Assembly (NCBI RefSeq): GCF_011039205.1
Contig: NZ_JAAKEL010000018.1
Coordinates: 1 to 63,914, forward strand
Direction: 5' to 3'
Length of the DNA stretch: 63,914 bases
DNA from: Dysgonomonas sp. ZJ279
GTDB lineage: Bacteria; Bacteroidota; Bacteroidia; Bacteroidales; Dysgonomonadaceae
The position numbers were made by a program, and so were the translations under genes. The notes under the pieces were generated by a model. That model was not told where the DNA came from. It made no database searches and saw nothing but the letters and a program-made list of their open reading frames with translations. Of this stretch, positions 1 through 63,914 are shown piece after piece. Each line of letters starts with the position of its first letter. Positions within the stretch are counted from its first letter, which is position 1.

Positions 1-103
1 GGCGGAGTCATTCAATGCAAAGATAAAAGCCTTTAGAACAATACTCAGAGGGGTAAAATGCATTCCCTATTTTTTATTCAGACTAACCAATATTTATGCC
101 TAG
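1..103 (+). mobile_element. 3' end of an ISL3/ISAon1-type transposase gene (cut by window edge)
   Basis: Frame 2 is open from the window edge to a TAG at 101-103. It encodes 33 residues starting AESFNAKIKAFR, then RGVK, and ending FLFRLTNIYA. The pattern AESFNAKIKAFR followed by RGV and a terminal FxFRLxxIYA is, from memory, the usual C-terminus of Bacteroidota ISAon1-family (ISL3-like, DDE) transposases. Only the tail is visible, so it is not possible to say whether the element is intact. No terminal inverted repeat was identified in the 150 bases that follow. Confidence 0.7.
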
Positions 104-252
104 TCCACAAGAATACGGCATGATCCGTTAGACAATATCTAATCAAAAACACTTTTTTAGTTATTTCCACATATACCCTACTAAGATATTCATAATCTAC
201 TAAGAAAGATTTGGAACGGCCTAGAATCCTTAAATATTTAACAATCATAGTT

Positions 253-972
253 ATGAAAAAAAACATCCTAGTTATTGTCCTATTTTTGAACGCGCTCCTA
301 TCAATAGCTCAAGAAGCCGAAAGCCTCAAAGTACTTGATACTCGAAACATAGAAAGTTTACCTTCTTATTATAAAAAAAATGTTAGATTTGATTTTAAAA
401 CAAACCAAATTTTAAAACTTTTTGATGCTCCCAATAATAACTACTCCGGCATACTTACCATCGCTCCTTGGATAGATGATTCTGGTGCGCCGAACTCTCA
501 ATTAGCTTTTAATGGCAATGGTCTATTTCACCGAATCGGCTACGTTGGAAACAACGGGTCTGGCAATATAATCGAAGCTAAAAATCTATGGAACTCATGG
601 AATAAAATCATAATGGGTGACTCGAAAGGTATTATACAAGGGAAACTTGATGTCAATGGAACCATCAGAGCAACAGAAGTAAAGATTGAAGCTACAGGCT
701 GGGCCGATTTTGTATTTGATAAAGAGTACAAACTACCCAGTTTAACCGAAATCGAAAATCACATTGAAACGTACAATCGACTACCCGACGTTCCCTCTGA
801 AAGAGATGTGAAAGAAAATGGTGTAGATATAGGCAGTATGCAAATATTACTATTACAAAAAATAGAACAATTAACTCTCTACATTATTGAATTAAATAAA
901 ACAGTTGAAACTCAACAAAACTTGATAGAAGAATTACAAAAAAGACCTGCAACATTAAATTACAAAAAGTAA
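253..972 (+). CDS. Secreted protein with C-terminal coiled coil (tail-fibre-like C-terminus)
   Basis: The protein has 239 residues. ATG 253 is chosen because it opens a classical signal peptide (MKKN, a hydrophobic stretch, then LLSIAQ, with cleavage near residue 20); the frame is open to an earlier codon at 211, but that would bury the signal. The C-terminal third reads DFVFDKEYKLPSL, then YNRLPDVPS, then GVDIG, and ends in a leucine/isoleucine heptad helix (about residues 195-230). This layout recurs in secreted Bacteroidota proteins whose C-terminus resembles tail-fibre or intramolecular-chaperone regions. Its function is unknown. It sits between a transposase remnant and a decayed frame, so it may be part of an accessory island. 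Confidence 0.75.
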   Translation: MKKNILVIVLFLNALLSIAQEAESLKVLDTRNIESLPSYYKKNVRFDFKTNQILKLFDAPNNNYSGILTIAPWIDDSGAPNSQLAFNGNGLFHRIGYVGNNGSGNIIEAKNLWNSWNKIIMGDSKGIIQGKLDVNGTIRATEVKIEATGWADFVFDKEYKLPSLTEIENHIETYNRLPDVPSERDVKENGVDIGSMQILLLQKIEQLTLYIIELNKTVETQQNLIEELQKRPATLNYKK

Positions 973-974
973 GT

Positions 975-1228
975 TGGCATGAAACCGTGTATTCATACAT
1001 AAAAATAAATCAATTAGAAATAACTATTGAAAATACATCAGTTATATATCCAAGAGAGATGAAACCCTGACTGATAACTTAAACATCCCAGTATATAAAG
1101 AACTCATAGATAAACTTTATCATATTGACGAAGATAAAAACATCAGAATATATTTTGATGTTAACAACAAAAGTTATTCTTCCATCTGTTACTACATAAG
1201 AACAAATCTTGATGTTGAAAATCAATAA
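975..1228 (+). pseudogene. Frameshifted remnant of an unknown small protein
   Basis: Two overlapping open frames read as one peptide if a single frameshift is assumed between about 1031 and 1067. The frame from 975 ends at TGA 1068-1070 (containing INQLEITIENTSVIYPRE). The frame from 1031 continues to TAA 1226-1228 (containing PVYKELIDKLYHIDEDK and IRIYFDVNNKSY). Neither part has a convincing start codon. The composition is protein-like, with acidic/basic alternation and few rare residues. The family is not recognised. It could also be noncoding AT-rich DNA that happens to be open. Confidence 0.35.
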
Positions 1229-1276
1229 ACGGTGAATCAGCAAGATACTTTGATAAAAATGAATATAGCCATAATC

Positions 1277-1303
1277 AATTAAGGCAATCTACTTGCTTTA
1301 ATT
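1277..1303 (+). terminator. Possible terminator hairpin upstream of hflX
   Basis: Arms AATTAAGGCAA (1277-1287) and TTGCTTTAATT (1293-1303) pair over 11 positions with one G-T pair and a 5-nt loop. There is no good T-run on the + side, so termination is uncertain. Confidence 0.35.
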
Positions 1304-1310
1304 ATAAACT

Positions 1311-1342
1311 ATTGTGCACATCATCTTTTTCATATATTTTTG
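1311..1342 (+). promoter_or_regulatory. Candidate Bacteroidota promoter for hflX
   Basis: TATTTTTG (1335-1342) matches the Bacteroidota -7 element TAnnTTTG. An upstream TTG at 1312-1314 lies 20 nt away, close to the usual spacing of the -33 element. The predicted start of transcription, near 1349, gives a long leader of about 200 nt before hflX. The rest of 1343-1551 shows nothing recognisable. Confidence 0.45.
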
Positions 1343-1551
1343 TACTCATACAGACATAGAATCAATCAGTACCTTACTGATATAAAATATAAAACCGGGA
1401 GGTAAACCAAATGTAATTTACAACACTTCTTTTTCCAGTGATTATCACATACACACTATAATCTGCTCCTTATACCAATATTATTTTTTACCTTTAAACG
1501 CTGTTTTGAGACCTACCATCTCACAACACATCTCATTATCTAAAAGATTAT

Positions 1552-2775
1552 ATGAAAGATTTTATTATATCAGAATCAAAAAACAAAGAAGCTGTTCTTG
1601 TCGGTTTAATCACACAGGGGCAGAAAGAAGACCAGGTTAAGGAATATCTGGACGAACTGGCATTTCTTACAGAGACAGCAGGCATGGTTCCAGTAAAAAG
1701 TTTTACGCAAAGACTCGACTACGCCAATCCTGTAACATTTGTGGGCACAGGGAAGCTACAAGAGATAAAGGAATACATGGAAAAGCACGAGATCGACGTT
1801 GTGATATTCGACGACGAGTTATCTCCGAAACAAATTCGCAATATAGAAGCCGAACTGCAAGCAAAGATATTAGACAGAACAAGCCTTATTCTCGATATTT
1901 TTGCCATGAGGGCTCAAACTGCTTATGCAAAAACTCAGGTCGAACTGGCTCAATATCAATACCTGTTACCCCGACTGACACGTATGTGGACTCACTTAGA
2001 CCGTCAACGAGGCGGAGGCGCTATGATGCGTGGTGTGGGTGAAACCCAATTAGAAACCGACCGTCGTATTGTCTTAGATAAAATATCCTTTTTGAAAGCG
2101 GAGTTGAAAAACATCGACCGACAAATGATTTCACAACGCAAGAACAGAGGCAAGATGGTACGTGTTGCCCTTGTTGGATACACCAACGTGGGTAAATCGA
2201 CATTGATGAACTTATTAAGTAAATCGGATGTTTTTGCAGAGAATAAACTTTTTGCGACATTAGATACTACTGTGCGCAAGGTTATTATCGACAATCTACC
2301 ATTTCTGCTTTCCGATACCGTCGGATTTATCCGCAAGTTGCCGACACACTTGGTCGAATCATTTAAATCGACTCTGGATGAGGTACGTGAAGCTGATCTA
2401 CTTATACATGTAGTAGATATTTCACATGCTAATTTCGAGGAGCAAATAGAGGTTGTAAACAAGACATTGCTCGATATAGATAAAGAGGAAAAACCGACTA
2501 TTCTTGTTTTCAACAAAGTGGATGCCTTTACTTACAAGCCTAAAGATGAAGACGATTTAACACCAAGTACGAAAGAAAACATCTCGTTAGAAGAACTGGA
2601 AAAATCGTGGATGCATAAAATGGCTGACGATTGCATTTTCATTTCAGCAAAAAACAAGATCAATTTTGATAATTTGAAAGAGAAAATATATGGTCGTGTA
2701 AAAGATATACATATTGCACGCTATCCTTACAATGACTTTCTATTTCAAAAATACGATCAGGAAGAAGAGGAATAA
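1552..2775 (+). CDS. hflX: GTPase HflX
   Basis: 407 residues. HflX is a ribosome-associated GTPase of the OBG/HflX class that binds the large subunit and can split stalled ribosomes. The N-terminal HflX domain (about 1-200) includes the glycine-rich loop near RGGGAMMRGVGETQLETDRR. The G domain follows with the P-loop GYTNVGKST, the G3 motif DTVGFIRKLP, and the G4 motif NKVD. The C-terminus is acidic (QEEEE). ATG 1552 gives a normal family length. prmC begins only 6 bases after the stop, and recX and comF follow with tiny or negative gaps, so the four genes probably form one transcript. Confidence 0.95.
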   Translation: MKDFIISESKNKEAVLVGLITQGQKEDQVKEYLDELAFLTETAGMVPVKSFTQRLDYANPVTFVGTGKLQEIKEYMEKHEIDVVIFDDELSPKQIRNIEAELQAKILDRTSLILDIFAMRAQTAYAKTQVELAQYQYLLPRLTRMWTHLDRQRGGGAMMRGVGETQLETDRRIVLDKISFLKAELKNIDRQMISQRKNRGKMVRVALVGYTNVGKSTLMNLLSKSDVFAENKLFATLDTTVRKVIIDNLPFLLSDTVGFIRKLPTHLVESFKSTLDEVREADLLIHVVDISHANFEEQIEVVNKTLLDIDKEEKPTILVFNKVDAFTYKPKDEDDLTPSTKENISLEELEKSWMHKMADDCIFISAKNKINFDNLKEKIYGRVKDIHIARYPYNDFLFQKYDQEEEE

Positions 2776-2781
2776 TCATCT

Positions 2782-3621
2782 ATGCAAACCGCAATTGATT
2801 ACATACATACATCACTAAAAGAGCTTTATCCCGAAACTGAAATTTCGGGATTTACTCGTATTATAATAGAGCATACAACAGGTCGTGACTATCGTCTAGC
2901 CTTAATAGACAAGACCACATTCTCGCAAGAACAAGTAGACAGCATCCATAGAATTGTAGAACGACTAATGACGTATGAACCCATTCAGTACATTTTGGGC
3001 GAAACAGAATTTTTCGGACTGCCCTTTTCAGTAAACAGCGATACGCTTATACCCCGCCCCGAAACAGAGGAACTTGTAGAATTAATTCTAAATGAAAACA
3101 AGGAGCCAAATCTTTCCGTTCTAGATATTGGAACAGGCAGCGGATGTATTGCTATCGCATTAGCCAAACATTTAAATAGTGCATCGGTATCTGCGTGGGA
3201 TTTCTCTCAAGGCGCTCTTGATATGGCTGGAAAGAACACAAATAAAAGTTTGGTCAATGTGGATTTTGCAAGAGTAGACGTTTTATCTGAATATCCCGTT
3301 GACAAAAAATTCGACATCATCGTAAGTAATCCACCTTATGTACTCGAAAGTGAAAAAACGGCTATGGATAACAATGTATTAGACTACGAGCCACACACCG
3401 CATTATTCGTACCCGACAACAAAGCATTACTATTCTATGAACGCATTGCCGATATAGCATTAAATATTCTCAAGCCAACAGGCAAACTCTATTTTGAGAT
3501 CAATCAGGCTAAGGGAAAAGAAACTATCGAAATGCTTAAAGCAAAAGGATTTATTAATATAGCTTTACATAAAGACCTTAGCAAACGTGACCGTATGATA
3601 AATGCAGAATTAAAATATTAA
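2782..3621 (+). CDS. prmC: Peptide chain release factor N5-glutamine methyltransferase PrmC
   Basis: 279 residues. PrmC is a SAM-dependent enzyme that methylates the Gln of the GGQ motif in release factors. The N-terminal helical domain ends before the family signature IPRPETEELVE. The Rossmann fold shows the SAM loop LDIGTGSGCIAIALA and the catalytic NPPY at residues 183-186, the same numbering as in E. coli PrmC. It is placed between hflX and recX in a tight same-strand cluster (6 and 4 base gaps). Confidence 0.95.
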   Translation: MQTAIDYIHTSLKELYPETEISGFTRIIIEHTTGRDYRLALIDKTTFSQEQVDSIHRIVERLMTYEPIQYILGETEFFGLPFSVNSDTLIPRPETEELVELILNENKEPNLSVLDIGTGSGCIAIALAKHLNSASVSAWDFSQGALDMAGKNTNKSLVNVDFARVDVLSEYPVDKKFDIIVSNPPYVLESEKTAMDNNVLDYEPHTALFVPDNKALLFYERIADIALNILKPTGKLYFEINQAKGKETIEMLKAKGFINIALHKDLSKRDRMINAELKY

Positions 3622-3625
3622 TTCT

Positions 3626-4111
3626 ATGAAACTAACCGAACCCCGAGCTCTCAATCGTGCAGCATCTTATTGTTCTAAAGCAGAAAGATGTGAATTTGAT
3701 GTGCGAAAAAAACTCATGTTGTGGGAACTTGAAGAAGATGCGATCGGTCGTGTAATAAAAAGATTGAAAGATGAGAAATTTCTATCCGACGAACGGTTTT
3801 GCAATAGCTTTATCAACGATAAAATGCGTTTTAATAAATGGGGAAAAACAAAAATAATATTTGAGCTAAAAAAGCGAAAAATAGCGGAATCTATCTATAA
3901 ACCCATATTGGAAGAATTATCGAACGATGATTTTGAACAGCAATTGATTCACATTCTATCTGTAAAGATAAAATCTGTGAAAGCAAAAGATGATTATGAA
4001 AAAAAAACTAAGCTTATCCGTTTCGCTTTAGGCAGAGGGTTTTCGATGGATTTAGCCATAAAGTGTATTAATAAAATCATGGGAGGTGATTATGAGGAAT
4101 ATATTTCGTAA
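3626..4111 (+). CDS. recX: RecX family regulatory protein
   Basis: 161 residues. It resembles RecX, the helical-repeat protein that binds RecA filaments and limits their activity. Visible features are an N-terminal repeat (ALNRAASYCSKAERCEFDVRKKL), a central KFLSDERFCNSFINDK segment typical of the family, and basic helices with RGFS near the end. The length is normal for short bacterial RecX. recA is not in the window. The 3' end overlaps the comF start by 20 bases. Confidence 0.85.
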   Translation: MKLTEPRALNRAASYCSKAERCEFDVRKKLMLWELEEDAIGRVIKRLKDEKFLSDERFCNSFINDKMRFNKWGKTKIIFELKKRKIAESIYKPILEELSNDDFEQQLIHILSVKIKSVKAKDDYEKKTKLIRFALGRGFSMDLAIKCINKIMGGDYEEYIS

Positions 4112-4781
4112 TTTCCTCACCCTTTTCTTTCCCCATCTATGTGTTGTCTGCAACTGTCGATTAAACGAATCGGAAAAACACATCTGCCTGAATTGTTTAT
4201 CGCTACTACCAAAAACAAACTATCATAATCAGCCCAACAACAGACTGGAAGATTTCTTTGCGGGAAGATTCCCGTTCGAGCATATTACAGTTTTTGCTTA
4301 TTTTGTAAAAGGAGGAAGTATACAACGTGTCATTCATGAATTGAAATACAGGAATAATCCCGACATAGGATATTTCATCGGCGAATTGTACGGGATAGAT
4401 ATAAAAGATATTTCGTTTATCTCCGACATAGATTATTTAGTACCTGTACCATTACACCCGAAACGTCAGAAACAGCGAGGATACAATCAATCGCTAGAAA
4501 TAGCCAAAGGCATATCGAATCAGACCGGAATACCTATCGATTCAGCAACCTTGATCAGGGCAATCAACAATCCTTCGCAAACGAAAAGTTCACGTTTTGA
4601 ACGCTGGAAAAATGTAGAAGATATATTCACAATCAATAATACTGATACCTTCAAGGGTAAGCATGTACTATTAATAGATGATGTTATCACAACAGGCTCT
4701 ACAATAGAAGCATGTGCAAAAGAGATTCTAAAAAGCGAAGGTGCCAAAATCAGCATACTTACTATTGGATGTGCAACCTAA
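4092..4781 (+). CDS. comF: ComF family protein (phosphoribosyltransferase fold)
   Basis: 229 residues from ATG 4092. A GTG two codons earlier (4086) is also open, but GGGAGG at 4081-4086 is correctly placed for ATG 4092, which decides the start. The N-terminus carries a zinc ribbon (CVVCNCRL, then CLNCLSLLP). The C-terminal half is a type I phosphoribosyltransferase domain with the PRPP loop VLLIDDVITTGST and the family segment KRQKQRGYNQS. ComF proteins take part in DNA uptake in competent bacteria; whether that holds here is unknown. The gene ends 3 bases from the convergent GNAT gene. Confidence 0.9.
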   Translation: MRNIFRNFLTLFFPHLCVVCNCRLNESEKHICLNCLSLLPKTNYHNQPNNRLEDFFAGRFPFEHITVFAYFVKGGSIQRVIHELKYRNNPDIGYFIGELYGIDIKDISFISDIDYLVPVPLHPKRQKQRGYNQSLEIAKGISNQTGIPIDSATLIRAINNPSQTKSSRFERWKNVEDIFTINNTDTFKGKHVLLIDDVITTGSTIEACAKEILKSEGAKISILTIGCAT

Positions 4782-4784
4782 AGA

Positions 4785-5210
4785 TTACAGCATTTTCATA
4801 AAATACCTCTTGTACGACTGATACCCTTGCCTTTCGTAAAAACGATGCGCATCTACCCTTTTTTCGTTGCTATACAATTCCATTAAAGCACAACCTCGTT
4901 GCTTTGCTAAGTTTGTACAATATTCTTCCATGGCTTTGCCCACACCTTTACTTCGTACATTTTCATCGACAACAAAGAAACCGATGGTGGTAAATTCTCC
5001 TTCGTAAGCAATCTGCACAGAGAAATGCAATGTGATAAAAGAGACCACTATCTCATCAATTTCGTAGACAAATACACGATAGGAATTGTCGCCTAACAAA
5101 CATGCCAGTTTAGTCCTTATAAATTCAACCGTATGCAGATAACCGAGTTGCTCCAACAATTCCCTTATCTTACCTGCATCATCCAAATGTGCATTTCTTA
5201 TATTATCCAT
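4785..5210 (-). CDS. GNAT family N-acetyltransferase
   Basis: 141 residues from the chosen ATG (MDNIRNAHLDD). A Met four codons upstream (5222) is also possible. A longer open frame to TTG 5237 is rejected because it overlaps a likely -7 element. The fold shows the N-terminal IRNA segment and the acetyl-CoA loop VRSKGVGKAMEEY, then FYERQGYQ near the end, as in GNAT enzymes. The substrate cannot be told. It is a monocistronic gene convergent with comF. Confidence 0.85.
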   Translation of the reverse strand: MDNIRNAHLDDAGKIRELLEQLGYLHTVEFIRTKLACLLGDNSYRVFVYEIDEIVVSFITLHFSVQIAYEGEFTTIGFFVVDENVRSKGVGKAMEEYCTNLAKQRGCALMELYSNEKRVDAHRFYERQGYQSYKRYFMKML

Positions 5211-5234
5211 AACTGTAATCATATTTTTCCACAA

Positions 5235-5242
5235 CAAAAGTA
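5235..5242 (-). promoter_or_regulatory. Candidate -7 element for the GNAT gene
   Basis: On the minus strand TACTTTTG fits TAnnTTTG, 24 bases upstream of the preferred ATG. No clear -33 TTTG was found at the expected distance. Confidence 0.4.
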
Positions 5243-5341
5243 AAGAATAATACTTAATATCATATTTCTAAATTAGCACAGATTACCCTATTTATACTTA
5301 AGAAAACAACAAATAGGACTACGACCTTAAGCTAAAAGTTT

Positions 5342-5349
5342 TACCTTTG
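5342..5349 (+). promoter_or_regulatory. Candidate -7 element for hisS
   Basis: TACCTTTG fits the Bacteroidota -7 consensus TAnnTTTG and lies 32 bases upstream of the hisS ATG. The -33 region is weak. Confidence 0.5.
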
Positions 5350-5381
5350 CAGTCATTAAAATTTACTTGAACAATAAGATT

Positions 5382-6743
5382 ATGGCACAACCCTCTATAC
5401 CAAAAGGAACAAGAGACTTTTCGCCCGAAGAAATGGCGAAACGCAACTATATTTTTGACACCATACGTGAAGTATATAAACTATATGGTTTTCGTCAAAT
5501 AGAAACTCCTGCAATGGAGAACCTCTCTACCCTTATGGGCAAATACGGAGAAGAAGGTGATAAGCTATTATTCAAGATATTAAATTCGGGAGATTATCTT
5601 AAGGATATTTCAACTGATGAACTATCCGAAAAGAATTCGGTTCGTCTTACCAACAAGATCAGTGAAAAAGGTCTTCGCTACGACCTCACTGTACCTTTTG
5701 CCCGCTATGTAGTAATGCACCGTAACGAAATCACATTCCCGTTCAAACGTTATCAGATACAACCGGTTTGGCGTGCCGACAGACCACAGAAAGGGCGCTA
5801 TCGTGAATTTTTCCAATGCGATGCCGATATAGTAGGTTCAGATTCACTTATCAACGAAGTGGAACTTGTACAAATTATAGATGAGGTATTCAATCGTTTT
5901 GGTATCCGTGTAGCCATTAAACTGAATAATCGTAAAATATTATCGGGTATTGCCGAAACAATTGGCGAACTGGATAAGATTGTCGACATAACAGTTGCAA
6001 TCGACAAGTTAGATAAAATTGGCTTAGAGAAAGTCAATGAAGAATTAGCATCAAAAGGTCTACCTCAAAAAGCTATCGATCAACTGCAACCAATCATTCT
6101 GTTACAAGGTAGCAATCAGGAAAAACTAGGTACACTAAAAACCGTTCTGAAAAATTCTGAAACAGGAATAAAAGGAGTCGAAGAACTCGAGTTTATCCTC
6201 AGCAGACTAAGCATAGTGGGCATCCGTTGCGAGCTTGATCTTGATCTTACACTCGCTCGCGGACTTAGCTACTACACGGGTGCTATTATAGAAGTGAAAG
6301 CATTGGATGTACAAATAGGAAGTATCACGGGTGGCGGTCGCTACGATAACCTCACAGGAATATTCGGACTGCAAGGTGTATCGGGAGTAGGTATATCATT
6401 CGGCGCAGACCGTATTTTTGATGTGCTTAATCAATTGGAACTTTACCCTAAAGATTCTATACAGAATACGCAAGTTCTATTCGTCAATTTCGGAGAGAAA
6501 GAAGAAACGCACATATTACCCCTCATTACAAAAATGAGACAAGCTGGGATCTCGACTGAAATCTACCCCGAAGCAGCGAAGATGAAAAAGCAAATGTCGT
6601 ATGCCGATTCAAATAAAATTCCATTTGTCGCTATCATCGGTGAAAATGAGATGAATGAAAATAAAATTAATCTCAAAAATATGACGACTGGTGAACAAGA
6701 GCTGGTCGATATCAATAAATGCATTGAACTAATTAATAGATAA
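5382..6743 (+). CDS. hisS: Histidyl-tRNA synthetase
   Basis: 453 residues. It charges tRNA-His with histidine (class II synthetase). ATG 5382 ([13 protein letters not shown]) is chosen; the frame is open back to TTG 5367, but that codon is close to the predicted transcript start. Class II motif 1 begins at [11 protein letters not shown]. Motif 2 shows [17 protein letters not shown]. The two histidine signatures appear as [17 protein letters not shown] and GGGRYDNL. The anticodon-binding domain covers about residues 350-450. It has its own promoter and a strong terminator, so it looks monocistronic. Confidence 0.96.
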
Positions 6744-6767
6744 CCTATTAAGGTACATACTCCACAT

Positions 6768-6808
6768 AAAAAAAGCTTGTACAACACTAATGTTGTACAA
6801 GCTTTTTT
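6768..6808 (+). terminator. hisS: Rho-independent terminator after hisS
   Basis: GCTTGTACAACA (6775-6786) pairs perfectly with TGTTGTACAAGC (6791-6802) around a 4-nt loop, preceded by an A-run and followed by seven Ts. The A-run means it could work in both directions. It separates hisS from the dcw cluster. Confidence 0.9.
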
Positions 6809-6883
6809 TATCCCAAAACACATCTTTTAACATTCTGGTTTACACTACACTTAAGTATGTTGAAAACTTTTTCATTTTTTTAA

Positions 6884-6906
6884 GTGGGGAAAAGTGGGGA
6901 GAAGTG
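6884..6906 (+). promoter_or_regulatory. MraZ boxes upstream of mraZ
   Basis: GTGGGG occurs at 6884-6889 and 6894-6899, with a third partial copy (GTG) at 6904. The period is exactly 10 bp, one helix turn. MraZ is known to bind TGGG-type direct repeats with about 5-bp spacers upstream of its own gene in other bacteria. The site is 58-80 bases before mraZ, so autoregulation of the dcw cluster is likely. A weak -7-like TATCTTTA follows at 6917-6924. Confidence 0.75.
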
Positions 6907-6963
6907 TATAATTTCATATCTTTACAACATATATCGGATATACTGTTAAAATTCAAGTTGTTA

Positions 6964-7422
6964 ATGTTGCAATTTTTAGGAAATATTGAAGCTAAAATCG
7001 ATGCCAAGGCTCGCGTCTTTGTACCGGCTGCATTTCGGAAGATCCTCCAATCCTCCGACCAAAGCGCATTAATACTCAGAAAAGACATTTTTCAAAACTG
7101 CCTTGTACTCTATCCGCTTCACGTATGGGAAGAAGAACTTGCAACACTTCGTTCACGCTTAAGCAGATGGGACAAAAACCAGCAACAACTCTTCCGCCAG
7201 TTTGTTGTAGACGCCGAACATCTTGAGATGGACACAAATGGACGAATTCTCATCCCTAAACGTTATCTACAAATGATGAATATAACGTCGGATGTAACAT
7301 TCTTAGGAGTAGATAACACAATCGAAATATGGACAAAAGAAGCTCTGGAAGAAACTTTAATTTCTGCCGATAGCTTTAGCGACCAAATACAAAACCTCAT
7401 GAACAATAAAGAAAATGACTGA
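6964..7422 (+). CDS. mraZ: Division/cell wall cluster transcriptional regulator MraZ
   Basis: 152 residues from ATG 6964 (MLQFLGNIEAKIDAKARV). The frame is open to 6790, but the region before 6964 holds the terminator, the MraZ boxes and the leader. There are two SpoVT/AbrB-like repeats: KIDAKARVFVPAAFRK near the N-terminus and MDTNGRILIPKRYLQ in the middle. MraZ forms a ring that binds its box and controls the dcw operon. Its 3' end overlaps rsmH by 8 bases. Confidence 0.95.
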   Translation: MLQFLGNIEAKIDAKARVFVPAAFRKILQSSDQSALILRKDIFQNCLVLYPLHVWEEELATLRSRLSRWDKNQQQLFRQFVVDAEHLEMDTNGRILIPKRYLQMMNITSDVTFLGVDNTIEIWTKEALEETLISADSFSDQIQNLMNNKEND

Positions 7423-8326
7423 CGCATACCACATACCAGTATTACTGAAAGAGAGCGTGGATGGAATGAATATCCAACCCGATAGCATTTGTGTAGATGT
7501 CACTTTCGGAGGAGGTGGACATTCCAGAGAAATACTATCCCGCCTTGGTAAAAAAGGACATCTTTACTCTTTCGACCAAGACGAGGATGCAATTAAGAAT
7601 ATAGAAAAAAGTGAAAAGTTTACGTTCGTTCGCAGCAACTTCCGTTTCCTTAAAAACTTTATCAGATATTACGGAGTAGAAGAAGTAGATTCTGTACTTG
7701 CCGATCTTGGTGTATCGTCTCATCATTTCGACGATTCGGAGAGAGGTTTCTCATTCCGATTTGAAGAAGGAGATTTAGATATGCGAATGAATCAGCAGGC
7801 AAGAAAAACTGCTGCTCAGATATTAAACACTTATTCAGAAGAAGAGCTTGCGGATGTATTCTATCTCTACGGAGAATTAAAACAATCGCGCCGCATAGCG
7901 TCTGTTATTGTAAAAACAAGAAAAGAGAAACCCTATAAAAAAACGAGCGATCTGCTGGCAACTCTCGATTCATTTGTGGGAAGAGGCGAAAAGGAAAAAA
8001 AGATATTAGCTCAAGCATTCCAAGCTTTGCGTATAGAAGTGAATGAGGAAATGGAGACATTGAAAGAAATGCTTCAACAAACGCTTGATATATTAAAAGT
8101 AGGAGGACGAATTTCTGTAATTACCTATCATTCGCTGGAAGATAGAATAGTTAAGAATTTCTTTAAAACAGGTAATTTTGAAGGAAGAGTGGATAAAGAT
8201 TTTTACGGAAATATAAATACGCCATTCAAACTGATAAACAATAAGGTTATAATACCGTCGAAGGAAGAAGAAGCCAGAAACCCACGTTCACGAAGTGCCA
8301 AATTAAGAATCGTTGAAAAGAAATAA
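7415..8326 (+). CDS. rsmH: 16S rRNA (cytosine1402-N4)-methyltransferase RsmH
   Basis: 303 residues (older name MraW). It methylates N4 of C1402 in 16S rRNA using SAM. The N-terminus has HIPVLLKESVDGM and the SAM-binding VDVTFGGGGHSREIL. The central part shows ADLGVSSHHFDDSERGFSFR and DLDMRMNQ, and the C-terminal part has AFQALRIEVNEE and ITYHSLEDRIVK with terminal NPRSRSAKLR. All are family hallmarks. It is the second gene of the dcw operon. Confidence 0.96.
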   Translation: MTDAYHIPVLLKESVDGMNIQPDSICVDVTFGGGGHSREILSRLGKKGHLYSFDQDEDAIKNIEKSEKFTFVRSNFRFLKNFIRYYGVEEVDSVLADLGVSSHHFDDSERGFSFRFEEGDLDMRMNQQARKTAAQILNTYSEEELADVFYLYGELKQSRRIASVIVKTRKEKPYKKTSDLLATLDSFVGRGEKEKKILAQAFQALRIEVNEEMETLKEMLQQTLDILKVGGRISVITYHSLEDRIVKNFFKTGNFEGRVDKDFYGNINTPFKLINNKVIIPSKEEEARNPRSRSAKLRIVEKK

Positions 8327-8329
8327 GAT

Positions 8330-8662
8330 ATGAAACTGAGTGCTAAAGATATCAAAAGAAGGGTCATGTACATACTCGGTGGTACTGTACTGACTGAGGA
8401 TTTCTTTCTCAAAAATACACGATTCATAATAACTCTTTTCATCATTATCGTTTTATATATCAGCAACAGATACAGCTGCATAGAGAAAACCGCAAAAATA
8501 GAGAAATTGCAACGAGAACTAAAAGATGCCAAATACGAGTCGCTTACCATATCGGCAAGATTAATCAGTGTAAGCCGCGAAACAAGAGTACACGAACTGG
8601 TAGAGAAAAGTGGATTAGACTTACAGCAAACTAAAGAACCTATATACAAGATTAAAGATTAA
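8330..8662 (+). CDS. ftsL: FtsL-like cell division protein
   Basis: 110 residues. It has a cytoplasmic N-terminus of about 35 residues, one membrane segment (around RFIITLFIIIVLYISN, residues 40-57), then a periplasmic helix rich in K/E (EKTAKIEKLQRELKDAKYES) suited to a coiled coil. This is the size, topology and position of the FtsL-like protein of Bacteroidota dcw clusters, which would bridge FtsQ/FtsB-type proteins with FtsW/FtsI. Sequence identity to proteobacterial FtsL is low, so the call rests on topology and context. Confidence 0.85.
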   Translation: MKLSAKDIKRRVMYILGGTVLTEDFFLKNTRFIITLFIIIVLYISNRYSCIEKTAKIEKLQRELKDAKYESLTISARLISVSRETRVHELVEKSGLDLQQTKEPIYKIKD

Positions 8663-8664
8663 TT

Positions 8665-10875
8665 ATGGCAAAGAAATCGGAAAGCAATATGAAAAATGTA
8701 GCAGTCAGCCGCTATGGCTGGATCGTTCTGCTTATGTCTTTCGTTTTTGTAGCCATCATTATTTGCATCATCAAGATCAAGTATGTGGAGGGCAGTATGT
8801 GGCGCGAGCTAGGCAGAATAGAAACTGTAAAAAAAGATAGAGAGATAAGACCTAACCGTGGTAATATATATTCGGACGACGGACGACTTCTAGCTACAAG
8901 TGAGCCTCTATACGGGATTTATATCGATTTCATGTCGGAAGGTATCAGACCTGATACACTTATGAAATACGTAACGCCACTATCCGAAGCTCTTGCTAAG
9001 AAATTCCCAGACAGAAGTGCAGGACAGTACAAGAAAGTTATTCTCGACGGATGGGACTTAAGCCGTAGAGAATTAGCACAAATAGAAAGAAATAGAAAAG
9101 AAGGTTCTAATAAGAAAGTAAACATCAAGAGCCGTTATGTCAGAATTATACGTCCCGATATAAATTATCTTGATTTAAAAGAATTACAGACATTCCCATT
9201 CCTCAACCAGCGTAGCAACAGGAGCGGAATGATCTCTGAAGAAAAAACCATGCGCTTAAAACCATTCGGCCGTCTTGCCGGCAGAACGGTAGGTTCTATC
9301 TACAAAGATTTTAGTATGGGTGGAACAAGCGGACTAGAGCTTAAATACGATTCTATTATAAAAGGTGTTCCCGGAGTAAGAAGCCGCCAACGTGTGCAAG
9401 GACGCTGGATAGATGTAGTAGAGGTAGAGCCACAAGATGGATGGGACATTAAGACGACACTGAATATTGAGATACAGGATATGGCTGAAAAAGCCCTGTA
9501 TAACAAGCTGGTAGAAACAAGAGCCGAATCAGGTTGTGCTATTGTTATGGAAGTAGCCACGGGCGAAATAAAAGCAATAACCAATCTCGACAGGGTATCG
9601 GAAGGGGTATACGCTGAAGGTAATCCGAATGCATTTTCATACATGTCTGAACCCGGATCAACATTCAAAACGGTATCTTTGATGGTAGCCCTCGAAGATG
9701 GAGTAGCTACCCCACAAGATTCGATATATGTAGGAAACGGATTATTCCAATACAAAGGAAGGGTTGTGAAAGACCACGACTGGCGTAAAGGAAAAGACAA
9801 AGCATATCAAACTGTTGCACAAGGAATGTATTCATCTCTGAATGTTGTAATAGCCAAAATGATACTGAAAGGATATGAGGGTAATCCAACCAAATACGTG
9901 CAACACATTCATGATCTGGGTATAACTAAGAAAATAGAATGGGATGTTCCGTTGAAAGGGAAAGAAGGTACTGCAGTTATCCGTTTTCCTAATGATCCAT
10001 CGAATCCTTGGTCTAAGACCACACTACCTTGGATGTCGTTCGGATATGAGACTCAAATACCTCCTATTTATATGCTTATGTTTTACAATGGGATAGCCAA
10101 CAACGGCAAAATGATAAAACCATTTATCACAAAAGCATTTATGAAAGATGGTTCCATCGAAAATGAATTCGAAACAGAAGTAATCAATCCTTCATTATGC
10201 TCGGAACAAACATTGAAACAAGTGCAAGATATATTAAGAGGCGTTGTAACTGACGGAACAGGTAAGGCTGTTAACTCTGAATTTTTCCCTATAGCAGGAA
10301 AAACAGGAACAGCCATGATTGCATCGCAAGGTGGATATAGTGGATATTTCGTATCATTCTGCGGATATTTCCCGGCAGATAAACCACAATACACATGTTT
10401 TGTAGGAATACGTCGCCCTGTGGGTTCTCCTTCGGGGGGATTGATGCCCGGAGCTGTATTTAAAAATATAGCAGAAGGAATCTATACCAAGAGCCTAGTC
10501 GCACAGCCTATAAATGCACCGAAAGACACAGTAAACTCGTTGATACCGGTCGTAAAAAACGGCTCGTTCAAGAATACAGAGATTGTACTTGACAAGTTGA
10601 AGCAAAAATATATAACTCCGACCGAAAAAGCGGAGTGGATTATGGCAAATACTATCGACTCGACCAGTATGAAGATCAAATTACTTGGCAATACGGATAT
10701 CAAGCCGGGAGTTGTACCTAATGTAAAAGGAATGGGGGCTCGTGATGCTATATATGTACTCGAAAATGCAGGATTGAGAGTTAACCTGCAAGGAGCAGGA
10801 AAAGTGAAAGATCAGTCAATTCCGGCAGGGAATAAACTCGTGAAGGGATCGACAATAACGATACAACTAAATTAA
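8665..10875 (+). CDS. ftsI: Penicillin-binding protein, class B (FtsI/PBP3-like) with C-terminal PASTA domain
   Basis: 736 residues. This is the septal peptidoglycan transpeptidase. An N-terminal membrane anchor (about residues 16-38) precedes a dimerisation domain starting at REIRPNRGNIYSDDGRLLA. The transpeptidase domain has the active-site tetrad S332-T-F-K335, the SxN motif S391-L-N393 and KTGT at 546-549. The last 60 residues (VPNVKGMGARDAIYVLENAG to the end) form one PASTA domain, as in many Bacteroidota and Gram-positive relatives. It starts 2 bases after ftsL, so translation is probably coupled. Confidence 0.95.
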   Translation: MAKKSESNMKNVAVSRYGWIVLLMSFVFVAIIICIIKIKYVEGSMWRELGRIETVKKDREIRPNRGNIYSDDGRLLATSEPLYGIYIDFMSEGIRPDTLMKYVTPLSEALAKKFPDRSAGQYKKVILDGWDLSRRELAQIERNRKEGSNKKVNIKSRYVRIIRPDINYLDLKELQTFPFLNQRSNRSGMISEEKTMRLKPFGRLAGRTVGSIYKDFSMGGTSGLELKYDSIIKGVPGVRSRQRVQGRWIDVVEVEPQDGWDIKTTLNIEIQDMAEKALYNKLVETRAESGCAIVMEVATGEIKAITNLDRVSEGVYAEGNPNAFSYMSEPGSTFKTVSLMVALEDGVATPQDSIYVGNGLFQYKGRVVKDHDWRKGKDKAYQTVAQGMYSSLNVVIAKMILKGYEGNPTKYVQHIHDLGITKKIEWDVPLKGKEGTAVIRFPNDPSNPWSKTTLPWMSFGYETQIPPIYMLMFYNGIANNGKMIKPFITKAFMKDGSIENEFETEVINPSLCSEQTLKQVQDILRGVVTDGTGKAVNSEFFPIAGKTGTAMIASQGGYSGYFVSFCGYFPADKPQYTCFVGIRRPVGSPSGGLMPGAVFKNIAEGIYTKSLVAQPINAPKDTVNSLIPVVKNGSFKNTEIVLDKLKQKYITPTEKAEWIMANTIDSTSMKIKLLGNTDIKPGVVPNVKGMGARDAIYVLENAGLRVNLQGAGKVKDQSIPAGNKLVKGSTITIQLN

Positions 10876-10887
10876 AAAATAAAGGAA

Positions 10888-12339
10888 ATGAAATTACAGG
10901 ACTTACTTAAAAACATAGATGTTACAGACATCAAAGGTGATAGTAATGCTCAGGTAACCGGTATTTCAACCGATTCGCGAAAAGCAAGTGAGAATTCTAT
11001 CTTCATCGCCCTTAAGGGGGTACAAGTAGATGGACATCAATATATAGAAAATGCTATTAGTCTGGGCGCTACCATCATCATATATGAAGAAGATATCGAA
11101 ATCTTCAAACCGAATATTACTTATGTAAAAGTAAAAGATAGCGCAGACGCAACTGGTAAAATAGCAACCCTTTGGTACGGCGATCCGTCAAGTAAATTGA
11201 AACTCGTTGGTGTTACCGGAACTAATGGAAAAACAACTACTGCAACATTGCTATATGATATGTTCCGTCATTTAGGTTATAAAGCAGGTCTGTTATCTAC
11301 TGTTGCCAACTATATAGACGGTACTGTATTTCATGCCACACATACCACACCCGATCCCCTATCTCTGAATGAGTTATTGGCTAAGATGGTAGATGCCGGA
11401 TGCGAATACGCATTTATGGAAGTCAGTTCACACGCTATACATCAGAAACGTATCAGCGGATTGAAATATGTGGGAGGAATATTTACAAATATCACCCAAG
11501 ACCACCTCGATTATCATAAAACAATGGCCGAGTATCTGAAAGCTAAAAAGATGTTCTTCGATAATCTGCCCGAAACTGCTTTTGCTCTTACCAACGTAGA
11601 TGATAAAAACGGATTGGTTATGCTTCAAAATACAAAAGCAAAGAAGCAAACTTACTCGGTAAGAGGGCTAGCTGATTTCAAAGGAAGAATTATAGAAAAA
11701 CATTTCGATGGCACAGCTATCGAAATAAACAATAGAGAAGTACAAGTACAGTTTGTCGGTGTATTCAATACCTACAATCTGTTGGCTGTATATGGAGCAA
11801 GTATTCTTTTAGGAGAAGATCCCGAAAAAATATTACTGATACTAAGTACCCTGAAACCTGTATCAGGACGCTTCGAAACATTGCGCTCTCCTGAAGGATA
11901 TACTGCAATTGTAGATTATGCACATACTCCGGATGCACTAACCAATGTGTTGGAAGCTATACACGAAGTACTGGAAGGTAGCGGCCGTGTCATTACGGTT
12001 GTAGGCTGTGGGGGCAACAGAGATAAAACAAAACGACCTATCATGGCTCGCGAAGCTGTAAGATTAAGCGATCAGGTAATATTGACATCCGACAATCCAC
12101 GCTACGAAGAACCGCAAGCCATTATAAATGATATGGCTGATGGACTAAATAGTCAACAAATGAAGAAAACCCTTTGCATAGTGGAACGCGAACAAGCGAT
12201 AAAAACAGCTTGTGCCTTAGCCAAAGAAGGCGATGTTATTCTCATTGCAGGGAAGGGACATGAAGACTATCAAGATGTGAAAGGCATGAAACATCATTTC
12301 GATGATCGTGAAGTAGTTCGAAATATTTTTGCAGAATAA
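10888..12339 (+). CDS. murE: UDP-MurNAc-L-Ala-D-Glu:meso-diaminopimelate ligase MurE
   Basis: 483 residues. This cytoplasmic ATP-dependent ligase adds the third residue of the stem peptide. The ATP loop GTNGKTTT begins at residue 111. The substrate-selecting motif DNPR sits at residues 402-405, which in MurE enzymes marks meso-diaminopimelate rather than lysine use. Further marks are [16 protein letters not shown] and GKGHEDYQ near the end. The peptidoglycan is therefore predicted to be of the DAP type, as usual for Bacteroidota. Confidence 0.96.
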
Positions 12340-12354
12340 ATAAAATAAGATAAA

Positions 12355-13617
12355 ATGATATACTACCTATTTAATTTTCTAGATGGACTTGACTTCCCGG
12401 GAGCGGGTATGTTCAAGTATGTCTCATTCCGAGCAGCCTTAGCCGTTATTTTCTCATTAGTAATTTCGACCATTATAGGTAGTCGTATTATTGATAAATT
12501 GCGAAAATTACAAATTGGTGAAGTTGTCAGAGATCTGGGCCTTGAAGGACAATTAAGTAAAAAGGGAACACCCACAATGGGGGGTATCATTATCATCATT
12601 GCCATACTTATCCCTGTACTATTATTTGCACGATTAGACAATATATATATCATTCTTATGATAATAACCACCATCTGGCTTGGAATACTTGGCTTTATGG
12701 ACGACTATATCAAAGTATTCAAAAAAGATAAAGAAGGACTGCACGGCAAATTTAAAGTAATAGCACAGGTTGGATTAGGTCTGATCGTCGGACTTACTTT
12801 ATACTTAAGTCCCAATGTTATTATAAAAGAGAACGTCGAATTTCGTAATTCTGAGAATGTAATAGAGCATGTCAGCTTCACCCCCGAAGGCGCAAAATCG
12901 ACTCAGACATCTATTCCATTTGTCAAAAATAACAATCTCGATTACGAAGAACTTGTTGCATTTATGGGCGACTATGCCGAACCGGCAGCATGGGTACTGT
13001 TTGTTTGCATAGTAATATTCATTGTCACAGCAGTATCTAACGGAGCAAATCTGACAGATGGGCTCGATGGACTTGCCGCAGGAAGTTCCGCCATTATAGG
13101 GGTCACCCTCGGAATATTAGCATACGTATCCGGACATATGGAATTTGCATCCTATCTGAACATTATGTTTATTCCCGGGAGTCAGGAACTCGTGATTTTT
13201 GCCGCCGCATTTATAGGTGCAACCATCGGATTTCTTTGGTATAATTCATTCCCTGCACAGGTATTTATGGGTGATACCGGAAGTCTAACGTTAGGGGGAA
13301 TCATCGGTGTATTTGCTGTTATCATTCACAAAGAATTACTTTTGCCTATACTATGTGGAGTATTTATGGTAGAAAGTCTTTCGGTAATGGTACAAGTTGC
13401 ATATTTTAAATTTACAAAAAAGAAATACGGTGAAGGTCGTCGTGTATTTAAAATGACACCATTGCATCACCATTTTCAGAAAGCGGGTAATGCAGGAATA
13501 CAAGCCAGATTTCAAAAACCAATAGGACCAATACCCGAATCTAAAATTGTAGTTCGATTCTGGATTATCGGAATCATTCTTGCAGTGTTGACATTGGCTA
13601 CACTTAAAATGCGATAA
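12355..13617 (+). CDS. mraY: Phospho-N-acetylmuramoyl-pentapeptide transferase MraY
   Basis: 420 residues, a polytopic inner-membrane enzyme making lipid I. It shows KKGTPTMGG, the Asp-rich [17 protein letters not shown], the Mg/catalytic [10 protein letters not shown], and near the C-terminus [12 protein letters not shown]. It is about 60 residues longer than the roughly 360-residue proteobacterial enzyme because of an insert (about residues 150-205, around [15 protein letters not shown]) between membrane segments; from memory this is usual in Bacteroidetes. Confidence 0.96.
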
Positions 13618-13628
13618 TAATTTACGAC

Positions 13629-14963
13629 ATGAGTAAGATAGTAATATTAGGAGGTGGAGAAAGCGGCGTAGGGTCGGCAATATTAGCACAGGCAAAAGGC
13701 TTCGATGTCTTTTTGTCTGATAGTGGTGTGTTGCAAGACAAATACAAAACTGAACTTGAACAGCATGGTATTGCATACGAAGAAAAGCAACACTCCACAG
13801 ATATAATACTATCTGCCACAGAAATAATAAAAAGTCCGGGAATTCCGAACTATTCCCCTCTGGTAAAACAAGCTATCGAAAAAGGTATTCCCATCCTTTC
13901 AGAAATGGAGTTTGCCAAAAGATATACATCTGCCAAAATGATTTGTATAACAGGTAGTAATGGGAAAACTACTACCACTAGTTTGATCTATCACATTCTC
14001 AAATCGGCAGGATTAAATGTCGGCCTAGGAGGAAATATAGGCAGAAGTTTTGCCCGTCAGGTAGCAGAAGACGAATTCGATTATTACGTACTGGAATTAA
14101 GCAGTTTTCAACTCGAAAACATGTACACCTTCAAAGCTGATATAGCAATTTTACTCAACATTACACCTGATCATCTCGACAGGTACGATCACGATATGCA
14201 GAAATATATCGACGCTAAAATGCGTATCGTACAAAATCAAACAGAAGAAGATGCTTTCATTTTTTGGGAAGAAGACCCTATTATTAGTAAAGAAATAGAA
14301 AAATTAACCTCCGCAGCTAAGCAATATAAATTTGCCGATCACAAAACCGATCATGTAGCCGCATATCTCGAGGATAATAAAATCAGTATAAAAACCCCTA
14401 AATCTGTTTTTAATATGGAACAAGATTTACTCGCTCTGACAGGCACGCACAATTTATACAATTCGCTGGCCTCAGGCATTACAGCTAAATTGTTAGATAT
14501 ATCTGACGAGAATCTCCGTCAATCGTTAAGCGATTTTCAAGGGGTGGAACACCGTTTGGAAAAAGTGGCTAAAGTAAGAGGCATTCAGTTTATCAACGAC
14601 TCGAAAGCAACAAATGTAAATTCGTGTTGGTATGCTTTACAAAGTATGAAAACGAAAGTAGTTCTCATACTTGGCGGAACAGATAAAGGAAATGATTATA
14701 GCGAAATAGAAGAACTTGTGAAAAACAAAGTTCATGCTCTCATCTTTCTGGGCGTAGATAATAGTAGACTGCACAAATTCTTTGATGGCAAGGCAGAGAT
14801 AATTGAAGATGCCGGTTCTATGAAAGAAGCCGTTGAAAAAGGATACGCATTGGCAAACGAAGGAGATACTGTATTGCTATCACCTTGTTGCGCAAGCTTC
14901 GATTTGTTTAAAAATTACGAAGACAGAGGAGATCAGTTTAAAGAGTACGTAAGAAAATTATAA
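13629..14963 (+). CDS. murD: UDP-MurNAc-L-alanine:D-glutamate ligase MurD
   Basis: 444 residues. It adds D-Glu to UDP-MurNAc-L-Ala. An N-terminal Rossmann domain begins IVILGGGESGVGSAILA. The ATP loop GSNGKTTTTSL and the LNITPDHLDRY segment mark the central Mur ligase domain. The C-terminal domain has NDSKATNVNS and LILGGTDKGNDY, then LSPCCASFDLFKNYEDRG, all typical. It is spaced 11 bases after mraY and 8 before ftsW. Confidence 0.96.
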   Translation: MSKIVILGGGESGVGSAILAQAKGFDVFLSDSGVLQDKYKTELEQHGIAYEEKQHSTDIILSATEIIKSPGIPNYSPLVKQAIEKGIPILSEMEFAKRYTSAKMICITGSNGKTTTTSLIYHILKSAGLNVGLGGNIGRSFARQVAEDEFDYYVLELSSFQLENMYTFKADIAILLNITPDHLDRYDHDMQKYIDAKMRIVQNQTEEDAFIFWEEDPIISKEIEKLTSAAKQYKFADHKTDHVAAYLEDNKISIKTPKSVFNMEQDLLALTGTHNLYNSLASGITAKLLDISDENLRQSLSDFQGVEHRLEKVAKVRGIQFINDSKATNVNSCWYALQSMKTKVVLILGGTDKGNDYSEIEELVKNKVHALIFLGVDNSRLHKFFDGKAEIIEDAGSMKEAVEKGYALANEGDTVLLSPCCASFDLFKNYEDRGDQFKEYVRKL

Positions 14964-14971
14964 TTACTGAT

Positions 14972-16234
14972 ATGGATTTAACTTTCTTTGGTAAAGTATT
15001 TAGAGGCGATAAAGTTATATGGTGCATATTTATGGCACTATGTATTGTCTCCCTATTGGAAGTATTTAGTGCTACCAGTACAATTGCATATCGCCAGCAA
15101 AGCCATTGGGGCCCGATACTTCGCCATGCCACTTTTTTATTGATTGGTTTTGCCGGAGTAATGTTCTTACAGAGAGTGCCAAGTAGATTTTATTCACTAT
15201 TGCTATTAGGACTGCCTATTTCGGTTGTGCTGCTCATTATCACCATGTTTATGGGTGCCGATGTCAATGGAGCGCAGCGTTGGTTAGGTATCGGCGCATT
15301 TACTATACAACCGTCTGAGTTCGCAAAAATATCAGCGATTGGCTTCGTCGCATTCTTTCTGAGCAAGATGAGACCCGAAAACGAAAGCTGGATATTTAAA
15401 ACGCTGATAATAGGAGCCGGAATTCTTTGTCTGCTTATAGCACCAGAAAACCTATCCACGGCCTGTCTCTTATTTGCGGTCTGCTTCCTTATGATGTTTA
15501 TAGGACAAGTAAGTTTAAAAAGGCTAGGTCTAATTGTTCTGGTTGGAGCAAGCGCAGTTATATTGTTGCTCGGCAGTTTGACATTCCTCCCTGACAGTGT
15601 CCTTCCCGATCGTTTGTCTACATGGAAAAATCGTATTGCAAGACATTCCAACGATAACCAGTTTTCGATTAATGATGTTAACGAAGACGGATCAATGGCA
15701 TATAAGATAACAGACGAAAACTATCAGGTATCGCATGCTAAAATAGCCATTGCAAATAATAATTCTATGAAATTACCGGGCGGCTTTGTTCTTCCGGGTG
15801 GTATTATCGGATTACCGGGAAGTAGTATCGAACGTGATTTTCTGCCCCAAGCATATTCCGACTTCATTTTCGCAATTATAATTGAAGAAACAGGATTAAT
15901 AGGAGGTATATTTGTATTATTGCTGTACGTGGCACTTATGATTCGAGCGGGAGTACTGGCATCCAAATGCGAGAAAAAATTCCCCCGCTATTTAATACTA
16001 GGTGCAGCTCTCATGCTCACAATACAGGCATTAGCCAATATGGCTGTAGCGGTTAATTTAATACCTGTAACAGGGCAACCTTTACCACTGATAAGCAGGG
16101 GGGGGACATCGACCATCATTACCTGTGCTTACTTCGGGATCATTTTAGCCTGCTCTTCAAAGTTGAATGACGAACATGAAGATGTAGACGAAAGTATAGC
16201 AAATGTAGATTTCGGAATTGCCGACGGAGAATAA
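14972..16234 (+). CDS. ftsW: Septal peptidoglycan polymerase FtsW (SEDS family)
   Basis: 420 residues with about ten hydrophobic segments. SEDS proteins polymerise lipid II into glycan strands with their cognate class B PBP (here the ftsI product). The family marks are GAQRWLGIGAFTIQPSEFAK in the first half, IIEETGLIGG in the long periplasmic loop, and TGQPLPLISRGGTSTI near the end. The 60-residue segment after about residue 210 (FLPDSVLPDRL to YQVSHAKIA) is a soluble loop. Its position beside murD and murG supports FtsW rather than RodA. Confidence 0.94.
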   Translation: MDLTFFGKVFRGDKVIWCIFMALCIVSLLEVFSATSTIAYRQQSHWGPILRHATFLLIGFAGVMFLQRVPSRFYSLLLLGLPISVVLLIITMFMGADVNGAQRWLGIGAFTIQPSEFAKISAIGFVAFFLSKMRPENESWIFKTLIIGAGILCLLIAPENLSTACLLFAVCFLMMFIGQVSLKRLGLIVLVGASAVILLLGSLTFLPDSVLPDRLSTWKNRIARHSNDNQFSINDVNEDGSMAYKITDENYQVSHAKIAIANNNSMKLPGGFVLPGGIIGLPGSSIERDFLPQAYSDFIFAIIIEETGLIGGIFVLLLYVALMIRAGVLASKCEKKFPRYLILGAALMLTIQALANMAVAVNLIPVTGQPLPLISRGGTSTIITCAYFGIILACSSKLNDEHEDVDESIANVDFGIADGE

Positions 16235-16247
16235 AAACCAGAAAACT

Positions 16248-17357
16248 ATGACACAAATAAAAGTAGTAATAAGTGGAGGCGGAACAGGAGGGCATATCTT
16301 CCCTGCCATAGCTATTGCCAATGCTATAAAAGCACGCTATCCACAAGCTGAGATACTTTTTGTAGGAGCTCAAGACCGTATGGAAATGAGAAAAGTACCT
16401 GCGGCAGGTTACGAAATTGTTGGACTTGAAATATCAGGATTCAATCGCAAAAAACTACTTAAAAATATATCGGTTCTCTGGAAACTACAAAAAAGTCTTC
16501 GCAAAGCAAGAAAACTACTTAAAGGATTCAATCCTCAGATAGCTATAGGCGTAGGAGGTTATGCAAGTGGCCCCACATTGAAAATGGCTAATTCGCTAGG
16601 CATACCGACACTTATACAGGAACAGAATTCATATGCAGGTGTAACCAATAAACTACTGGCAAAAAAAGCCTCAAAAATATGCGTGGCGTACGAAGGTATG
16701 GACAAGTTTTTCCCAAAAGACAAAATTGTGCTAACAGGTAATCCTTGCCGGCAAGATTTATCTTCTCCTCACATAACAAAAGAGGAGGCATACGATTTCT
16801 TCAATCTGAACCCTGCCAAGAAAACAATCCTTGTTGTGGGTGGCAGTTTAGGTGCAAGAACGATTAACAGAAGTATCATTGATAATATAGATGATTTAGC
16901 AAAAGCAAATGTGCAAATAGTATGGCAATGCGGAGAGGGCTATTACTTCAAACTTACAGATGCCCTTTTAGACAAGCAAGACACAGAAGATATTCATCTT
17001 TACGACTTCATAAGCCGGATGGACTTAGCTTATAAAGCAGCAGATTTAGTTATATCCCGTGCCGGAGCGAGTTCTATTTCGGAACTTAGCTTACTCGGCA
17101 AGCCTGTAATATTAGTTCCATCGCCCAATGTGGCCGAAGATCATCAGACAATGAATGCCATGGCTCTCGTTGTAAAAGATGCGGCAATTATGATAACCGA
17201 TAAAGATGCACAAGAAGAACTGGTCAAAACTGCAATTGCAACAGTAGAAGACGAAAGTCGATTGAAGACATTATCTACCAATATAGCTCAATTGGCACAA
17301 CATGACTCTGCAAATAGAATTGTAGACGAAGTGATAAAAATAATAGAACGAAAATAA
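16248..17357 (+). CDS. murG: UDP-GlcNAc:lipid I N-acetylglucosaminyltransferase MurG
   Basis: 369 residues from ATG 16248 (MTQIKVVISGGGTGGH). The open frame begins at 16218, inside ftsW, but the family N-terminus fixes the start at 16248, 13 bases after the ftsW stop. MurG makes lipid II on the inner face of the membrane. Glycine loops GGGTGGHIFPA and VVGGSLGARTIN are present, together with the acceptor-side IGVGGYASGP and the UDP-GlcNAc region RAGASSISEL. Confidence 0.96.
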   Translation: MTQIKVVISGGGTGGHIFPAIAIANAIKARYPQAEILFVGAQDRMEMRKVPAAGYEIVGLEISGFNRKKLLKNISVLWKLQKSLRKARKLLKGFNPQIAIGVGGYASGPTLKMANSLGIPTLIQEQNSYAGVTNKLLAKKASKICVAYEGMDKFFPKDKIVLTGNPCRQDLSSPHITKEEAYDFFNLNPAKKTILVVGGSLGARTINRSIIDNIDDLAKANVQIVWQCGEGYYFKLTDALLDKQDTEDIHLYDFISRMDLAYKAADLVISRAGASSISELSLLGKPVILVPSPNVAEDHQTMNAMALVVKDAAIMITDKDAQEELVKTAIATVEDESRLKTLSTNIAQLAQHDSANRIVDEVIKIIERK

Positions 17358-17360
17358 GAT

Positions 17361-18731
17361 ATGAATAACATACAATCAATATATTTTCTCGGGATAGGTG
17401 GCATCGGTATGAGCAACCTTGCTCGTTATTTCTTATCGAAAGGTAAGAAAGTAGCAGGCTACGACCGTACCGAAACACACTTAACCAAAGAACTTGTAAA
17501 GGAAGGAGCAGAAATACATTACACAGATGATGTCAATTTTATCCCCGACTATTGCAAAGAAAGCAGTACTACACTGATTGTATACACTCCCGCTATACCT
17601 GCCGATAGCAAGGAAATGGAATATTTCGTCAAGAATAATTTCTCCATCCAAAAGCGGGCACAGGTTCTAGGCATTATCACCAAAGCGAGTAAAGCACTTT
17701 GCTGTGCCGGCACACATGGTAAAACTACAACATCGAGCATGTTGGCCCATATATTAAAACAATCTCATCTCGATTGTAATGCTTTTCTCGGCGGTATATT
17801 GAAAAATTACAACAGCAATCTGATGCTATCTGACAAAAGCGAGTTTACTGTTATCGAAGCAGACGAGTACGATCGTTCGTTCCATTGGCTACACCCCTAT
17901 ATGGCTCTGATTACATCGGTCGATCCCGATCATCTGGATATTTACGGCACAGAAGAAGAGTACCTGAAAAGCTTCGAGAAATTCACCAGCCTTATTTTAC
18001 CGGGTGGGGCATTGGTTGTAAAACACAATATAAAACTTTCACCTAAAACGGGTAAAGATGTACGTGTATATACTTATTCGATGGATAGAGGTGATTTCCA
18101 CGCCAAGAATATTAAGATAGAAAACGGCGAAATCCATTTCGACTTTATTACTCCTAAAGAAACAATCAGGAATATAGAACTAGGTGTCCCCATCAAGATT
18201 AATATAGAAAATGCTATCGGATCGATGGCAATAGCTTATCTAAACGGAGCAACAGCGGACGAACTCCGTCATGCAATGGCAACTTTTCAGGGGGCAAAAC
18301 GCCGTTTCGATTTTCTACTAAAAACAGATAAAATAGTGATGATAGACGATTATGCTCATCATCCACAAGAACTAGCAGCTAGTATCACATCGGTGAAAGA
18401 ACTATATCCTGACAAAAAATTGACAGGTATATTTCAACCACATTTATATAGTCGTACAAAAGATTTCGCGCCCGAGTTTGCACAAAGTCTCTCTCTATTG
18501 GATGAACTTATCCTCTTGGATATTTATCCTGCACGAGAAAAACCGATAGAAGGTGTTACCTCTCAAATCATATTTGATAAAGTAACCTGCCCTAAAATAC
18601 TTTGTAAAAAAGAAGAATTACTATCTTTATTGGAAAAGAAAAATGATATCGAAATATTGCTTACTGTCGGAGCAGGAGACATCGACCAATTGTTACTTCC
18701 GATAAAAGGTATATTAGAAGAGAAGATATGA
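17361..18731 (+). CDS. murC: UDP-N-acetylmuramate:L-alanine ligase MurC
   Basis: 456 residues. MurC attaches L-Ala to UDP-MurNAc. The N-terminus has the nucleotide fold IYFLGIGGIGMSNLARY, and the central domain has AGTHGKTTTSSMLAHIL and EADEYDRSFHWLHP. The C-terminal domain shows IDDYAHHPQELAASI and FQPHLYSRTKDF. It lies 3 bases after murG and overlaps ftsQ by 4 bases, so the two are translationally coupled. Confidence 0.96.
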   Translation: MNNIQSIYFLGIGGIGMSNLARYFLSKGKKVAGYDRTETHLTKELVKEGAEIHYTDDVNFIPDYCKESSTTLIVYTPAIPADSKEMEYFVKNNFSIQKRAQVLGIITKASKALCCAGTHGKTTTSSMLAHILKQSHLDCNAFLGGILKNYNSNLMLSDKSEFTVIEADEYDRSFHWLHPYMALITSVDPDHLDIYGTEEEYLKSFEKFTSLILPGGALVVKHNIKLSPKTGKDVRVYTYSMDRGDFHAKNIKIENGEIHFDFITPKETIRNIELGVPIKINIENAIGSMAIAYLNGATADELRHAMATFQGAKRRFDFLLKTDKIVMIDDYAHHPQELAASITSVKELYPDKKLTGIFQPHLYSRTKDFAPEFAQSLSLLDELILLDIYPAREKPIEGVTSQIIFDKVTCPKILCKKEELLSLLEKKNDIEILLTVGAGDIDQLLLPIKGILEEKI

Positions 18732-19462
18732 AAAAAGTATTAGTCATCACAGGATTATGTATCCTAATAGGATATCTTGCATTCTCGGCTTTCTACTTCA
18801 AAGAGAAGCCCAAAGATGGCTTATGCACTGAATTCGACATTGTTGTAAGCAATAGTGAAAATGGGATGCAATTCGTAAATACAAATGATATAGTAAAATA
18901 TGTAAACGAAAAAGGACTTAATCCTAAAGGTAAGCCACTGAGAGATATCAATACCGATTCGTTGGAGCACGTAATTCTGAACAACCAGCTTATCAAAGCC
19001 GCACAAGCTTATGTAACCAATAATGGTGCAATAAGAGTAACAATACAGGAACGTAAACCAATACTCAGAATCATACCCAATACAGGTGAGAGTTACTACA
19101 TAGATAACGATGGCAATAAAATGCCACTGTCTAAAAATTTCACAGCTTACCTCCCAATTGCAAGTGGAGCAATAAAAGAAGACTTTGCAAAGGGTGATTT
19201 ATATAATTTTACACTATTTTTACGTAATGATAATTTCTGGAATGCGCAGATTGAACAGATAGTTGTCTTACCTAATGATGAAATAAAATTAATTCCTCGT
19301 GTGGGTGACCAGCAAATACTTATGGGTCAACTAAATGACTATAAAGAAAAGCTGGATAAATTAATGACTTTTTACAAAAAAGGACTTAATGAGACCGGAT
19401 GGAACAAATATTCTGTGATAAATTTGAAATACAACAAACAAGTTGTCTGTACAAAACGTTAA
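18728..19462 (+). CDS. ftsQ: Cell division protein FtsQ
   Basis: 244 residues, with one N-terminal membrane segment (about residues 4-24), then a periplasmic POTRA-like part (NTNDIVKYVNEKGLNPKGK) and a beta domain. The weakly conserved ERKPILRIIPNTGESYYID segment matches FtsQ/DivIB proteins. The call rests on topology, length and its position between murC and ftsA. FtsQ would recruit FtsL and its partner to the division site. Confidence 0.9.
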   Translation: MKKVLVITGLCILIGYLAFSAFYFKEKPKDGLCTEFDIVVSNSENGMQFVNTNDIVKYVNEKGLNPKGKPLRDINTDSLEHVILNNQLIKAAQAYVTNNGAIRVTIQERKPILRIIPNTGESYYIDNDGNKMPLSKNFTAYLPIASGAIKEDFAKGDLYNFTLFLRNDNFWNAQIEQIVVLPNDEIKLIPRVGDQQILMGQLNDYKEKLDKLMTFYKKGLNETGWNKYSVINLKYNKQVVCTKR

Positions 19463-19477
19463 ACGTAAGATAGAGTT

Positions 19478-19495
19478 ATTCGGAATCATCCGAAT
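19478..19495 (+). other. Small hairpin in the ftsQ-ftsA gap
   Basis: ATTCGGA and TCCGAAT form perfect 7-bp arms around a 4-nt ATCA loop, in a 56-base gap. No T-run follows, so a terminator is unlikely; RNA processing or attenuation between ftsQ and ftsA is possible. An AGGAAG stretch precedes the ftsA start. Confidence 0.45.
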
Positions 19496-19518
19496 CGACA
19501 AATAAAGGAAGAAGAGAT

Positions 19519-20859
19519 ATGGAACAATCAGGTTTTATAGTAGGCATCGACTTAGGTACGTCCAAGATAGTAGGTGTATTGGGGCGCAAAAACGAACAAG
19601 GTGTTATTTCGATTCTTGCATCGGAAAGTATTCCCTCCGATTCGTGCGTCAAATACGGTGTCATTTATAATATAGACGAAGCAGCAGGAAAAGTAAAAAA
19701 ACTTATCAACCTTCTCGAAAACAAAACGGGAAAGAAAATTGGTAAAGTATATGTTTCTGTTGCCGGAAAATCACTACGCGCAGTAGAACATACCGAGACT
19801 AAGCTGATGGATAATGAAACTCCTATCACATTTCTCGATATCGACAAAATGGAACAACAAGCCAAGTTAAATAAACCTGACTTTTTCACAAACTATAGCG
19901 TACTTGCTCCTGAATATTATCTGGACGGCAAATACGAGGAAGACCCTATCGGTAAAACAGCTTCGACAATTGAAGGACGTTACCGTCTGGTAATAGGAAG
20001 ACCCAATATAAAAAATAATCTGACAAAGAGTATTACAGATAAAGCTCAACTAGAAATAGCGAGCTTCATTGTAGGACCTGTTGCCAGTGGTGCTTCAATA
20101 CTTGATGAAGCCGACAGACAAGCCGGATGCGCTCTAATCGATTTTGGCGCAGGCACTACGACTCTATCTATTTACAAAAGTGGATTGCTCCGCTATATGG
20201 CTGTCGTTCCATTTGGAGGACGCACAATATCAAAAGATGTACAAGAATTAGGCTTTGTTTTCGACTCGGCCGAAACATATAAAATCAGATACGGAAAATT
20301 AGGTAAAGACAGATCTAAACCGACTCAAGGCGTTAGCCCCGATGTCGATTTAAGAGAGCTTAATAAAGTTATACAACTTCGACAAGATGAGATTATTCTG
20401 AATGTAATTAATCAGATTAAAGAATCAGGCTACGGTGATCAGCTAGAAGCCGGAATCATCATTATCGGTGGAGCTTCGCAACTAACAGGTTTGGCCGAAC
20501 ACTTAGCCGAAAAATCTCAATTACCGGTAAAAAAAGGTATCGCCAAGCGTGTATATATAAACAATGCTGCCGAGCTTCTTCAAAATCCATTCTATACTCA
20601 AGCCTTGGGCTTGTTATTATTCGCCAATGAAAATTGCGAAAAGAAAGAAGTTATAGCACCTCAACCAGTTTATACAGCGCCAATAGTAGAAAAACCAGTT
20701 GTAACAGAGCCGGAAGAAGAAGAAGAGGAGGAAGAAGAAGAAACACCTCAACCTAAGAAAAATAAGAAAAACAAAGAAGATAAGAAACAAAAAAGTTTGT
20801 TTGATTTCTTTGAGAAGATACAGAACTTCGGCGGAACTATGTTCAAAGAAGAAGATTGA
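19519..20859 (+). CDS. ftsA: Cell division protein FtsA
   Basis: 446 residues, an actin-like ATPase that tethers FtsZ to the membrane. The phosphate loops are IVGIDLGTSKIVGVLG at the N-terminus, LIDFGAGTTTLSIY in the middle and GIIIIGGASQLTGLAEHL. After the ATPase core comes a low-complexity linker with a run of ten or so glutamates, a lysine-rich patch, and a terminal amphipathic helix (SLFDFFEKIQNFGGTMF) likely to bind the membrane. The acidic and basic tail is longer than in E. coli FtsA. Confidence 0.95.
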   Translation: MEQSGFIVGIDLGTSKIVGVLGRKNEQGVISILASESIPSDSCVKYGVIYNIDEAAGKVKKLINLLENKTGKKIGKVYVSVAGKSLRAVEHTETKLMDNETPITFLDIDKMEQQAKLNKPDFFTNYSVLAPEYYLDGKYEEDPIGKTASTIEGRYRLVIGRPNIKNNLTKSITDKAQLEIASFIVGPVASGASILDEADRQAGCALIDFGAGTTTLSIYKSGLLRYMAVVPFGGRTISKDVQELGFVFDSAETYKIRYGKLGKDRSKPTQGVSPDVDLRELNKVIQLRQDEIILNVINQIKESGYGDQLEAGIIIIGGASQLTGLAEHLAEKSQLPVKKGIAKRVYINNAAELLQNPFYTQALGLLLFANENCEKKEVIAPQPVYTAPIVEKPVVTEPEEEEEEEEEETPQPKKNKKNKEDKKQKSLFDFFEKIQNFGGTMFKEED

Positions 20860-20914
20860 TCGACAGGTATTTTCTCCGTTATTCTATTTAATACAAAATA
20901 AACATCCTTAAAAT

Positions 20915-22213
20915 ATGGACGATAAAATATTAGACTTCCAGTTTCCACGTAGAACTCAAACAATTATAAAAGTAATTGGTGTGGGTGGAGGTGGCGGCAA
21001 TGCCGTAAACCATATGTACAACGAAGGGATACATGATGTATCGTTTGCACTTTGTAATACCGACAATCAAGCCCTTTGCGAATCTCCGGTCGAAACGCGT
21101 GTTCAATTAGGAAAACGTACCACCGAGGGACTGGGCGCAGGTAACCGCCCTGAAGTTGCAGCTGCTGCTGCGTTGGAAAGCAAAGAAGACATTGAACGCT
21201 TGCTGAACGATGGTACGCGAATGGCTTTTATCACTGCCGGTATGGGTGGTGGAACAGGTACAGGCGCTGCACCAACTGTAGCTCGTATTGCCAAAGACAT
21301 GGGTATATTAACGGTAGGCATAGTAACTATTCCGTTTGTATTCGAAGGACGTAAAAAGATTATACAAGCACTGAAAGGTGTTGAAGAAATAGCAAAGAAT
21401 GTCGATGCACTTCTCGTTATTAATAATGAGCGATTGATAGACATTTATGCAGACCTTACTATCCCTAATGCTTTTGCTAAAGCCGATGATACATTGACTA
21501 TTGCAGCAAAGGGTATTGCAGAGATCATTACTGTTCACGGACATATCAATCTCGACTTTGCGGATGTGAAAACTATCCTCAAAGACGGAGGTGTAGCCAT
21601 CATGAGTAGCGGATTCGGCGAAGGTGAAAACAGAGTAGAAGATGCTATACGCAACGCTCTGCATTCTCCATTATTGAATAACAATGATGTATTCGCAGCA
21701 AAGAAAATATTATTCAATATTTATTCGGGCGAACAAAATCCGCTTATTGTGGAAGAAATGGAAGCTGTTGCAAATTTCATGAAGCAGTTTGGTCCGGAGA
21801 TAGAAGTAATCTGGGGTACTGCCACCGAAAAAAATCTTGGAGAAGGAGTAAAGATTACCCTACTTGCCACAGGATTTGGAATGTCGAGCATTCCCGGCAT
21901 TGACGATCATTTGCGAGAACTTACCGAAGAGGAAGAGCGTGAGGAAGAAGAACGCTTTATGCAGGAAGAAGACGAGAAGCGCCGTATCAATGCTATGATA
22001 GAACAACATTATGGTAAAGATGGCGTGAAAACAATGGATGTAAAGACTTCATTCTTTACACCAAAACCGATTGTTCTTTCGAGTGAAGAGCTTGATGACG
22101 ATAAAATTGTCGAAGCAATAGAAAATACCCCTGTATTTAAACGCGACGATAATTTTAATCCAAGCGAATATAAAACAGATACTAAACATTCGACAGGGTT
22201 ATTCGGCGAATAA
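20915..22213 (+). CDS. ftsZ: Cell division protein FtsZ
   Basis: 432 residues, a tubulin-like GTPase that forms the Z ring. The nucleotide-binding VGGGGGNAVNHM and the tubulin signature GGGTGTGAAP are intact. The core ends near residue 330, followed by a charged linker (EEEREEEERFMQEEDEKRR). The usual C-terminal partner-binding peptide seems to be represented by IENTPVFKR, about 25 residues before the end rather than at the very end, followed by a polar tail ending TGLFGE. Confidence 0.97.
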   Translation: MDDKILDFQFPRRTQTIIKVIGVGGGGGNAVNHMYNEGIHDVSFALCNTDNQALCESPVETRVQLGKRTTEGLGAGNRPEVAAAAALESKEDIERLLNDGTRMAFITAGMGGGTGTGAAPTVARIAKDMGILTVGIVTIPFVFEGRKKIIQALKGVEEIAKNVDALLVINNERLIDIYADLTIPNAFAKADDTLTIAAKGIAEIITVHGHINLDFADVKTILKDGGVAIMSSGFGEGENRVEDAIRNALHSPLLNNNDVFAAKKILFNIYSGEQNPLIVEEMEAVANFMKQFGPEIEVIWGTATEKNLGEGVKITLLATGFGMSSIPGIDDHLRELTEEEEREEEERFMQEEDEKRRINAMIEQHYGKDGVKTMDVKTSFFTPKPIVLSSEELDDDKIVEAIENTPVFKRDDNFNPSEYKTDTKHSTGLFGE

Positions 22214-22251
22214 AGATAAAGTAATATAATATAAGACTTAAAAATAAAACC

Positions 22252-22704
22252 ATGAACTTATTTGATCAAGTTAGTGAAGATATAAAGGATGCAATGCGTG
22301 CTAAAGACAAAATCAGCTTAGAAGCATTGCGTGGTATAAAAAAAGAATTCCTCGAAGCTAAAACAGCTAAAGGAGCAAATGATGAATTGTCTGACGAAGC
22401 AGCAATCCAGATCATACAGAAGATGGCTAAACAGCGTCGTGATAGTGCTGAAATATACAATGAGCAATCCCGTCCCGAATTAGCTGAAAAAGAATTAGCC
22501 GAACTGGTTGTTCTGGAAAAATATCTTCCGAAACAATTGTCTCAAGACGAATTAGACGCTAAGATTACCGAAATCATTGCACAAACAGGAGCCTCATCTC
22601 CTGCCGACATGGGCAAGGTTATGGGAGTTGCTACAAAAGCGTTAGCTGGGGTAGCTGCAGGCAAGATGATTTCGGAAACAGTGAAGAAGTTATTGAGCAA
22701 GTAA
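22252..22704 (+). CDS. GatB/YqeY domain-containing protein
   Basis: 150 residues, all helical. The YqeY family has the fold of the tRNA-binding tail domain of GatB. Family marks are DQVSEDIKDAMRAKDK, EALRGIKKEFLEAK, LEKYLPKQLSQDEL and DMGKVMGVATKALAG. Its precise role is unknown; binding to tRNA is a suggestion from the fold. It is the last gene of the dcw transcript, 38 bases after ftsZ. Confidence 0.92.
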   Translation: MNLFDQVSEDIKDAMRAKDKISLEALRGIKKEFLEAKTAKGANDELSDEAAIQIIQKMAKQRRDSAEIYNEQSRPELAEKELAELVVLEKYLPKQLSQDELDAKITEIIAQTGASSPADMGKVMGVATKALAGVAAGKMISETVKKLLSK

Positions 22705-22726
22705 ACCTAACATATATAATAATTTG

Positions 22727-22766
22727 AAAGAGCACAGTATGTACATACTGTGCTCTTTTCGTTTTC
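22727..22766 (+). terminator. Terminator of the dcw operon
   Basis: The 32 bases 22727-22758 are a perfect palindrome (arms AAAGAGCACAGTAT, loop GTAC), followed by a T-rich stretch. It lies 22 bases after the yqeY stop and ends the mraZ-yqeY transcript. The A-run on the left allows termination from the other strand too, where the lipoprotein gene at 22887 ends. Confidence 0.9.
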
Positions 22767-22886
22767 ATCCACACTATTTTGGATAAAATATAATCTGGAA
22801 TCTTTACTATCACATTGTCTGAAATAGTCACGATTTAATCTGACAATTATAAATATCATACAATCATACAACTGTCCGGTAGAGTC

Positions 22887-23846
22887 TTAGTTATTATTTA
22901 TTAAATTAATAGTATATTCTTCTGTAGGTGTAGTTTCTATCCACTTACCCTCAATACTTTTTTTCTCTTTTGTCCGATTATTAACCAAAGTCAAAATATA
23001 AGAAATCCGACGCCTACGATACTGAATTTCAGTATTGACTATCAAATGTCCGGCAGGAAGTTGAATTGTTTTCGTAAACCCACCAGAATCATAAGGTACA
23101 GTTGTAACAGAATTGCTGTAAGGCTTCTTTTCTCCATTACAATAAACAGTACCATCATAAATATTAGATGGTACTTCTACCATAATTAAATCGTTTTTCA
23201 TCCATAGGAAAGCATTACTTTGGTTACTTTCAAAATATGATTGATTAACACTACTTATTAAATCATTAATAGTCGGGAATGAAATTTCTCGAGGTTCTAA
23301 AAGGTCCAAATGGAAACTGGCACCTCTTACTACGTAAAGAGAATCTCCGTCACCTTCTTTCAAGGTATATTCTATTTTATCGAACTTATATCCTTGTGAA
23401 ACCTTCTGCTTTACAATAATTTCTTTTGTTTCTTCACCGGATTGTAGTATTATAGCAAAACTAAAAATTTCTTCCGTATAATTCTCTTCTACTATAACTC
23501 TCATTGAAGTAGGCTCGTCACGGATTATCCGAAAACCCTTTTCACTCCATAATGCATTAAGTTCCCCCAAGCCAGCTAGCTCTAGACAACTATTTTCGCT
23601 AATTATTTTTCCATCCAATGATAAAGCTTCTCCATAAATACGAGTATTACCATTTTTGTTTATTACAGCGGCAATATGCCAGTCGCCATTACTCAAAGCG
23701 ACCTTAGTCTCGCCCCCTTCTCCTTCCATAGCAATAGAACTTGTAGATGGCTGGATACGTTCTTCGTCATTATCGCTGCAAGAAGAAAAACTCATAAAAG
23801 ATAATGTTACAATCAAGCACAGATAAAATAAGTTAATTTGTTTCAT
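22887..23846 (-). CDS. Lipoprotein of unknown function
   Basis: 319 residues. The N-terminus is a lipoprotein signal with lipid-modified Cys at residue 23 (LSFMSFSSC, then SDNDEE, an acidic stretch that often directs Bacteroidota lipoproteins to the surface). After it comes a beta-rich region (SSIAMEGEGGETKVALSNGDWHI) that recalls BACON-like domains, where the pattern around DW is common. No enzyme motif was seen. It is divergent from the thioredoxin-fold gene at 24151 and seems to be a single-gene unit. Confidence 0.85.
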   Translation of the reverse strand: MKQINLFYLCLIVTLSFMSFSSCSDNDEERIQPSTSSIAMEGEGGETKVALSNGDWHIAAVINKNGNTRIYGEALSLDGKIISENSCLELAGLGELNALWSEKGFRIIRDEPTSMRVIVEENYTEEIFSFAIILQSGEETKEIIVKQKVSQGYKFDKIEYTLKEGDGDSLYVVRGASFHLDLLEPREISFPTINDLISSVNQSYFESNQSNAFLWMKNDLIMVEVPSNIYDGTVYCNGEKKPYSNSVTTVPYDSGGFTKTIQLPAGHLIVNTEIQYRRRRISYILTLVNNRTKEKKSIEGKWIETTPTEEYTINLINNN

Positions 23847-24150
23847 AGTATTTAAGTTATGGTTTGCTTCAAGTAAATATAGTACATAACAAAACTTAAA
23901 ATAAATGAAGCAAAATCTATTTGCGGAATATTAAGTATTTTAAACTTAAATTAGCAATAAAGACACAATAGAATTTAGCTCTGGGAGACCAATAGAGGTT
24001 AAAGACAGTGAAAGAGGTAAGCAAAATAACTCTAAGATGTGCAATATATAGAAGCAGGGATAGAGATCTCTACCTTTTCTATATTTTACAAACATCTGTA
24101 GGTTAAGTTGTTAAAATTGTTACATTTGTGTAAACCTAATAACTACAAGT
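23847..24150. other. Divergent intergenic region
   Basis: 304 bases between two outward-facing genes. On the + side a good -7 element (24121-24128) is seen. On the minus side no convincing TAnnTTTG was found for the lipoprotein gene. No repeat or RNA structure was recognised. Confidence 0.4.
24121..24128 (+). promoter_or_regulatory. Candidate -7 element of the thioredoxin-fold gene
   Basis: TACATTTG fits TAnnTTTG and lies 22 bases before ATG 24151. The -33 region is not clear. Confidence 0.5.
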
Positions 24151-26109
24151 ATGAAAAATATCCAATTGCTACTTTCTACGATGATAGCCATGTTGGTTAG
24201 CCTCGCTTTGCAGGCTCAAACCAAAGTTATAGAACGCCCTGCCTTCGATATCTGGAATTCGACGGCACTCGAAATTGACAAAATAGAAGTTAGTGACACT
24301 GCTACGGTTTTTTATATAGATGCATTTTATCCACCGAATAGTTGGATTAGGATTGATTCGGAAACATATATAAGGGAAGATGGAAAAAATGAGAAACTGA
24401 AAATTGTAAAATCAGAAGGTATAGATTTAAATACTGAATTTACCATGCCCGAGTCGGGAGAAACTTCTTTCAAACTCACATTCCCACCAATAGACAAAAA
24501 TACAACTAAGATCGACTTCATCGAAAGCGACTGTGATGTTTGTTTCAAAATATGGGGGATTTATTTGAATGGAGACAAACCTACTCCGATCCAACTTCCT
24601 GATTCAGAAGCAAAAACTACTCAAACAGAAGCTAATTTACCTACTCCTATAATAAAGAAAGGTATTGCAAGATTATCAGGCAAGATATTCGGAAATATAC
24701 CTGCTGAACTGCTTGCTACTCCACTAAAACTTTATTCTACGAATATAATTACCGGAGAACACCCTGAATACGAAATACCTATTGATAAAAATGGAGAATT
24801 TAAACTGGAAATCCCTGTTGCCGGATTCACGATTGCCCGCCTCTATTCGCCGCTGTATTCAGGAAACATTTATCTTCTTCCTGACGAAGAGTTTAAACTA
24901 TACATCAATCCACAAGCTAAAAGCAGACAAGAGTCACGCTACCAAAAGAAATCAGAAGGGTCAGCATCATCGAGCCTCACAATCAACAAATTCAGTCTAT
25001 CAACAACAGATCTGGACGGTTTGGATAGAAAATACAGTATGATTGACCATACAAAGTTATTAGATGATATTTATAACCTAAGCCCCGATGCATATAAAGA
25101 ATATCTACTGAAAAAGACGAATGAGAATGTTGCAGCGTTGGAAGAAGACCCAACTCTTTCTGATAACATGCGACAAATAATTATTTACGACACCAAATTA
25201 TTTATGCTTCAAGAGTTGCTATCATATACGCGGAGACTAAAACTAGCATATCTAGTCAAAAATAAAATGGATTATAGCGAATATGACAAAATGGACTATA
25301 AACCGCAAGAATTGGATAAATCATATTATACATTCCTGAATGATTTCAACCTGAACGATGCTTATTATTTATATTCCGGAGCATATCCGTATACAATTTC
25401 CGAAATATATACGCTTGATATCTTCAATATTCCAAAAGAAAAAACATCAATGATCACATGGCTGAAAGAAGTCGGAAATGAGTTAAAAGATTATATAGGA
25501 AGCGCCAACGGCCTTTTTTATGAAATGGTAGCTCTAAATGAATATAAAAAGCAAATAAGTGAACTAAAGCCGTTAATTGCTGATCAGAAAGCAGAGATCA
25601 GAAAAATATTCTCAAATCAAACAATTATAGACGAACTAATTGCTGAGAACGACAAAAGTGTAGAACTTATAGCCCAAAATAGTAAAATGGTAGGTGTCAA
25701 TGTATATGATACCCCCGATGTTGCAGACGATAAAGTATTCGATACGATCTTAGAAAAATATAAAGGTAAGGTAGTTTTTGTCGATTTTTGGGCTACATGG
25801 TGCGGACCTTGCCGATCGGCTATGAAAACCGCGAAACCGGTAAAGAGCGAGTTTGAAGGAAAGGATGTAGTATTTTTATATTTAACGAACTACTCATCAC
25901 CGATGAAAACATGGCAACAAATGATTCCTGATATACATGGAGACCATTATCGCGTAAATGATAAAATATGGGATTCGTGGAGCAAGCAATATGGAATTCA
26001 GGGAATACCCGCCTATTTCATATATGACAGAGAAGGAAAACAGACACAAAAAAGCGTCGGGTTCATGGGTATTGAGAATATGAGGAAATGGATATTGGAA
26101 AGTTTATAA
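24151..26109 (+). CDS. Exported thioredoxin-fold (TlpA-like) protein with long N-terminal region
   Basis: 652 residues. It has a Sec signal peptide (MKNIQLLLSTM to ALQAQ, about 22 residues). Residues 25-500 are a beta-rich then helical region of unknown function with an immunoglobulin-like stretch (GIARLSGKIFGNIPAEL). The last 150 residues are a TlpA/ResA-like thioredoxin domain: VVFVDFWATWCGPCRSAMK with the redox pair C551 and C554, and the cis-proline loop GIPAYFIYD. Such proteins reduce or rearrange disulphides in the periplasm of Bacteroidota; the substrate is unknown. It converges with mutL. Confidence 0.88.
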   Translation: MKNIQLLLSTMIAMLVSLALQAQTKVIERPAFDIWNSTALEIDKIEVSDTATVFYIDAFYPPNSWIRIDSETYIREDGKNEKLKIVKSEGIDLNTEFTMPESGETSFKLTFPPIDKNTTKIDFIESDCDVCFKIWGIYLNGDKPTPIQLPDSEAKTTQTEANLPTPIIKKGIARLSGKIFGNIPAELLATPLKLYSTNIITGEHPEYEIPIDKNGEFKLEIPVAGFTIARLYSPLYSGNIYLLPDEEFKLYINPQAKSRQESRYQKKSEGSASSSLTINKFSLSTTDLDGLDRKYSMIDHTKLLDDIYNLSPDAYKEYLLKKTNENVAALEEDPTLSDNMRQIIIYDTKLFMLQELLSYTRRLKLAYLVKNKMDYSEYDKMDYKPQELDKSYYTFLNDFNLNDAYYLYSGAYPYTISEIYTLDIFNIPKEKTSMITWLKEVGNELKDYIGSANGLFYEMVALNEYKKQISELKPLIADQKAEIRKIFSNQTIIDELIAENDKSVELIAQNSKMVGVNVYDTPDVADDKVFDTILEKYKGKVVFVDFWATWCGPCRSAMKTAKPVKSEFEGKDVVFLYLTNYSSPMKTWQQMIPDIHGDHYRVNDKIWDSWSKQYGIQGIPAYFIYDREGKQTQKSVGFMGIENMRKWILESL

Positions 26110-26120
26110 AATAATATCAG

Positions 26121-26157
26121 GATGCTACTATCGAAACATTTTATCGATAGTAGCATC
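26121..26157. terminator. Hairpin between the convergent thioredoxin-fold gene and mutL
   Basis: GATGCTACTATCGA (26121-26134) and its exact complement (26144-26157) form a 14-bp stem with a 9-nt loop. Most of the stem is made of the last codons of mutL. The T-runs are poor on both sides, so it may protect or separate the converging transcripts rather than act as a textbook terminator. Confidence 0.5.
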
Positions 26158-27966
26158 TTCTAACATAGAAATTATTGTTCGCCCATCAGGCGTATGCTTA
26201 TGCGCAGGAGAGGCAAATAAATGGTCTACTATTTTACCCATTTCTTCACCCTCCATTCTATGACCATATGGAATAGCCGCGGCATTTGCCATCGAAAGAG
26301 CTAGTGTTTCGCGTATTTCGTCTTTCACATCACTGCCGCTATCCACACTCTTGGATATCATGCCATGAACAAGCTGCACAGCGTCCACATTCGTAATTTC
26401 AGATGGAACACCGTTAATTGCATAGGCGTTATTCCCTAAATGGCTTAAATCGAATCCTACAGCTTCAAGATCATCCATCAGATAAGGAATCATTGCTGCT
26501 TCGGATGGTGACAGCTCTATTATCTCAGGAAACAGTGTCCGCTGTGATATACCTTTTTTCTGTTGAATCTGATTCAGAAATTGATCGAACAATATGCGAA
26601 TATGTGCCCTATGCTGATCGATAAGCATTAATCCCGATTTGACAGATGTAAGAATATATCTGTTCTTGTATTGATAATGCACTACCATTTCTTGCAGAAT
26701 CTCGTTTCCGGTTATCTCCTTAGACTCTGGTTGAAATAAATCGCTTGTAGTACCAGGCAGTACAGAATCAACTTCTGATTCTTTCTCAAAACCTTCATAA
26801 AACTTCTCCCAATCCAGATTCGGACGCTTGTATCCACTACCCCCACCCGACGATGGCGATTTAAATGGATTATAAGATGGATTTACATTTACACGTGGTT
26901 GCTCCACAAACTTAGACGGGTCATGGATCGGAATATCGATAGCCCCATCCGTATCGAAATCGATAGTAGGAACTTCATTGAACTTACCCAATGCTTCTTT
27001 TACAGCTGCAGATAGTATTTGCCAGATAGGCTGTTCATTTTCGAATTTAATTTCGGTCTTGGTAGGATGTATATTTACATCGATAGTACTTGGATCTACT
27101 TCAAGATATATGAAATAATTGGGATTCTCTCCCGATGGAATTAACGGATCGAAGGCATTAGTCACAGCCTTATTAAAATATGGATGACGCATATATCGCC
27201 CATTAACAAAGAAATATTGTAAAGCACGGGTTTTTCGAGCCGATTCGGGTTTACCGATAAATCCATATATTTTAGCTAATGTGGTATCAACATCAATTGA
27301 GATCAGCTGCTGATTAAAATTCTTTCCTATTACATTAACAATCCGCTGACGTAGACCACAAGCAGGATAGCGAAGCATTTCCACATCGTTATCTACAAAA
27401 GAGAATTCTATATCGGGATGAACAAGGACAATACGCTCCAATTCCGTGAGGATATTCCTTCGTTCCGTATCGTTCGACTTTAAAAACTTACGACGGGCAG
27501 GAACATTAAAAAAAATATTCTTTACAGATAAATTACTACCCGAAGAGCAAGCTACAGTCTCCTGCAATTCTACTTTCGATCCCGATATTTGCAGTAAAGT
27601 ACCAACCTCATCGTCCTTTTGCTTAGTTCTTAGTTCAACTTGAGCAATTGCGGCAATAGAAGGAAGTGCTTCTCCACGAAAACCCATGGTACGAAGAGCA
27701 AACAAATCATCTGCCACTCTAATTTTAGAAGTAGCATGGCGCTCGAAAGCCATACGGGCATCAGTTCCCGACATTCCCTTTCCATTATCTATTACCTGAA
27801 TGAGAGTACGCCCTGCATCTTTAATAATAAGTTGTATACTATCAGCTCCTGCATCAATAGAATTCTCGACCAACTCTTTCACAACGGAAGCCGGTCGCTG
27901 AATAACCTCTCCTGCAGCAATCTGATTGGCTATAGAATCGGGTAAAAGATGTATTATATCGCTCAT
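26128..27966 (-). CDS. mutL: DNA mismatch repair protein MutL
   Basis: 612 residues. The N-terminal GHKL ATPase has [18 protein letters not shown], and [15 protein letters not shown], with [10 protein letters not shown] and [13 protein letters not shown] in the transducer domain. The C-terminal dimerisation domain has [14 protein letters not shown] near residue 450, where endonuclease-type MutL proteins have DQHAxHExxxxE, and TPDGRT near 593 in place of CPHGRP. So the metal site of the nicking activity appears to be missing, although no MutH is seen in the window. It is last in an operon behind the OstA-like gene (39-base gap). Confidence 0.95.
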
Positions 27967-28005
27967 GTGGGTATTTTAATTTGAATGAGAAGAGATACTT
28001 CTCAA

Positions 28006-29910
28006 TTATTCTTCCCTATCGAAAACAGCCGACCGCTTCGGTCGCACATCAGTTGCTTTCTTAGATACTTTTCTGAATATATCGTCTTTATCTAAAGGCC
28101 GCAGATAGTCGTACCAGTAGAAATCTTTGAGTCGCCGCTGATCTGACGCAACCATCTCTAATGGAGTCATTTTCCCGACCGGCGTAGGCCAGACTTTCAA
28201 TTTCTCCATCTTTCCATCATTCATGAAAATTTCAAGATAACTACCCTCGAGCCAGTTGAGCCCAATCATAGCACCATCTTTTTCCTGTGGATAAAATATG
28301 GACTCTGCATTTCCCTCTACAAATATACGCCTAAGCTTTTTCCCTTCGAAAAATGCTTTGAGAGAACGTCCTTTCAATTGATTATAATTTAGAGAATCTT
28401 TCTTTTCGATCGAAAAACTATATCTTTTCACATGAATATAGTCTATCGTACTATCATTCATATACACAACAATCGTATCGCCCGACAGTTGATTTTGCTC
28501 ATTCCATAATACAGGATCCCGATAGAGGTATAATACCGAGTCTTTCGAATTGAATTGCATAGAATCACAAACACCCTGCATATCAGACCGATAGAAACGA
28601 ACTCCATGATATGCCTTTATCTCCCTATAATCTACTTTTATAGAATCAGATTTGTCTGGCACGCGAGGAGGAAGAGAAGGCAAACGACGAGCTAAAGCTG
28701 TCGAATCGGGAGATATGCTATCGAAAGCCGGTTGCATATCTGTATGGATAGAATCCATTTTTATGAGATCGGTATTAACAGAATCTGTTTGTATTGAATC
28801 TGCTTTTACAGAAGGAGCAAGGGTCGAATCAATAGGTGTCTCCCTTAGCTTCATCTCGCTCACAGTGATAAGCTTCAATGTATCGGCATGTATATACAGA
28901 CTATCTCCTTGAGAATAGTCGATGGCAAAGGCCGAGTCGGTAGCCATTGCATAATTGGTACGTTCGTTATAGAACCCATAATGTCCCCTAAGGATAAAAT
29001 GTTTCGTAGTGTCTTGCAGAAACATATTACCAAACACTTCACCATAACCTTCGGCTTTATTGTAGAAAATAGAGTCGCCTCGTAGATACTGATTACCCTC
29101 TTTATTCACGACCGTAGACTGGTTAAGCAACATAGATTTATCAGTCACTGTGTTATACCAGCCTCTGCTTGTATATATGGTTCCACTATCGGATAAGATA
29201 GTAGATGGACTCAATATAGTTGCAATCTTAGTTCCTGTATTATATTTCAATGTATCCGAATAGAGCTTGAAATTAGGATTTAGCAATATTACACTATCGA
29301 TAAAAGTAGCCATTTTCAAATCGGGTTCGTATTGCCCCCAATAAGAAGTCAATTCGTTAAGCGAATCCACAAGCATTCCACCATCAAAGTAATAACCTAA
29401 ATTCTGTAAACGATCATAGTTCAGACTATCTGTAAAGAGAGTTACATTTTGAGGCACATTTTCGAGACGAACATTCTCGCGTACCATAACCAACTTTGTA
29501 TTTCCGTCATAATACATATAATTACCATACAGAAATATTGTATCCCCTTGTTCCATTCGAACATTACTGAATGCTTCGAAAGAATTTAATTTCTCATCAT
29601 AATGAGCACTATCGCAATACAGATATGCACCGTCATGATAGAAAACAACACTATCGATCAGCACCTGATAATCGAAACCTTGTGCTTTAGTCACAGACTC
29701 GGCAGACTCTAACTTGATAAGTTTAGGTGCTGCTTTTGCCGGCTCTTTCTTCTGAGGGCTTTGTGGCTTCTGAGGTACTTGCGTCACAGAATAATCTACC
29801 CCCGAATAAAACAGCGTTTGAGCAGAGGCATAAATAGCAAGCAGGCATAGTATACTGACCAGCGGTATTCTATGCCTTTGCTTTATGTATTGTATAAATT
29901 GATTAAACAC
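28006..29910 (-). CDS. OstA-like (LptA-related) envelope protein
   Basis: 634 residues. An N-terminal export signal (PLVSILCLLAIYASA) is followed by a long beta-rich region with repeated motifs of the form DTIFLYGNYMYYDGNTKLVM, ENVRLENV and DSLNYDR. These are the short jellyroll repeats of the OstA/LptA family, which carry or bind lipopolysaccharide between the inner and outer membrane. The central part (about residues 370-430) is Ser/Asp-rich with repeated DSIxTDS units. It lies in an operon with parvulin-like chaperones, in keeping with outer-membrane assembly. Confidence 0.85.
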   Translation of the reverse strand: MFNQFIQYIKQRHRIPLVSILCLLAIYASAQTLFYSGVDYSVTQVPQKPQSPQKKEPAKAAPKLIKLESAESVTKAQGFDYQVLIDSVVFYHDGAYLYCDSAHYDEKLNSFEAFSNVRMEQGDTIFLYGNYMYYDGNTKLVMVRENVRLENVPQNVTLFTDSLNYDRLQNLGYYFDGGMLVDSLNELTSYWGQYEPDLKMATFIDSVILLNPNFKLYSDTLKYNTGTKIATILSPSTILSDSGTIYTSRGWYNTVTDKSMLLNQSTVVNKEGNQYLRGDSIFYNKAEGYGEVFGNMFLQDTTKHFILRGHYGFYNERTNYAMATDSAFAIDYSQGDSLYIHADTLKLITVSEMKLRETPIDSTLAPSVKADSIQTDSVNTDLIKMDSIHTDMQPAFDSISPDSTALARRLPSLPPRVPDKSDSIKVDYREIKAYHGVRFYRSDMQGVCDSMQFNSKDSVLYLYRDPVLWNEQNQLSGDTIVVYMNDSTIDYIHVKRYSFSIEKKDSLNYNQLKGRSLKAFFEGKKLRRIFVEGNAESIFYPQEKDGAMIGLNWLEGSYLEIFMNDGKMEKLKVWPTPVGKMTPLEMVASDQRRLKDFYWYDYLRPLDKDDIFRKVSKKATDVRPKRSAVFDREE

Positions 29911-29936
29911 CTAATCGTTTATAATTTAATCTCTTA

Positions 29937-31307
29937 TTATTTAATCCACCCTTCATATTGAAAATCACAGTTCACCCAATCCTTATCAATAGATACATAC
30001 GTTCCTTTGATTTTAGCCTGCATCCATTTCTTCAATATTTCTTGCTGTTTCTTATCTTCTACTATTCCTTTTAAAGATTGGTAATCGTCCGAGACATTCG
30101 CAATATGACCCTCTACTTTTTCTTTCAATTTAACAATTGCAACAACATCTTTACCATTATCCTGTGTCATTTTAAAAGGTGCCGAAATTTCACCGACTTT
30201 CATTGTATTAACTACTTTACCTACTTCGGCAGGAAGTTCTTCCATCGTAAAACGAGGTGTTCCATAGTTTGAACTTTCCTGTTTACGGTTTACCATCAGA
30301 CCATTATTCTTACGAGTTTCCTTATCGGAAGAAAGTGAAGCCGCTTCGTCAAAAGAATACTTATTACTTCTGATTTCTGTAGCCAGCGTGTCCATTACAG
30401 CCATTGTTTTTTCCATATCTGCAGCCGGAACTTGAGGGCGAAGCAAAATATGACGGAAGTTAGCTCTGTCTCCTCTACGTTCTATTAGCTGAATAATGTG
30501 AAATCCATATTCAGTTTCAACAATATTTGATATTTTCTTAGGGTCATTAAGTGAGAATGCAACATTAGAAAACTCGGTCAATAACTGTGCACGTCCCATA
30601 AAACCTAGTTCACCACCTGCCGGTGCGGAACCTTTATCATCGGAGTACATAATCGCCATAGTGGCAAAACTTGTTTCACCTGAGTTGATACGATTTGTGA
30701 ATTCTCTTAACCGTTCTTTTATCTTATCCGTTTCGGTCAAAGGAATCTTCGGTTCAAATGTAATAATCTGTGCCTCCACAGTTGTTGGCACATAGGGCAG
30801 ACTATCTTGCGAGAGTTGGCTATAATACCTACGAACCTCCGATGGAGTCAGTGTATTCTTTTTACCTATTATATTTTTCTGTGCTTCCTGCACCAAATAG
30901 TTATTTCTAATCTGCTCGCGCCACTCTTCCCGTAATTCGGTCATAGGTGATCCCAAATATTCTTCGGCTTTTTCTTTTGAACCTAAGTTTGCAATTACAT
31001 TATTTTCATAACGTGTTACACTTCTTGCTATTTCAGATGGAGGTGCCTCTATACTATCGGCTTTCGCCTGATCTAAAAACAATTTTTGAACAGCTAACTG
31101 TTCTGGTATCAAGCAGTAAGGATCTCCTTCGATACGCTCCCCACGGGCTTGCATTTCCATACGGGCTTTCTCTACATCCGATTTCAGGATGGCTTCATCT
31201 CCTACTACCCAAATTATTTGATCGATAACATTATCCTGAGCCTTAGCTACAAAGCTCACACTCAACAATATAGTTAGAATAATTAGTTTTCCGGCACTTT
31301 TTATCAT
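29937..31307 (-). CDS. SurA-like periplasmic peptidyl-prolyl isomerase
   Basis: 456 residues. The signal peptide (LIILTILLSVSFVAKAQ) is followed by a SurA-type N-terminal chaperone region (VDQIIWVVGDEAILKSDVEKA without its first residues) and a parvulin domain (EAQIITFEP, then YSDDKGSAPAGGELGFMGR, ending ETEYGFHIIQLIE). A second, more diverged parvulin-like unit begins at NFRHILLRP. SurA helps outer-membrane proteins fold. It is the third of three related genes transcribed together, 78 bases after the gene at 31386. Confidence 0.9.
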   Translation of the reverse strand: MIKSAGKLIILTILLSVSFVAKAQDNVIDQIIWVVGDEAILKSDVEKARMEMQARGERIEGDPYCLIPEQLAVQKLFLDQAKADSIEAPPSEIARSVTRYENNVIANLGSKEKAEEYLGSPMTELREEWREQIRNNYLVQEAQKNIIGKKNTLTPSEVRRYYSQLSQDSLPYVPTTVEAQIITFEPKIPLTETDKIKERLREFTNRINSGETSFATMAIMYSDDKGSAPAGGELGFMGRAQLLTEFSNVAFSLNDPKKISNIVETEYGFHIIQLIERRGDRANFRHILLRPQVPAADMEKTMAVMDTLATEIRSNKYSFDEAASLSSDKETRKNNGLMVNRKQESSNYGTPRFTMEELPAEVGKVVNTMKVGEISAPFKMTQDNGKDVVAIVKLKEKVEGHIANVSDDYQSLKGIVEDKKQQEILKKWMQAKIKGTYVSIDKDWVNCDFQYEGWIK

Positions 31308-31385
31308 TTCATCTGTTTATTAAAATCGCGTAAATATAGTGATAATGTATTACTTTTCTCTTAACGATAAAAAAGAAGTTATAGT

Positions 31386-32252
31386 CTATTTGTCATAAAA
31401 CTTTATTTCATTATTCGATATCGCTTTATCATACAAATCTTTTTGTATTTCTTCCAAATAGCTGGCACGCCTTTTTTCTTTGAATATATCCGACAATTGT
31501 CCCTTTATATATTCGTAAGGAGCTTCACTTCCTGTTAACTTATATTCTTTGATATTGAGCAAGTATACAAAAGAAGAATCACTGACCTCAATACTTTTAT
31601 TTGTTTTAAGAAATTGGTCCCTATCAGTAACAAGAAGAGGTATATTATCCATAACATCGTCGAAACTAACCCATCTATCGTAAAAATACTCATAATTCAC
31701 AGCATTTTGCAATGTATTTTTTTCGATATTTTCGATAGCTGCATCTGTTGTTTGTTTATACCATTTCTTAAAATTATTCAACTGAGGCGACCCCGCAGGT
31801 ATCTTAAGATAGAGGCCTTTTATTATACTACCTTCAAGTTTGAACATTTCTTTATTTTCCTCATAGTAAGCTTTCAGCTCGCTATCGGAACTTATTCTGG
31901 AAAAGCGCTCCTTGAACAATTGTTCCTGATAAGAATTTGTTATCAGTGATTTGCGATAATCTTCTACCAGCTCATCTATTGTTGCTTTATTCAGAATATT
32001 TTGCTTAGCCTTATCATACATCAACTGATCATTAACCCATGTCTTGATATACGCCTGTGCTGTAGCTGCACTATCCTCTGCCGATAGTTTTTTAGGTAAG
32101 GCATCGTCGAGATCGGCCTTATACAATGTATTGTTTTGAACAGTCACAATAGGTTGCTTACTGGCATCGACATCTCCTATACCCGACTGCTTACAAGAGT
32201 AGGCAATAAAGAAAATGAATATTATTGTTATATAAATTCTGTTTTTAGTCAT
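31386..32252 (-). CDS. Lipoprotein related to parvulin/SurA chaperones, lacking a clear PPIase domain
   Basis: 288 residues. A lipoprotein signal (ITIIFIFFIAYSC) places the modified Cys near residue 20. The rest resembles the helical chaperone part of SurA-like proteins (VTVQNNTLYKADLDDALP, then YIKTWVNDQLMYDKA, DELVEDYRKSLI). No parvulin signature (GxLG...GYHIIxL) is seen. Its start overlaps the upstream gene stop by 4 bases, so the two are coupled. It is probably an accessory outer-membrane-protein chaperone. Confidence 0.82.
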   Translation of the reverse strand: MTKNRIYITIIFIFFIAYSCKQSGIGDVDASKQPIVTVQNNTLYKADLDDALPKKLSAEDSAATAQAYIKTWVNDQLMYDKAKQNILNKATIDELVEDYRKSLITNSYQEQLFKERFSRISSDSELKAYYEENKEMFKLEGSIIKGLYLKIPAGSPQLNNFKKWYKQTTDAAIENIEKNTLQNAVNYEYFYDRWVSFDDVMDNIPLLVTDRDQFLKTNKSIEVSDSSFVYLLNIKEYKLTGSEAPYEYIKGQLSDIFKEKRRASYLEEIQKDLYDKAISNNEIKFYDK

Positions 32253-34267
32253 CTTATTGTTTTTAAAACAGATTGATCGATATCTACCTTATATTTTCCA
32301 CGAAGATACGTATTCCACTTCGATTCCAATAGAACTTGATAATCTGATTCGACCAGATTCCTAACATCTTCGAATGTTTCGGGCGAATTAATTTTCTTTC
32401 CCACCACAATAAAGAATGGATAACCTTTACGCAAGGTAGGTTCTACATCCCCGAACGCTTTATTATCGACAAATGGATTGTCTCCCTTAGCCCACAAACC
32501 GGGTTCTAGCAGAGCAACTACCGAATCGGTATTTAATGTAGCGCTAATTTTCTGTGCCAGTTCACCTGTATTTTTATATTTGCCAGCTAAAATTTTCACT
32601 TGATTCAAGACTGATTCGTCTTTACAGTAAACGACTAAACCCTTATACTTAGCGGCATCCCATTTATATTTTGCTTTATGTTCATTGAAATACTTAGCCA
32701 AGCCGATTTCGTCTGTTTCCGACTTTTCCCAAATATTGCGATTTTTCACTCCAAATAATAAAAGTCCATCTGAATAATCAGTCATTAAATTAGCAAATTC
32801 AGGAGATCGTTCGTCCAATATAGAATCAGCATACGCAGAAACAGCCAAAGATGAATACACACCGAATAAGTCTTTTAACTTATCGGTAGAGAGATTAAAG
32901 TTTACGAACTGCATTGTTTGGATCATATCCAATTCCAAATCCTTCTTAGCCTCCTCTACGCCAATTTTAGATGCGAGATATTCCGCAAAATCGGCAACCG
33001 TATATTTTCTATCTCCTTCTATTGTAAAAAGAAGTTCATCCTGATTTGTTATTTCACGAATGAATAATGGGTCAAGGGGTTCAAATCTATTTGCAATAGC
33101 ATCCAACTTATTATATGCAGATGTGTTAACTACTAAGTTATATTTTTCTGCCTGTCGTTTTTGCCACATCTGTGTATAATATTCAGATCTTTCTCCATAC
33201 ATTATTTTATGCCGAAGTCCTTTTTCAACCACAGACAATGGGGGTATCGATATTTTATCTTTCAACCGTATTATATGATAACCATAATCTGTCATTACCG
33301 GTTTGCTCATATCACCGACATTCTCCACAGCGAATGCTGCAGTAATAAAACTGGATGGTAGTTGTGCATTTAAATCGTAGGCTCCAAAATCACAATCAGA
33401 TATTCCTGTTTGATTTACATCATTGTATGCCTGACATAATTTATCAAAATCTGATGATGTTTTTAATGTTTTATATACTTTATCTACAACCTTACCCACA
33501 CTATCTATCTGCTGTTTTGTGGGAGGTATATGAGAGAAATTGAACGCCACCTGCTCAAGAGAAACCTTTCCTCGTGCAGGTCGCTTACCCAAAACCTGTA
33601 TTATATGATATCCCCTGTTCGAACGGATAGGCATACTTATTTCGCCAACAGGTAGCGAATAGATTGCATCCTCAACAGGCATGGGCATTGTAAAGGGTGT
33701 AACCCAACCCAAGTAACCGTTTTGCGCTACTCTATCCATTACAATACTTGTCGTCTTTGTATTATCTATGAGACCATCACCCGAAAATCCGTTCTTGAGC
33801 AATTTATTTCTAAGGTTTACAGCTTCATTATATAGAGCAAGTGTATCAGCAGGAAATATATTTTGTTTATCAAATGGCAACAGCACATGATTTATTTCAA
33901 CATCTTCAAGCAGCCGATCATAAATCATCCTCACAACTCTACCTTCTGTCACAGTATCTCTTAAATAAGAGCCCGACAATTGTATTCTGTAAGAAGAATA
34001 ATCGCGTTTATAACTCGCAGTTGTATCTAATTTTTGAGCCTTAGCCTCCTCAACATTAAGTCTAAAATCAATAAAGGAATCAAGATACGACTCCAAACTC
34101 TCTTGTTCTCTTTGAAGGCTGTTATAATACGATCGCTCGACTTCGGATTTATAAATAGGTTTACCATTTATAGTAATAGCAACCGGATCATTCTGTTGCG
34201 CAGAACTATTCAAGCTAATAAATACTAGAATGAGTGATAAAAACAACTTTTGTTTCATTTTATTCAA
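32249..34267 (-). CDS. Periplasmic peptidyl-prolyl isomerase with two parvulin domains
   Basis: 672 residues (a Met at codon 4, 34258, could be the true start). The signal peptide is KLFLSLILVFISLNSSAQ. Two parvulin domains are visible: EINHVLLPF to NRGYHIIQVLGKRPARG, and VAFNFSH to TDYGYHIIRLKDK. A long C-terminal helical chaperone region follows. The architecture resembles SurA/PpiD-type folding factors. It is the first gene of the run of five genes that ends with mutL. Confidence 0.88.
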   Translation of the reverse strand: MNKMKQKLFLSLILVFISLNSSAQQNDPVAITINGKPIYKSEVERSYYNSLQREQESLESYLDSFIDFRLNVEEAKAQKLDTTASYKRDYSSYRIQLSGSYLRDTVTEGRVVRMIYDRLLEDVEINHVLLPFDKQNIFPADTLALYNEAVNLRNKLLKNGFSGDGLIDNTKTTSIVMDRVAQNGYLGWVTPFTMPMPVEDAIYSLPVGEISMPIRSNRGYHIIQVLGKRPARGKVSLEQVAFNFSHIPPTKQQIDSVGKVVDKVYKTLKTSSDFDKLCQAYNDVNQTGISDCDFGAYDLNAQLPSSFITAAFAVENVGDMSKPVMTDYGYHIIRLKDKISIPPLSVVEKGLRHKIMYGERSEYYTQMWQKRQAEKYNLVVNTSAYNKLDAIANRFEPLDPLFIREITNQDELLFTIEGDRKYTVADFAEYLASKIGVEEAKKDLELDMIQTMQFVNFNLSTDKLKDLFGVYSSLAVSAYADSILDERSPEFANLMTDYSDGLLLFGVKNRNIWEKSETDEIGLAKYFNEHKAKYKWDAAKYKGLVVYCKDESVLNQVKILAGKYKNTGELAQKISATLNTDSVVALLEPGLWAKGDNPFVDNKAFGDVEPTLRKGYPFFIVVGKKINSPETFEDVRNLVESDYQVLLESKWNTYLRGKYKVDIDQSVLKTIR

Positions 34268-34382
34268 AGCCTTATACCTGTTTAGTTTGTTCGATGAGTA
34301 GCACTATTATTAATGACTGGTACCCAATGGGCAAAGATACAAGAAATATAGGTTGGTAAAGTTTTAAAATATTGTAAAATAA

Positions 34383-34421
34383 AAAACTCTGCACACATTT
34401 TATCCATGTATGCAGAGTTTT
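34383..34421 (-). terminator. guaB: Terminator of guaB
   Basis: AAAACTCTGCA (34383-34393) and TGCAGAGTTTT (34411-34421) form a 11-bp stem, extended by an inner ACAT/ATGT pair. On the minus strand it is followed by a T-rich tract. It separates guaB from the chaperone operon. Confidence 0.85.
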
Positions 34422-34444
34422 AAGATATATTTTATCCGAAAAGC

Positions 34445-35938
<1,494 letters not shown>

Positions 35939-35948
35939 TTATTGCATG

Positions 35949-35956
35949 CAAAAATA
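35949..35956 (-). promoter_or_regulatory. guaB: Candidate -7 element for guaB
   Basis: On the minus strand TATTTTTG fits TAnnTTTG and lies 28 bases before the guaB ATG. A TTG-like -33 is 17 bases further upstream. Confidence 0.5.
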
Positions 35957-36099
35957 CATATTTTTAGCGAATCCAAGCACATGAATAGGTGAAAAAATAA
36001 TTAAAAGTAAGAGAAATAACAATAATAATTTGAAACGAATTAATATGGCGGTGTAATACTTTTTTAAACAACGACTATTCACTACATTTATAACCTTTT

Positions 36100-36129
36100 A
36101 AGGCCACAGACTTATTTATTTGTCCATCC
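36100..36129. repeat. Dispersed short repeat, copy A
   Basis: AAGGCCACAGACTTATTTAT, followed by a few Ts and GTCCATCC, closely matches the sequence at 60365-60394 and the core at 41008-41028. The core AGGTC-ACA-GACCT (degenerate in this copy) can form a small hairpin. Confidence 0.5.
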
Positions 36130-36153
36130 GGATATAACAATGAGTGGTAGTTA

Positions 36154-36174
36154 TAATGTCAAGATGTGACATTA
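36154..36174. promoter_or_regulatory. Inverted repeat upstream of the GH123-like gene
   Basis: TAATGTCA and TGACATTA form perfect 8-bp arms around AGATG, 68 bases before ATG 36242. It could be an operator for the lipoprotein glycosidase gene. The bound regulator is unknown. Confidence 0.45.
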
Positions 36175-36241
36175 AATATATTCTTTTATTTATTGAGATA
36201 TAGCATACAAAGACACACTATAAAACCAATATTTTATAACT

Positions 36242-38023
36242 ATGAAAAATTACCTGACTTTGGTAAGGAGCCTTATCGCCCTGACCATCTTTTGTGGAGT
36301 ACTGACAAGCTGTGAACAGAAAAGACCATTAAAGACTTGCGAGACATTCGCCGAAATGGCAGATCCGACATCCGACACACTATCAGACTGGAGTCAATCA
36401 CTCCCCGGACTGAATGCTTCTTTTGTTAGCATAGACACAAAATATCCTAAATCGGTGATGCCGCAACCCGAAAAAAATCAATCGTGCAAACTGACAGGAT
36501 GGAAAGGCGAAAAGCTCTCCGGCCAACTGTTGCTATGGAGTGCCGAAAATATACAACAGGTAGAATGCGAGTTCGGCGACTTTAAATCATCAGACGGAAC
36601 AGTTCTTTCCAATATAGCACAAGCCCGGTTTGTACGTTATGTAATGACAGATATATTTGAGCCCGGCTGTGGTTATCGTAAACCTGAAGATTTTCCGGCA
36701 TCACTGACTGCTGACATGCTCGATAATCTTGAATGCTTCAACATAGATGCGAAGACTGCACGCCCTGTATGGCTCACTGTAAGTATTCCTCAGTCCGCTA
36801 AAGCAGGAATATACACAGGTAAACTGAAGGTCTATGCCAGAGATCAGAAAACACAAGAATTTGAAATCAGCCTTGAAGTACAAGACCGCACGCTGCCTAC
36901 ACCATCCGAATGGGCTTATCATTTGGATTTGTGGCAACATCCGTCAGCGGTAGCACGTGTTCAGAATCTGAAAGTGTGGAGTGACGAACATTTCGAAGCG
37001 TTAAAACCTCTGATGAAAATGCTCGCTGATGCAGGTCAAAAAGTGATTACTGCAAATATAAATAAAGAACCTTGGAATAATCAATGTTTCGACCCTTATG
37101 CAGATATGATTACATGGACTAAAAATGCAGATGGAACATGGTCTTACGACTATACTATATTTGATAGGTGGGTACAAATGATGATGGATATAGGAATTAA
37201 TAAGATGATAAACTGTTATTCGATGATTCCTTGGAATAACGAGATTCACTATACTGATGCTGCCTCTGGAAAGGTAATAGATGTAAAAGCTGATCCCGGC
37301 ACAAAAATATTTGTCGACATGTGGACTCCATTCTTAACCGATTTCACAAAACACCTGAAAGATAAGAATTGGTTAGAAATAACAAATATAGCTATGGACG
37401 AGCGCTCTCCCGAATCGATGAAGGCTACAGTAGAACTTCTACAAAAAGTATCTCCCGAATTGGGCATATCATTAGCTGATAACCATCAGAGTTATAAAAA
37501 ATATCCGTTCATCAAAGATATGTGTGTAGCCGCAGGAGCAAAAGTCGATTCTGCCGATATAACTATGCGCAGAGAAAAAGGGCTTATAACTACTTACTAT
37601 GTATGCTGCTCTGACAAATTCCCGAATGTATTTACATGTTCCGACCCTGCGGAGGCTGTCTACATTAGCTGGTACGCTATTGCAGCCGACTACGACGGCT
37701 TTCTGCGCTGGGCATATAATTCGTGGGTGGAAAATCCATTAACAGATTCACGCTTCAGAACATGGCCCGGAGGTGATACATATATAGTATATCCTGATGC
37801 CCGTAGTTCTATTCGTTTCGAACGTCTGATAGAAGGCATACAGGATTTTGAAAAGATTCGTATGTTACGACAAGACCTTGAGAAAGCTAATACGGCAGAA
37901 TCATTAAGTAAATTGGATAAACTCAACACCGAGGTTGCAAAATTCAATACAATAGAACCTAAAGAACCCTATGTTGATATGCTCAACAAAGCGAAGACAA
38001 TGATCAATGAATTATCGCGATAA
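36242..38023 (+). CDS. GH123/DUF4091-type glycoside hydrolase lipoprotein
   Basis: 593 residues. A lipoprotein signal (LIALTIFCGVLTSC) gives a modified Cys near residue 28. The central domain and C-terminal DUF4091-like stretch (GFLRWAYNSWVENPLTDSRF, then YPDARSSIRFERLIEG) match the family that holds GH123 beta-N-acetylgalactosaminidases. The neighbouring acidic pair D386-E387 (in IAMDERSPES) corresponds to the Asp-Glu pair used in the substrate-assisted mechanism of that family. The substrate is inferred only. It faces the same terminator as the P-type ATPase gene. Confidence 0.75.
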   Translation: MKNYLTLVRSLIALTIFCGVLTSCEQKRPLKTCETFAEMADPTSDTLSDWSQSLPGLNASFVSIDTKYPKSVMPQPEKNQSCKLTGWKGEKLSGQLLLWSAENIQQVECEFGDFKSSDGTVLSNIAQARFVRYVMTDIFEPGCGYRKPEDFPASLTADMLDNLECFNIDAKTARPVWLTVSIPQSAKAGIYTGKLKVYARDQKTQEFEISLEVQDRTLPTPSEWAYHLDLWQHPSAVARVQNLKVWSDEHFEALKPLMKMLADAGQKVITANINKEPWNNQCFDPYADMITWTKNADGTWSYDYTIFDRWVQMMMDIGINKMINCYSMIPWNNEIHYTDAASGKVIDVKADPGTKIFVDMWTPFLTDFTKHLKDKNWLEITNIAMDERSPESMKATVELLQKVSPELGISLADNHQSYKKYPFIKDMCVAAGAKVDSADITMRREKGLITTYYVCCSDKFPNVFTCSDPAEAVYISWYAIAADYDGFLRWAYNSWVENPLTDSRFRTWPGGDTYIVYPDARSSIRFERLIEGIQDFEKIRMLRQDLEKANTAESLSKLDKLNTEVAKFNTIEPKEPYVDMLNKAKTMINELSR

Positions 38024-38064
38024 ATAAGAAAGAGCCGCTGGAATTCCAGCGGCTCTTTCTTATT
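38023..38064. terminator. Bidirectional terminator
   Basis: The 42 bases are a perfect palindrome centred on GAATTC (arm part AAGAAAGAGCCGCTGG), with T-runs on both sides. It sits exactly between the GH123-like stop and the P-type ATPase stop and can serve both. Confidence 0.92.
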
Positions 38065-38077
38065 ATATTCGTAGCAA

Positions 38078-40996
38078 TCATTTCTTTTGGATCAATCTTA
38101 CGATTTCGCCTATCCATAAAACAAAAGACGTTCCTCCTATTATTATCAGCCAATCCTGTATTGTTAGTGGCATTGTACGGAACACATCGCCACCGAATGT
38201 CACAATAAGAATTTGCCCTATAAGTATGATTAATGCAACCAATTCAAAGCCCAAGCTTTTATTCATTCCGGCTAAAGCCGATTTGCCTGTAGCATACGCC
38301 TTGGCATTAAACATATTCCAGAATTGAAGCAACACGAATACGGTAAAGAAATACGATAAGAAATAACGCTCTCTATCCTCCGGAGCTATATAATGAAATA
38401 CTGTATTCAAATGCTCGGGTGTTGCAAAATAATACATCATACTCAATAGTAAAACGACAAACAATATACCTACTATAAATATGCGTTTTGCAATTGGCGG
38501 TGTAACAATAAAATCGCTATTCTTACGCGGCTTCACATTCATTACATTAGGATCAGGAGGTAATGAAGCTAATGCTCCTGCGGCAAAAGTATCCATTATC
38601 AAATTTACCCAAAGCATCTGTGTAACGGTTAATGGCAGATCATGACCGAATATAGAGCCAAGAAAAACAATCAACAGAGCAGCTACATTTATTGTCAACT
38701 GGAACAAGATGAAACGCTGAATATTCTGATAAAGCGAACGCCCCCACATCACAGCAGTAGCAATACTACTAAACGAGTCGTCCAACAACGTAATATCACT
38801 CGCTTCTTTTGCTACCGATGTACCCGAACCCATAGATAGCCCGACATCGGCATAATTAAGGGCTGGCGCATCATTTGTTCCATCACCGGTAACAGCTACA
38901 ACTTCTCCCCTTTTTTTCAAGAGATTCACCAATCGTTGCTTATCTGTAGGACGAGCACGACACATTATCTTTAAATCTTTTACCCGATCATAAGCCTCTT
39001 CGTCTGATAAAGCTTCAAAATCAATACCGGCTATTATATTCAGGTCAGTATCCGATTCGTCTTGCCATATACCGATCTGACGACCTATCTCTTTGGCTGT
39101 ACCATATGTATCGCCTGTTACGATCTTCACTGCAATACCTGCATTCAAGCAACGATCTACAGCCTCAGGCACATCCGAACGAACTGGGTCTGAGATAGCT
39201 GCAATACCTAAGAAGACAAGATCGTCTCCGATAAGCTCATCAACGGTGCTATTTCCATTATCCTCCACTACCTTATAAGCAAAGCCCAAAGTACGCATTG
39301 CCTGATTCTGATATTGAAGCAACTGCTCATTTACCGCATCAACGTAGCCATCCATAGAAACTTGCCCTTCTTCCGTTAATACAGTTTCACTCTTAGCTAA
39401 AATAACTTCGGGTGCACCTTTCACATAAAGTATTTTTTTCTTTAGAAACGGAGAATTAGCATAAGTTGCCATATACTTACGTTCGGTAGAAAACGGCAAT
39501 TGATCTATTACATCTACTTTATCACGTATATTCGTATACTTAATCTTATTGCTGTTCAGCCATAGCAATAAAGCACCTTCGGTAGGATTACCCAGAGCGG
39601 TTACTTTATGAGCAACAGAATAATCGAGATACGCAGTAGAATTGGCAGACATATTTTCGACAACTAATTTACTGGCAACATCATCTGTCAATATTTGATC
39701 TTTTAATCCATAAAAGTTCGTATTATAAACCTGCATCTGATTCTGTGTAAGAGTTCCCGTTTTATCGGTACAGATAACCGTTGCTGCTCCCATTGTTTCG
39801 CACGCATGCATTTTACGCACCAGATTATTCATCTTCAGCATTCTGCGCATACTAAGCGCCAGACTCAGTGTAACACTCATCGGCAGACCTTCGGGTACAG
39901 CTACTACGACCAGAGTAACGGCAATCATAAAGTATTGAAGGATTTCACCTGCGACGTCAGTATCAACCCAAGAAGTAGAGTCAAGAGGGTTCACTCCAAA
40001 AAGATAACTAATAGCAGCAACTATACCGAAAGACAGAAAGCCTAAAGCTATCCATCTCAACCAGCCTCCTTTTTCTATACTTTTAGGTAATGCTTTCTTT
40101 TTACCTGCTAATTCGAATGCATCGTATACAATAGGTACCCATACTTTAGACAGTGCTATAACAGCACCCATAATAGCAGCACCCAACAGTGACAACTGGG
40201 TAAATGTCAGAACTTTCTCAGTGTCTAAGATTATATTTTTTATAAAAAGAACAGAAAAAGTTAGCATCGCTAATGACAAACCTATTACTCCGATAAATTG
40301 AGCCAGTTTTTCCAATTGCTTATTCAATGGTGTCTGACCTTCGACCTTCTCCGTAGATTTCTCTGCTACTTTTCCAAACTCGGTTGCATCACCTACTTTT
40401 GTTACTCGAAAGATTCCATGCCCATTAATGGCTTTAGTGCCTCTCAGCACCCAATTAGAAGGATAGGTAACACCTTCTTCGAAATGATCGGGATTTGTTG
40501 TTTTATCAATGCTCAACTCTCCGGTCAGGCAAGACTCGTCTATCTGAAGTGAAACAGCCTCAAGCAGTTCACCATCGGCAGCGACTTCATTCCCTATTTC
40601 GAGCAATACAATATCGCCTACTACAACATCTTTCTTCGGAACCTGACATACATTGCCGTTACGCATCAGCATCACGAGTTCTTCGTCATTCACTTGGTTG
40701 AGAACATCGAATTTTTTGCTTGCATCGCGTTCGAACCAAAAGGCAACACCTGTAGCCAAAAGGATAGCACAGAATATCCCTACTGTTTCGGCATATTCAT
40801 TATGAATAAAAGATATACCCAAAGAAAGAAATGCGGCTATAAGCAGCACACGTATAATCGGGTCTTTGAATTTTTCCAAGAAAAGCTTCCATAAGGGTTC
40901 TTTCTTTGGTGGTGTAAGGAGATTCACTCCATATTTTTCCCTGCTCTCTTTTACCTGAGCATCCGTAAGTCCTGAATAATGTTTTTTCTCTTCCAT
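38078..40996 (-). CDS. Calcium-type P-type ATPase (P2)
   Basis: 972 residues. It pumps cations (probably Ca2+) out of the cytoplasm. The N-terminal cation-ATPase segment is HYSGLTDAQVKESREKYG. The actuator domain has DESCLTGE, the usual TGES-type loop. The phosphorylation motif CTDKTGTLTQNQM has its Asp near residue 410. The hinge TGDGTNDAPAL lies near residue 705, and VVAVPEGLPMSVTLS marks the M4 ion site. There are about ten membrane segments. The metal cannot be proved from sequence alone; P2-type family membership is clear. Confidence 0.93.
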   Translation of the reverse strand: MEEKKHYSGLTDAQVKESREKYGVNLLTPPKKEPLWKLFLEKFKDPIIRVLLIAAFLSLGISFIHNEYAETVGIFCAILLATGVAFWFERDASKKFDVLNQVNDEELVMLMRNGNVCQVPKKDVVVGDIVLLEIGNEVAADGELLEAVSLQIDESCLTGELSIDKTTNPDHFEEGVTYPSNWVLRGTKAINGHGIFRVTKVGDATEFGKVAEKSTEKVEGQTPLNKQLEKLAQFIGVIGLSLAMLTFSVLFIKNIILDTEKVLTFTQLSLLGAAIMGAVIALSKVWVPIVYDAFELAGKKKALPKSIEKGGWLRWIALGFLSFGIVAAISYLFGVNPLDSTSWVDTDVAGEILQYFMIAVTLVVVAVPEGLPMSVTLSLALSMRRMLKMNNLVRKMHACETMGAATVICTDKTGTLTQNQMQVYNTNFYGLKDQILTDDVASKLVVENMSANSTAYLDYSVAHKVTALGNPTEGALLLWLNSNKIKYTNIRDKVDVIDQLPFSTERKYMATYANSPFLKKKILYVKGAPEVILAKSETVLTEEGQVSMDGYVDAVNEQLLQYQNQAMRTLGFAYKVVEDNGNSTVDELIGDDLVFLGIAAISDPVRSDVPEAVDRCLNAGIAVKIVTGDTYGTAKEIGRQIGIWQDESDTDLNIIAGIDFEALSDEEAYDRVKDLKIMCRARPTDKQRLVNLLKKRGEVVAVTGDGTNDAPALNYADVGLSMGSGTSVAKEASDITLLDDSFSSIATAVMWGRSLYQNIQRFILFQLTINVAALLIVFLGSIFGHDLPLTVTQMLWVNLIMDTFAAGALASLPPDPNVMNVKPRKNSDFIVTPPIAKRIFIVGILFVVLLLSMMYYFATPEHLNTVFHYIAPEDRERYFLSYFFTVFVLLQFWNMFNAKAYATGKSALAGMNKSLGFELVALIILIGQILIVTFGGDVFRTMPLTIQDWLIIIGGTSFVLWIGEIVRLIQKK

Positions 40997-41007
40997 TTTT
41001 GGATTTT

Positions 41008-41028
41008 GAGGTCACAGACCTAATTATT
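41008..41028. repeat. Dispersed short repeat, copy B
   Basis: GAGGTCACAGACCTAATTAT matches the core of copies A and C; the palindromic AGGTC-ACA-GACCT is perfect here. It lies 12 bases upstream of the ATPase start. Confidence 0.5.
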
Positions 41029-41157
41029 AATTTAATAAGTAAATACCTACTTTAGTTGTAACAGCTAATTGTAAACACTAAAAGTGCACTTATTGTTGAA
41101 TATTGCCCACAATAAGAATCGACAAAATTACAATTATTCGGGTAACTCAATAAAATA

Positions 41158-41195
41158 AAAGAAGAACTTAACCATTTCTTAGCAAGTTCTTCTTT
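41158..41195 (-). terminator. Terminator of the GntR regulator gene
   Basis: AAAGAAGAACTT (41158-41169) and AAGTTCTTCTTT (41184-41195) form a 12-bp stem with a 14-nt loop; a T-rich tract follows on the minus strand. It ends the mannosidase/GntR transcript before the ATPase gene. Confidence 0.85.
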
Positions 41196-41212
41196 ATATT
41201 TTTTAGGCCTAT

Positions 41213-41944
41213 TTATTCCTTCCTCTCGGATTCCACTGTATAAACGAAACTGTCGGCACGATAATAACCAACATTCCATTCTACTGCCCGACCTCCCGGA
41301 TCGTAAACGAAACGTTTCCTTTTCAAGATAGGCTCGCCTTGTTTCAATCCTAATTTATCGGCAAGAAAGCGGTCGGCAAGCATAGCGCTCACCTGTTCTT
41401 TCGAGAGCTTGGCTATGACATTGTATTCTTTGAGTATATCATAAAGCATTCTCGAAAAATCCTCAGTTTCTTTTAATCCGATGCGAGGATTGAAATAAGA
41501 AACAAAGTAAACAAATGGATTATCCAGGCTACCTCTCAAACGTTCAAGCTTCATAACCTTAGTTTCACCAGTAATATGAAAAAAATTGCATAGATCTTCA
41601 TCAGGATGAATCCAGCTGACATGCAGATCGTAATTTTTCACCTCAAGACCCATCATCTTCATCTCCTGCGAAAAACTAAGCCAATTATTAGCATTAGAAG
41701 TAATAGCCGTATTGGCAACTACTGTTCCAACCCCCTTCTTTCTAATCAACAAACCATCATAGACCAATTTATTGATAGCCTGACGCAATGTACTTCGCGA
41801 AATGCCAAGCTGTTGAGACAGATCGACTTCGTTAGGAAGCATTTTTCCACTCTTATACTCGGGTTTCAAAATTTCCTTTCTTATCTGATTCTCAATCTGA
41901 ATATATAAAGGAACAGGGCTGTTGTAATCTAATACTATTTTCAT
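41213..41944 (-). CDS. GntR family regulator, HutC/UTRA type
   Basis: 243 residues. The N-terminal winged helix (about 5-75) shows PLYIQIENQIRKEIL, LPNEVDLSQQLGISRSTLRQ and GLLIRKKGVGTVV. A UTRA ligand-binding domain follows (LERLRGSLDNPFVYFVSYFN to the end). UTRA regulators sense sugars or sugar phosphates. It lies 97 bases after the GH92 lipoprotein gene on the same strand, so it is a likely regulator of the mannose/N-glycan genes; the effector may be mannose-6-phosphate or a related sugar phosphate (inference). Confidence 0.9.
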   Translation of the reverse strand: MKIVLDYNSPVPLYIQIENQIRKEILKPEYKSGKMLPNEVDLSQQLGISRSTLRQAINKLVYDGLLIRKKGVGTVVANTAITSNANNWLSFSQEMKMMGLEVKNYDLHVSWIHPDEDLCNFFHITGETKVMKLERLRGSLDNPFVYFVSYFNPRIGLKETEDFSRMLYDILKEYNVIAKLSKEQVSAMLADRFLADKLGLKQGEPILKRKRFVYDPGGRAVEWNVGYYRADSFVYTVESERKE

Positions 41945-42041
41945 TCTTTCTCCTCCTATTTTTCTAAATCACTAAAAAGAGATTCAGAGACCATAACCTT
42001 CAATAAATAAAGGCTCCGGATTAATGGTGACACTATGTCTG

Positions 42042-44396
42042 TTATTTGTTTTTCACATACAACTTAGTCTTACCGGGTTCGGAGATAGAAGGAGCCACAG
42101 AATCATCCGCAGTACCCCATGATTCGTTTGGCTTATTGCCCAACACGAATTTAATCTCTGCTCCGTTTCTTATATCGTTATATGTGATATATGTTTTATT
42201 ATATTCTTTTCCATTAAGATACATCGCTTGGATATACACGTTTTCTTTACTGTAATTCTCAGTTGTCATTAGTACTTTATTACCGTTTTCCAACGTCATT
42301 TCTACTGATTCCAAGCCCGGCGATCCGATAGCATATATATTGCTTGACGGACATGTAGGATAGAAGCCCATCGAGTTGAAAATATACCAAGCCGACATTT
42401 GTCCGCAATCGTCATTACCACTCAACGATTCGGGAGTATTTCCGTATAAGTTATCTAATACATAACGAATCTTCTCCTGACCTTTCCACGGTTGTTTCAC
42501 GTAATTGTACAAATAAAGAATCTGATGACAAGGCTCATTACCATGCCAGTAAGCACCTATGCGCCCTTGAATATCGTGAGCACCCGGAATATCTTCGGGA
42601 AGCACCATCGTAAACATCGAATCTAAACGCTGTGTAAAAATCTGATTGCCACCCATTTCGTTGATGTATCCCTGAACATCTTGCGGCACATACCATGTAT
42701 ATTGATATGTAAATCCTTCGGTAATATCTCCCCAGCCATGTATCGATCCCGGTCCTGTGTAAGCAATCGGGTCGAATGGTGTACGCCAGTTGCCTTCAGA
42801 ATCGCGACCGCGCATAAATTTAGATTCGGGATCTATAATATTCTGATATGATAACGCACGATTCAGGAAATAATTATAATCATCTTCTTTTCCCAGTTTT
42901 TTAGCTGCCATGGCGATACAATAATCGTCGTAAGCATATTCCAAGGTTTTCGATACGGATTCAGGCTCTTTATCGAAAGGTACCCATCCTATTGTTCTAT
43001 ATTCGGGTAAACGGTCATAATTAGGATTCATGGCTGTCGTTTTCATTGCTTCGTAAGCACGCTCGTAGTTAAAGCCTTGTATATCTTTAACAATAGCATC
43101 AGCAATAACAGATACGGCATGGTAGCCAATCATGCACCATGTCTCATTTCCATAGAACGACCAGATAGGCAACATACTTTCCACACTTTGATCGTAATGT
43201 GCCAGCATCGAATTAATCATATCGGCATTACGAGACGGATTAATCAGATTAAGTAAAGGGTGATGAGCTCTATATGTATCCCAAAGAGAAAACACAGTAT
43301 AATTTGTAAAATTTTCAGAAGTATGAATATTTGAATCGTGACCTCTGTATTTTTTATCTAAATCTTCGTAAATAAACGGATGAAGCGAAGCATGGTAAAC
43401 AGATGTATAGAAAGTTTCCATTTGCTCTTTAGTGCCCTTCACCTTGAACTTACTCAGCTCTTTAGCCCATGCCAGTTCTCCTTTTTCTTTTAGTGTACCG
43501 AAGTTTTCATTTTTCAGTTCTTTCATATTCCCGAAAGCCCCCGCTGTTCCAGTAGACGAAATAGCGACTTTAACTTCTATTTCTGCACCATCTTTAGCAT
43601 CGAAATCCATCCATGCCATCAGTTTAGTGCCATAAGCTACACGGTCGCTACGGAAACGTTTTGTATTATAAATTACAGGTTTGCCATCTTGCATAATACC
43701 TGAATTGAGGAACGGTTTAGAGAAAGTCGCTGCAAAATAGACATAGCGCTCCGGACCCCAACCATTCACCAGTTTGAAACCGCAAATAGTCGAATCATTT
43801 TCTATTCTCACTTGAGACCATGTTGTTTTAAACATCAACACATGCTCAAGATCAATCATCACAAAAGCACTGTCTGTCTTAGGGAATGTAAATTTAAAGA
43901 TACCGGAGTGTTCACCTGATGTCATTTCGGCTTTTACGCCATAGTCCAATAAGTCTACACCATAGTAGTTAGGTGATGCCCATTCTTGATCGTGGCTATA
44001 ACGCGAACGATAGCCATCGTCGGGTTTATCATGAGTTCCCGGCTCAAATTTCTTAGTACCTGTTCCCGGTATGAATAAGAAGTCACCAAGATCGGGAATA
44101 CCTGTTCCACTCAAATGAGTAAGACTGAATCCCAATATTGTCATGTGATTATATTTATAACCCGATGCTGCATCGTAGTAATCTCTATCTGTATCGGGAC
44201 TGATCTGTATGCCGCCAAAAGGTAATTGAGTACCCGGATATACGTTACCAAAGCCCGATGTCCCTACAAAGGGATTAACATAGGCATTGAGTGACAAGTC
44301 AGCCGACTTTTCCTCAAAAACTTCCTTGTTTTTACAAGAAAAAAAGAGTAGTGTAGTTAAAACTAAAAATGCAATTTGGAGTAACCTGTTGTTCAT
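42042..44396 (-). CDS. GH92 family alpha-mannosidase lipoprotein
   Basis: 784 residues. A lipoprotein signal (FLVLTTLLFFSC) puts Cys near residue 21. The GH92 N-terminal beta domain shows NPFVGTSGFGNVYPGTQLPF and the catalytic alpha-barrel has SLWDTYRAHHPLLNL, HGNEPCHQILYLYNY (Glu near residue 618, the usual general acid) and GNDDCGQMSAWYIFNSMG (near 662, catalytic base region). GH92 enzymes are Ca2+-dependent exo-alpha-mannosidases that trim N-glycans or yeast mannan. It is separated from the MFS gene upstream by a terminator and followed by GntR. Confidence 0.94.
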   Translation of the reverse strand: MNNRLLQIAFLVLTTLLFFSCKNKEVFEEKSADLSLNAYVNPFVGTSGFGNVYPGTQLPFGGIQISPDTDRDYYDAASGYKYNHMTILGFSLTHLSGTGIPDLGDFLFIPGTGTKKFEPGTHDKPDDGYRSRYSHDQEWASPNYYGVDLLDYGVKAEMTSGEHSGIFKFTFPKTDSAFVMIDLEHVLMFKTTWSQVRIENDSTICGFKLVNGWGPERYVYFAATFSKPFLNSGIMQDGKPVIYNTKRFRSDRVAYGTKLMAWMDFDAKDGAEIEVKVAISSTGTAGAFGNMKELKNENFGTLKEKGELAWAKELSKFKVKGTKEQMETFYTSVYHASLHPFIYEDLDKKYRGHDSNIHTSENFTNYTVFSLWDTYRAHHPLLNLINPSRNADMINSMLAHYDQSVESMLPIWSFYGNETWCMIGYHAVSVIADAIVKDIQGFNYERAYEAMKTTAMNPNYDRLPEYRTIGWVPFDKEPESVSKTLEYAYDDYCIAMAAKKLGKEDDYNYFLNRALSYQNIIDPESKFMRGRDSEGNWRTPFDPIAYTGPGSIHGWGDITEGFTYQYTWYVPQDVQGYINEMGGNQIFTQRLDSMFTMVLPEDIPGAHDIQGRIGAYWHGNEPCHQILYLYNYVKQPWKGQEKIRYVLDNLYGNTPESLSGNDDCGQMSAWYIFNSMGFYPTCPSSNIYAIGSPGLESVEMTLENGNKVLMTTENYSKENVYIQAMYLNGKEYNKTYITYNDIRNGAEIKFVLGNKPNESWGTADDSVAPSISEPGKTKLYVKNK

Positions 44397-44441
44397 AGTT
44401 GTTTTTAAATTTGAAATAAAGACAATTATATCTTTTACAAA

Positions 44442-44477
44442 AAGCGGGAAGAAAATAAACTATCTTTTGTCCCGCTT
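44442..44477 (-). terminator. Terminator after the MFS transporter gene
   Basis: AAGCGGGA (44442-44449) pairs with TCCCGCTT (44470-44477) across a 20-nt loop with partial inner pairing; on the minus strand the stem ends in CCCGCTTTTT. It splits the mannose operon from the GH92 lipoprotein gene. Confidence 0.75.
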
Positions 44478-44520
44478 ATATAGTGTAAAAATAAACAATA
44501 AAATCTAACAATCGCAAATT

Positions 44521-45693
44521 TTACCCTTTAACCTTAATCTTTATTCCATATGCACAATAAAGCAAGTAGATCATACATATTGTGATAATTAGCAACGAAC
44601 CTCTCTGGCTACCGAATGCATCTGCACAAATACCCATAATAGGTGGGATAATTGCGCCACCGGCCACACCGGTAATCATCAATCCCGATACCTCATTCGC
44701 TTTCTTTGGATAATGCTGCATAGCCATCGAATATATAACAGCAAATATACTGGAAGATGCAAATGCGATGAGACAGACCATAGCCAGTATGAATGGTTGT
44801 GAATCGGCGACAAACAATCCGCACATTGCAAACAAAGCAATTATCATATTTATACGAAAGTATGCTTTCTCAGGTACTTTACTTAATAAGAATGCGCCAA
44901 TAAGTGTACCTATGGTACGTGCTGCAAAATACCAACTTGTGCCATAACCCGCTGCTTCTTTTTCCATACCTAAACGTTCGATCAAAAGTTTGGGTGTTGC
45001 AATATTCATTCCTACATCGAGACCAACGATCGCAAGTATTCCAAAAAACAGAAGTAAAATCTTTTTATCGCCAAGCAATGCCAACGTCTGACCAAGTGTA
45101 GATGGTTTCTCCTCCGATTTTTCTTCATCTATCTTTATAAAGAATAACCATACAGTCGAAACCAAGGTTACCCCGGCAAAGATAGGGAACATCATCTCCC
45201 AACTACCCAAATGTAAAGAGCACGCTCCCGCAATAATAGGCCCGAGAAAAGAAGAAATTGCTTTGATAAACTGTCCGGCAGTGAGGCTGCTCGTCAATTT
45301 ATCTCCTTTTACCACATTCGTCAATAACGGATTCAGCGATACCTGAAGTATTGTATTACCTATCCCCAACAGAGCAAATGCGAGATAGCAAGTCACTTCA
45401 CTAAAATCTATTACAGGAAGAATCATTCCCATAAAAGTAAACAGCATACTGATCAGCACCGTATTCTTACGCCCTATCTTATTCGTTAACAATGCCGTAG
45501 GAACTGACAATATAAAGAACCAGATAAATACCATCGAAGGTAAAAAGCCTGCTTGCGTTTCCGTCCATCCGAAGTGTTCCTTCGCGTAAGTTACCGAGAC
45601 ACCGACCAAGTCGCAGAACCCCATGATGAAGAATCCGAAAAGAACAGGTAGTACTTTAGCGTACGATATTTTCTGTGTTTGTTGTATTTCCAT
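44521..45693 (-). CDS. MFS sugar transporter
   Basis: 390 residues with about twelve hydrophobic segments. It resembles the FucP-like/sugar:H+ symporter branch of the major facilitator superfamily (LPVLFGFFIMGFCDLVGVS at the start, then TNKIGRKNTVLIS, the loop 2-3 motif). It lies 28 bases after the GH92 gene (45722) in the same operon, which points to mannose or short manno-oligosaccharides as the substrate. Confidence 0.88.
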   Translation of the reverse strand: MEIQQTQKISYAKVLPVLFGFFIMGFCDLVGVSVTYAKEHFGWTETQAGFLPSMVFIWFFILSVPTALLTNKIGRKNTVLISMLFTFMGMILPVIDFSEVTCYLAFALLGIGNTILQVSLNPLLTNVVKGDKLTSSLTAGQFIKAISSFLGPIIAGACSLHLGSWEMMFPIFAGVTLVSTVWLFFIKIDEEKSEEKPSTLGQTLALLGDKKILLLFFGILAIVGLDVGMNIATPKLLIERLGMEKEAAGYGTSWYFAARTIGTLIGAFLLSKVPEKAYFRINMIIALFAMCGLFVADSQPFILAMVCLIAFASSSIFAVIYSMAMQHYPKKANEVSGLMITGVAGGAIIPPIMGICADAFGSQRGSLLIITICMIYLLYCAYGIKIKVKG

Positions 45694-45721
45694 AGTATTA
45701 GATTTTAATCTTATTATTAGA

Positions 45722-48700
45722 TTATTTAGCTATTCCCCAATTCTTATTCGGCTCTGCTCCCATTTGTAATTCGAGAATACCACCATTCAATAAATCCTTT
45801 GCAGGAAATTTGAATGAATTTAATGTCTCGCCATTCAGTTTGGCAGATTGGATATACTTATTGTTGCGTGAAGCATCTTTTGCTTTTATTACAAACTGTT
45901 TTCCACGTCCAAATCTTTCACCCAGATCAATTACTGTTTCTTCGAATAATGGGCTGGCTATTTCATATACAGGCTCTACGTTTGTACCTCCATCTGTTTG
46001 GAACAACCCTATTGCAGCCATTATAAACCATGCACTCATCTGACCTTGATCTTCGTCTCCCAAATAAGCATTTGCAAAATCATGCCCATAGTAGCGATCC
46101 ATTATAGAACGGCTCCATCGCTGTGTTTGCCAAGGTTGATCCACCCAGTTAAACAAGAATGCAAAATGCATAGATTGCTGATTACCTTGCACTACCGGAA
46201 AATCCCAATATTGGTCGCCAGGTGCATTGTAGCGCCAAGGCTCACTTGCTTCGAATCCCCAAGTCAAACGATCGATAAAGTTTTTCTTACCAATCATATC
46301 GGCCAATGCAGGAACATCTTGCGGCACAAAGAATGTCAACTGCCACGCATTACCTTCTACATAATGATGATTGGCTCCCGATTTGAACGGATCGAAATCT
46401 TTCACCCAATTGCCATCACTATTTCGTAAGCGAGCATAGCCTGTTTCAGGATCGATCGCATTACGCCACCAATTACCTCTATCGGCAAATACTTTATAAT
46501 CGGTATCTTTGCCCAATGCTTTCGCCAATTGTGAAACCGTCCAGTCGTCGAACGAATATTCCAGTGTATTAGAAAAACGTCCTTTGTCGGCAGGCACAAA
46601 TTTATATTTAAGATAGACTTCCAAATCTCTGTTTCCGGCAAATCCACCGCCTACGCTTTGAGGTAACGTTGTTTGCATTTTCTTCACTGCTTCGAACATC
46701 TTCTCTGCATCATAATTGCGGATTCCCATTTGATATGTACTAACCAGCAATGGGATTTCATGCTCACCTACCATTACAGGAATATACTCCATACCCGCAG
46801 GACCTTTAGCCAACCAGCCATTAGCATCGTACATCGCCAATTGAGATTTAACCCAACGGGACGACCATTCAGGGGTTACCAGATTCCAAAGTTGATTCAG
46901 ATTCCAGAATGTATTCCAGAATGCATCACAACCTAAAGCTACAGCATCGGGATCAGTAAACTTTTGTATTTTCTCAGTAGCATCAACCCATCTGCCATCC
47001 ACATCGCTAAATGTATTGCGGCAATATGCACGGTACATATTTGTGTAGAAACGCATCTTTTCGCGTTGATCGTTACTTTTTACCGATATTCTAGTCAGAA
47101 GATCATTCCATACATTACGCTGATTATTACGGACTGCTTCGAAATCCCATCCGAACGGATCGGCAACCTCTTCTTTTAGATTCTTTCTCGCTCCATCTAA
47201 ATCGACATACGAAATAGCTGTGCGTGATTGGACAACAGGATTGGTATGTGTATCAAATTCTACATATGAACCTACACGCTCAGGATTTTGAGCTATTATT
47301 GGTTGGTTTTCGGTTAGATTATCGTTAATCCATCCTCCGAACTTCTTAATATCCTGATCGAATTCGATTACAAAAAATACAATATAATCCTGATCGGCAT
47401 CTTCAGACCAAACATTTTTAGACTGTTGTTTACTAAATCCTTCTACTTTACGAGGTCCGACCTGACGAATTTCTGCTTCCAGAATATTGAAATTGTATTC
47501 GCATGGTATTTGCAGATCAATCATTATACGAGAATCGGTAGCTTTAGGATACGTATAGCGTTGAAAACTACAACGGTTTGTAGCGGTGAGTTCTGCTTTT
47601 ATTTTAGAATCGATCAGATCGACTTTATAATAACCTACAGGTGCTTCTTCGGTTGTTTTGTCGAATGCCGAACGGTAACCATCGTTTTTCACGAGGCTCG
47701 ACTGATCTCCTATCTTTGTTTTCAATGGTCCGTTAGTAGGCATTATACCTAATCCGCCCATTGTCCACTCATGAATATGGCTGAATGTACCAATGCTTTC
47801 GAATGAAGGATCATACCCTGCTTGCCATCCCGCTTTTTGATTGTCAGGACTTAGCTTCACCATACTAAATGGCATCCATGGACCGGGAGCGATCATCCAA
47901 CGTGAATGCGCTGTACCCATACGTGTATCTATATAATCGGCAGGAGTTATTGCTCTTTGAGGAGCTCGCTGAACGGTACCACTTTCGATAGGGCGTTTAT
48001 CTATCAAAACAACGTATTTGCTATCTGTTTTCGATTTAACAGCAGGCATAGGAGCTTCAAGAATGTAGCGCCCTTTCTCCAGTTTTTGTTCTAGAATACT
48101 TTTACCATCCAATAGCACACTTACAGTAGGGTTTCCTTCAAGATGTTCTATATCGATCAATAACGGTTGAGCTTTTAAGTCTGCTAATTCATAATCAGCA
48201 GTTTTTATACTGCGGATATAAGCCGAGTTATCCACTGCTTGCACTTTTGCATTAGCAGGTCCTTCCAAACGTATATCATCGAATGTCAGCCAAGAACCTT
48301 CTAAATTCGTTAGTGTGATTTCATTTCCGCCTTTACGAATAAGATCAGCAGGAAGCGGAATTTCGATCGTATGATTCAGATGTTTATCCGATTTTCCAAT
48401 CAAAGCCGCTTCACCGTTTCCTTTAGGCAATGCATATTTCCACGATTTACCATTTACCCCTACTCTAAACAATGGCGGTTTTTGGTCACTTGTATCAAGA
48501 ATATCAATAACCAGTTTCCAATCTCCTTTCGTTGCATTCTCCATTCTAAATAGAATATTTAATACATGGGTACGAATACCGGCTGTACCACTTGTTCCAC
48601 CCCATTTGTCGTCGGGTCCGGGTAATACGTAAGGCCAGTCTTTAGCCGGAGTCGATTTACCTATAAGGAAAAAACGATCTTCCCAACCGAAATCGTGAGC

Positions 48701-48850
48701 CAGAAAGTCTTTATAGGCATCGGGCGATAAGGTAAATTCGTTCGAACTACCGTCTTTCACTCCCATTTGCCAAACAACATTCGATTTCTGTGCATAGCAC
48801 ATCTGTATGGTAAATGCGAAAAGAAGTAAACTAAGTTTTATGATTTTCAT
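45722..48850 (-). CDS. GH92 family glycosidase with N-terminal accessory domain and Gln at the general-acid position
   Basis: 1042 residues. It has a signal peptide (LSLLLFAFTIQMCYA), then a beta-sandwich domain (about 22-215, VVWQMGVKDGS to GSWLTFDDIRLEG) that is shared with the GH38 protein next door. The GH92 core starts near residue 300 (ITPADYIDTRMGTAHS). GDEDQGQMSAWFIMAAIG (near 936) corresponds to the base region, but the acid motif HGNEP of the sister enzyme reads QGNQQSMH (near 890). So Glu is replaced by Gln, a change reported for GH92 members that act on mannosyl-phosphate. It lies in the same operon as GH38 and MFS. Confidence 0.92.
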   Translation of the reverse strand: MKIIKLSLLLFAFTIQMCYAQKSNVVWQMGVKDGSSNEFTLSPDAYKDFLAHDFGWEDRFFLIGKSTPAKDWPYVLPGPDDKWGGTSGTAGIRTHVLNILFRMENATKGDWKLVIDILDTSDQKPPLFRVGVNGKSWKYALPKGNGEAALIGKSDKHLNHTIEIPLPADLIRKGGNEITLTNLEGSWLTFDDIRLEGPANAKVQAVDNSAYIRSIKTADYELADLKAQPLLIDIEHLEGNPTVSVLLDGKSILEQKLEKGRYILEAPMPAVKSKTDSKYVVLIDKRPIESGTVQRAPQRAITPADYIDTRMGTAHSRWMIAPGPWMPFSMVKLSPDNQKAGWQAGYDPSFESIGTFSHIHEWTMGGLGIMPTNGPLKTKIGDQSSLVKNDGYRSAFDKTTEEAPVGYYKVDLIDSKIKAELTATNRCSFQRYTYPKATDSRIMIDLQIPCEYNFNILEAEIRQVGPRKVEGFSKQQSKNVWSEDADQDYIVFFVIEFDQDIKKFGGWINDNLTENQPIIAQNPERVGSYVEFDTHTNPVVQSRTAISYVDLDGARKNLKEEVADPFGWDFEAVRNNQRNVWNDLLTRISVKSNDQREKMRFYTNMYRAYCRNTFSDVDGRWVDATEKIQKFTDPDAVALGCDAFWNTFWNLNQLWNLVTPEWSSRWVKSQLAMYDANGWLAKGPAGMEYIPVMVGEHEIPLLVSTYQMGIRNYDAEKMFEAVKKMQTTLPQSVGGGFAGNRDLEVYLKYKFVPADKGRFSNTLEYSFDDWTVSQLAKALGKDTDYKVFADRGNWWRNAIDPETGYARLRNSDGNWVKDFDPFKSGANHHYVEGNAWQLTFFVPQDVPALADMIGKKNFIDRLTWGFEASEPWRYNAPGDQYWDFPVVQGNQQSMHFAFLFNWVDQPWQTQRWSRSIMDRYYGHDFANAYLGDEDQGQMSAWFIMAAIGLFQTDGGTNVEPVYEIASPLFEETVIDLGERFGRGKQFVIKAKDASRNNKYIQSAKLNGETLNSFKFPAKDLLNGGILELQMGAEPNKNWGIAK

Positions 48851-48888
48851 GATAAATACACATTTAGTACGATTATTCTTATCTGATA

Positions 48889-51800
48889 TTACAGTTTCAA
48901 TCTGATAAATTTATTTTCAAATGGTTTGAATTTAAATTTTTTCAACCCGCTTTGTTCAATTTCTTCTATTGCATTAACAATAGAAAATGTCAGCGGATTT
49001 CCATTGCGATCCAAGATACTAAAATTACTTTCTACTCCATCCAGCTCCCTAACATTTATCAGAATATATCCATCCTCGACAGAAGGTGTAGAAGATGTCA
49101 TCAAGAAGTTTTCTTTGTTGATATGGAATGCAGAATAGTCTGCCGCCTTACCATTATCTTTACCCACAGGCATCACTCGTGCATATAGTGGAACACGGGA
49201 GCTCCAGCCAAACTTAGTCGCTTTGGTATTCGATGTATCGTCAGAAGATGTCAAGTAATAACTCCAGCGGAATTCGCCTTCTTGCGATGCACGGAAATTT
49301 GTAGTCCAATAGTTATTCATCACATACGAGAATACATGCGGTTTTTCATATTCTTTTTTATATTGAAACGGTCCGGTTAAAATAGAACCTAATTGAACCA
49401 GTGGAACAATATCGCTACCTACTATAAACTGCGCTTTATCATTTCGGGCAGTCACAAAGTTCTGAACAGTGTTCCAACTTGTAGACGTTCCAGTCAATTG
49501 ATTTTCGCCAGCAGTCAAGATGCCACCCTGCACATCAAATGCCAATTTAGAATTATCCAGTTTGAATGGGAAAGCAACATAAATAGCTGTAGGATCTGTC
49601 TCGGGTAGTCTTTTCATTGCATAAGCCAACTCGATACGTTTTGTATTATGGAACAGACGAACTTCAATTTTCACTCCGAATTTTTCTTCACAGCATCCCG
49701 ATTTACCACTAATATTAATTGTTTGATAAATAGCTCCGTTTGCTCCCATTGTTACGTCACAATTAGTTAACCCATTACGTTTGTAATCAGTCACTACATA
49801 GCGCTCCATCTGCTGACGGTTATCGAGTTTCTCGTATATAAATTCACCTAAGCCCCATTCGGAATCAGTATCAACCATTTCCTTATTAAGCTGCTTATCA
49901 TACAGGCTTACGATAGCTCCTTTATCAGGATCAACAACCAATTTATAAAATTCATTTTCCAATACACCTATTGCAATATCTTCTATAACAGATGGTTTTT
50001 TAGCTGCAGATAACTTAGGTGCTACAGTTTTATCTTCTACAATCTCATACGTTTTATAGCCCATCGCAGGAATATTTTCAGCATAAATAGCATAATATGT
50101 TCCTTCGTTACGCGAACGAATAGGTTGCGTTTTTAGAGCCTTTCCGTCTTTATCTATCAATTTAAATGGTTTATCGCGAGGAATAACTTCATGATCGATA
50201 TACATAACAATCATCTCCGAACGCACCCAGCTAAGTGTATTGAAGAACGTAATAGTAGGGTTTTTACCTCTCATCAAATCACCTTGAAGTATACCTCCTG
50301 ATGTTTCATAAAGCATCTGCGTATTTTTCAAAGCATCCCATACGTAAGCCGATTTTTCGGCCCATTGCACCTGACTATTTTCAGCCATCGGATCGCTAAT
50401 ACTTTCCGCTGCACCAAATGTATGCTCATCATAGAACAGTATATTTTCGTGAATGCGACGAATCTTCTCATGTGTTTGGGCAGGCAATAATAATCCTTTA
50501 AGACGAGCCATGGACAATAAGCCTTCGACTGCGATTAAATCAGAATGAGTTTTGCGGGATGCACCTGTTTCTCTGGCTGCCGAACCGAAACCATCCGTCC
50601 ACCAGTCGGGATATGCAACACGTTGAGTTTCTATTTTATCTTTATAATTTTCTGTTACATAATCCATAAACTCATGTGCTAATGAACTTCTAAGCTTTGG
50701 ATATGCGTATTTTTCATTCCAATCACGGATCAATCGGCTTTCGACCATCGAAGGAGGCGAATTGTCTGTAAAGTATCCCGAATATTGAACACCGACCGCA
50801 TCGAACGGGTAATCACGATTATCCAGATTCTGCAAATAATAAAATACACGCGGAGCGATTTTGTCCGCATCGCCATGCTCTATACCAAAAAAATTACCTG
50901 TATTGTAGTGATCGGCACGATAGGTATAGATCGGTTTTCCCGATGGTGATTCCCAACGGAATACAGTTGGTTTATCGAATGGGATCAATGCCCTGTGACC
51001 ATGCTCTCCCATCCATACATATTTCACACCAAGATCGGGAAGATAATCAGCCAGACACCATGCAATACCGTTCACATCGTTTTGCATAGCCGTATATACA
51101 GGAATATCGCGTTTCTTAAATTCACGAATAGGCTCTAGGAATGTTTTGAAAGAGTTCTCATCAACAATCTCCGACATATTGAAGAACATTGCCGCAACCT
51201 CAATCTGTCCGTTATCTATATATTTCTTTAGCTTATTAATCTGTTCCTGCGGACGATTATGCAAATATTCACGCACAGCCCAAGCGGCTTCGCATGTCCA
51301 ACGGAATTTAGCATCATCGGGATAATTCTCTGTAAGTTCGCAATACTCGATAGCATAATCTATATAACGGAGATGCTCCGTTAATATTTCTGTTTGAGGC
51401 TTGGTATAACCTATATCGGTATGTGTATGCTGAACAAGATACATTGTCCACTTCTTAATAGGTGCTAGTTTAATTGTGGTAGCATCTACAACTTTCGATT
51501 TAGATACAATTTCTGCCAACACATTTTTATCAGCAGTTGCTTCCGGAACTGTCGTCTCTAATGTATTTACACCTTTATTCAGTTTGTAGTTAGTAGTAGG
51601 GATACCCTCCATTTTGACACTTACAGTCTGAGGTTTATTATCCCAATTAACTACATAGAGTTTCAACGGTTGACGGAGTTCTTTATTCTTACCATATATC
51701 AAAGCCGGAATAGCTGTTGTACCAAAAAGAGTAACACTCTTCGTTGGTTTAGCTAAAACGACTGATTTATCGGCTGACAATTCAATATTATCGAAAGCAA

Positions 51801-52347
51801 GCCAACTACCGTATTCGTTACGGATAACGAGCGTATTATCGCCTTGCTTCAAGACATTAGCAGGGATAGCGACTTCTACAAACAAGTCTTTTGAATTGAT
51901 CTTCTTATCAAACAAGAAGCCATTATTATTACCTTTGGGTGTCTGAATCTTTACCGAATAACCATTTACATTTACCTCTAACAACGGTGCCAATGTATGG
52001 GTTTCTAATATATTAATCCGAAGCTTTGCTGTAGTATTTTCCTGAACTTCTCCGAGACCAAAGCGAATAAAAACCTGATTGGTGTTTCCAGCCCACGAAT
52101 CGTTAAGACCCGGAAGAAAAAACGGAAAATCCGAATCCTTATTTGTTCCCACTTCATAGATTATTGCTCCATCTTTGTAGGTGGTTGCAAAATCTCTATA
52201 CTTAGCATCATACAGCGCAAATTCTTGTGCGCTCTTATCATTTTTCCCTATCTGCCAGACAGAACGATAAGCATTTTGTCCCTTAACCTCGTTTACGAAA
52301 ACGAGGCTAAGGAACAGAATAATACAAAAACTCATTTTATTTCTCAT
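48889..52347 (-). CDS. GH38 family alpha-mannosidase with N-terminal accessory domain
   Basis: 1152 residues from ATG 52347 (MRNKMSFC, signal peptide to VKGQ); a TTG at 52371 is open but precedes the signal. The N-terminal accessory domain (about 25-205, SVWQIGKNDKS to GSWLAFDNIEL) resembles that of the GH92 at 45722. The GH38 catalytic part starts KKWTMYLVQHTHTDIGYT, where HTHTD carries the zinc ligands, and continues with MQNDVNGIAWCLADYL (nucleophile region) and GEHGHRALIPF. GH38 enzymes hydrolyse alpha-mannosides with retention. Its gap to GH92 is 38 bases. Confidence 0.93.
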   Translation of the reverse strand: MRNKMSFCIILFLSLVFVNEVKGQNAYRSVWQIGKNDKSAQEFALYDAKYRDFATTYKDGAIIYEVGTNKDSDFPFFLPGLNDSWAGNTNQVFIRFGLGEVQENTTAKLRINILETHTLAPLLEVNVNGYSVKIQTPKGNNNGFLFDKKINSKDLFVEVAIPANVLKQGDNTLVIRNEYGSWLAFDNIELSADKSVVLAKPTKSVTLFGTTAIPALIYGKNKELRQPLKLYVVNWDNKPQTVSVKMEGIPTTNYKLNKGVNTLETTVPEATADKNVLAEIVSKSKVVDATTIKLAPIKKWTMYLVQHTHTDIGYTKPQTEILTEHLRYIDYAIEYCELTENYPDDAKFRWTCEAAWAVREYLHNRPQEQINKLKKYIDNGQIEVAAMFFNMSEIVDENSFKTFLEPIREFKKRDIPVYTAMQNDVNGIAWCLADYLPDLGVKYVWMGEHGHRALIPFDKPTVFRWESPSGKPIYTYRADHYNTGNFFGIEHGDADKIAPRVFYYLQNLDNRDYPFDAVGVQYSGYFTDNSPPSMVESRLIRDWNEKYAYPKLRSSLAHEFMDYVTENYKDKIETQRVAYPDWWTDGFGSAARETGASRKTHSDLIAVEGLLSMARLKGLLLPAQTHEKIRRIHENILFYDEHTFGAAESISDPMAENSQVQWAEKSAYVWDALKNTQMLYETSGGILQGDLMRGKNPTITFFNTLSWVRSEMIVMYIDHEVIPRDKPFKLIDKDGKALKTQPIRSRNEGTYYAIYAENIPAMGYKTYEIVEDKTVAPKLSAAKKPSVIEDIAIGVLENEFYKLVVDPDKGAIVSLYDKQLNKEMVDTDSEWGLGEFIYEKLDNRQQMERYVVTDYKRNGLTNCDVTMGANGAIYQTINISGKSGCCEEKFGVKIEVRLFHNTKRIELAYAMKRLPETDPTAIYVAFPFKLDNSKLAFDVQGGILTAGENQLTGTSTSWNTVQNFVTARNDKAQFIVGSDIVPLVQLGSILTGPFQYKKEYEKPHVFSYVMNNYWTTNFRASQEGEFRWSYYLTSSDDTSNTKATKFGWSSRVPLYARVMPVGKDNGKAADYSAFHINKENFLMTSSTPSVEDGYILINVRELDGVESNFSILDRNGNPLTFSIVNAIEEIEQSGLKKFKFKPFENKFIRLKL

Positions 52348-52440
52348 AGTTTTTGATTTAAGGCCAAACAATTAAGGTTGGAAAATCCAATTAATTGCAA
52401 GCAAATAATATAATATTAAAAACACTTGTATTACGAATAT

Positions 52441-55128
52441 TTATCGGACCAAAGACATAACCATCATGGCTTTCTCTTTTCCATTATTCTTTATTCTATA
52501 GCTTTCTGCAGCAGCAGGGATCACAAATGTTTCGGCATAATTGAAATTATGAACCATTCCATTTTTAGTCTCTATTGTTACAGAATTACCCTCCACCATC
52601 ATCCATACATGACATTTATTGTTATTTTCCATCGTAATTTCTTCATCAAAAGAATATCGATATATATCGTAAAAATGCTCTGCATGTGTAGGCAGCTTCT
52701 CCAGTGTGTAATCTTGTGTTTGCTGTATTATGGTTGGGTGCGATATTAATTCTTCTTCTACTAATTTACCCTTACGCTCGAAATTCACATTCTTCATGCC
52801 ATGATCGATATTGATAGGACGTGGACGACCATCGAGGTCTAAACGTACCCAATCATACATCTTGAAGGTAAATATATATGGTGCACTGCTTATTTCGAGC
52901 ACAAAGTTATCTTTTCCCGATGCATGGATTGTTCCGTTAGGGATAAGATATAAGTCATGCTTCTTCGCATCAAATTTCTGAACATATTTCTCGATATCAA
53001 TCTCCTTAGCTGTTGCTTCACTCGTCTTAAGCGCATTATGAAATTCTTCGGGATCGATATCCTCTTGGAATCCAAGATAAACATGCGGCTCATTTTTGCA
53101 ATCAAGAATATAATACGTTTCATCCTGAGTGAAAGGCATACCAAATTCTTCTTTTATATACTCGGGTCTTGGATGGCATTGAACAGATAGATTTCCGCCA
53201 TCGAATGTATCGAGGAAATCGAATCTGATAGGAAAGTCATATTTAAATCTCTCGGCACAGTCACCAAGAACGTCTTTGTAACTATTGAACATAAGGAAGT
53301 CGAATGAAACTTCGAGACGGTAACCGTCACTATCGAATAGTAAGCCATTTTCGAGCACCATCAGTTCGAAAGACCATGCCAGATTAGGAACATCTTTATT
53401 CAATCCTTCGATTTTCTCCTTCATTAATGATCCGCCCCATGCTCCCGGCTCGAACCAAGGACGAACGCGGAACAGATTTTGCCCCATAGATGATAATCCC
53501 TTTCGCAAATCGTCGCCCGACATATATAAATAATCATCCGGACGTTGCTCATCGACAATCAAGTCGATAGATGGCAAAACACTACACTTATGATGATTAA
53601 GTACAATCCAATCTGCAAAATAGAAGCGTTTGTACATTATTCTATTGTCTTCCGTTTTATCTGCACCGAGATTGAATGCCTTTCCTGCCCTCATTCTGAA
53701 TTGTAATTCATTCTTAGGAAGGTCTACATAAATCAAAGGCCCATTCCATCCTGCGAGTGTGGCTCCGCAACCAATAACAATGTTAATATCTGAATCCTTA
53801 TCAGGTTTTATCTCTTTTAGCTTATCTGCATCAAACCAATCGATCAGACTTTTATCTGTTACCTTACCAAAGATAGAATCCTCTTCGCCCATGTAAGGTT
53901 TCAGCATTTCTGCGATATATTCCGGGCTGTGCATCGCAGCCTCAACATGAAACCATGATGCTTTTTTTCCTGCTTCACGGAGCTCTGCATCTATATTTTT
54001 CACAAAATCATTCCAAAATACACCGACATAGCCATCTATTACCACAGTTTTATGTAGCATTATCCAAGATGCAAGGCCTTCACTACCTTGTTTTATCTTC
54101 CCGTTTCCAATCGGAAATCCCGGATATATATCATATGTACCTTGTGTTGTAGGTGTAGCCTTTTCAGGCATCAAAAATTGTGTTGTCTTTCTTTTCACGT
54201 CCGCTTTCTCTTTTATAATATTATCTGTTTGTTGTTTTATAGCCATGGCTGCACCAACAATTGGCGCTTTATCTTCAAGCTGAGCTATTTTAATTTCAAT
54301 ATGTTTAAATCCTTTATTCGCTAAGTTTGTTTTCAATTTATCCAGAAACAGATCTTCTGATTTAGCAATATTCCCTCCAATGATAAGTACATCAGGTTGA
54401 AAATCGGAAAACCAAGGAGTCATAAAATCGGCTAAATTATTAGCAAATTCATCGAATATAGCGAGTGCATGTTTATCATTATTACGGGCAGATACTGCAA
54501 CCTCCTTTACACCTTTCACTTCTATTCCTGACTTCTGATTATAAGCAGAAGCAAACCAACGAGTCGAAAAGCAATCGTCTGCTATTTTATCCCCAAATGG
54601 TATATTATATAAATATCCATTCTCGGGAATACCATTACCTGCAACTGTTTGAGGAATACCATCTATTAAAAATGTAGAACCAAAACCTGTACCTAAAGCT
54701 AACAATATTGTTTTCTTACTATTCTTGGCAGCACCCGAAAAATATTCACCCAAAGCAAAACCTGTAGCATCGTTGTTGAATATTATCGGTTTACTTTCAT
54801 CGGGGAAGACCTTCCTGAAAGCTTGCTTTACATTAAGACCAAATATTGATTCAAATTTCTGAACCCCTTCTATTTTAGAAATACCATTTTGATAATCGAA
54901 TGGACCGGGAATAGCAACTCCGATACCGAGCACTGCTTCTTCGGACACTGTATTTAGCATATCCTGTATAGTTGATTGCCAACCGGAAATAATTTCATCG
55001 GCTGTGCCTTTCGAATCTATTCTACGATCATATACATTATCATCCGCAATCTGTCCTGTTATGCTATCAACAAATGCTGCAGAAATATGTGATCCTCCAA
55101 TATCAAGTCCCAGATAATATTTTCTCAT
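52441..55128 (-). CDS. Three-part fusion: ROK sugar kinase, unknown middle domain, class I mannose-6-phosphate isomerase
   Basis: 895 residues from ATG 55128 (MRKYYLGLDIGGSH); eight codons upstream are open but lack a start in context. Residues 1-305 are a ROK kinase: phosphate loop LGLDIGGSHISAAF, catalytic Asp in NNDATGFALGEYFSG (near 120), LALGTGFGSTFLIDG. The usual ROK cysteine cluster (CxCGxxGC) is absent. Residues 330-600 are a domain I cannot name (IVIGCGATLAGWNGPLIYVD). Residues 600-895 are a phosphomannose isomerase with metal ligands in LSVQCHPRPEY, CKNEPH and PNGTIHASGKD. Together they could convert mannose to fructose-6-phosphate. Confidence 0.9.
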   Translation of the reverse strand: MRKYYLGLDIGGSHISAAFVDSITGQIADDNVYDRRIDSKGTADEIISGWQSTIQDMLNTVSEEAVLGIGVAIPGPFDYQNGISKIEGVQKFESIFGLNVKQAFRKVFPDESKPIIFNNDATGFALGEYFSGAAKNSKKTILLALGTGFGSTFLIDGIPQTVAGNGIPENGYLYNIPFGDKIADDCFSTRWFASAYNQKSGIEVKGVKEVAVSARNNDKHALAIFDEFANNLADFMTPWFSDFQPDVLIIGGNIAKSEDLFLDKLKTNLANKGFKHIEIKIAQLEDKAPIVGAAMAIKQQTDNIIKEKADVKRKTTQFLMPEKATPTTQGTYDIYPGFPIGNGKIKQGSEGLASWIMLHKTVVIDGYVGVFWNDFVKNIDAELREAGKKASWFHVEAAMHSPEYIAEMLKPYMGEEDSIFGKVTDKSLIDWFDADKLKEIKPDKDSDINIVIGCGATLAGWNGPLIYVDLPKNELQFRMRAGKAFNLGADKTEDNRIMYKRFYFADWIVLNHHKCSVLPSIDLIVDEQRPDDYLYMSGDDLRKGLSSMGQNLFRVRPWFEPGAWGGSLMKEKIEGLNKDVPNLAWSFELMVLENGLLFDSDGYRLEVSFDFLMFNSYKDVLGDCAERFKYDFPIRFDFLDTFDGGNLSVQCHPRPEYIKEEFGMPFTQDETYYILDCKNEPHVYLGFQEDIDPEEFHNALKTSEATAKEIDIEKYVQKFDAKKHDLYLIPNGTIHASGKDNFVLEISSAPYIFTFKMYDWVRLDLDGRPRPINIDHGMKNVNFERKGKLVEEELISHPTIIQQTQDYTLEKLPTHAEHFYDIYRYSFDEEITMENNNKCHVWMMVEGNSVTIETKNGMVHNFNYAETFVIPAAAESYRIKNNGKEKAMMVMSLVR

Positions 55129-55156
55129 TTCAATAACTAATAAAATACACAATTTA

Positions 55157-55166
55157 TATGTACATA
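55157..55166. promoter_or_regulatory. Palindrome in the kinase-isomerase promoter region
   Basis: TATGTACATA is a perfect 10-bp palindrome 29-38 bases upstream of the ROK-isomerase ATG. It lies between a minus-strand TTTG (55182 region) and a weak -7-like TATAAATT, so it could be an operator, possibly for the GntR protein. Confidence 0.3.
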
Positions 55167-55254
55167 CATATATACATTAACAAAGAAAGTAATATTATTC
55201 GAAATACCCAAAATATAATTGCATTTTTTAATTAACAAATCAGATCAAAACAAA

Positions 55255-55288
55255 ATAGCCTTGGGTTAGCAGATCAACCCAAGGCTAT
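55255..55288 (-). terminator. Terminator of the PNGase F gene
   Basis: ATAGCCTTGGGTT (55255-55267) and AACCCAAGGCTAT (55276-55288) form a perfect 13-bp stem with an 8-nt loop, followed on the minus strand by a T-rich tract. Confidence 0.9.
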
Positions 55289-55319
55289 ATTAATAGATTA
55301 TAAGTTACATATCACATAA

Positions 55320-57002
55320 TCATTTGGCACGATCTCCGACCAAAACTCCGGAAGTGCACCAGTAACTAATGCTCGAACCTGATGGATCTCCCACAGGAAT
55401 TGCAACTCGAACTTGATGTTCACCTGCTTTCACATTTCCCAAATGAATGAAAACAGGACAACTCACAGCTCCGGGACACCAACCAGAACGGCTCAAGTCG
55501 GAAGATGATAAACCATTAGCAAAATTACCGGATGCCGGACTTAGACCACGATAACTTGCGCAATCTTCGCGCCATGGTGTATAAGCCATAGTACGTGTAC
55601 CATCCATAAATATCTCGTTTAGTTTAGGATTGAACTCATCGCCACCACTCCAGCCACCATGCCCTGTCGAGATATAGCGGATATAAGCTTTCTCTAAATC
55701 GACATCGGTTCTGAAATTAACTGTAAGAGAATCATCCCTAAACATCCCGCCGGGATATGCCTGACCTCCCATCTCCAATATATTAACGGTTGTAAAAAGA
55801 GGATAAATCTCTTTCTCTGCTTCTCCTTTGCCTATAGGATAATATTTTATTTTTAAAGACACATTATGTCCGTTTTCCGAATAATTACCAATCCATGCAC
55901 CAACCCATACTTCACCTTTCAATTGCTTGGCATAATCCGTAACTTCTTGTTTAAAAACAATTGAATCGGGCCAATTAAAATCGGCAACTTCTATATGATT
56001 AAAACCTCTTACACCGAATGAGGTATAAAACCGCATTAATTCGAGAGGAGGAAAATAATCCGATGTAGCAACCATTCCTTCATAGGTATCACCATGCTTA
56101 TCTGCATACTTAGGCAATGCGTCTTTCCCTTTCAGCAAACCATCTAAAAATGATTGTTTGCGATCAGTCGGAATCACGAATACTGTACCCGTACGGTCAT
56201 AAGCATCACCTTCGGAATGTTGTGCCAGTTCTGTAAGGATGGAGTAGGCAGAATTATCTTCGGGTAATTTTACCTTTTTCAATACAATAGACCCATTGGC
56301 AAATTGCATTACTTCTGTATCATTTAATACCTGAAGTTTAGGAATATCTCTAAAATAAATACTTTGGTTATTAAACACATCAACCGATATAACCCCACTT
56401 TGCTGTATCTTATAATTGAATGCAGATGCTTTCAGGTCTTCCCCTTCTAATACAGGCAGCAAGCTTATTTCATTTTTAAGTAATTCTACCTTAGATGCTT
56501 TTTCAATACTTTGACCATTACGAACGACCTTTAGCACCACACCGTCGGGAATAGCAACCCCCGGTTGCATAGAGCCTTTAACCCCTAATTCGGTAGTATA
56601 CCATACTTCCAATGTATTCGAATTGATAATGGTCTTTACTTTTTTACAATTATAGCCTGCAATCACTTCGGTTTCAGACTGGGGTGTCAACTTATCATTC
56701 AAAACAAAGGTGCGGGTTGTAAATATCTCCTCACCATTCAGTTGGGCGACCTTAATCTCTTTATTCAAATTGAAATCGAGATAAGCCTGCTGAACAGGCG
56801 TATTTGCATTCCTGCGTCCCCCTTGAGTTAATATTTTCGCAACATTATTAGATATTTCCATCACAGTATGAAAGGAGGTATCTATCTGATTGTTGAAACT
56901 TCTCTCATAAGTAATGCGTACAGTTTTAAAATCTTTTTTAAATACTGCCTGCATATACGACACAAGGCAGAATAGTAGAGCCAAAAATATACTTCTTTTC
57001 AT
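55320..57002 (-). CDS. PNGase F-type peptide-N-glycosidase with extra N-terminal domain
   Basis: 560 residues. PNGase F hydrolyses the bond between Asn and the first GlcNAc of N-glycans, releasing the whole glycan. After a signal peptide (IFLALLFCLVSYMQA) comes an N-terminal domain of about 230 residues with GLPGLI-like marks (IAGYNCKKVKTI, then VWYTTELGV). The PNGase part shows FGVRGFNHIEVADF, YISTGHGGWSGGDEFNP (Glu near 455, matching an active-site Glu), PWREDCASYRGLSPASGNF and NGLSSSDLSRSGWCPG. The catalytic part is closely like flavobacterial PNGase F. It lies 4 bases after the oxidoreductase gene. Confidence 0.93.
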   Translation of the reverse strand: MKRSIFLALLFCLVSYMQAVFKKDFKTVRITYERSFNNQIDTSFHTVMEISNNVAKILTQGGRRNANTPVQQAYLDFNLNKEIKVAQLNGEEIFTTRTFVLNDKLTPQSETEVIAGYNCKKVKTIINSNTLEVWYTTELGVKGSMQPGVAIPDGVVLKVVRNGQSIEKASKVELLKNEISLLPVLEGEDLKASAFNYKIQQSGVISVDVFNNQSIYFRDIPKLQVLNDTEVMQFANGSIVLKKVKLPEDNSAYSILTELAQHSEGDAYDRTGTVFVIPTDRKQSFLDGLLKGKDALPKYADKHGDTYEGMVATSDYFPPLELMRFYTSFGVRGFNHIEVADFNWPDSIVFKQEVTDYAKQLKGEVWVGAWIGNYSENGHNVSLKIKYYPIGKGEAEKEIYPLFTTVNILEMGGQAYPGGMFRDDSLTVNFRTDVDLEKAYIRYISTGHGGWSGGDEFNPKLNEIFMDGTRTMAYTPWREDCASYRGLSPASGNFANGLSSSDLSRSGWCPGAVSCPVFIHLGNVKAGEHQVRVAIPVGDPSGSSISYWCTSGVLVGDRAK

Positions 57003-57006
57003 CAGT

Positions 57007-58131
57007 TTAATATTCTTTATTTGGTTTTAAATTTACTATAGTTCCTGTTTTGGCACTTTCACGTGCGGCATCCAATATTTCAACGACAATCAGGTTATTC
57101 TCCAGTGACGACAAATCATATGCACTAACCTTTACATCTCCTCTAATTACTGCTGCAAAATATTGAAAAGGGTCATTGTATGGTGCCGGCAAGGCTGGTA
57201 GTTTTTCAGAAGTTACTTTTCCCTTAGACAAACGATATGAGATATTATCAGCATCGAGAGCCTTCACATATCCTGTCGCCCCATACACTTCCATATCTTT
57301 ACGACCAAAAGGCCAATTCCACGAACCTTGTATAATTGCCTGTGATTTTGGGTACGCAACAACAATAGTCGCTTCGTCATCCACCTTCGGATAAATATCC
57401 GGTTTTATCTGTTGTAGTGTAGCCGATACAGAAAGAGGACGCTCGTTTTTCATCAACCATGTCATAAGGTTAGCGCCATAGCAACCAAAGTCCACCACTG
57501 CACCTCCACCATTCAAGACAGGATCGGTCAGCCAATCGAGAAACTCTATATTACAACCAATTTCTTTAGGTCCTTCGTGCCCATCACAAATAATTACTTT
57601 GCGAATATCACCAACCGCATGTTGCTTATTAACCATATCATAAACCTTATGATTGCTTGCATACCATGTAGTTTCATAATTTGTCAGTACTGCTGTTTTG
57701 TATTTATCAGACAGTTTAGCCATTTTTTCGGCGTGTTCCATATTAACAGCCAAAGGCTTTTCGACCATAACGGGAATACCTTTTGGCAAACATGCTTCTA
57801 CTGTACTTAAGTGCTCATAAATAGAATTGAATGCCATTACACCTTCGGGCTTAGTTTTTGCAATCATTTCTTCAACACTGCTATAAACAATACTCATATC
57901 GAAACCGTATTGTTTAGAATATCGCTGAGCCAAATCCAGATTACTTTCGGCAATACCTACTATTTGTACAGGAGCATTCACCTTATTTATATTCTGTAGA
58001 AGACCATGCACATGTGCATGAGTTAAGCCATCTATACCTATATGGACTGGCTTATTTTGAGCGGAAGTAGAAATTGAAATAACACCTATTAAGAAGACGA
58101 GAGAGAATAATTTTTGAAGTATTTTTTTCAT
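57007..58131 (-). CDS. Exported Gfo/Idh/MocA family oxidoreductase
   Basis: 374 residues. It begins with a Sec-type signal peptide (LFSLVFLIGVISISTSAQ), not a twin-arginine one. The nucleotide loop is unusual: PVHIGIDGLTHAHVHGL in place of GxGxxG. Then AYSVEEMIA-type helix and VMVEKPLAVNMEHAEKMA (the conserved EKP), GGGAVVDFGCYGANLM and GSWNWPFGRKDMEVYGATG follow as in the family. Members act on sugars, often with NAD(P); exported ones include GH109 enzymes. It is co-transcribed with PNGase F. Confidence 0.88.
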   Translation of the reverse strand: MKKILQKLFSLVFLIGVISISTSAQNKPVHIGIDGLTHAHVHGLLQNINKVNAPVQIVGIAESNLDLAQRYSKQYGFDMSIVYSSVEEMIAKTKPEGVMAFNSIYEHLSTVEACLPKGIPVMVEKPLAVNMEHAEKMAKLSDKYKTAVLTNYETTWYASNHKVYDMVNKQHAVGDIRKVIICDGHEGPKEIGCNIEFLDWLTDPVLNGGGAVVDFGCYGANLMTWLMKNERPLSVSATLQQIKPDIYPKVDDEATIVVAYPKSQAIIQGSWNWPFGRKDMEVYGATGYVKALDADNISYRLSKGKVTSEKLPALPAPYNDPFQYFAAVIRGDVKVSAYDLSSLENNLIVVEILDAARESAKTGTIVNLKPNKEY

Positions 58132-58133
58132 GG

Positions 58134-58141
58134 CAAATATA
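58134..58141 (-). promoter_or_regulatory. -7 element right at the oxidoreductase start (possibly leaderless)
   Basis: On the minus strand TATATTTG ends only two bases before ATG 58131. If used, the transcript would begin at or very near the start codon. The -33 region is weak. Confidence 0.4.
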
Positions 58142-58148
58142 TTTTCGG

Positions 58149-60320
58149 TTATTTTAGCGCATTGTTATTCAAAAATTTAAGATAGTTCAACATCGCTTTT
58201 ATATCGAAATAAGAATATTCTTTAGGCAAACTTTCTTTTATCGGACCAAGTGGTGAATTTAAAGAAAACTCTTTTAATCGAGGCTCTAAATATTGTTTTT
58301 TTTCTTCCGAAATCAATTGAGTAATTTCGACCTCTCCTGTCAGGATAAAACTAACCAGATGATTTTCTATAGTCACAACTGTCAGATTACGTTCCGCAGC
58401 AATGTCTTTTATCGATTTACCATCAATAAACATGGACAAAGTTAAGCGTTGGCTATCCCCTTTCTGTGGTTTTGTTTTCGATTCTTTCTCCGGTAATTTG
58501 GGGGCTTCTGGTAATTCCAATTTAGGAAATACAAGATCAGCCGTCAGATTAATATCGCCATAATAGACATTCTCGAGTTTTGTAAGAAAGTTTGTTATAG
58601 TTATCTGAATATCTGTTGCCTTACGCAAGTACAGCTTCACTTTAGAAGCATTCTTTAGTCCGCTTAAATGTTCTTCGAGAGGAAGAATTATTTTGTTCTG
58701 TATATCATTATGGAAATAAAGTACTGCCTTCTGAACACGGTCTTTCAATCTGGTTACATCAGGATTCGGCATAGACAGCATCTGATCTAACTCTTTACGA
58801 AAGTTACGGGCTATATCTTCCTGTTCTATCACTTTATTGCACAATTGTGATATCATAGTCCGCACTTCCTCCTGATTCGGAATCTTCTTTTCTGATGCCA
58901 ATTCGTAAAATGCCCGAAGGCTTCGCACCATGGGCGACCAGTCGAATGTTTTCTTTAGTCGTTGAGCTGTGTATCGAGGTTTTTCGTCATCAAGAATACT
59001 TTCCAAGAAGTCGAGATTTTTCTCCTCATTAGTAAAAGCTAGAGCCTCTTTGTCTGTTTGAATACTACTGCTCGTAATACGCGAATAAAACACAATGCCA
59101 TCAAGAGTAGTACAGCGGCTGAGAGCCACATACACCTGTCCTGCGGCAAAGGCTTGCCCTGCATCTATTACGACCCGATCGAAAGTCAATCCCTGACTCT
59201 TATGTATGGTAATCGCCCATGCCAGACGAATTGGATATTGAGAAAATGCACCCAGCTCCTCTTCCTCTATTTCACCCGACTCGTTATTGAGCGAGTAACG
59301 GACGTTGCGCCATGTTTCTTGCTCCAGTTCCATTTCGGAGTCGTCATTGAAACGAACGAATATTTTATCTTTCGCCAGATAACTAACAGTCGCCAGTTTA
59401 CCATTGTAATAACGTCTGCTTTCTCCTGCATCGTTACGTATGAACATTATTTGTGCACCGAGTTTCAGGGTAAGATTCATTTCTGCCGGAAAAGCATTTT
59501 CTGCAAAATCGCCACTCACGTGCCCTTTAAAAACGAAAGTCTCATCGGTTAAGCGGGCTAATTCTTCATTATTTATCTTATCGGCTTTATAATTATGGGT
59601 ACAAAGCGTAACGTATTTATCATCTTCCGACGGTCTGAAAGTCGGATTGTAGCGTTGATTGAGAATATCTAAATCCTGACTGGTAGTACAGTTGTTGCGA
59701 ATACGGTTCAATATACCGATAAATTGCTGATCGCTCTGTCTGTATATCGTTTTCAGTTCGATATACAAAGGCATATTATCGTTCAGCACCTGTGCATGAA
59801 AGAAAAACGGAGAGGCATAGTATTCTTTCAACTGTTCCCATTCAGCTTGTTGAACAACGGGCGGTAATTGAAACATATCGCCGATAAATAACATTTGTAC
59901 CCCACCAAAAGGCTCCTGACGATTTCGATAGCGGCGTAATAAATGATCTATTGCATCCAGCATATCGGCACGGAGCATACTCACTTCGTCGATGATAAGC
60001 AAATCGAGCTCGCGCAACATCTCAATTTTCGACTTTCGCAATTTGAAATGATATTCGAGTTTCTTTTTCCCTTCGAAGTTTGGTATAAATGGCTCGAAAG
60101 GGAGTTGTAACAGAGAATGTAATGTCACCCCTCCTGCATTAATTGCAGCGACTCCCGTAGGTGCGGCCACAATTACATTTTTATCTACATTCTTGCGAAT
60201 ATGATGGAGAAAGGTGGTCTTCCCTGTACCAGCTTTACCTGTCAGAAAAACAGATTGCGAAGTATTGCTAACAATATCGGCTGCGAGTGTGAATATTTTG
60301 TTCGGTGTGTCAAATTCCAT
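58149..60320 (-). CDS. Pif1-like helicase with C-terminal HTH region
   Basis: 723 residues. It is a superfamily 1B DNA helicase: Walker A FLTGKAGTGKTTFLHHI, motif Ia APTGVAAINAGGVTLHS, Walker B LLIIDEVSMLRADMLDAI, motif III GDMFQLPPV, and near the middle ITIHKSQGLTFDRVVID and VYVALSRC. The last 100 residues include an HTH-like unit (LSMFIDGKSIKDIAAERNLTVVTIE without its ends) of the RecQ-associated kind. It is likely to act in replication or repair. Its stop is 17 bases before the oxidoreductase start. Confidence 0.92.
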   Translation of the reverse strand: MEFDTPNKIFTLAADIVSNTSQSVFLTGKAGTGKTTFLHHIRKNVDKNVIVAAPTGVAAINAGGVTLHSLLQLPFEPFIPNFEGKKKLEYHFKLRKSKIEMLRELDLLIIDEVSMLRADMLDAIDHLLRRYRNRQEPFGGVQMLFIGDMFQLPPVVQQAEWEQLKEYYASPFFFHAQVLNDNMPLYIELKTIYRQSDQQFIGILNRIRNNCTTSQDLDILNQRYNPTFRPSEDDKYVTLCTHNYKADKINNEELARLTDETFVFKGHVSGDFAENAFPAEMNLTLKLGAQIMFIRNDAGESRRYYNGKLATVSYLAKDKIFVRFNDDSEMELEQETWRNVRYSLNNESGEIEEEELGAFSQYPIRLAWAITIHKSQGLTFDRVVIDAGQAFAAGQVYVALSRCTTLDGIVFYSRITSSSIQTDKEALAFTNEEKNLDFLESILDDEKPRYTAQRLKKTFDWSPMVRSLRAFYELASEKKIPNQEEVRTMISQLCNKVIEQEDIARNFRKELDQMLSMPNPDVTRLKDRVQKAVLYFHNDIQNKIILPLEEHLSGLKNASKVKLYLRKATDIQITITNFLTKLENVYYGDINLTADLVFPKLELPEAPKLPEKESKTKPQKGDSQRLTLSMFIDGKSIKDIAAERNLTVVTIENHLVSFILTGEVEITQLISEEKKQYLEPRLKEFSLNSPLGPIKESLPKEYSYFDIKAMLNYLKFLNNNALK

Positions 60321-60364
60321 TTTGCTCTTTTCTTTCTACAAAATTAGCCAAAAAATACAAGATT

Positions 60365-60394
60365 AAGGTCACAGACCTGTTTATTATCCATCCA
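60365..60394. repeat. Dispersed short repeat, copy C
   Basis: AAGGTCACAGACCTGTTTAT, then T and ATCCATCC, matches copy A over nearly 30 bases and copy B over the core. It lies 44 bases upstream of the helicase start. The rest of the 264-base gap up to 60585 holds the tetR operator and promoter. Confidence 0.5.
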
Positions 60395-60549
60395 TGCACG
60401 CAGCCCTGTTTAATCTCCACAAGGAAAACCTCTTACTTAGGTCGATCGGAGGAGCTAAACATACGACATTCAATATGTTATTTTACTAAGATATAACTTT
60501 TCTGCAAATTAAAGAGGCAGATTGCAGGTATAATTATTACCATAAATTA

Positions 60550-60565
60550 TACTTACTACTAAGTA
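60550..60565. promoter_or_regulatory. Operator-like palindrome in the tetR promoter
   Basis: TACTTAC-TA-CTAAGTA: two 7-bp half-sites with a 2-bp centre and one mismatch. It sits just upstream of the -7 element, where a repressor would block transcription. It matches the palindrome upstream of fabH at 61152. Confidence 0.7.
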
Positions 60566-60573
60566 AATAATTA

Positions 60574-60581
60574 TATATTTG
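60574..60581 (+). promoter_or_regulatory. -7 element of the tetR gene (possibly leaderless)
   Basis: TATATTTG fits TAnnTTTG and ends four bases before ATG 60586, so the mRNA may have almost no leader. Confidence 0.55.
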
Positions 60582-60585
60582 CAGA

Positions 60586-61131
60586 ATGAAAGATACCAGA
60601 AGCGAAATAGTACGCCTAGCAAGTGAGTTGATACGATCTGTCGGTTACAATGCCTTTAGCTATACAGATATATCGAAGCAACTCAATATAAAGAATGCCG
60701 CTATACACTATTACTTTCCTGCAAAATCAGACCTTGGTATCGAAGTCATCAGACAGAACTCATCCTACTTCACCAAAAGAATAGAACGGTGGAAAAACTT
60801 AAGTAACAGGCAACAGTACGTAAATTACATTACGATGCACGATGGTTTTATAGATACTTACTGGACATGCATTGTCGGCTCGCTCGCACCCGCTTACGAT
60901 ACTCTCCCCGAAAATATGCAAAAAGAATTGCAGAAATTAGTCGATCTCATTATCGATTGGCTGACAGATATATTAACGAAAGGGAAAGAGAATGGAGAGC
61001 TTATTTTCAGTGAGCCTCCCAGAACAAAAGCCTATATGATTCATTCAGCTTTGCTTTCGTCCCTACTCATGAATAAGGTTTTGAGAAACGATGTATATAA
61101 ATCTATACAGGAAGGCTTATTAAATATCTAA
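60586..61131 (+). CDS. TetR/AcrR family transcriptional regulator
   Basis: 181 residues. The N-terminal DNA-binding domain (about 6-52) has RSEIVRLASELIRSVGYNAF, SYTDISKQLNIKNAAIHYYF and PAKSDLGIEVI, the standard TetR helices. The remainder is the helical ligand/dimer domain with the TetR_C-like PENMQKELQKLVDLI. Palindromes TACTTAC-N2-GTAAGTA occur in its own promoter and upstream of fabH, so it likely represses itself and the ketosynthase. The ligand may be an acyl compound (inference). Confidence 0.9.
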   Translation: MKDTRSEIVRLASELIRSVGYNAFSYTDISKQLNIKNAAIHYYFPAKSDLGIEVIRQNSSYFTKRIERWKNLSNRQQYVNYITMHDGFIDTYWTCIVGSLAPAYDTLPENMQKELQKLVDLIIDWLTDILTKGKENGELIFSEPPRTKAYMIHSALLSSLLMNKVLRNDVYKSIQEGLLNI

Positions 61132-61151
61132 AAAAATTTACACCGAACACT

Positions 61152-61167
61152 TACTTACTGGTAAGTA
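61152..61167. promoter_or_regulatory. Operator-like palindrome upstream of fabH
   Basis: TACTTAC-TG-GTAAGTA is a perfect 7-2-7 palindrome. A near -7 element TATATTTC starts inside its right end (61166-61173), and ATG 61213 follows after 45 bases. The half-site equals that in the tetR promoter. Confidence 0.75.
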
Positions 61168-61212
61168 TATTTCAACTGAATCATTAATTATATTAACCAA
61201 TTTATCATAAAA

Positions 61213-62187
61213 ATGAACGCAACAATAACTTCAATCGGTATTTATCATCCCGAAAAAGAAATACTCAATTCTTATTTCGAAAGCTATCTCGAGACATCCG
61301 ATAAATGGATAAAAGAAAGAACAGGAATCGAGAGACGATTTTATTCAGCCCCGAACGAATATACAAGCGATATGTGTGTAAAAGCTGCACAGAGCCTGTC
61401 TCAAAACTACAACAAAGACTTGAGTGATATCGATTTCGTTATCGTGGCCACAAGCACTCCCGATCAGGCTATGCCAAGTGTAGCGAGCCAAGTACAATCA
61501 CGATTGAAAATCCCACATGCCGGAACTATTGATATTTCGAGCGCATGTGCCGGATTTGTGAATGGAATTATTCTGGCTAAGGGATTAATTGCTTCGGGAA
61601 CACATAAAAAAATTCTGGTATTCGGTGCAGATACTTTATCTAAAGTAACCGATTTCACCGACAGATCGACATGTATCCTTTTCGGGGATGCAGCAGGGGC
61701 AGTTATAGTAGAGGCGTCGGACGAGAATTACCTGTTTAATACAATAACAGGAACAGATGGCGATTATGGAAAAGATTTATATCTGGCGAATCAGGAAGCC
61801 CCAATCAGCGGTACGGATATAATTGCAAATAACAAACTCCATCAAAACGGGCGCGTTGTCTACAAATGGGCTATACAAACCCTTAGCAATGGGGTGAAAG
61901 AATTGGCGGAAAAGAATAATACAACATTAACCGATGTAGATTACCTGATTCCGCATAGTGCAAATTACCGATTGCTGGAAGCCGTTTTCAGCGAACTTAA
62001 CGTTTCTATGTATAAGTGCTTAGATAGTGTGAGATTGTATGGAAATACATCTGCCGCATCGATCCCGTTAGCATGGTACAATGGAATAAGGGATGGCAAG
62101 GTTAAGCTAAATGATAAATTGATGCTTGTTGGCTTTGGCGGTGGCTTCACCTATGCAGGAATTTATATACAGAATAATATAAAATAA
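61213..62187 (+). CDS. fabH: 3-oxoacyl-ACP synthase III (KAS III, FabH-type)
   Basis: 324 residues. KAS III condenses a short acyl-CoA with malonyl-ACP to start fatty acid synthesis. The catalytic triad is visible and keeps the E. coli spacing: C112 in SSACAGFVNGI, H248 in PHSAN and N278 in YGNTSAASIPLAW. The N-terminus has GIYHPEKEILNSYF and SDKWIKERTGIERR. Being alone and under a TetR, it may be an adaptive rather than housekeeping copy. Confidence 0.93.
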   Translation: MNATITSIGIYHPEKEILNSYFESYLETSDKWIKERTGIERRFYSAPNEYTSDMCVKAAQSLSQNYNKDLSDIDFVIVATSTPDQAMPSVASQVQSRLKIPHAGTIDISSACAGFVNGIILAKGLIASGTHKKILVFGADTLSKVTDFTDRSTCILFGDAAGAVIVEASDENYLFNTITGTDGDYGKDLYLANQEAPISGTDIIANNKLHQNGRVVYKWAIQTLSNGVKELAEKNNTTLTDVDYLIPHSANYRLLEAVFSELNVSMYKCLDSVRLYGNTSAASIPLAWYNGIRDGKVKLNDKLMLVGFGGGFTYAGIYIQNNIK

Positions 62188-62240
62188 TTACTGATGCACG
62201 ATGCCATACTGATAGACTAAGACTCTACCTAATCACTTTT

Positions 62241-62322
62241 TGTCATCCCGAGACGTAGTGAGGGATCTGCCCATTCTAGAATAAGGAGTAACCAAGATCC
62301 CTCACTACGTCTCGGGATGACA
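62241..62322. repeat. 28-bp perfect inverted repeat between convergent genes
   Basis: TGTCATCCCGAGACGTAGTG continues as AGGGATCT (62241-62268) and its exact complement lies at 62295-62322; the 26-base loop contains TTCTAGAA. Sequences of the form TCATyCCGAG...GATCT are, from memory, scattered in many Bacteroidota genomes, so it is probably a REP/MITE-like element. It also could stop both fabH (+) and the acyltransferase (-) transcripts. Confidence 0.85.
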
Positions 62323-62385
62323 GAGGGTAGTTTAATAATTAAAATAAACTCTATACATTATTTTAATCAATATGCAAGCACTATA

Positions 62386-63525
62386 TTATGCTATAAAACG
62401 GCGCGTCAACTTGAAGCATGCCATTGCACGAACGACCAGATAACTGATAAGGAAAGATGAACATGCCATACCAATAATTCGTACAAATGCAGGTAATGAA
62501 TGTACCATCTCGAACAAATCATACGCTACTTGTACAAAAACAAAGTGGCACAGATATACACCGAATGTGAGTGACGCCACACGCGATAATCGGGAAGAAG
62601 ACGGAACTTTTATTTTTTGCACAATGACAAACACAGGGAATGTCATCATAAAGACATTAATACCGGTGAAATACCATACGATTTCGAGATTTGCATAATT
62701 GCCCGGAAAATATTTCTGAGTCTGGATAAAGCCCAAAAATGTAATCAGAAAGCCAATCAAAAACATAGGAATCGTAATACTTAATGTTTTTTTCCAACTC
62801 CAGCTAATGGGATGTTTAACAAGATAATAGGCTAAAACTAAATAACCGATAAATCCCGAAACATAATAAAAAGTACCATAATCGTTCCAATCGCAAATAC
62901 CGAGAAGCCCCATGTTACCAAAATTCCCCGTATAGCCTAAGAATGGGGCAACCATTTTCAGGTATGGAAGTACTAACGAGATTCCCCAGACAAACAGAAA
63001 GAGTTTTATTTCTTTTTTAGTTGCCTGCTGTAACCATACCCCAAGAATCGGAATAACCAGATAAAGCCCTATTAACATATAAAGATACCACAGGGGGATA
63101 GTATCAAAATTAAAATTGAAAATAAAAGTATATAGTTTGCTTAATGTAGCTTTTAGTGTATAACCATCCATCATAATACTCGGATTGGCAGTAGACGGAT
63201 TGATAAAATTTAAATAAATAAAAAACAGGATAGGTAAAACTATCGACCAAAAAATAAGAGGCACAACAATACGCCCGATACGTTTTTTATAAAAATCGAG
63301 CATACCTATACGCACAGGGAAAAGCAAGACACCTGTCATCATTACAAATAAGGGTACGCAACAGCGAACAAGGCTGCCAATGGAAACACCAGTCAGAAAA
63401 GAATTACGATCTGTTTCGAATTGAGCCACGAAGGGGTCACAACAATGAGATAAAACGACCAGAAAACAGGCAATAATACGCAATAGGTCTATCCAACCTA
63501 TACTTTCTCTCTTTTTAATTTCCAT
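62386..63525 (-). CDS. Membrane acyltransferase (acyltransferase 3 family)
   Basis: 379 residues with about ten membrane segments. It begins IGWIDLLRIIACFLVVLSHC, where the Arg and His are the conserved residues of the acyltransferase 3/OafA-WecH group, and then shows FLTGVSIGSLVRCCVPLFVMM-type segments. Such enzymes O-acylate surface sugars or other exported molecules. Its neighbour FabH runs convergently, so any functional link is only a suggestion. Confidence 0.88.
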   Translation of the reverse strand: MEIKKRESIGWIDLLRIIACFLVVLSHCCDPFVAQFETDRNSFLTGVSIGSLVRCCVPLFVMMTGVLLFPVRIGMLDFYKKRIGRIVVPLIFWSIVLPILFFIYLNFINPSTANPSIMMDGYTLKATLSKLYTFIFNFNFDTIPLWYLYMLIGLYLVIPILGVWLQQATKKEIKLFLFVWGISLVLPYLKMVAPFLGYTGNFGNMGLLGICDWNDYGTFYYVSGFIGYLVLAYYLVKHPISWSWKKTLSITIPMFLIGFLITFLGFIQTQKYFPGNYANLEIVWYFTGINVFMMTFPVFVIVQKIKVPSSSRLSRVASLTFGVYLCHFVFVQVAYDLFEMVHSLPAFVRIIGMACSSFLISYLVVRAMACFKLTRRFIA

Positions 63526-63578
63526 ACTATTAGTAAATGATTAACTATATGCAAAAGAAACAACCAACCAGTACTTTG

Positions 63579-63815
63579 CTAATCAATGTATATATCGGAT
63601 ACTTTTGCATAACTAATTTCAATATCTGCCTCAACCCAAATTCTATCTTCAAAATCATACAGCTTAGTCGATAGATTTACTTGAAAAGAGTTCTCATCAA
63701 TCCTCGAAGCTGAATTAATTACTCCATACTCTGAATGATAATCAGGATTATTATCTATAACTTCTATTTCATTATTAGGTTTAAGATTGTATAATATAAT
63801 TGAAAAGTAGTCCAC
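63579..63815 (-). pseudogene. Small acidic ORF, probably truncated by an IS end
   Basis: 78 codons from a GTG start. The GTG and the first codons lie inside a repeat that looks like an IS21 end (63797-63818), and an in-frame TAA is directly in front of it. So the true N-terminus is probably lost. The visible sequence (EVIDNNPDYHSEYGVI, RIWVEADIEISY) is acidic, small and soluble; the family is not recognised. Confidence 0.5.
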
Positions 63816-63841
63816 TTAGTAATTGAAAAGTATACCACTAA
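63797..63841 (-). mobile_element. Tandem 22-bp repeats resembling an IS21-family end
   Basis: On the minus strand TTAGTGGTATACTTTTCAAT, then TA (63820-63841), and TAAGTGGACTACTTTTCAAT, then TA (63797-63818), differ at 3 of 22 positions and are spaced 23 bp apart. Multiple short direct repeats near the ends are a mark of IS21-type elements, and ...TTTTCA could be the CA terminus. The element would run off the right edge of the window. Confidence 0.6.
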
Positions 63842-63870
63842 GTGTCTCGGATGAGATTGGCTAAAGATAT

Positions 63871-63912
63871 TTATTCTTCATCAGGTTGTAACATTTTTTT
63901 AGTTTCTTTAAC
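63871..63912 (-). CDS. 3' end of a possible IstB-type helper ATPase gene (cut by window edge)
   Basis: A minus-strand frame runs from the edge to TAA at 63871-63873 and encodes VKETKKMLQPDEE. Its place just inside the putative IS21 end suggests the C-terminus of istB. The fragment is far too short for a family call, and another frame ending at 63861 is also open. Confidence 0.3.
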   Translation of the reverse strand, partial: VKETKKMLQPDEE

Positions 63913-63914
63913 TC

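Follow-up and report, generated by a model that had tools for sequence, protein, structure and literature searches.

Human GNE (UDP-GlcNAc 2-epimerase/ManNAc kinase) is a known case of a ROK kinase sharing one chain with the enzyme of an adjacent step; unlike in the protein described here, its kinase is C-terminal, the partner is an unrelated epimerase and the pathway is biosynthetic. In Bacillus subtilis, a kinase and an isomerase of the two types treated here are encoded by gmuE and gmuF in a mannoside operon, but as two polypeptides, and GmuE, encoded beside the isomerase GmuF, is called a fructokinase (PMC11669640). For B. thetaiotaomicron, PMC3878776 describes a predicted regulon of the GntR regulator ManR comprising mannose uptake, conversion to fructose-6-phosphate and alpha-mannosidases. 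Streptomyces tendae has a GH38/GH76/GH125 locus in which a long isomerase and a ROK kinase are encoded side by side as separate polypeptides, the isomerase gene coming first, the reverse of the order reported below; the S. tendae kinase is of the same type as ours, judged by eye from the translation. Hymenobacter sp. DG25B has adjacent genes for a ROK protein and a 'class I mannose-6-phosphate isomerase', again two polypeptides.

Public databases already contain the fused form itself, though with an incomplete name. WP_144076932.1, encoded on the complete plasmid p1 of Flammeovirga kamogawensis, carries the same three domains as our protein in one chain (48% identity) and is annotated only as 'ROK family protein', the isomerase half being missing from the name; at least one database record thus names the kinase half alone of such a fusion protein. 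Among the matches listed from the open PMC literature (titles and abstract beginnings; subscription papers and preprints lie outside this scope), neither the fusion nor its middle domain is named.

Domain architecture of the fused protein

The gene lies in a window of 63,914 nucleotides, the whole stretch of Dysgonomonas sp. ZJ279 DNA that was analysed, and consists of a single uninterrupted open reading frame of 895 codons on the minus strand (52441-55128). Three domains follow one another in the chain: a ROK-family sugar kinase (residues 1-305; 54214..55128), a middle domain (residues 306-547; 53488..54213) and a class I phosphomannose isomerase (residues 548-895 plus stop; 52441..53487), all read from the minus strand. 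An AF2 model places them in one confident arrangement (pTM 0.92). An earlier note on this DNA had proposed a fusion of two enzymes; the kinase and the isomerase ends stand, in one intact frame and with the catalytic residues of both kept, while the two-domain picture does not, as the third domain, with a degenerate kinase fold, was overlooked. The protein is most likely a bifunctional enzyme leading from mannose to fructose-6-phosphate, with an inactive kinase-fold spacer.

The kinase domain scores 101.2 bits with Pfam ROK (gathering threshold 22.9), and the kinase domain of human GNE (2yhw and 3eo3) matches it in structure. D9, G11 and G12 of the DxGG ATP loop and the catalytic pair N119-D120 are kept in 26/26 kinase rows, which bears out the Asp predicted near position 120, and so is the GTGxG motif (residues 146-150). 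H14, P74-G75-P76, Y79 and K91 are equally invariant and may mark this kinase subfamily.

The C-terminal domain has the class I phosphomannose isomerase fold. Gln, His, Glu and His are the metal ligands known from enterobacterial ManA; the corresponding Q650, H652, E670 and H735, the ligands the earlier note had pointed to, are present in 38/38 rows, as is R762. With the NCBIfam manA model the domain reaches 28.5 bits, below the equivalog cut-off of 116.2, and by this model it is classed as a divergent relative, not as a manA equivalog. Both catalytic sets, kinase and isomerase, are intact in all 11 fused rows.

Gene neighbourhood and proposed function

The genes downstream of the fusion, all on the minus strand, begin with a GH38 alpha-mannosidase (48889..52371; Pfam Glyco_hydro_38N, 4.9e-38), separated from it by 69 bases by the listed start. 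There follow a GH92 alpha-mannosidase (45722..48850; Glyco_hydro_92, 1.3e-135), an MFS transporter that is a candidate mannose importer (44521..45693; MFS_1, 5.4e-41), a second GH92 alpha-mannosidase (42042..44396; 5.3e-169) and a GntR/UTRA regulator (41213..41944; GntR 7.9e-18, UTRA 7.7e-26), homologues of which are present in many related loci. The predicted position upstream of mannosidases is thus correct. Directly upstream of the fusion, on the same strand, is a PNGase F-like gene with N-glycanase_N and _C domains (55320-57002); a Gfo/Idh-type gene also lies upstream in the window. The mannosidases, the transporter, the regulator and the PNGase F-like gene fit the use of alpha-mannosides and N-glycans. 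In gene content the regulator, transporter and mannosidases recall the regulon of ManR (BT2103), and the Flammeovirga locus similarly contains GntR, fusion, MFS and GH92 genes. In G179, G120, G251 and G526, too, a gene for a sugar porter adjoins the fused gene.

From the domain content, the catalytic residues, the gene context and the recurrence of the architecture we infer a cytoplasmic bifunctional enzyme that probably serves the catabolism of alpha-mannosides, with N-glycans the probable source. Mannose would be released by the GH38 and GH92 enzymes outside the cytoplasm and would enter through the MFS protein. The ROK domain would then convert ATP and mannose to mannose-6-phosphate with Asp120 as base, and the metal-dependent isomerase would turn this into fructose-6-phosphate for glycolysis. 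The middle domain, presumably inherited from the long-isomerase family, would serve with its P-loop kinase fold as a structural bridge. Fusion would provide the two consecutive enzymes in equal amounts and in one place, which does not imply true channelling.

The fused gene would not be the only route for mannose in this genome, since a second, unfused pair of ROK kinase and long isomerase, overlapping by 17 bases, lies on another contig (C47, 9433-12154 of the fetched stretch), and a further short isomerase is present. The long isomerase of that pair shares the middle and isomerase domains with our protein at 38% identity.

Distribution and history of the fusion

The earlier note had called for a database search for the same domain order. 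Full-length fused homologues were recovered from 10 other genomes at 43-64% identity, the Flammeovirga plasmid being additional. All sample genomes, designated by G numbers, belong to the phylum of the window genome. Searches with the full protein found the fusion in 2/25 genomes of the genus (our own and G005, 64% identity), and the order and phylum samples gave 5/393 and 5/395, our own included in each; in these two samples a limit of E <= 1e-115 was applied and two candidates were scored per genome, so that weaker or third copies are uncounted. A metagenome-assembled genome labelled Prevotellaceae bacterium Cd354_bin100 (L029, JAIRMK010000123.1) also has the fusion (60% identity). It came from a contig scan with exact peptide patterns, which yielded one relative from nine matches, the low yield probably being due to the exactness of the patterns. 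The fused gene of L029 groups with the genus of the window despite its Prevotellaceae label, a possible transfer or a question of labelling. Persicobacter sp. JZB09, covering the full query, was rejected as a fused form because its match consists of two overlapping reading frames.

Matches were found in 38 other genomes (22 from the order and 16 from the phylum sample), of which 8 are fused. The kinase gene adjoins the isomerase gene in 8, is separated from it by a transporter gene in 9 and lies elsewhere in the fetched stretch in 3; a contig edge cuts off the kinase side in 1, and in 9 none was seen near the isomerase (blastp, E 1e-4, in stretches of 4.6-20 kb limited by contigs). With so many split relatives a strict need for coupling is unlikely, and the strict coupling that the earlier note had suggested is not borne out. 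No kinase remnants were found by tblastn (E <= 0.01) in nine stretches beside isomerases, namely those of 7/9 kinase-less loci (G198 and G561 left out), G557 and a 60-base edge of G757. In G336 (L093, 10932-13668) the intervening transporter gene is split into two parts separated by about 1.5 kb and may be interrupted or have received an insertion.

In G396 the junction is an in-frame TAA directly followed by ATG, while its nearest relative, G120, has a continuous frame. G021, a close relative and a third genome of the genus to be noted here, is 82% complete and assembled in 530 contigs. On one of them, 5.8 kb long (C244, L032), the isomerase is preserved, but upstream of it only some twelve residues from the beginning of a kinase are left; the kinase is either deleted or misassembled.

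Quick trees, without bootstrap and with uneven sampling, were calculated for the middle plus isomerase domains (43 rows) and for the kinase (34 rows); more distant long isomerases were left out except for our own paralogue. On the isomerase tree the fused state needs 7 changes without G757, or 8 if G757 is counted as not fused, and the starred branches force 5. On the kinase tree it needs 4, with 2 forced by starred branches. On both trees, then, the state appears to have switched repeatedly. Clustering of the fused label is only weak on the isomerase tree, where 45/500 shuffles gave a value as low, and strong on the kinase tree (0/500). On the isomerase tree the AU test rejected a single clade of the 11 fused rows (p 8.6e-46, 11 versus 31 rows), with G021 included as well (p 2.2e-5); such a clade of fused rows was likewise rejected on the kinase tree (p 0.001, 11 versus 23 rows). 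A fused clade with the split or kinase-less G021, G396, G290 and G198 inside was not rejected (p 0.108), these four having been chosen after the tree was seen. The fused forms may accordingly stem from several gains or from a single gain followed by losses.

Such switching also bears on whether the fusion has a function of its own. A stop codon may simply have been lost between adjacent in-frame genes and the product kept by drift, which would be compatible with two real activities. The junction of G396 set against its fused relative, and the several shifts on the trees, make this a plausible account of the fusion, short of a probable one, as the fused forms have persisted across 43-64% identity with catalytic sets intact in 11/11.

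Substrate of the kinase domain

The proposal that the kinase acts on mannose draws on gene context. The zinc motif CxCGxxGC, which the Hymenobacter ROK protein carries, is found in 0/26 kinase rows. This motif is common in ROK kinases yet does not define the family, and it is likewise missing from the printed alignments of 5nck and 6q26, two of the solved kinases that come closest in the profile comparison. Its absence weakens the claim on substrate, while the assignment to ROK by sequence and fold is unaffected. In ROK kinases the sugar-contact loop is usually of the GExGH type, with Glu and His touching the sugar; here the loop, at about residues 168-177, is altered and varies between rows. 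In the printed alignments of 6q26 and 4htl, too, Tyr replaces the loop His. Because of this change mannose as substrate rests on context, and without the zinc motif and with a variable loop the sugar could be another.

The kinase might therefore act mainly on another hexose, such as fructose or glucose, or on several, with the isomerase equilibrating mannose-6-phosphate and fructose-6-phosphate in a general entry enzyme for hexoses. Besides the altered loop, this would agree with the PDB profile comparison, in which entries for N-acetylmannosamine kinase, beta-glucoside kinase and glucokinase match best. A homologue of the window-type mannosidases was also not found in the fetched stretch of 5/11 fused loci (G179, G120, G251, G142 and L029, the last two on contigs below 6 kb); a GH2 gene is present in the G120 locus instead. 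Against it stand the alpha-mannosidases of the window and, overall, of 6/11 fused loci (window, G005, G526, G783, G542 and G626), those of the Flammeovirga locus and those beside the S. tendae pair, and despite the fructokinase name given to GmuE beside GmuF (PMC11669640) we consider a main substrate other than mannose improbable.

The middle domain

The middle domain comprises a linker, then an arm with the sequence RKTTQFLMP, and a P-loop kinase fold that is degenerate. It belongs to long isomerases whether these are fused to a kinase or split from it; we take GmuF to lack it. The window protein gave no Pfam and no PDB sequence match over this region. Pfam searches over 38 members returned 15 scattered families, each in 1/38 (best E 0.022), a nucleoside/nucleotide kinase model matched in 1/38 (E 1.8e-4), and middle-domain sequences gave nothing against the PDB up to E 5. 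The predicted fold is that of the pantothenate, uridine and phosphoribulokinases (PanK/URK/PRK). The Walker A motif GxxxxGK[ST] is present in 0/38 rows, and the domain is not classed as an active kinase on its sequence; other motifs are strongly conserved despite this loss. In the model the domain is most likely a structural bridge that has lost the nucleotide-binding loop. Long isomerases of several bacterial groups thus seem to carry a kinase-fold domain that is degenerate and matched no Pfam family in this analysis. Matches were also seen among Streptomyces, Deinococcus, Listeria and Photobacterium records.

A more active part for this domain, docking or allosteric, would make the fusion a device of mechanical coupling or channelling, in line with the confident three-domain arrangement of the AF2 model and with motifs conserved although Walker A is gone. 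Channelling by fusion is possible and compatible with the bifunctional enzyme proposed above, but with just 8/38 relatives fused and 9 without a kinase seen near the isomerase we regard such coupling as unlikely. In one specific form, to which we give slightly more credit while still thinking it doubtful, a repurposed pseudokinase would recognise the ROK kinase. In split systems it would dock the kinase onto the isomerase, and in fused ones it would orient both active sites and might also sense a nucleotide or a sugar phosphate; by these means mannose-6-phosphate would be passed on to the isomerase or stay at a low level. If this were true, repeated fusion would follow from a pre-existing complex. 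Since these two consecutive enzymes occur in nature both joined and separate, the effect of fusion on flux and on mannose-6-phosphate build-up is directly testable.

That an error of assembly or gene calling joined two genes, the refutation the earlier note had allowed for, finds no supporting point and has next to no probability left, being refuted by the full-length intact homologues in independent genomes, among them that on the complete annotated Flammeovirga plasmid.

Candidate regulatory elements

The stretch separating the PNGase F-like gene from the fusion gene contains a hairpin resembling an intrinsic terminator (55255..55288, minus strand), in which a run of T comes after a stem of 14 pairs. 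Terminator-like sites number 7 in the region against 10.3 expected, and this one stands out by its place and stem length only. A promoter scan was uninformative (46 sites, 57.9 expected). Upstream of the fusion start is the near-palindrome TATATGTATGTACATATA (55155..55172), a candidate operator for the GntR regulator. With up to three mismatches its pattern has this sole site in the window, read on both strands, against 0.16 expected, a figure that is no test as the pattern was derived from the site itself. A resembling sequence lies 5' of the fused gene in L029, and a looser likeness is seen in G005.
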